Part shown: piece after piece, positions 1 to 22,219 of the stretch
Layout: every line of letters begins with the position of its first letter
How positions within the stretch are numbered: the stretch's first letter is position 1
Virus record (IMG/VR): IMGVR_UViG_3300042350_000872
Location: 1 to 22,219 of that record
Reading direction: 5' to 3' (one strand)
Origin: a virus
Length of the DNA: 22,219 bases
Made by a program: the position numbers and the translations under genes
Notes under the pieces: model-generated
The model's input: the letters and a program-made list of their open reading frames with translations, nothing else
Database searches by the model: none
Told to the model about the DNA's origin: nothing

Positions 1-99
1 CCTACTCGATTGGCATTGGCGTTGAAGGCGTGGGGTGCGTCTAGTAAAGAGGATGCCCGCGCCAAGGCTCGCGCTATCTCGGAGCGTAATCGTGACTGA
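1..99 (+). CDS. C-terminal fragment of an upstream gene, probably terminase large subunit
   Basis: The first reading frame is open from the window edge to TGA at 97-99 and encodes 32 residues ending in a charged helix (KARAISERNRD). No start lies inside the window, so this is the 3' end of a longer gene. The next gene starts inside it at 92, an 8-bp overlap typical of this tightly packed operon. In podophages with this order, the large terminase lies just upstream of the portal region, so terminase is the natural guess. That rests on position only: 32 residues contain no diagnostic ATPase or nuclease motif. The open frame is short, but its exact join to the next gene's ribosome binding site supports it being real. 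Confidence 0.55.
   Translation, partial: PTRLALALKAWGASSKEDARAKARAISERNRD
81..84 (+). promoter_or_regulatory. Ribosome binding site (GGAG) fixing a GTG start at 92
   Basis: GGAG lies 7 nt before GTG at 92-94. The upstream in-frame alternatives are GTG at 35, with no good site before it, and ATG at 53, where AGAGG abuts the start codon. This site therefore decides the start of the following gene. Confidence 0.6.
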
Positions 100-868
100 A
101 CAAGAACGTCTAGCGGCGGCGCTGGCGTATCAACAGGCACAGCAACCGGCAATGATGAACCCGAACCTAGCGCGTCAAGGTGCGCGAGGGCGGGAAAACA
201 TGATGCCGCCTACGTCCATCATGGACGAGCGTTATCCGGCTTTTAAGCGCAATCAGGAAGATGCCGAAAAGCTGATGCTAGGGTTGGATATTGTCGGCTC
301 AACGATCCCATTGGCAGGCCCTGCAATGAAGGGCGCAAAGATACTAGGTCAAGCCGCAGCACCACAGATCGCGCAAGCACTTGAGAACTACACGTTCAAG
401 ACCGGCATGGCGTTGCCAGTAATTGATACAACAGGATTGCCCAACAAAGGCAGGGATTTGATTCGTAGCAAAGCAGATGAGTTATCCGACACGCTAAACA
501 AGCAAGGTTTTCAAGCAACTGCGGAATACTCAGGCAGCGCAGCAGGGCCATCCGCTTATGTCAATGTATTTGACCCGCAAACAGGTCGATTTATCACTTC
601 CCCTGCAAGGATTTCGGGGCATTCTAAAGGCCCGATTCAAAGCCAATTCGTGCATGAAATTTCGGATGAACCGCAATCAACGCAAAAATTTGTTGATCTT
701 GCAATGGAAATGCGGGCTAAAGGGCCGACAAAATTGATGCAAAAACAAGGCGAAGCGGAAAAAGCCGCAATGCAAATGCGTTATGAAAGCGCACAGAAGA
801 AAATAGCTAAAGGTAAGTCGTTAACGAACAGCGAACAAGAAGCCGTAAACATACTAGGACGAGAATAA
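92..868 (+). CDS. Unrecognised phage protein upstream of portal (258 aa)
   Basis: I do not recognise a named family. From the GTG at 92 the product is 258 aa. It has a polar, Gln/Met-rich N-terminus, then a hydrophobic Gly/Ala-rich stretch (about residues 64-90, IVGSTIPLAGPAMKG). A compact alpha/beta region follows, with S-A-Y-V-N-V at 154-159 and R-I-S-G-H at 173-177. It ends in a Lys/Glu-rich helical tail. The Y-V-x-V and R-I-S-x-H pattern recalls small domains attached to large polyvalent phage proteins; that is only a resemblance. The stop codon overlaps the portal ATG by one base (TAATG), so it is probably coupled to portal translation. It could be a head-associated protein or a small cargo or toxin-like domain carried by the virion. 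The function is unknown. Confidence 0.6.
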   Translation: MTEQERLAAALAYQQAQQPAMMNPNLARQGARGRENMMPPTSIMDERYPAFKRNQEDAEKLMLGLDIVGSTIPLAGPAMKGAKILGQAAAPQIAQALENYTFKTGMALPVIDTTGLPNKGRDLIRSKADELSDTLNKQGFQATAEYSGSAAGPSAYVNVFDPQTGRFITSPARISGHSKGPIQSQFVHEISDEPQSTQKFVDLAMEMRAKGPTKLMQKQGEAEKAAMQMRYESAQKKIAKGKSLTNSEQEAVNILGRE

Positions 869-3177
869 TGGATGAGCAAAGCACAGGCTTGCAAAAGCTG
901 CTGCATAACGTTGCAAGCTATGACGGTGACTTTAAGAAGTGGGAAGCCCGCGCTCAAAAAATCATCAAGCGTTATCGGGATGACAACCGCAGCCAGAACA
1001 CAAACGAAACTGCCAAGTTCAACATCTTGTGGAGCAACGTTCAAACGTTGATTCCTGCTGTTTACGCTCGTCTGCCCAAAGCTGATGTGTCGCGTCGTTT
1101 CGGTGATAACGACCAAGTGGGACGGGTTGCTTCGCTGCTAATAGAACGGGCGCTCGACTTCGAGATCGAGCACTATCCTGACTTTCGGCAAACGATGAAG
1201 CACGCAGTCGAAGATCGTTTCCTTGGTGGGCGTGGGACTGCCTGGGTGCGCTATGAGCCGCACGTCAACGCTGTCGATATGCCCGAAGATGGGCTAGAAG
1301 TGACCGAGGACATTGACGATCCTGAACCCGGTGTGCAGAACGACCCTACAGCCGGTCAAGAACCAATGGAGGAGATTGAGTACGAATGCGCTCCCATTGA
1401 CTATGTGCATTGGAAAGACTTTGGCCACTCAGTAGCTCGCACATGGGAAGAAGTAACGGCTGTTTGGCGGTGGGTTTACATGACCCGCGAGGCCCTGGTA
1501 GAACGTTTCGGCGAGGAAGTGGGCGAAAAGATACCTTACGACGCAGGCCCGGATACCCTTAAGCAGTACGGTCAAAGCACTAAAGAGCACACCCGCGCAA
1601 AGATTTGTGAGTATTGGTGCAAAGAATCGGGCAAGGTGTATTGGTTTAGCAAGTCAATGCCGAACATCATTGACGAGCGCGACGATCCCCTTGAGCTAGA
1701 AGGATTCTTTCCCTGCCCGCAGCCGTTATATGCAACCATGACCAGTGATACCCTCGTGCCGGTGGCCGACTTTGTGCTGTACCAGGATCAGGCTAACGAG
1801 CTTGATATCCTGTCAGATAGGATTGACGGGTTGGTCAAGGCTTTGCGCGTTAGAGGGGTCTATGACGCTTCTCAGCCTGCCTTGCAGCGACTGATGACCG
1901 AGGGCGAAAACAATGCTTTGCTGCCGGTCGATACTTGGATGGCGTTTGGCGAGAAAGGTGGCTTGAAGGGCGCTATCGACTTCCTGCCAATAGACATGAT
2001 TGCTCAGACCCTCATCCAATGCTATCAAGCCCGGACTGAGATCAAGAATCAGATATATGAAATCACGGGTCTGTCGGACATTATCCGAGGATCGTCGTTT
2101 GCCTCCGAGACGGCTACGGCACAGCAGATCAAGGGGCAATACGCCTCGATCCGGCTGCGCTCAATGCAAGAGGATGTTGCGCTTTTTGCGACCGGCTTGC
2201 TACGGCTAAAGGCGCAGGTAATCTGCACCAAGTTCCAACCGCAAACCATTGTTATGTTTGCAGCGGCAGATCAAATGCAACCCGAGGATCAGCAGTTGAT
2301 TCCTCAGGCTCTCGCGCTACTGAAAAACAAGCCGTTGCGTAATTTCCGCATCGAAGTTGCTGCTGATTCTCTCGTTCAGCTTGACGAACAGAAAATGAAA
2401 CAAGAGCGCGGTGAATTCCTGCAAGCGTTTGGCTCGTTCTTGCGCGAAGCATTGCCGTTAGGTCAGCAAGCGCCGGAAATGATCCCGATGATTGGTGAAT
2501 TGCTCAAGTTTGGCGTGGGTGCATTTAAGGGTGCAAGGCAGATTGAGGGCGCTATTGATCAGTCGATCAACAAGCTAGTCAATAAGCCCCCGGTTGAGCC
2601 GCAGCCTGACCCTGAGATGCTCAAAATGCAAGCAGAACAGCAGATGGCGCAAGGCAAGATGCAAGCAGACGGGCAACTTGAACAGGCCAAGATGCAAGCA
2701 CAGATGCAGATTGAGCAAGCAAAGTTGCAAGCGCAGATGCAAATGGATCAAGCAAAGTTGCAGCTTGAGCAGGCTAAGACGCAGCGCGAAGTCGAAGTCG
2801 AACAGATGCGGGCGCAAATGGACGCGCAGAAAATGGAGTTCGACCGTCAGAAAGCCGAAATGGAAGAGCAATACAACCGGTGGAAAATTGAGCTTGAGTC
2901 TGCAACAAAAGTTACCGTGGCAAGGATCGGTGCTAACCCTGGCGTGGATATCCCGCTAATTGAGGCTGCAACCGCTTCTGCTGAACGCATGACCGCTGAG
3001 CTAGGTAACGGCGTGCAGATGGCGCTGCAAAACGTCGAAAAAATGCAGCAGGATATGGCGGCTTTGCACGATCAGACTGCGGGCAAGATTGAAAGTTTGC
3101 TTTCTGTTATGTCTGCACCCAAGCGGATTATTCGTGGGCCGGACGGTAAAGCGGTGGGAGTTGAAATCGCAACATGA
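868..3177 (+). CDS. Portal protein (head-tail connector), 769 aa
   Basis: Forms the dodecameric ring at one capsid vertex through which DNA is packaged and ejected. Support is sequence pattern plus position before scaffold and capsid. The N-terminal part (about 50-130) has the block with NILWSNVQTLIPAVYARLP and GGRGTAWVRYEP (120-131) seen in podophage portals. IYEITGLSDIIRG (396-408) followed by a SETATAQQIKGQ block is another portal hallmark. Residues about 585-690 are a very long Gln/Met/Lys coiled coil built from 11- and 7-residue repeats, comparable in place to the C-terminal helical barrel of P22-type portals. The start overlaps the previous stop by one base, with AGGA 8 nt upstream; the end overlaps the next gene by 4 nt (ATGA). 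The product is long for a portal because of the coiled-coil extension. Assignment is confident; assignment to the P22 subtype is not. Confidence 0.9.
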   Translation: MDEQSTGLQKLLHNVASYDGDFKKWEARAQKIIKRYRDDNRSQNTNETAKFNILWSNVQTLIPAVYARLPKADVSRRFGDNDQVGRVASLLIERALDFEIEHYPDFRQTMKHAVEDRFLGGRGTAWVRYEPHVNAVDMPEDGLEVTEDIDDPEPGVQNDPTAGQEPMEEIEYECAPIDYVHWKDFGHSVARTWEEVTAVWRWVYMTREALVERFGEEVGEKIPYDAGPDTLKQYGQSTKEHTRAKICEYWCKESGKVYWFSKSMPNIIDERDDPLELEGFFPCPQPLYATMTSDTLVPVADFVLYQDQANELDILSDRIDGLVKALRVRGVYDASQPALQRLMTEGENNALLPVDTWMAFGEKGGLKGAIDFLPIDMIAQTLIQCYQARTEIKNQIYEITGLSDIIRGSSFASETATAQQIKGQYASIRLRSMQEDVALFATGLLRLKAQVICTKFQPQTIVMFAAADQMQPEDQQLIPQALALLKNKPLRNFRIEVAADSLVQLDEQKMKQERGEFLQAFGSFLREALPLGQQAPEMIPMIGELLKFGVGAFKGARQIEGAIDQSINKLVNKPPVEPQPDPEMLKMQAEQQMAQGKMQADGQLEQAKMQAQMQIEQAKLQAQMQMDQAKLQLEQAKTQREVEVEQMRAQMDAQKMEFDRQKAEMEEQYNRWKIELESATKVTVARIGANPGVDIPLIEAATASAERMTAELGNGVQMALQNVEKMQQDMAALHDQTAGKIESLLSVMSAPKRIIRGPDGKAVGVEIAT
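2677..2784 (+). repeat. In-frame hendecad/heptad repeats in the portal C-terminus
   Basis: Within the portal, residues 604-639 read as consecutive units LEQAKMQAQMQ, IEQAKLQAQMQ, MDQAKLQ and LEQAKTQ, that is 11, 11, 7 and 7 residues. The DNA repeats imperfectly (gagcaagcaaagttgcaagc-type units). The pattern fits a coiled coil extended by internal duplication. Confidence 0.75.
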
Positions 3178-3518
3178 ACGCCGGATGGGACAGCGGTACA
3201 TGGGATGACGCGACATGGGATTACGTTCCAACGCTGATTGATGATACCCATGACGGCGATTACCTGAAAGACCGCTTTGCAAAGGAAAAGGCGGTACAGG
3301 AGGAGCGTCGCCGGGAAGTTGTTGCGCTATATGAAAGAATTGTTGAGGGCAAGGAAGATATCCCCGAAGTTGTCGAGCCGCTAAAATACATAACCAAACA
3401 ACAGATTTTGACAAGTAATCTTAATTTTGATAAATTAATCGCTGATCTTAAGAATGCTGAAGCGATATGGCTTCAGCACGTTGAAAACGACGACGAGGAA
3501 ATTCTGCTACTTTTATGA
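3174..3518 (+). CDS. Small conserved head-region protein (114 aa)
   Basis: No named function is recognised. The N-terminus contains an aromatic-acidic repeat, W-D-S-G-T-W-D-D-A-T-W-D (residues 5-16). The rest is charged and helical (EKAVQEERRREVVALYERIVEGKE), ending in an acidic region and four leucines. A similar W-D-x-x-x-W-D-S-G-x-W cluster occurs near the C-terminus of the nozzle-type tail protein at 10250-11815. The gene is joined to the portal and to the next gene by ATGA overlaps, so it belongs to the morphogenesis operon and is probably a minor structural or assembly protein. The role is inferred from position only. Confidence 0.75.
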   Translation: MNAGWDSGTWDDATWDYVPTLIDDTHDGDYLKDRFAKEKAVQEERRREVVALYERIVEGKEDIPEVVEPLKYITKQQILTSNLNFDKLIADLKNAEAIWLQHVENDDEEILLLL

Positions 3519-3853
3519 AAAAACGGTGGATATACGTTAATGGCGAAGCGATAGAAGTTGGTGACTACGAACCGACTGCTGTGCATCACATCATGCCGGA
3601 CATTCAGCCGTATCAGTCGATGGTTGATGGGTCAATGATTACGAGCCGCAGCCGCCACAGAGAACACCTGCAAGCGCATGGCTGCATAGAAATTGGCAAC
3701 GAAAAGATGGAAACGAAAGTTGCTCCGGTCAAAGATAACCGCAGGGAAGTCTTGCGGGCGCAACTGGCAAGCATGACGCATTCCGAAGCGAACAAGATTC
3801 TTAGCAGACTTCGTGATGACGCTAGATTTACTAACCCCCACAGGGAACGATAA
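3515..3853 (+). CDS. Conserved small phage protein with SRSxHREHL motif (112 aa)
   Basis: A basic protein with the block DIQPYQSMVDGSMITSRS followed by RHREHLQAHGCIEIGNE (about residues 29-63). I recognise this block from uncharacterised proteins encoded near portal and scaffold genes of phages; its biochemical role is not known to me. The His/Cys content (HREH, AHGC) would allow metal binding, but there is no classical CxxC pair. A basic helical C-terminus (EANKILSRLRDDARF) follows. The start overlaps the preceding stop (ATGA), and the gene ends 2 nt before the scaffold ATG. Probably an accessory head-assembly protein. Confidence 0.75.
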   Translation: MKKRWIYVNGEAIEVGDYEPTAVHHIMPDIQPYQSMVDGSMITSRSRHREHLQAHGCIEIGNEKMETKVAPVKDNRREVLRAQLASMTHSEANKILSRLRDDARFTNPHRER

Positions 3854-3855
3854 AA

Positions 3856-4842
3856 ATGAGCGATCTGAACACAGTTGTGCCACTTGAAGATACCCGCAGG
3901 GAAATGCTCGAGCAGCAGTTTGATCAGACTGTAAGCGCACCCGCAGGCGAGACTGCCCGCGTTGATGTGCCGAGAGACACGGAAGGCAAGTTTGCGCCTG
4001 CTGAGCAGACGATGGTGCAGCAAGCAGAAGAACCTGCTGAAGAGCCGGTGTGGAAACGTCCCCCGGCATCGTGGAAGAAGGACTATCACGAAGCCTGGTC
4101 AACTGCCGATGACAAGCTAAAAGAATACGCCTGGCAGCGAGAAGAACAGATGAAGGCAGGGGTTCAGCCCCTGATGGAAAAAGCAAGGTTTGCAGATCAG
4201 TATCAAGAAGTGATGACCCCCTACATGGACACGATCCGTGGACTGGGAATTGATGGGCCAAAAGCCGTCAAAGCATTGATGGAAGCCGATCACGCATTAA
4301 GGTATAGCGATCCGCAGCAAAAGCAACAACTTTTCTTGCGTCTCGCTCAGCAATACGGTGTGAATTTTGGAGATGGTAGCCAACTGCAACAACAGGCGGC
4401 TGTTGATCCAAACATCTCAGCACTACATCAGGAACTGAATCGAGTACGTGGTGAGGTGATGAGTTGGAAAGAAGAGCAAGAGCAGGTGCAAAATCAGTTA
4501 CTACTTGGCGAGATCAACAATTTCGCTATGAAGGCTGAGCATTTCGAGGAAGCTCGTCCAGTAATGATTACGCTGCTACAAAGCGGTGTGGCATCTACAT
4601 TGGACGAAGCGTATGAAAAAGCAATACGCCTAGACGACAACCTTTATCAGCAAGTTCAGCAGGGACGACAATCCCAAGTTGATACTCAGCAAAAGGTAGC
4701 AGCAAATAACGCTGCTAAGAAGGCTAGGGCGGCAGCGGTTAGTGTCAGAAGTGCCGCACCCGGCGCGACAACGGCTACCAAAGCGCAAGATCGCCGATCA
4801 CTACTTGCCGATCAATTCGACAACGTAGCGGATCGACTCTAA
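3856..4842 (+). CDS. Capsid scaffolding protein (328 aa)
   Basis: Probable internal scaffold that directs procapsid assembly and is then lost. Support: it lies directly upstream of the major capsid gene, is acidic and helix-rich with long Gln-rich segments, and is low in hydrophobic core. The N-terminus is disordered (RDTEGKFAP). A conserved block has PPASWKKDYHEAW at about 68-80 and a YAWQREEQMKAGVQPL helix. The centre (about 170-215) is coiled coil. The last 50 residues are Ala/Lys/Arg-rich and end in a short amphipathic helix (LLADQFDNVADRL), a plausible coat-binding tail. AGGGA sits 9 nt before the ATG. Scaffolds diverge quickly, so gene order carries much of the weight. Confidence 0.8.
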   Translation: MSDLNTVVPLEDTRREMLEQQFDQTVSAPAGETARVDVPRDTEGKFAPAEQTMVQQAEEPAEEPVWKRPPASWKKDYHEAWSTADDKLKEYAWQREEQMKAGVQPLMEKARFADQYQEVMTPYMDTIRGLGIDGPKAVKALMEADHALRYSDPQQKQQLFLRLAQQYGVNFGDGSQLQQQAAVDPNISALHQELNRVRGEVMSWKEEQEQVQNQLLLGEINNFAMKAEHFEEARPVMITLLQSGVASTLDEAYEKAIRLDDNLYQQVQQGRQSQVDTQQKVAANNAAKKARAAAVSVRSAAPGATTATKAQDRRSLLADQFDNVADRL

Positions 4843-4851
4843 TAATCTGAT

Positions 4852-4856
4852 AGGAG
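4852..4856 (+). promoter_or_regulatory. Strong ribosome binding site (AGGAG) before the major capsid gene
   Basis: AGGAG lies 7 nt before ATG at 4864, in a 21-nt gap, one of the few true gaps in this operon. The capsid gene is translated from its own strong site rather than by stop/start overlap, fitting the high copy number needed. Confidence 0.7.
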
Positions 4857-4863
4857 ACTTCTC

Positions 4864-5865
4864 ATGGCTTACGCCAATAGTTCTATCAGCGACATTATCG
4901 CTACCAACATCCAAAGCCGTAGCGGTGAGCTTGCTGATAACGTAACAAACAACAACGCACTCCTGCGTCGATTGAAGGAACGTGGAAACGTTAAGACCTT
5001 CTCAGGCGGTAACGTCATCCTCCAGGAAATCATGTACAACGATTCGGCAACCAACAACACCAACAGCTATAGTGGCTATGAAGTGCTCTCGGTCAGCCAA
5101 AACAGCCCAATTAGTGCCGCACAGTTCTCCATTACCCAATACGCCTCGGCAGTTTCGATCAGCGGCTTGGAGATGATTCAGAACAGCGGGAAAGAAGCGA
5201 TCATTGACCTGCTTGACGGTCGTATGAACGTGGCTGAAGCTCAACTGGCAAACCGTATCAGCGGCGATCTGTACCTTGACGGCACGGGTAACGCAGGTAA
5301 AAACCTGACCGGCTTGGGCGCTGCTGTGCCTGATAGCCCGTCTACGGGTACTTACGGCGGTATTGATCGTGCGACCTGGACGTTTTGGCGTTCGGTTGCT
5401 TTCTCCGGTGTAACGAATGGCGGTGCTGCTGTTACTGCAAGCAATATTCAGCAGTACATGGACTCGCTTGCTGTTCAGTTGATTCGTGGAACGGACAAGC
5501 CTGACCTGATCGTTGCTGACAACAACTTCTATCGTTTGTACCTGCAATCGCTTCAGTCGATTCAGCGTATCAGCGATAGCGGTTCGTCGATGGCAGGCGC
5601 AGGTTTTGCATCGCTGAAGTATTACGGTGCAGGCATGGGTTCGGACGTGGTGCTTGACGGTGGTATCGGTTCTTCCGCAACCGCTAACCACATGTTCTTC
5701 CTGAACACCAAGTACCTGATGTTCCGTCCGCACGCTGATCGGAACTTTGTTCCTATCGGTGGTGAACGCCAAGCTGTGAACCAGGACGCGATTGTGAAAT
5801 TAATCGGGTGGGCTGGAAATCTTACGTCAAGTGGCCCGCAGTTCTGCGGCGTGCTGATCGCATAA
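4864..5865 (+). CDS. Major capsid protein, probably HK97-fold (333 aa)
   Basis: Main coat subunit of the icosahedral head. The N-terminal arm (SDIIATNIQSRSGELADNV) is followed by an L-x-R-L-K-E-R-G and SGG stretch. The sequence then has mixed alpha/beta character with few Cys or charged runs, as expected for a coat protein. TYGGIDRATWTFWRS (163-177) is a motif I know from phage major capsid proteins of this type. C-terminal strands include KYLMFRPHADRNFVPIGGER. Length is normal for an HK97-fold coat. The gene sits between the scaffold and a small decoration-like gene, the classical order, and has its own strong ribosome binding site. The fold is inferred from family knowledge. Confidence 0.88.
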   Translation: MAYANSSISDIIATNIQSRSGELADNVTNNNALLRRLKERGNVKTFSGGNVILQEIMYNDSATNNTNSYSGYEVLSVSQNSPISAAQFSITQYASAVSISGLEMIQNSGKEAIIDLLDGRMNVAEAQLANRISGDLYLDGTGNAGKNLTGLGAAVPDSPSTGTYGGIDRATWTFWRSVAFSGVTNGGAAVTASNIQQYMDSLAVQLIRGTDKPDLIVADNNFYRLYLQSLQSIQRISDSGSSMAGAGFASLKYYGAGMGSDVVLDGGIGSSATANHMFFLNTKYLMFRPHADRNFVPIGGERQAVNQDAIVKLIGWAGNLTSSGPQFCGVLIA

Positions 5866-5877
5866 GGAGAAAATAAA

Positions 5878-6360
5878 ATGCCTACATTCAGCGTATCCGG
5901 TGTTATCGGCACTAACTTTACCGATACTTCATCGACTTCCCAATTCACTCCCGGCACGAAAGTGCTGTTGAGCGATGGCGGCGAAGCGATGTATGTGCAA
6001 GCCTCTGAAGCAATCAGCACTTACGGCGCGGTGACCATTACCGCCTCGCAGACTGCTGCTTTGCTGACTACCACCAACTCGGCAAACAGCAAGCGCGTCG
6101 GTTTCGCGCAAGTCTCGATTGCCTCGGGCTATTACGGGTGGGTGCAGTTGTCCGGTGTGATGCAAGTGAACCTTGCAGCTAACTGTGACGACAACGTGCC
6201 TCTGTATACGACCGCAACTGGTGGCGTGTTGGACGATGCAACGGTTTCCGGTTGTTTGGTTATCGGCTGCACTTCGACCCGCACGATCTCGAATGCCACG
6301 GCGGTTACTTGTATCGCTGCGGGCATCGCGGTTATCGGCACAGGTGCAATGCCTGGCTAA
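5878..6360 (+). CDS. Capsid decoration-like protein, Ser/Thr-rich (160 aa)
   Basis: A small, nearly charge-free, beta-strand-rich protein directly after the capsid gene, the usual place for head decoration or head-fibre proteins. By hand count about 41 of 160 residues are Ser or Thr. Motifs such as FTPGTKVLLSDGGEAMYVQA and GYYGWVQLSG suggest a small beta-barrel. Cysteines cluster in the second half (NCDD, GCLVIGC, TCIAAG). AAGGAG at 5864-5869 overlaps the capsid stop and gives a strong start 8 nt downstream. The stop overlaps the first gene of the sugar-modification cassette (TAATG). That position and the Ser/Thr content make it a candidate target of the cassette, though this is inference. 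No family name is certain. Confidence 0.7.
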   Translation: MPTFSVSGVIGTNFTDTSSTSQFTPGTKVLLSDGGEAMYVQASEAISTYGAVTITASQTAALLTTTNSANSKRVGFAQVSIASGYYGWVQLSGVMQVNLAANCDDNVPLYTTATGGVLDDATVSGCLVIGCTSTRTISNATAVTCIAAGIAVIGTGAMPG

Positions 6361-7151
6361 TGGAAAATCTCGCGCAACTAAAAGTTAATGTTAAAGCCGC
6401 AGGGACGCCTGATGGCATTGTGTCTAACATTCGCTCTGCGATTGCGCGGGGTTTACCGGAGTTAGTACCAAGTCTCATTGCTCACGATGGTCACATGGTC
6501 ATCGTGGGTAGTGGGCCTTCCATGCCGTCTCAGATTGAGAATATACGAGCAGAACGCGAGCGCGGTCGTCCTATTTTTGCAGTCAAGGCAGCGCATGATT
6601 TCCTTTGCAAGAACGGAATACAGCCCGATCTATGGTGCTGTGTTGACCCACGCGATAGAAGCGCACAGCTAAGCGAAGCAAACGCGCACACGGTCTATCT
6701 AGTGGCTTCTCGGTGCGATCCGTCAATGTTCGACGCTCTCAAAGCAAACAAGGTAATTTTGTGGCACTCGTTTGCCTACGAGGAATACAACGACGAACCT
6801 TTCAGCAGCATCTTCAACAAGAAGTTTCTTGTCGGCGGTGGCACTACGTCGGGGATGCGTGCGGTGTCGGTAAGCTATGTTTTAGGTTTCAGAACGTTTG
6901 AGATGTACGGCTTCGATTCTTGCCTAGCAGGTGATGGCAAGACCAAGCGATTCACAGGTGAGGGCGTAGATGAACCGATTGATGTGATCGTCGGTGGTAA
7001 ACGGTTCTTGTCGAATGGCGCAATGGCGCAGCAAGCAAACGAATTTCAAGAATACTTTAAGACGCTGCCTGACATTCACTTTAATGTGCATGGCGGCGGT
7101 CTAATCGCAGCAATTCTGGACGAGCGCAAACGCCTCGGAAAGCGAGTATGA
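6360..7151 (+). CDS. MptE/Maf-like DUF115 protein (263 aa)
   Basis: Resembles the DUF115 (MAF_flag10/MptE-like) Rossmann-type domain. That domain occurs in 6-hydroxymethylpterin diphosphokinases and in the flagellin glycosyltransferase Maf. Visible hallmarks are MVIVGSGPSM (46-55, nucleotide-binding loop), IFAVKAAHDFL (72-82), GIQPDLWCCVDP (86-97), a VGGGTTSGMRA segment and YGFDSCLAGDG near the C-terminus. In phage surroundings a sugar-transfer role next to a glycosyltransferase is more plausible than pterin synthesis, but the chemistry cannot be read from sequence. The start is ATG 6360, overlapping the preceding TAA; an in-frame ATG at 6252 would lie deep in the decoration gene and is rejected. 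There is no obvious ribosome binding site, so translation probably depends on re-initiation. The 3' end overlaps the glycosyltransferase by 4 nt. Confidence 0.8.
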   Translation: MENLAQLKVNVKAAGTPDGIVSNIRSAIARGLPELVPSLIAHDGHMVIVGSGPSMPSQIENIRAERERGRPIFAVKAAHDFLCKNGIQPDLWCCVDPRDRSAQLSEANAHTVYLVASRCDPSMFDALKANKVILWHSFAYEEYNDEPFSSIFNKKFLVGGGTTSGMRAVSVSYVLGFRTFEMYGFDSCLAGDGKTKRFTGEGVDEPIDVIVGGKRFLSNGAMAQQANEFQEYFKTLPDIHFNVHGGGLIAAILDERKRLGKRV

Positions 7152-7975
7152 GAGTTTCATTCATGCACAGCGGCGGTGCTGAGATGGCATCCTACCGATT
7201 GAGAGCGCAGCTTCCTTCAGCCTATTGCGGGCATGAATCAAGACTTAACGCGCTAGGGACGGATGTTGCGGTGTTTTGCAAGCCGCACCAAGACGATCTT
7301 GAGGTCTTAAGACAAGTTAATGCAAGGGGTGCTAAGACGGTAGTTGACCTATGTGACGACCATTTTGAGCACCCAAACTTAGGGAAACTTTATGAAGCAA
7401 TGGCTAGAGAAGCTCACGCAGTTGTTTGTCCGACTCAGGAAATGGCTCGACGAATCCGCAGCTACACTCAAAGGGAAGCTCAAGTAATACCCGACTCATG
7501 GGAGCAGCGGGGACAGCCCCATGCTGACGGTAACAAATATTTGTGGCTAGGGCATCAAAGCAATCTGAAAGAAATATTGCCGTATCGGAAGATGCTTAAA
7601 CAGTACGACATGACGTACTGCACCGGGCCGAATGATCAGATTGAGTGCGTGCCGTGGTCTACGAGCGCACAGACACAGTTGTTACATGAAAGTAACATTG
7701 TTTTGCTGCCAAGCAAGGGTGAGACGTACAAAAGCGCTAACCGGCTGATCAATGCAATCATGGCGGGTTGCTTTGTAATAGGCAGTAAGATTGATAAGAA
7801 CAAGGAATTCAGACACTTTTGTTACCTTGGGCCGCTAAAGGGCGGGCTTCAGTTCTCGCAAGCCTATAGGCACGAATTGAACGGCTTGGTGCGAGAAGGG
7901 CAGCGGTATATACAAATGAACTACTCACCGGAACAGATCGGAGCGCAATGGGACACAGTATTCGCCTCCATCTAG
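7148..7975 (+). CDS. GT-B-type glycosyltransferase (275 aa)
   Basis: Probable sugar transferase of the GT4/GT1-like GT-B fold. The N-terminal half opens with a short strand and MASYRLRAQLP (13-23). The KTVVDLCDDHF strand-loop (63-73) and AHAVVCPTQEMARRI follow; this arrangement is familiar in phage and bacterial GT4-like proteins. The C-terminal half has NKYLWLGH, HESNIVLLPSKG and SANRLINAIMAGCFVIGS, matching the donor-binding region where GT4 enzymes carry their acidic motif. At 275 aa it is shorter than typical 350-400 aa GT4 enzymes. It overlaps the upstream DUF115 gene by ATGA and the downstream methyltransferase by 28 nt, so the three form a unit. Donor and acceptor are unknown; a virion protein is a plausible acceptor. 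Confidence 0.75.
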   Translation: MRVSFMHSGGAEMASYRLRAQLPSAYCGHESRLNALGTDVAVFCKPHQDDLEVLRQVNARGAKTVVDLCDDHFEHPNLGKLYEAMAREAHAVVCPTQEMARRIRSYTQREAQVIPDSWEQRGQPHADGNKYLWLGHQSNLKEILPYRKMLKQYDMTYCTGPNDQIECVPWSTSAQTQLLHESNIVLLPSKGETYKSANRLINAIMAGCFVIGSKIDKNKEFRHFCYLGPLKGGLQFSQAYRHELNGLVREGQRYIQMNYSPEQIGAQWDTVFASI

Positions 7976-8433
7976 GGGCAGGTGATAGGTCTTGGCCCGG
8001 ATGGATCAACGTCGATTGTATTGGGGATCAAGACCTGATCTCAGATGTAACGAAACTTGATTTGCCGGATAATCATGCCGACGAGATTTCAGCGATCCAT
8101 TTGTTCGAGCACATCCCTACACCCAAAGCGAAACAAACGTTGCTTGAGTGGTTGCGGGTGCTGAAGCCAGGCGGTCAGTTGTCGCTTGAAATGCCGTGTC
8201 TTGACAATGTAATTGCGCTATGGAATCAGGGACACAGGAACGATGACTTGATCGGGCGTGCATTGTTCGGAATGCCCGAACCTGATACGATGCGCCATCA
8301 TTGGTGCTACTCGAAACAGCAAATAGGCACTATGTTAGTTGAAGCAAACTTTGAAAATGTACGTTTTGAAGAACCATTTTTCCACTTGCCGCAGCGTGAT
8401 CTTCGCGTTGTTGGCAGCAAATCTAAGGAGTAA
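7948..8433 (+). CDS. Class I SAM-dependent methyltransferase (161 aa)
   Basis: A small Methyltransf_11-like enzyme. Motif I is LHLGAGDRSWPGW (7-19), followed by the acidic residue at the end of strand 2 (NVD, 21-23). DVTKLDLPDNHADEI (33-47), HLFEHI (51-56) and the post-motif LRVLKPGGQLSLEMP are also visible. This LGAG...W-x-N-x-D arrangement is common in methyltransferases of polysaccharide and glycan loci and in phages. The gene starts 28 nt inside the glycosyltransferase gene, with GGAG 4 nt upstream. It is followed at once by a strong site for the next virion gene. Given its neighbours, methylation of a transferred sugar is the simplest hypothesis. DNA methylation is less likely because there is no NPPY/DPPY-type catalytic motif. 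Confidence 0.85.
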   Translation: MGHSIRLHLGAGDRSWPGWINVDCIGDQDLISDVTKLDLPDNHADEISAIHLFEHIPTPKAKQTLLEWLRVLKPGGQLSLEMPCLDNVIALWNQGHRNDDLIGRALFGMPEPDTMRHHWCYSKQQIGTMLVEANFENVRFEEPFFHLPQRDLRVVGSKSKE

Positions 8434-8435
8434 TC

Positions 8436-8795
8436 ATGGCTATCCCGTCACGCGTTTTGGGTAGTGGTAATTCTTCGCTGTCAACGGTTTCGATCTGCGG
8501 TGATGGTGCAACCGGTCTTGTTGCTGTAGGCAGCACGATTGCTGACGCTCTTCAACTGTCGGCGGTGTTCAACGCAATCACGACTTCATCTTCAGGTACG
8601 GGCGTAATTTTGCCTCCGACTGAAGTAGGTGCAATGGTTGGTATTCGTAATGATTCGGGACAAACCATTACGGTCTACCCGAAAGCAGGATCGACGATCA
8701 ATGCTGCTGCATCGACTTTGAGCGTTGCAAACGCAAAAACTGTCATTCTGTTTGCTACTAGCGCAACTACTTGGGCATCCGTTCTTACTGCATAA
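8436..8795 (+). CDS. Small beta-rich virion protein (119 aa)
   Basis: A low-charge, Ser/Thr-rich protein (about 33 of 119 residues by hand count). It contains GTGVILPPTEVGAMVGIRND, then SGQTITVYPKAGSTIN. This strand pattern (LPxxxxG-x-x-x-x-I-x-N, VYPxxGxxIN) is one I know from small phage structural modules, also found inside larger virion and tail proteins. AAGGAG at 8425-8430 overlaps the methyltransferase end and gives a strong independent start. It is probably a head or head-tail surface protein, perhaps a second decoration protein. It brackets the modification cassette on the opposite side from the 160-aa decoration-like protein. The exact role is unknown. Confidence 0.7.
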   Translation: MAIPSRVLGSGNSSLSTVSICGDGATGLVAVGSTIADALQLSAVFNAITTSSSGTGVILPPTEVGAMVGIRNDSGQTITVYPKAGSTINAAASTLSVANAKTVILFATSATTWASVLTA

Positions 8796-8807
8796 ATTTT
8801 TCCCCAC

Positions 8808-8812
8808 AGGAG
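8808..8812 (+). promoter_or_regulatory. Ribosome binding site (AGGAG) fixing ATG 8819
   Basis: AGGAG lies 6 nt before ATG 8819, inside the 23-nt gap that is the widest on the plus strand. An in-frame TTG at 8771 would overlap the previous gene and has no comparable site, so 8819 is the start. Confidence 0.7.
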
Positions 8813-8818
8813 AAAACA

Positions 8819-9385
8819 ATGGCACTTGATTCAGACATTAACAACGCAGACTCGCAGCTCTATGTCGAGTTCTACACGTCAGACAAAGACCCCTACAAGG
8901 GCAAGCCGTTCATAAGAATCGTAGTGCCGGGTGATAAAACGACAGTAATTGATCAGCCGGTGCGGGATGACCACAAAGAGCGTTTCCCGCGCCAATGGTT
9001 GCACTTTCAGATGCAAAGCGGTGATGGCCCTGTAATTGGCACGCCGCTGAAAGATTGGCATCAGGATCGTCCCGAAGAACTAACGGACAATCAGCTTGCT
9101 GAGTTGCAGATTCTTAAGTTTCAGACAGTTGAGCAAGTAGCAACTGCAAGCGATAGTCAGCTTCAACGGATCGGCATGGGTAGTGCAGGATTGCGTGAGC
9201 GTGGGCGCAGTTACCTATTGAACAAGAATCAAAAGGTTAGCAGCGGGGAGTTGGAAGAAACCCGCGCACAACTTGAAGAACTGAAAGCACAGATGGCGAT
9301 GCTTTTAGAGCAACGCAAACCTGGCAGACCGAGGAAAGAGAATGTCAACGACAACGATGCTAGGGTTGGTGCAACAAGTAACTAA
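8819..9385 (+). CDS. Virion-region protein with HhH-like and AT-hook-like motifs (188 aa)
   Basis: A conserved-looking phage protein of unknown role. The N-terminal part (about 12-80) has YVEFYTSDKDPYKGKPFIRI, PGDKTTVIDQPVRDDHKERFPRQW and IGTPLKDW. Residues about 103-133 (TVEQVATASDSQLQRIGMG, then RERGRSYL) look like a short helix-hairpin-helix element. Residues 143-165 are a coiled coil. Residues 166-174 (KPGRPRKEN) contain a GRPRK core like a eukaryotic-type AT-hook. The last 44 nt overlap the adaptor gene in another frame. Its place between a small structural gene and the head-tail adaptor suggests a virion or head-completion component. The DNA-contact idea is inference from motif appearance only. 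Confidence 0.75.
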   Translation: MALDSDINNADSQLYVEFYTSDKDPYKGKPFIRIVVPGDKTTVIDQPVRDDHKERFPRQWLHFQMQSGDGPVIGTPLKDWHQDRPEELTDNQLAELQILKFQTVEQVATASDSQLQRIGMGSAGLRERGRSYLLNKNQKVSSGELEETRAQLEELKAQMAMLLEQRKPGRPRKENVNDNDARVGATSN

Positions 9386-10250
9386 TGAACTTGGTGTTGC
9401 AACCCCGTCAAGCGTAGCAGGTAACACAAATCAGGACGTGATCCAAATACTCGCGTTGATGAACGCGAACGGATACGAATTCCTGCGTCGTTTTGCTTGG
9501 CGGGAGTTGACTAAGCAATACTCGTTTTATACCGAATACCTGACAACGACGGGCACTTGGACGACAGCAGCCCGCACGATCACGATGGCCTCCACTACGG
9601 GACTTGATACGACTTATCAAGTTCAAGGCACAGGCATCAATCAAAACACCTACATCGTTTCTGTAGACTCTTCCACGCAAGTCACGGTCAATCAAGACTT
9701 TTCTGCAAACGGTACTGCTGCAACGGCGTACTTCCAAAAAGTCAAATACGCGCTTCCCTCTGATTATGAAAGTCTTGTTCCGCGTACCATGTGGGACAAA
9801 TCCAAACATTGGGAAATGCTAGGGCCTGAGAATGCTCAGCAATGGGAATGGCTGTTGTCAGGCTATATCTCGACTGGCCCGCGTATCCGGTGGCGCTTGC
9901 TTGGTGAATACTTCCAAATTTGGCCCGGTATGTCTACGGCTGAATATCTAGGTTTTGAGTACCGCAGCAAGGGGTGGGCAGAATCTTCAACCGGCACGGT
10001 TAAGAACTCGTTTACCGTGGACACAGACACTTGTATCTACCCTGATCGGTTGATGGTCAACGCGACCAAGCTAAAGTATTTCGAGGCTAAAGGCTTCGAC
10101 ACTACGGCAATGATGCGTAACTACCTGACCGAATTGGAAGCAGCGAAGGCGCTGGATATGTCGTCTGCCAATCTGTCGCTTGCACCGCGTCCGGGTACTG
10201 TGCTTATCGGTTACGACAACATCCCCGACAGCGGCTACGGTACTAACTGA
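9342..10250 (+). CDS. Head-tail adaptor protein (302 aa)
   Basis: Probable connector between portal and tail nozzle, analogous to T7 gp11/P22 gp4-type adaptors. The N-terminal helices (LVQQVTNELGV and IQILALMNANGYEFLRRFAW) and a later LPSDYESLVPRTMWD...HWEMLGPENAQQWEWL block (from 138) are characteristic of this podophage family, as is SKGWAESS. A Thr/Ser-rich beta domain (about 67-132, from LTTTGTWTTAARTITM to TAYFQ) is inserted between these halves. It ends with a helical C-terminus and a GYDNIPDSGYG tail. ATG 9342 is chosen because AGGA lies 6 nt upstream; ATG 9357 lacks a site. It overlaps the previous gene by 44 nt and the nozzle gene by one base (TGATG). Confidence 0.8.
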   Translation: MSTTTMLGLVQQVTNELGVATPSSVAGNTNQDVIQILALMNANGYEFLRRFAWRELTKQYSFYTEYLTTTGTWTTAARTITMASTTGLDTTYQVQGTGINQNTYIVSVDSSTQVTVNQDFSANGTAATAYFQKVKYALPSDYESLVPRTMWDKSKHWEMLGPENAQQWEWLLSGYISTGPRIRWRLLGEYFQIWPGMSTAEYLGFEYRSKGWAESSTGTVKNSFTVDTDTCIYPDRLMVNATKLKYFEAKGFDTTAMMRNYLTELEAAKALDMSSANLSLAPRPGTVLIGYDNIPDSGYGTN

Positions 10251-11815
10251 TGGCAACAAGCGCACGCCGCCGCATGATGGTTCAAGGGACTGCCGCGCAA
10301 GTGGCTTCCTTGCCTGCGCCTATCGGTGGATGGAACGCCCGCGATTCGCTTGCCAACATGGAGGCGACTGATGCTGTGCAGTTGACCAATATGTTCCCTG
10401 CGGTGTCGAGCGTCAATCTGCGCGGTGGTTATCAACGGTACGCAACGGGCATCACAGGGCAAGTCGAGAGTCTTTTTAATTACTCAGGCGGCGCATCAGA
10501 AAAACTATTCGCAGTAGCTAGTGACAAAATCTACGACGTAACAGCAGGCGGTGCTGTGGGCGCTCCAGTCGTCTCAGGATTGACGAACGCTCGGTGGGAG
10601 TATGTCAACGTATCAACGCCGGGTGGCTCGTTCATGTACGCCGCTAATGGCACAGATGCGCCTTTGCTCTACAACGGATCGACATGGACTTCAATCACAG
10701 CATCATCGTCGCCTGCAATTACAGGGGTTACGACGACAACGCTTGATAATGTGACTCTGTTTAAAAACAGGGTTTGGTTTATCCAAAAGAACACCCTTGT
10801 TGCATGGTATCTGCCGACTTCCTCAATAGCAGGTGTTGCTGAGCAAATCGACTTAAGCTCGGTTGCTCGGTACGGTGGCTATCTTGTGTCGATTGGTACA
10901 TGGACAATCGACGCAGGTTACGGTGCTGACGACAACCTTGTTTTTGTCACAAGCAACGGTGAAGTTATAGCTTATCGAGGTACTGATCCTGCTTCGGCAT
11001 CGACGTGGGCGCTCATTGGTGTGTGGAAGTTAGGCACACCCATTGGCAAGCGTTGTATGTTTAAGTATGCGGGCGACTTGCTGATCCTTACGCTAGACGG
11101 TCTGTACCCACTAGCGTCTGCCATTCAAAGCTCAAGGCTTGATCCGAGGGTTGCGTTATCCGACAAGATACAGGGCGCGTTTGCTTTAGCAACAAGAACA
11201 TATCAAGCTAACTTTGGTTGGCAAATTTTCTACAACTCAAAAAACAATGCGTTGTTTGTAAACATACCGATTGCTCAAGGCTCACAGCAGCAACAGTATG
11301 TGATGAACAACATCACTAAAGCGTGGTGCAACTTTACTGGTTGGGAATCTAACTGTTGGGAAATCTACTCAGATGACCCTTACTTCGGTGGCAATGGTTT
11401 TGTAGGTAAAGGATGGACAACAGACTTTCAAGACGATGCTGCAAACATTGAAGCAATTACATTGCAAGCGTTTAACTACTACGGCTCTCGCGGTGTTAAA
11501 AAGTATTTCACTCGCGCAAGACCTAGCATTTTCACTAACGGGCAACCGGCTATCTTTGTTGGTATGAACGTAGACTTTGATGTGTCAGACACGACGGCAG
11601 CTTTGTCGTTTAGCCCGCAATCTTTTGGTGTTTGGGATACAGCTTATTGGGATAGTGGTTTGTGGGGGTCAGGCGCAACGATTACGAACAATTGGCAAGG
11701 CATTACAGGAATAGGATATTGCGGTTCAATTCAGATGAAAAGCGCAAGCAAAGGCTTGCAGATCGAATGGGCATCGACGGACATTGTTTATCAAACCGGA
11801 TGGGCAGGTATATAA
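10250..11815 (+). CDS. Tail nozzle-type beta-propeller protein (521 aa)
   Basis: Probable tail tube/nozzle protein, comparable in role to T7 gp12 or P22 gp10. The N-terminus has LPAPIGGWNARDSLANM and DAVQLTNMFPAVSSVNLRGGY (about 20-60), a highly recognisable opening of podophage tail proteins. Repeated beta-blade-like units follow (LFAVASDKIYDV, MYAANGTDAPLLYNGSTW, RVWFIQKNTLVAWYL, NLVFVTSNGEVIAYRG, LLILTLDGLYPL), suggesting a beta-propeller. The C-terminal region carries a tryptophan cluster, W462-D-T-A-Y-W-D-S-G-L-W472, then a small all-beta end. Low charge and many aromatic residues fit a virion protein. The start overlaps the adaptor stop (TGATG). The GNAT gene begins 16 nt before its end. 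Confidence 0.82.
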   Translation: MATSARRRMMVQGTAAQVASLPAPIGGWNARDSLANMEATDAVQLTNMFPAVSSVNLRGGYQRYATGITGQVESLFNYSGGASEKLFAVASDKIYDVTAGGAVGAPVVSGLTNARWEYVNVSTPGGSFMYAANGTDAPLLYNGSTWTSITASSSPAITGVTTTTLDNVTLFKNRVWFIQKNTLVAWYLPTSSIAGVAEQIDLSSVARYGGYLVSIGTWTIDAGYGADDNLVFVTSNGEVIAYRGTDPASASTWALIGVWKLGTPIGKRCMFKYAGDLLILTLDGLYPLASAIQSSRLDPRVALSDKIQGAFALATRTYQANFGWQIFYNSKNNALFVNIPIAQGSQQQQYVMNNITKAWCNFTGWESNCWEIYSDDPYFGGNGFVGKGWTTDFQDDAANIEAITLQAFNYYGSRGVKKYFTRARPSIFTNGQPAIFVGMNVDFDVSDTTAALSFSPQSFGVWDTAYWDSGLWGSGATITNNWQGITGIGYCGSIQMKSASKGLQIEWASTDIVYQTGWAGI

Positions 11816-12237
11816 CGAAAGGCCCGGCTATCGGGCATTGGGTAGCTAAGCGTGTTGAAGGCGGCTACTTTGAAGGACGCAGCGAAGCAATAGGACTGTG
11901 CAAGGACGATGAGATAGTTGCAGGCGTGATATACGAGAATTGGAACAAGAAAAGCATTTGGTGTCATATAGCAATCGAAGGACGGATGACAGGCGCATAC
12001 CTAGCGGCAATTTTCGACTACCCGTTTAATGTGTGCCAAGTAGACAAGATCATAGTGCCGGTAGGAAGCGACAACGCAGCAAGCATCAAGTTAGTAACGA
12101 ATATGGGATTTGTAGAGGAAAGCAGAATAAAGGATGCAAGGGTGGATGGCGACATTGTTTTCTACACAATGAAGCATGACGCTTGCAGGTTTTTGACTGA
12201 TAAATACAGTAGAAAAATAGGAGTGCCTCATGGGTAA
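11800..12237 (+). CDS. GNAT-family acetyltransferase (145 aa)
   Basis: A small N-acetyltransferase-like protein. Family features are the opening GPAIGHWVAKRV, EAIGLCKDDEIVAGVIYENW (strands 2-4), IFDYPFNVCQVDKIIVPV, then SDNAASIKLVTNMGFVEESR, where the N-x-A-A-x-x-x-x-x-x-x-x-GF pattern is typical of GNAT motif A/B. The classical R/Q-x-x-G-x-G/A loop is degenerate. GNAT genes of this type occur in tail regions of phages; substrates are mostly unknown. ATG 11800 puts the family's N-terminus in place and overlaps the nozzle gene by 16 nt; longer in-frame starts at 11662 and 11767 would extend it with sequence unlike the family. No strong ribosome binding site is seen, so coupling is likely. It overlaps the next gene by 8 nt. 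Confidence 0.78.
   Translation: MGRYITKGPAIGHWVAKRVEGGYFEGRSEAIGLCKDDEIVAGVIYENWNKKSIWCHIAIEGRMTGAYLAAIFDYPFNVCQVDKIIVPVGSDNAASIKLVTNMGFVEESRIKDARVDGDIVFYTMKHDACRFLTDKYSRKIGVPHG
12219..12223 (+). promoter_or_regulatory. Ribosome binding site (AGGAG) for the first ejection-type gene
   Basis: AGGAG lies within the end of the acetyltransferase gene, 6 nt before ATG 12230. It gives the ejection-protein block its own strong translation start. Confidence 0.65.
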
Positions 12238-13144
12238 AAGTTCACCATCGCCGCCGCCCGCACCGGATTATTCAGGTGCTGCTAGAGAACAAGGTGCTGC
12301 TAACGTAGAAACAGCTCGCCTACAGGGAAGGATGTCGAATCCAAACATTATTTCGCCTTTGGGTACGCAGACTGTCACCTACGCAGACGATCAGCCTACT
12401 GTTACGCAGACCCTCACGCCTACAGCAACCGAGACGCTTGCTTCGCAGCAACGTGTGCAACAGCTATTGGCAGGTCTTGGTGAGACGGGGACAACTCAAG
12501 CGCAAAAAGTAATCAGCACCCCGTTTGCTCCGACCGGCACAGCAGGAGAAGCACTACAAACTAGGCTTGATACGTCTGCGTTAGCTAAAGCCCCCGTCAA
12601 TGCAGGCATGACAGGTCAAGAAGCAATTATGCGGAGGTTGCAACCGCAGCTAGAAGGTCGTCAGGCAATGCTTGAGAATCAGCTTGCCAATCAAGGCATC
12701 ACGCCCGGTTCACAGGCTTACAGAACCGCACAGACGCAAGAAGCGCAGAATCGCAACGACTTGCTGAGTCAAGCTGCATTGCAAGGCATTGGTCTTGATA
12801 CGCAAGCTCGCGCAGCAGGATTTGGCGAGCAACAAGCATTGATGGGTACGCAGAACGCCGCACAACAAGCAGAATTGCAGCGTCAAGCATACTTACGCCA
12901 ACAGCCCCTGAATGAGATTACGGGACTTATGTCGGGCTCGCAGATTCAAATGCCGCAGTTCCAAGGGTATCAAGGGCCGACTGTTGCGCCTGCTCCGATC
13001 TTTGCGGGGGCACAAGCGCAAGGTCAAGCAAATATGCAGAACTATGGCATTCAGTCTGCCAACGTTAATGCTCAGAATGCGGGGCTTTATAATTTGATTG
13101 GATCAGGCGCACAAGCAGCAGCAGGCACTAAAGGGTTCTTCTAA
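12230..13144 (+). CDS. Internal virion / DNA ejection-type protein (304 aa)
   Basis: Probable virion-internal or tail-tip protein expelled during DNA entry. The N-terminus, MGKSSPSPPPAPDYSGAA, is a well-known opening of podophage proteins that precede the larger ejection proteins. The rest is rich in Gln and Ala, with long amphipathic helices (about 115-230, for example GRQAMLENQLANQG and EQQALMGTQNAAQQAELQRQ). The C-terminus is a Gly/Ala/Gln-rich low-complexity tail ending GTKGFF. There is no signal peptide and no enzyme motif. It overlaps the GNAT gene by 8 nt and its stop overlaps the next start (TAATG). The family assignment comes from the N-terminus and gene order; mechanistic detail is inferred. 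Confidence 0.7.
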   Translation: MGKSSPSPPPAPDYSGAAREQGAANVETARLQGRMSNPNIISPLGTQTVTYADDQPTVTQTLTPTATETLASQQRVQQLLAGLGETGTTQAQKVISTPFAPTGTAGEALQTRLDTSALAKAPVNAGMTGQEAIMRRLQPQLEGRQAMLENQLANQGITPGSQAYRTAQTQEAQNRNDLLSQAALQGIGLDTQARAAGFGEQQALMGTQNAAQQAELQRQAYLRQQPLNEITGLMSGSQIQMPQFQGYQGPTVAPAPIFAGAQAQGQANMQNYGIQSANVNAQNAGLYNLIGSGAQAAAGTKGFF

Positions 13145-13389
13145 TGAACAATATGTACAGTTTCAATCCCGAAGAAAAACGCGTTCGCATGGCGCAAGCA
13201 TTGCAAAACTATATCTTGCCGGAGCAAAAAGTAGAGATGCCACAAGCGCCTGCACAATCGTCTAGCGGAATGTCGCCTACGGACATTGCTAAATTGTTCA
13301 AGAAAAAGCCTATCAATCCGTACAGCAGCAATGACGCAAAAGATGCTTCAACGCCTACTGATTTGAACGTGTATCAGGAGAGTCGATAA
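13144..13389 (+). CDS. Small protein between ejection genes (81 aa)
   Basis: No family recognised. The N-terminal helix NPEEKRVRMAQALQNYILPEQ is followed by a Pro/Gln/Ser-rich linker and a basic patch (IAKLFKKKPINPY). It starts in a TAATG overlap with the preceding gene, with another ATG four codons in. It ends in a TAATG overlap with the next gene, so it is clearly an operon member rather than a chance frame. A minor internal virion protein or chaperone for the ejection proteins would fit, from location only. Confidence 0.7.
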   Translation: MNNMYSFNPEEKRVRMAQALQNYILPEQKVEMPQAPAQSSSGMSPTDIAKLFKKKPINPYSSNDAKDASTPTDLNVYQESR

Positions 13390-14849
13390 TGGCTACCGTG
13401 AATTTCAATTTGCCAAGCCCATACGAAACTGAGCTTGCTGACATCGCTCGCCGTCAAAAGATGGCTGAGTTGATGCAGCAACAGGCATTTCAACCTGCTG
13501 AGACGTTCAGCTATGGCGGCATCCAGGCTAGGACTTCGCCGCTTACGGGGCTTGCTAAAGCGTTGCAAGGCTATATGGCAGTCAAGACGCAAAAAGACTT
13601 GGCTAACGAACAGAAAGCATTGGGCGAAAGAGCGCAAAGAGAAAGCGCATCTGACTTTGCGACATTGTTTGGGCATATGCAAGGGCAAGAAGCCAAGCCC
13701 GTTCGTCCACCCGCGACGGCTATTGATGACCAAGGCAATTTTAATCAAATGTTGCCTGCTGTTCCTGCGCGTGCGCTTGGAACGGTTGATCCAAGCATAT
13801 TGGCTGCATTGCGCGATCCGCAAGCCAAGCAACTTGCCATGTCGCAACTGCTTGCACAGTTGCGCCCACAAGCGCCGATTGCAGTTAAAGAGGGCGAAAC
13901 TCTGTTTGATCCGCGCACCGGAAAAACAATATTTAGTCAGCCAAAAGCCGACAAAATTAAAGAAACTCAAATTCTTATGAATGATGACGGTGTGCCGACT
14001 TTGTTTGGCATTACCGAATCCGGCGAACGCAAGAATCTTGGCCCTGCACAACGAGTTGTTTCCCCTGATACGCAAGCGCGATTGACGCAAGAGAGAACAC
14101 TTGCAGATCGAGCGTTCAATAGCCTTTCGGCTGCACAGCAGCAACAAGCAAGACAAGAAGCGCAGCGGTTGGGTATCAGCCTTGAAGATTTGAAGCTGCG
14201 GCAATATCAAGCGCAAAACCCCGCTATGAGTTTCCAAGAAACCGAAAGCGGCGCGATGGCATTCAATCCGCGCACCGGCACAGCCACTCCGGTCTTGACT
14301 CCGGCAGGCACTCCATTGCAAAGCGGCAGACCATTGACCGAAGCGCAAGCAAAAGGAACGTTGTACGCAACTCGCGCAGCGGAAGCAGATCAAATCCTAA
14401 ACAACATTGGACAAGGCGGCACAGTTAAGCCCGGTTTGTTGAAACGCATAGGTGGATCAATTCCGTTTGTGGGTGAGGGCGTTGGTTCGATGTTGAACTT
14501 CACTCAAAGTGCACCACAGCAACAAATTGAGCAAGCGCAACGAAATTTTGTTAATGCCCTTCTTCGTCAAGAATCAGGAGCAGCTATTGGAAAAGACGAA
14601 TTTGCAAACGCGCAACAACAATATTTTCCACAGCCTGGCGATTCAGACGAAGTTATTGCACAAAAAGCAACAAACAGACGCACCGCAATCACAGGTCTTT
14701 CGGTACAAGCAGGGCCGGGAATTCAACGTGCTCAACAAACGCAGCAACAAACGCAACAACCGATGCGGGCTAAGAATCCGACAACTGGTCAGGAAATTAT
14801 CTCGACTGATGGCGGTAAAACCTGGAAGCCCGTACAAGGAGCACAGTAA
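13389..14849 (+). CDS. DNA ejection-type internal virion protein (486 aa)
   Basis: A helix-rich protein of the phage injection-protein type. The N-terminal helices (YETELADIARRQKMAELMQQQAF, GLAKALQGYMAVKTQK) lead to a Gln-rich middle. A recognisable C-terminal block follows: TEAQAKGTLYATRAAEADQIL (from 317), then RNFVNALLRQESGAAIGKDEF (from 385) and QQYFPQPGDSDEVIAQK. This last block is familiar from many podophage proteins annotated as internal virion or injection proteins. A short beta tail contains STDGGKTW, an exact match to the S-x-D-x-G-x-T-W Asp-box pattern. There is no lytic or protease motif. Gene order (unknown, 486 aa, 654 aa) matches the three-ejection-protein arrangement of P22/T7-like phages. 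Single-base overlaps join it to both neighbours. Confidence 0.78.
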   Translation: MATVNFNLPSPYETELADIARRQKMAELMQQQAFQPAETFSYGGIQARTSPLTGLAKALQGYMAVKTQKDLANEQKALGERAQRESASDFATLFGHMQGQEAKPVRPPATAIDDQGNFNQMLPAVPARALGTVDPSILAALRDPQAKQLAMSQLLAQLRPQAPIAVKEGETLFDPRTGKTIFSQPKADKIKETQILMNDDGVPTLFGITESGERKNLGPAQRVVSPDTQARLTQERTLADRAFNSLSAAQQQQARQEAQRLGISLEDLKLRQYQAQNPAMSFQETESGAMAFNPRTGTATPVLTPAGTPLQSGRPLTEAQAKGTLYATRAAEADQILNNIGQGGTVKPGLLKRIGGSIPFVGEGVGSMLNFTQSAPQQQIEQAQRNFVNALLRQESGAAIGKDEFANAQQQYFPQPGDSDEVIAQKATNRRTAITGLSVQAGPGIQRAQQTQQQTQQPMRAKNPTTGQEIISTDGGKTWKPVQGAQ

Positions 14850-16813
14850 TGCCTTTGCCACCGGGATTTGAACTTGTAGAGCAGTCTAAGCTGCCCGAAG
14901 GTTATGTAATGGTGACGGGCGCAGAGAGGGAAGAATCGCCCTCGATGCGGGCAGGCCGTCAATACATGGGCACAGAGGGCGGTCGAGATGTTGCCGCCAT
15001 TGCCTCTGCTATGCAAGGGCCGACATTTGGCTTTCTTGACGAACTTGCGGGTGCAGGCGCTGCGGCATTTGGTGCGCCGTTTAGCGATAAGCCAATGGGT
15101 GAGCGGTACAAGTCTGCCCGAGACTACGTTCGCGGCATGACTGAGCAATTTGGCAAGGAATACCCGATTACCGGCGCAATCACTCGAGGCATGACCGCAG
15201 CGCCTACGGCATTGATTCCGATAGGTTCGGCTACGCAAGCGGCAACCATGATGACCCCTGCGGCGCGGATTGCTCAAGCCTTGAAGGGCGGCGCGGTGAC
15301 AGGTGCGGCTGGCGGTTTGGGTGAATCCACAGCACAAGACGTTAGCGGCATGGCTCGTGATGTGGCACAGGGCGCGGCTTTGGGCGGCGGTCTTGGGGCG
15401 GCAGGACAAGCAACGGGCGGGGTTTTGGGTGCTGTTGGCGGTCAGATCGCGCAACGCATGATGCCGCCTGTAGCACAAGATGCGGCTCGGATGCGGCTTG
15501 CTGAAGCGTTGTTTAGGGATGTGCCTCGCGGTTCAGTCTTTGAGCAACCGGGATCGTTGAGCACTCCAGCCACAAGAGGTATCGCTAGGCTCGAAACGCT
15601 AGGGCCTGAGGCACGAATTGCCGATGTTGGTGGGCAGAGTACGACTCGCCTTGCGGATGTGTTGGCGACCCTTCCTGGCAAGTCTAAAGACATGATGGAA
15701 CGGGCGATCCGTGAGCGTCAAGCGGGAAGGCCAGGCAGGATTGTAGGCGCGGCAGAGGAAGCCACAGGATTAGGCCAAGGATTTAAGGCAACCGAGGATG
15801 CGTTTATTGCAGAGCAAGCAGCAAAGGCAGCGCCGTTGTACGAGCAGTTGCGCGGAATGTCGGTTCGGGTGGATGACAGCCTGCATGGGTTGATTCAACG
15901 AGCACCGGATGCCTGGAAAGCCGCACAAGACTTGGCCCGCAGGGAAGGCAAAACCCCGCTAGATTTGTCCAAGATCAAACCGGGCGATGATTTATCCTTT
16001 GAGGCATTAGACACGCTGAAAAAAGCATTGTGGACGATTGGCGAAAAAGAGAAAGTAAACTTTAAAGCTACCGCAGAAAGCCGAGCAACGGACAATCTAC
16101 GCAATGAATTGACGCGCAAACTAGATGCTTTGTCTCCTAAAGATCAGCAAGGCAATTCAATTTATAAAGCTGCGCGGGATGCTTTTGCAGGCCCTGCCGA
16201 AGCACAAGCCGCATTGCAGCGTGGCAGAGAGATATTCCGCGAGAATGTGGTCGATCTGCCGTCAATCATTAAGGGAATGTCTCCTAGCGAGCTAGAAGCC
16301 TTCAAAGTTGGAACGATTCAAGCAATCCGCGACAAAGCAGGCACTGAGGGCGGGCAAACTTCCTTGTTAAAAATGTGGAAAGAATCCAAGACAAGCGACC
16401 CGCTACGCATGGCGTTTGGTGATGATTTCCGACGGTTTTCTGCTGAGATTGCCAAAGAAGGCAAGCTAAAGCAGATGGAAAGTGTCGGACGAGGATCGCA
16501 GACAGCATCAAGACTAGCAGCGGCAGAGGAATTAGGCGCAGCGGGTGACCTTGGGCGCGGTGCGATGGATGTTACACGCGGCAATCTCATGGGCGCTATG
16601 CAGAATTTTGGAAATGCGTTATCGGCTAGGCAAATGCCCGAACCAACGCGAAATAAACTTGCTGAACTGTTAATGAAACAAGGGCCAGCAGCAAAAATGG
16701 AACTGCAAGACCTTGATAAATTCATTCAGCAAATCAACGCACAACGCGCACGGCGTGCAGGTATGACAGGCGCAGCAACAGGACAAGCAACCACGCAAGG
16801 GGCACAGCAATGA
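14849..16813 (+). CDS. Large DNA ejection-type internal virion protein (654 aa)
   Basis: Probable largest ejection protein, forming part of the trans-envelope conduit. The N-terminus has two short similar units (LPPGFELV and LPEGYVMV), a common start of phage internal proteins. Residues about 140-210 are Gly/Ala-rich and hydrophobic (GGAVTGAAGGLGES, GAALGGGLGAAGQATGG, VLGAVGGQIA), a plausible membrane-active segment. The remainder is long amphipathic helix, including LRGMSVRVDDSLHGLIQRAPDAW and FKATAESRATDNLRNELTRKLDAL, and it ends in an Ala/Gln-rich tail. I see no transglycosylase motif, so cell-wall cleavage during entry is not supported here. It starts in a TAATG overlap and ends in an ATGA overlap with the fibre gene. 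Confidence 0.75.
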   Translation: MPLPPGFELVEQSKLPEGYVMVTGAEREESPSMRAGRQYMGTEGGRDVAAIASAMQGPTFGFLDELAGAGAAAFGAPFSDKPMGERYKSARDYVRGMTEQFGKEYPITGAITRGMTAAPTALIPIGSATQAATMMTPAARIAQALKGGAVTGAAGGLGESTAQDVSGMARDVAQGAALGGGLGAAGQATGGVLGAVGGQIAQRMMPPVAQDAARMRLAEALFRDVPRGSVFEQPGSLSTPATRGIARLETLGPEARIADVGGQSTTRLADVLATLPGKSKDMMERAIRERQAGRPGRIVGAAEEATGLGQGFKATEDAFIAEQAAKAAPLYEQLRGMSVRVDDSLHGLIQRAPDAWKAAQDLARREGKTPLDLSKIKPGDDLSFEALDTLKKALWTIGEKEKVNFKATAESRATDNLRNELTRKLDALSPKDQQGNSIYKAARDAFAGPAEAQAALQRGREIFRENVVDLPSIIKGMSPSELEAFKVGTIQAIRDKAGTEGGQTSLLKMWKESKTSDPLRMAFGDDFRRFSAEIAKEGKLKQMESVGRGSQTASRLAAAEELGAAGDLGRGAMDVTRGNLMGAMQNFGNALSARQMPEPTRNKLAELLMKQGPAAKMELQDLDKFIQQINAQRARRAGMTGAATGQATTQGAQQ

Positions 16814-17778
16814 GCTACAACGGATCAGGGACGTTCCAAATCAACACGGCAGGGCAACCTGTCGTAACGGGTACGGTTATCAGTAGCACAGCGTTCAACT
16901 CGCTGACTTCTGACTTGGCAACGGGTCTTAGTACCGCTATCACCAAAGACGGTCAAACGACTGTTACTGCCAATATCCCAATGGCAAACTTTAAAATCAC
17001 GGGGCTTGGTGCAGCAACAGCCGCAGCCGACGCGGTGCGGTTCTCGCAGTTGCAAGGCAGCGCAGACAAGCTGCTAACTGTGACGGGAACTGATACCTAC
17101 GTTGCTACTGCATCCCCTGCGCTGACGGCATACGCTGCGGGCAACCTGTTTTCGTTAGTTGTTCCTAATACAAACACAGGCGCAGCAACGATTAACATTG
17201 ATGGGCTTGGCGCTAAAGCCATCACGCGCACAGGAACAACTGCTCTTGTCGCAGGCGACATGATTGCAACCGAAGTTGTAATCGTTGTCTATGACGGCAC
17301 TCGGTTTCAGCTCATCAACGCTAACAGCTTCACAAACTTGCTTGTATCGGGAACGCTGACCTATGGCGGTGTGACGTTGACGAATGCAGTCACCGGCACG
17401 GGCAAGATGGTGCTTGATACAAGCCCAACGGTTAACAACCCTACCGTTACGAACTATGTCGAAAGCGTCGTTGCTATTGGAACGGTTACATCGTCTAGCA
17501 CGTTGTCTCTGACTAGCGGTACGGTTCAGACTGCTACGCTTACCGCATCTACAGCTTGCACGTTCACCATGCCGACTGCTACTGCGGGCAAGTCTTTCGT
17601 GTTGTTGCTCAAGCAAGCTGCAAGCACAGGTAACGGAACGGCAACGTTTACGGGCGTGAAGTTTGGCACAGCGGGCGCTCCTACGATTACCGCTACCGCG
17701 GGCAAAATGGACATTTTGACTTTCATCGCTGATGGCACAAATTGGTACGGTTCAATCGCACAGGGATACACCCCATAA
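16810..17778 (+). CDS. Tail fibre-like protein (322 aa)
   Basis: Probable short tail fibre or spike shaft. The N-terminus (MSYNGSGTFQINTAGQPVVTGT, TAFNSLTSDLATGLSTAITKDGQ, ANIPMANFKITGLG) is the standard opening of many podophage fibre proteins and probably attaches the fibre to the tail. A strand-rich, Thr/Ser/Val/Gly-rich shaft follows with a GAATINIDGLGAKAITRTG unit. A C-terminal beta domain (TFTMPTATAGKSFVLLLKQ to FIADGTNWYGSIAQGY) closes it. There is no enzymatic depolymerase motif. It overlaps the upstream gene by ATGA, and the glycine-rich gene begins on its stop codon (TAATG), so the two may assemble as shaft and tip. Confidence 0.8.
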   Translation: MSYNGSGTFQINTAGQPVVTGTVISSTAFNSLTSDLATGLSTAITKDGQTTVTANIPMANFKITGLGAATAAADAVRFSQLQGSADKLLTVTGTDTYVATASPALTAYAAGNLFSLVVPNTNTGAATINIDGLGAKAITRTGTTALVAGDMIATEVVIVVYDGTRFQLINANSFTNLLVSGTLTYGGVTLTNAVTGTGKMVLDTSPTVNNPTVTNYVESVVAIGTVTSSSTLSLTSGTVQTATLTASTACTFTMPTATAGKSFVLLLKQAASTGNGTATFTGVKFGTAGAPTITATAGKMDILTFIADGTNWYGSIAQGYTP

Positions 17779-18653
17779 TGTTCGCAGCCAAAAATTTCTT
17801 TCTTGCCGGTGGCGCTGCCGGAATTACTACCGATTTCCTTGTCATAGCAGGTGGAGGCGGCGGCGGTGGATTTGGTGGCGCGGGTGCAGGCGGCTACCGC
17901 ACAAGCGCAGGAACTAGCGGCGGCGGTGCGTCTGCGGAAGCGCAGTTAACGCTATCGTATGGCATTGCGTACACAGTCACAGTTGGCGCAGGCGGGGCGG
18001 GCGTAATTGGCGGTGGTTCGGGGACTTCCGGCTCTAATTCTGTTTTTAGTTCTATTACGTCAACCGGTGGTGGTTTTGGAGCAGACGGCAACGCAGGAAG
18101 CGGCGGCTCGGGCGGCGGCACAGTCACAAGCACAGTTGGAAGTGGAACGGTTGGACAAGGCAAAGATGGAGGCACGGGCCACAACAACGGCGCGGGTGAT
18201 GTTGTTGGCGGTGGAGGAGGTGGTTCTAGTGCAGTTGGTGTAAGTTCCCCGTCAGGCAATGCAGGCAATGGTGGGGCAGGTACTGCAAGCAGTATCACCG
18301 GCTCTAGTGTCACCCGAGCAGGCGGCGGCGCAGGGGGTGGAGACGGTCGCGGCGCAGCCCAAGGTGGAACGGGTGGCTCGGGCGGCGGCGGCAATGGCGG
18401 TGGGGCAAATGGAGACGCAGGTACTGCCGGAACAGTTAACACGGGCAGCGGTGGCGGGGCGGGCGGGTTTCAAACAAGCTCGTATTACGCGGGCAAAGCA
18501 GGCGGTTCGGGCATCGTCATCATCAAAGTGCCTGATACTGTTACCGCTACTTTTTCCGGCGGTGTGACGCAAAGTTCAACAACTGGCGGCGGGTTCAAAA
18601 TTTATTCAGTAACAGCCACTTCGACCACTAGCGAAACCGTGTCGTTTGCATAG
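17778..18653 (+). CDS. Glycine-rich adhesin-like tail tip protein (291 aa)
   Basis: Candidate receptor-binding protein. After MFAAKNFFLAGGAAGITTDFLVIAG, the centre is packed with poly-Gly runs (GGGGGGGFGGAGAGGY, VVGGGGGGSS, GGSGGGGNGGG). These are interrupted by strands such as YTVTVGAGGAG and GGSGIVIIKVPDTV. The FLVIAGGGGGG...YTVTVGAGG...GGSGIVIIK framework is a known phage glycine-rich domain. Polyglycine sandwiches occur in the phage S16 gp38 adhesin, so host-range function is plausible. A short Thr/Ser-rich beta end follows (GGFKIYSVTATSTTSETVSFA). ATG 17778 on the preceding stop is chosen over an in-frame ATG at 17742 inside the fibre gene. The DNA is noticeably more G-rich than its neighbours, as Gly codons require. 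Confidence 0.72.
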   Translation: MFAAKNFFLAGGAAGITTDFLVIAGGGGGGGFGGAGAGGYRTSAGTSGGGASAEAQLTLSYGIAYTVTVGAGGAGVIGGGSGTSGSNSVFSSITSTGGGFGADGNAGSGGSGGGTVTSTVGSGTVGQGKDGGTGHNNGAGDVVGGGGGGSSAVGVSSPSGNAGNGGAGTASSITGSSVTRAGGGAGGGDGRGAAQGGTGGSGGGGNGGGANGDAGTAGTVNTGSGGGAGGFQTSSYYAGKAGGSGIVIIKVPDTVTATFSGGVTQSSTTGGGFKIYSVTATSTTSETVSFA

Positions 18654-18661
18654 GAAAAATC

Positions 18662-19021
18662 ATGGCACATTTTGCAAAACTTGATGAAAACAATATCGTG
18701 GTGTTTGTTACCGTCGGCAGGGATGAAGATAACGGCAAAGAGGACGAGCTTACTGCGCGTACTAGCGATGTCTATAAGCAGACCAGCTACAACACCCACG
18801 GCGGGGTTCACGCGCTCGGTGGTACGCCATTCCGCAAGAACTATGCGGGATTGGGCTACACCTATGACGAGCAGCGCGATGCTTTCATTCCTCCACAGCC
18901 TTATCCGTCTTGGACGCTAAACGACAGCACTTGCCTGTGGAATGCACCAACCCCGATGCCTGAAGGTGCGTGGTCTTGGGACGAAAACTCTCAATCATGG
19001 ATAGAGATAAATGGAGAATGA
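18662..19021 (+). CDS. Small phage structural-type protein with KNYAGxGYTYD motif (119 aa)
   Basis: The product has MAHFAKLDENNIVVFVTVGRDED, KQTSYNTHGGVH, FRKNYAGLGYTYDEQRDAFI, PQPYPSWTLND and a WSWDENSQSWIE end. I recognise this as a small protein recurrent in aquatic phages, including cyanophage genomes, where it is usually annotated as structural or hypothetical. Its function is not known to me. AGGA overlaps the preceding TAG and gives a start 6 nt downstream. The position after the fibre and adhesin suggests a tail-associated or fibre-assembly role. Its last 11 nt overlap a 52-aa membrane-protein gene. Confidence 0.78.
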   Translation: MAHFAKLDENNIVVFVTVGRDEDNGKEDELTARTSDVYKQTSYNTHGGVHALGGTPFRKNYAGLGYTYDEQRDAFIPPQPYPSWTLNDSTCLWNAPTPMPEGAWSWDENSQSWIEINGE

Positions 19022-19169
19022 TCTCGAAGCAAAGTTTATGACGCATGAAGCGGTGTGCGCTGAACGGTGGAAAGAGACGATTCTTCGCATCAAGCGAATA
19101 GAGTCTATTGGCATTGCGTGTGCAGGCGCGATCATTCTTCTATTGCTGCATTTAGTGACTAAGCAATGA
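19011..19169 (+). CDS. Small single-pass membrane protein in the lysis region (52 aa)
   Basis: A short gene easily overlooked. ATG 19011 is immediately preceded by an in-frame TAA, and the frame runs 52 codons to TGA at 19167-19169. The N-terminal 30 residues are charged (MENDLEAKFMTHEAVCAERW, KETILRIKRI). Residues about 32-49 form a hydrophobic helix (SIGIACAGAIILLLLHLV) with a short TKQ tail. It overlaps the previous gene by 11 nt and the next by 4 nt (ATGA), so it fits the coupled operon exactly. AGAG 4 nt upstream is a weak ribosome binding site. It could be a small holin, antiholin or pinholin-like helper, but only the membrane helix is actually visible. Confidence 0.7.
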   Translation: MENDLEAKFMTHEAVCAERWKETILRIKRIESIGIACAGAIILLLLHLVTKQ

Positions 19170-19435
19170 ATTGGCAAGACGTACTCAAAGCGATCATTCC
19201 GATAGTCGTAGCTGCACTAGCCTGGCTACTTGGACAAGTCTCGGAGTTCTCTACTCGTCTGACTAAGATTGAAGGCTCTATGCCTGCTTTGATTACGCCT
19301 GCCGGAACACCTACTGACAGCCCGTTGTCTGCTGAAGCGCGGCATAAGCTGAAAGAAGAGATTTACAAAGACATTCACGATTTGCAAGTTCGCGTTAAGT
19401 TAATGGAAGAAAGAGCGAGGATTTATGCAAAATGA
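19166..19435 (+). CDS. Membrane-anchored coiled-coil protein, lysis candidate (89 aa)
   Basis: One N-terminal hydrophobic helix (about 7-25, LKAIIPIVVAALAWLLGQV) is followed by TRLTKIEGSMPALITPAGTPTDSPLSAEAR and a charged C-terminal coiled coil (KLKEEIYKDIHDLQVRVKLMEERARIYAK). The layout, with a membrane anchor then a periplasmic-style coiled coil, resembles a short inner-membrane spanin. A class III holin or an accessory is also possible. The IEGxMPALITPxGxPTDSP block looks familiar from podophage lysis regions, but I cannot name the family. It is joined by ATGA overlaps to both neighbours. Confidence 0.72.
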   Translation: MNWQDVLKAIIPIVVAALAWLLGQVSEFSTRLTKIEGSMPALITPAGTPTDSPLSAEARHKLKEEIYKDIHDLQVRVKLMEERARIYAK

Positions 19436-19965
19436 TCGACCCCGTTACTATAGGAGCAGCGTTTGCTGTAGCTAAAACTTCGGTCGCCTTTGTTAAAGAG
19501 GCGATCAACATGGGCAAGGAAATCCGTGACTGCTACGGAGAATTGTCCAAGTTTTTTACGGCGCAGGGTCAGATTGAGAAAGCCGCTAAACAGGTCGAGG
19601 CGGCAAAAGCAGCAGCAAAGCCTGATGATCCAAAAGAGGCAGCAGCGCAAGAATCGGTGCTGTCTCAGGCATTTACCATCGTCATGCAGCGCAAGCAGGC
19701 GAGGGAGTTTGAGCGCGAATTGAGGGATATGTTTGCTCTCAAAGGCGAAATGGACTTGTACGCAGAGCTTTGTGCGGAGCGCGATAGGATTAGCGGTGAA
19801 CAAGACGAGGCAAACAGAGAGGCTATCCGCAAAGCCAGGTTAGCAAAAGACCGCGCTGCTAGGAAAAAAGAAGAATTTGAGCAAGCCTTGATGACTGCGG
19901 GAATATTTGTATTCCTCGGCATTGGCGGAATCATCGTATTCGTTGCAATCTACTTTAGGGGCTGA
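19432..19965 (+). CDS. C-terminally membrane-anchored helical protein (177 aa)
   Basis: The N-terminus MIDPVTIGAAFAVAKTSVAFVKEAINMGKEIRDCY is amphipathic to hydrophobic and familiar from phage proteins near lysis genes. A long charged helical region follows (KQVEAAKAAAKPDDPKEAAAQE, then QRKQAREFERELRDMFALKGEM and DRISGEQDEANREAIRKARLAKDRAARKKEEFEQ). A strong C-terminal transmembrane helix spans about 155-174 (TAGIFVFLGIGGIIVFVAIY). The function is unknown. It may be a lysis accessory or a membrane-linked assembly protein. It overlaps upstream by ATGA and is separated from the holin start by a single base. Confidence 0.75.
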   Translation: MIDPVTIGAAFAVAKTSVAFVKEAINMGKEIRDCYGELSKFFTAQGQIEKAAKQVEAAKAAAKPDDPKEAAAQESVLSQAFTIVMQRKQAREFERELRDMFALKGEMDLYAELCAERDRISGEQDEANREAIRKARLAKDRAARKKEEFEQALMTAGIFVFLGIGGIIVFVAIYFRG

Positions 19966-19966
19966 A

Positions 19967-20491
19967 ATGCTATCTCTCATATCAAGTTCGCTTTCATTCC
20001 TGATGGGCGGTTTACCGTCGATTCTGTCGTTCTTCCAAGACCGATCCGACAAAAAGCACGAGATCGCCCTAGCGCAGATGCAGATCGAACGGGAACTAGA
20101 ACTAAAAAAAGCCGGTTTTGAGCTTGAGAAACAAATAGAGGAAATCAAGACCGAGCAGATCAAGGTACAGGCTCAGAGCCGAACTGAGGAGTTAGTCGTC
20201 CAGTCGCAGCAGATAGCCGTAACCGAAAAGGTGGCGCTGCTACAGCACGACACCGAGAGCGCAAGGGGTGCAAGCCTATGGGTGGTCAATGCACGCGCTA
20301 TGGTGCGCCCTGGCATCGCCTACGGGATGTTTCTGCTGCTAGTGTTCGTGGATGTATTCGGCTTTCTGTACGCCTTCAAGACGGGCGTGGCGTTTGACGT
20401 GGCGCTCAATAATTTGTGGGACGATGATTCGCAGATCATCTTTGCGTCAATCATTGCTTTCTACTTCGGCGGCCAGGCTTTCAAGAAATGA
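19967..20491 (+). CDS. Holin of the GTA/3TM type (174 aa)
   Basis: Probable holin releasing the lysozyme across the inner membrane. The N-terminal hydrophobic segment (4-23) is followed by a charged coiled coil (about 27-100). NARAMVRPGIAYGMFLLLVFVDVFGFLYAF (108-137) forms a helix with the ARxxxRP lead-in typical of three-TM holins of gene-transfer-agent type (PF11351-like). A last hydrophobic helix (157-172) precedes the FKK tail. ATG 19967 is used because AGGGG lies just upstream and it follows the previous TGA; the in-frame ATG at 19907 would add 20 residues overlapping the neighbour. The 3' end overlaps the lysozyme start by ATGA, a standard holin-endolysin pair. Confidence 0.75.
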   Translation: MLSLISSSLSFLMGGLPSILSFFQDRSDKKHEIALAQMQIERELELKKAGFELEKQIEEIKTEQIKVQAQSRTEELVVQSQQIAVTEKVALLQHDTESARGASLWVVNARAMVRPGIAYGMFLLLVFVDVFGFLYAFKTGVAFDVALNNLWDDDSQIIFASIIAFYFGGQAFKK

Positions 20492-20961
20492 AGGTTTCGC
20501 CGCTGTGCATCAAGATGATTGCACACCATGAGGGCGTGCGTTACAAGCCTTACCGCTGCCCGGCTAACCTATGGACTATCGGTATCGGGCACGTCATGTA
20601 TCCCGACCACGCCAAGCTGACAATGGCTGACCGGCTGAAAGTAGACTTACATCCCGACGACAATCGGGTGTGGAGCAAGGAGGAAGTGGATGCGATTCTT
20701 GCAAGCGATTTGGCTCGATTTGAGCGCGGCGTTACCCAATATTGCGGCGAGCTTGCCCAAAGTAAATTTGATGCTCTCGTCAGCTTTGCTTTCAATCTTG
20801 GTTTGGGAACGCTACAGCGCAGCACCCTCCGTCAAAAGGTGCTGCGCCGGGATTATGAAGCGGCTGCGGCTGAGTTTATGAAGTTCACCAAAGCAGGAGG
20901 CAAAGTTTTGCCAGGACTCGTCAAGCGTCGAACTGATGAGCGTCTACTTTTTTCTTCATGA
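20488..20961 (+). CDS. Endolysin, GH24 muramidase with Cys in the catalytic triad (157 aa)
   Basis: Cleaves the MurNAc-GlcNAc bond of peptidoglycan at the end of infection. The T4-lysozyme signature E-8-[D/C]-5-T is present: E15 in AHHEGVRYKPY, C24 where T4 lysozyme has Asp20, and T30 in LWTIGIGH (28-35). The family core QSKFDALVSFAFNLG lies at 91-105 and LPGLVKRRTDER is the usual C-terminal end. There is no signal peptide or SAR helix, so export should need the holin upstream. An insertion-like stretch (about 36-60, VMYPDHAKLTMADRLKVDLHPDD) lengthens the loop after the active site. The final 41 nt are overlapped, antisense, by a small minus-strand gene. Confidence 0.93.
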   Translation: MKVSPLCIKMIAHHEGVRYKPYRCPANLWTIGIGHVMYPDHAKLTMADRLKVDLHPDDNRVWSKEEVDAILASDLARFERGVTQYCGELAQSKFDALVSFAFNLGLGTLQRSTLRQKVLRRDYEAAAAEFMKFTKAGGKVLPGLVKRRTDERLLFSS

Positions 20962-21091
20962 TCCATCGGTATTGCTGCTCAGTCATTAAGCGCTGTTCAG
21001 TCTCGGGACAAGTTTTGACCTTGCACCACAGCACTTTGTCGTTGTCCTTGAACGCAAGATCACAGACTTTGCACCGCTGATAATTTTCCAT
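20921..21091 (-). CDS. Small four-cysteine (zinc-binding-like) protein (56 aa)
   Basis: Read on the minus strand from ATG at 21091 to TGA at 20923-20921, 56 codons. The N-terminal half is MENYQRCKVCDLAFKDNDKV, then LWCKVKTC: C7-x2-C10-x12-C23-x4-C28, a plausible zinc site. The C-terminus is helical and basic (QQYRWIMKKKVDAHQFDA). AAGGA lies 5 nt upstream (plus-strand tcctt at 21097-21101). It overlaps the upstream 65-aa gene by 32 nt and runs 41 nt into the end of the lysozyme gene on the other strand. Small Cys-rich proteins of this size are common among phage accessory proteins; no target is known. Confidence 0.7.
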   Translation of the reverse strand: MENYQRCKVCDLAFKDNDKVLWCKVKTCPETEQRLMTEQQYRWIMKKKVDAHQFDA

Positions 21092-21257
21092 GTTGATCCT
21101 TTTGAAGTTCGTGGAATTCTACTTTCATCTCGGATACTGCCACCAGTAGATCAGTAGTCAATGCAGAGGCTTTCCACCATTGCTTGAGTGAGGCAGCGTG
21201 GTGTATTTCCTTGCGAAGCCTATCGACTTCAAGGATGCTTTCTGAGTAGTCCTTCAT
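21060..21257 (-). CDS. Small helical protein, function unknown (65 aa)
   Basis: MKDYSESILEVDRLRKEIHH, then AASLKQWWKASALTTDLLVAVSEMKVEFHELQK: almost wholly helical with a W-W pair in the middle and a coiled-coil tendency. I recognise no family. ATG 21257 is preferred over an in-frame TTG at 21275 for two reasons. It overlaps the stop of the upstream membrane protein as ATGA, and GGAAGG lies 5 nt before it. It overlaps the next gene downstream by 32 nt. Part of the coupled minus-strand cluster of small accessory genes. Confidence 0.65.
   Translation of the reverse strand: MKDYSESILEVDRLRKEIHHAASLKQWWKASALTTDLLVAVSEMKVEFHELQKDQHGKLSAVQSL
21097..21101 (-). promoter_or_regulatory. Ribosome binding site (AAGGA) for the four-cysteine protein
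   Basis: Minus-strand AAGGA is followed by TCAAC and the ATG at 21091. Its presence supports this short frame as a real gene. Confidence 0.6.
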
Positions 21258-21430
21258 ATATACCTTCCGATCCAAGTAAGCGCACCGAGGATGGAAATGC
21301 CTATGCCCATCATTAACACAGCAGCGCAGGTATCCTCAAGCCATTCCCGTTTGTTATTGATTGGATCAACGAACATGACAAACACGGCAAACGACAAAAC
21401 AACCATAAACAAGCCGCTAAAAAATATCAT
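21254..21430 (-). CDS. Small two-helix membrane protein (58 aa)
   Basis: Minus-strand frame from ATG 21430 to TGA at 21256-21254, 58 codons. Helix 1 is at about 2-21 (IFFSGLFMVVLSFAVFVMFV). A short polar loop (DPINNKREWLEDT) follows, then helix 2 at about 35-54 (CAAVLMMGIGISILGALTW). A perfect AAGGAGG lies 7 nt before the start, and the stop overlaps the next gene as ATGA, so it is very likely translated. The size and two-helix layout resemble small class II holins or membrane-acting accessory proteins. Its location on the opposite strand from the lysis cassette argues against a simple holin role. Confidence 0.75.
   Translation of the reverse strand: MIFFSGLFMVVLSFAVFVMFVDPINNKREWLEDTCAAVLMMGIGISILGALTWIGRYI
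21263..21268 (-). promoter_or_regulatory. Ribosome binding site (GGAAGG) fixing ATG 21257
   Basis: Minus-strand GGAAGG lies 5 nt before ATG 21257 and inside the coding end of the two-helix membrane protein. It decides against the upstream TTG start. Confidence 0.6.
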
Positions 21431-21437
21431 TTTAAAG

Positions 21438-21444
21438 CCTCCTT
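21438..21444 (-). promoter_or_regulatory. Consensus ribosome binding site (AAGGAGG)
   Basis: Minus-strand AAGGAGG at ideal 7-nt spacing before ATG 21430. It lies in the 36-nt gap (21431-21466), the widest gene-free stretch in the window, which shows no hairpin terminator or clear promoter. Confidence 0.75.
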
Positions 21445-21466
21445 GCTAAGATATTGTCGATGGTAA

Positions 21467-21853
21467 TCACGGCTCACGGTGCGTCGGCACGCTTTGCACC
21501 AACTTAAGAGCGTCCCGAATCTGGTCAAATGGAACTGCTCTGATTGCTTGATTGTGCGGCACTTTGAGCATAGCGCCGGTTGACCTTGCGGCCTGGATCG
21601 GTTCATTTTCTAGTTCCTTGATCCGTTTTTGATTGATCTTCCACATCATGTGTTTGGTTCTAGTCTTGCCGTTGTATTGCAGCCTAAGACCTAAACGAGA
21701 CACCAATCCATCCTTTGCCATGCCGTTGAGATAGCTGCCAATAACTCCCACGTCTTCATTCAAGATTGCGGCTATGTTGAAGCCCGTCATCTCTATGTCG
21801 CGGGCTAACACTTCACGCATGGCAGCGATGATCTGACGGGCGCGGGGTTTCAT
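21467..21853 (-). CDS. Winged-helix DNA-binding protein, probable regulator (128 aa)
   Basis: Looks like a small winged-helix transcription factor. Helix 1 is RQIIAAMREVLARDI. The helix-turn-helix lies at about 24-52 (GFNIAAILNEDVGVIGSYL, then NGMAKDGLVSRLG). A wing-like beta hairpin follows (LRLQYNGKTRTKHMMWKI). A basic helix (NQKRIKELENEP) and a loose tail of about 45 residues complete it. The pattern I-A-x-x-L...V-x-x-x-L-x-x-L/M-x-x-x-G-L-V fits MarR/ArsR-like winged helices. The start overlaps the stop of the lipoprotein gene (ATGA). It may regulate this small-gene cluster or a host or phage promoter; the operator is not visible in the window. Confidence 0.65.
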   Translation of the reverse strand: MKPRARQIIAAMREVLARDIEMTGFNIAAILNEDVGVIGSYLNGMAKDGLVSRLGLRLQYNGKTRTKHMMWKINQKRIKELENEPIQAARSTGAMLKVPHNQAIRAVPFDQIRDALKLVQSVPTHREP

Positions 21854-22113
21854 AGTTTAGGCAGGCACGTTACATCCACCACAGACGGTACTAACTGATT
21901 GTTGACCTTGCGCTTGGTGCTGATGACCACAGGGCGCATACCGGCACGCTCGCACTCACCAATGCCATTGATGACTTCAAGCCTAGACAGCGGCGGAACT
22001 TCTTTTTCGACTTGCAGGCTAGATATGGCCTCCGGTACTGTAGTGCTTGCGGTCGGCTGAAACGATGCACAGCCACTAAGAATGATGACTGCAAAGCAAA
22101 GTAATGTTTTCAT
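21850..22113 (-). CDS. Small lipoprotein (87 aa)
   Basis: From ATG 22113 the N-terminus is MKTLLCFAVIILSGCASFQP: Lys2, a hydrophobic core and the lipobox L-S-G-C15. That is a clear type II (lipoprotein) signal, so the mature protein should be lipid-anchored in the envelope, probably the outer membrane since position +2 is Ala rather than Asp. The mature part contains SLQVEKEVPPLSRLEVINGI and two further Cys (GECERAG, VTCLPKL) that could form a disulfide. An in-frame TTG at 22128 would add five residues and weaken the signal peptide. It overlaps its neighbours by 4 nt on each side. The function is unknown; an outer-membrane spanin or a superinfection-exclusion lipoprotein are possibilities. 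Confidence 0.75.
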   Translation of the reverse strand: MKTLLCFAVIILSGCASFQPTASTTVPEAISSLQVEKEVPPLSRLEVINGIGECERAGMRPVVISTKRKVNNQLVPSVVDVTCLPKL

Positions 22114-22219
22114 TTGACGTATTTCCAATCTGATTTAGGGTTTCTAACATCGCCACTCAACCTGCCTGACCCCATGTAAGAACCATCTCCTTGGGGTGGA
22201 CGATCAATCGTTGATTTGT
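22110..22219 (-). CDS. C-terminal end of a further minus-strand gene (partial, at least 35 aa)
   Basis: A minus-strand frame is open from the window edge to TGA at 22112-22110, ending in an ATGA overlap with the lipoprotein start. The visible residues are polar and Gly/Arg-rich (DRPPQGDGSYMGSGRLSGDV, then RNPKSDWKYVK). The other two frames hit stops in this interval. An internal ATG with a loosely spaced AAGGAG could give a product of only 21 residues, so the frame more likely begins outside the window. Function unknown. Confidence 0.5.
   Translation of the reverse strand, partial: KSTIDRPPQGDGSYMGSGRLSGDVRNPKSDWKYVK

Follow-up and report, generated by a model that had tools for sequence, protein, structure and literature searches.

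A Maf-like DUF115 protein tied to the long form of a head decoration protein in Mx8-like phages, a likely virion glycosylation cassette

A three-gene cassette in an Mx8-type phage, located within its head operon, likely carries out phage-encoded O-glycosylation and methylation of the phage's own head decoration protein. Sequence and structure analysis, with a comparison of about 330 environmental loci, showed the gene order, the fold, the conserved motifs, purifying selection, a strict association and covariation of the DUF115 protein of the cassette with a long form of the decoration protein, and fusions of glycosyltransferase (GT), DUF115 and methyltransferase (MT) domains. The enzymatic activity, the sugar donor, the acceptor residue, the order of the steps and the purpose of the modification are inferred.

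Results

Organization of the cassette in the head operon

The window, the whole stretch of DNA that was analysed, is a virus record of 22,219 nt (IMGVR_UViG_3300042350_000872, positions 1-22,219). Its phage is Mx8-like, with a major capsid protein (MCP) 52% identical to the major head protein of Myxococcus phage Mx8. The genes follow the order portal, gene at the scaffold position, MCP, decoration protein, cassette, 8436-8795, phrog_20268 and tail protein, with the following features:

868-3177, portal (phrog_12082)
4864-5865, + strand, Mx8-type MCP (phrog_9953, E 1.9e-107), anchor of the comparative survey
5878-6360, + strand, long-form head decoration/cement protein of 160 aa, proposed acceptor (phrog_29386, E 1.3e-6; weak PF09956)
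6360-7151, + strand, DUF115/Maf-like protein of 263 aa, proposed O-glycosyltransferase and constant core of the module (PF01973, E 3.2e-22)
7148-7975, + strand, GT-B-like GT of 275 aa, proposed sugar-extending enzyme, variable partner (weak Pfam GT4/GT1)
7948-8433, + strand, SAM-dependent MT of 161 aa, proposed sugar O-methyltransferase, variable partner (Methyltransf_11, E 3.8e-8)
8436-8795, + strand, small Ser/Thr-rich virion-operon protein of 119 aa, occurring with and without DUF115
8816-9385, + strand, conserved downstream head/tail gene marking the end of the variable slot (phrog_20268, E 1.7e-11)

An earlier note, made before any database search, had described DUF115, GT and MT genes overlapping by 4 nt and 28 nt within a morphogenesis operon, and this held with exact coordinates: the 4-nt overlap joins DUF115 to GT and the 28-nt overlap joins GT to MT. 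The TAA stop codon of the decoration gene (6358-6360) also shares 1 nt with the ATG start of the DUF115 gene (6360-6362), and a good ribosome-binding site precedes gene 8436-8795. The same gene set was seen again in many independent contigs, and the phrog_20268 gene was found in 23 out of 23 whole records. Promoter-like and terminator-like matches between 3500 and 10300 were not above chance, and a defence-system homology search returned no meaningful match.

Further downstream, the product of 10250-11815 carries the PHROG label amidase. The gene at the same position in ctMlz233 is called "phage stabilization protein", and the amidase label appears doubtful. In the tail operon, 11662-12237 weakly matches a GNAT-like acetyltransferase; Mx8-type phages have an acetyltransferase-annotated gene at this position, which in Mx8 is noted as a potential holin.

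The DUF115 protein has a Maf-like fold

The DUF115 protein scored 79.6 bits against PF01973 (MptE-like/Maf_flag10), above the curated cut-off of 34.6, and other variants of the family scored 64-73 bits. According to published work, the central Maf_flag10 domain of Maf enzymes is pfam01973 and resembles Cst-II, these enzymes attach nonulosonic acids to Ser/Thr in the exposed parts of flagellin, and they accept CMP-Neu5Ac and CMP-KDO (PMC11339370). Structural comparison with Maf and MptE, put forward beforehand as a check, ranked Maf first, MptE second and CMP-dependent sialyltransferases after them. When a profile of 29 phage DUF115 domains was searched against solved structures, the best match was Magnetospirillum Maf (5mu5, E 3e-11), followed by archaeal HPPK/MptE (E 2e-4), while the match to the sialyltransferase Cst-II was not significant (E 0.1). 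The AlphaFold model of the protein was good (pLDDT 86.9, pTM 0.86), and Foldseek placed 5mu5 first (E 4.4e-10, TMq 0.65), M. jannaschii HPPK/MptE (8sd5) second (E 1.5e-6) and SteA and mammalian sialyltransferases (2wnf) next, with E near 2e-3. The Maf-like fold is thus shown by the model and its Foldseek matches. The protein has the fold of the central Maf_flag10 domain of Maf flagellin glycosyltransferases and lacks their three-domain architecture: the 263-aa window protein is the DUF115 domain only, the profile match spans residues 270-430 of the 666 of Maf, and the NCBIfam PseD score is 21 against a cut-off of 670.

Residues invariant in the phage family include S54, G69, D96, S117, C119, F124, G159, G176, G184, D186, M222 and Q225, and H136 is nearly invariant. 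Where M. jannaschii MptE has the acidic stretch DLDGD, the phage family has LDxR instead (D96 invariant, R98 97%). This comparison involves one MptE only, and that activity requires DLDGD is an assumption. BFVD labels the phage homologues MptE-like pterin kinases, a name that we infer is probably wrong for this phage group. All three cassette genes are under purifying selection in window-type relatives, with median dN/dS values of 0.04 for DUF115, 0.07 for MT and 0.13 for GT; the value for MCP is 0.06, and the constraint on DUF115 is at least as strong.

No named-phage homologue of the window DUF115 protein was found at E 1e-3, and a PF01973 search of Mx8, BUCT555, ppBjS10J-1 and ctMlz233 gave no match. 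A GTDB pattern scan of host genomes yielded only three confirmed DUF115 matches, all of them the same phage head module inside MAGs.

DUF115 accompanies the long form of the decoration protein

The survey comprised about 255 viral-contig loci, obtained from scans with DUF115, MCP and the short decoration protein, together with four named phages. We defined the slot as the region bounded by MCP and the phrog_20268/tail gene and searched all reading frames with HMMs. Decoration proteins of groups c3 and c6 (160-183 aa) were counted as long and those of group c8 (~98 aa) as short. Among complete slots, DUF115 was present in 112 out of 112 with a long decoration protein and in 0 out of 83 with a short one. 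Some of the loci behind these counts had been retrieved with DUF115 or the short protein as the query; in the loci sampled by MCP alone, and so chosen by neither trait, DUF115 occurred with 48/48 long forms and 0/9 short forms, the nine including one odd form of 89 aa (L095). Three apparent long-type exceptions (L040, L078 and L080) proved to be gene-calling artefacts, resolved by the all-frame search. Many short-form relatives have capsid proteins about 90% identical yet are without DUF115.

In whole records, exactly one PF01973 copy was found in 23 of 24 long-type phages, the 24th record ending inside the decoration gene, and none was found in 20 phages without the long form. The only long forms without DUF115 were those of the distant phages Mx8 and ctMlz233, which show that the long decoration protein does not need DUF115. 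Relatives carrying the cassette far from structural genes and acting on LPS would, in the terms of the earlier note, have refuted a role in the virion. For DUF115 this was not so: where there was upstream room, the decoration gene preceded DUF115 in 84/84 DUF115-sampled loci and in 74/74 loci from a DUF115 alignment query, the contigs of the two sets being partly the same. Four loci retain both the decoration gene and DUF115 with a further gene (c7) separating them. Three loci have an HNH homing-endonuclease-like gene (HNH_3, E 3e-9; L064:5008-5463, L086:4625-5080 and L088:6715-7173) between MCP and the decoration gene, a recombination-prone junction.

The short form aligns to residues 1-94 of the group of the window decoration protein, by a weak profile match (hhalign of c6 against c8, E 1e-5; c3 against c8 much weaker). 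Residues ~95-160 form an extension found together with DUF115, and the trait that accompanies DUF115 may be this C-terminal extension of ~65 residues. Structure prediction gave a decoration protein model with a pLDDT of 72, whose top fold matches were all head decoration proteins (HFTV1, Sf11, the base of phi29 gp8.5, Pam3, TW1 and T1), but at E 6e-3 and above. The protein itself falls in phrog_29386, a virion structural protein family, and also weakly matches Phage_cement_2. With moderate confidence, we consider it possible that the predicted model resembles known head decoration proteins.

DUF115 and the decoration protein switch and covary together

On the best tree of 96 MCP representatives, DUF115 needs 9 changes and decoration type 10, and the well-supported branches force at least 5. 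Independent pairs on well-supported branches were concordant in 5/5 cases in most pairings (p 0.0625); five pairs are too few to reach 0.05. We then compared distances among 49 long-type representatives. The DUF115 and decoration protein distances were correlated with r 0.84 (0.80 given MCP). Adjacent genes can be swapped together, and therefore the gene on the other side of DUF115 was used as a control: the correlation with the 8436-8795 protein was 0.25 (0.10 given MCP). Correlations of DUF115 with phrog_20268 and with the scaffold were 0.32 and 0.31. A putative phage glycosyltransferase linked to virion proteins, as expected of virion glycosylation, is found here in the form of this association and covariation with the decoration protein.

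These data bear on several proposals of the earlier note. Its suggested search for joint loss of the cassette and its neighbours showed DUF115 to be tied to the long upstream decoration protein, with covarying sequences. Its argument from Ser/Thr-rich flanking proteins failed, and Ser/Thr-richness was rejected as a signature, since relatives that lack DUF115 have decoration proteins with just as much Ser/Thr (23.4% versus 20.6-23.4%). The downstream Ser/Thr-rich protein 8436-8795, also proposed as a target, is unsupported as the main partner, since it covaries poorly and is common without DUF115. It is not excluded as a second acceptor, because it is present in every DUF115-positive slot but in only 54/83 short-type slots. 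This 119-aa protein has longer relatives (275 aa; L022:4862-5689) with a BclA_C-like end (E 5e-4), possibly indicating a fibre or knob on the head.

GT and MT vary around a constant DUF115 core

The three-enzyme cassette of the earlier note had to be refined: DUF115 is constant, and GT and MT are exchangeable. DUF115 was found alone, beside separate GT and MT genes as in the window, fused to MT in a 447-aa protein (this MT type occurs in 70/112 slots), and as a single GT-DUF115-MT protein of 655 aa. In three whole records with a lone DUF115, an FkbM-type MT lies just upstream of the portal gene, in two of them with a GT too. An MT was present in 13/13 DUF115-positive long-type records examined and a GT was recognised in 7/13. 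The same MT families were found in 0/10 short-type records, and when 18 short-type records were searched more widely, neither FkbM nor a Methyltransf_11 match above the cut-off turned up.

The window GT has only weak GT-B matches (Glyco_transf_4, E 0.007; Glyco_trans_1_4, E 0.012) and its assignment is a weakness of the analysis; the gene is kept at this place in c6-type relatives. The window MT weakly matches the NCBIfam mycofactocin oligosaccharide methyltransferase MftM (E 4e-7).

Two side observations concern these partners. The N-terminal GT part of the 655-aa form (L050:9621-11588) resembles P1 PmgQ and P7 HdmD (tblastn E about 1e-11), which are annotated as morphogenic in P1-type phages. 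In L089:9553-10398 and L091:4697-5542, the DUF115-MT fusion lacks nearly all of the MT domain, in frame and with DUF115 intact, and it is possible that MT is dispensable or has been replaced there.

The pairing recurs in other phage lineages

In two further lineages, virion gene clusters hold the same MT family together with DUF115 or a protein resembling it. In a siphovirus and its relatives, the fused-type MT directly follows an unrelated Gp13-like MCP and precedes a protein that has a GGAPS motif and resembles DUF115 only weakly. The opposite order, MT-DUF115, was found in 40 loci, as a fusion of 473-475 aa in the typical cases read. One such locus (L361), checked with PHROGs, is part of a virion gene cluster and has a phrog_644 protein on either side. 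These flanking paralogues (L361:3489-3935 and L361:5363-5818) are of unknown function and are possible acceptors in that locus.

Discussion

Proposed mechanism

The proposal that the enzymes modify the phage's own virion proteins is supported by sequence evidence. The evidence is metagenomic only, without biochemical or mass data, and glycosylation itself remains inferred. We propose that during late expression the Maf-fold DUF115 enzyme would transfer a sugar, in the cytoplasm, to Ser/Thr residues of freshly synthesized long-form decoration protein, probably within its C-terminal extension. The donor would most likely be a CMP-activated 2-keto sugar of the host (KDO or a nonulosonic acid). 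No NeuB-type sugar synthase was found in the 22-kb window, which counts against the proposal. The GT-B-like enzyme may optionally add a further sugar, and the MT would cap the glycan by O-methylation. The modified decoration protein would then bind the head exterior, where the glycan may serve in shielding, stability or adsorption.

A bolder reading, towards which we do not quite lean, is that of a widespread modular system in at least three phage lineages. A single-domain enzyme of Maf/sialyltransferase fold would act on a dedicated C-terminal extension of the decoration protein, with interchangeable GTs and MTs writing different end-capped glycans, so that near-identical capsids would bear different head glycans or none.

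Alternative explanations

The most serious alternative, which we nevertheless consider unlikely, is that DUF115 is linked cargo, travelling with the adjacent decoration gene by recombination without acting on the virion. The genes are adjacent, and their joint switching on the MCP tree is what a block swap would produce, so block recombination remains possible as its cause. However, the gene on the opposite side does not covary (0.25 versus 0.84), DUF115 stays in the four loci where c7 separates it from the decoration gene, and no long-type slot in this clade has lost it. Its dN/dS of 0.04 also speaks against simple cargo, as does the recurrence, in unrelated phages, of virion gene clusters that hold DUF115 and a related MT. 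Less probable still is modification of the host surface, with the enzymes altering LPS or capsule to block superinfection in the manner of phage seroconversion genes. GT and MT families of this sort do occur in LPS synthesis, and one relative weakly resembles the KDO-transferase WaaZ (E 0.0076). Against this stand the location in a late head operon with a head decoration protein as partner, the single-polypeptide fusions in relatives, and the absence of any other operon gene covarying with DUF115 to a like degree.

Pterin chemistry, in which DUF115 would be a 6-hydroxymethylpterin diphosphokinase supplying a cofactor, has in its favour the Pfam name, the database name of the phage homologues and the second-ranked structural match to M. 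jannaschii HPPK/MptE. We judge it very improbable, since Maf is the better match in both sequence (3e-11 versus 2e-4) and structure, DLDGD reads LDxR in the phage family, and DUF115 is fused to GT and MT domains and linked to a decoration protein. It is equally hard to sustain that DUF115 merely binds the decoration protein or gives it a modification other than a sugar, with the MT methylating the protein itself. The presence of MT in every examined DUF115-positive record, with GT recognised only in about half of them, fits that view, but the DUF115 fold belongs with sugar transferases and GT partners recur in several forms. Glycosylation of the decoration protein remains the reading that we prefer.

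Significance and comparison with known systems

Proof that phage particles are glycosylated is so far known mainly from a few mycobacteriophages. The large and abundant freshwater/aquatic clade described here offers a defined enzyme, a candidate acceptor and a natural control group, with a short decoration protein and no enzyme, on nearly the same capsid, and hence a directly testable system for the usefulness of head glycans. If true, our reading would account for the phage proteins that currently carry a pterin kinase label.

The DUF115 domain is closest in sequence and fold to the Maf/PseD flagellin glycosyltransferases (5mu5, PF01973), whose targets, as would the proposed acceptor here, cover a particle surface in many exposed copies. 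In contrast to these, the phage protein consists of one domain only (255-265 aa), lacks the Maf N- and C-terminal domains, is encoded in a phage head operon and is often fused to MT or GT in relatives, and its acceptor would be a decoration protein. The GT29/GT42 sialyltransferases (2wnf, Cst-II) have a related fold, which suggests a CMP-sugar donor for DUF115, but the resemblance is distant (E about 2e-3 by Foldseek and 0.1 for the Cst-II profile). Archaeal MptE (8sd5) belongs to the same Pfam family and has a related fold, whereas its match is weaker, its DLDGD is not kept and the phage genomic context is unrelated to pterins. The head module of Myxococcus phage Mx8 shares a related MCP, decoration protein, portal and gene order, but nothing in Mx8 matches PF01973. 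In the literature searched, we found no Maf/DUF115 enzyme in a phage and no coupling to one form of a decoration protein. The nearest precedent in function is the virion glycosylation of mycobacteriophages (Che8 gp110, Corndog gp38 and Myrna; Freeman et al. 2023, as cited in PMC12363180 and PMC12619734), in which phage-encoded glycosyltransferases modify capsid or tail proteins.
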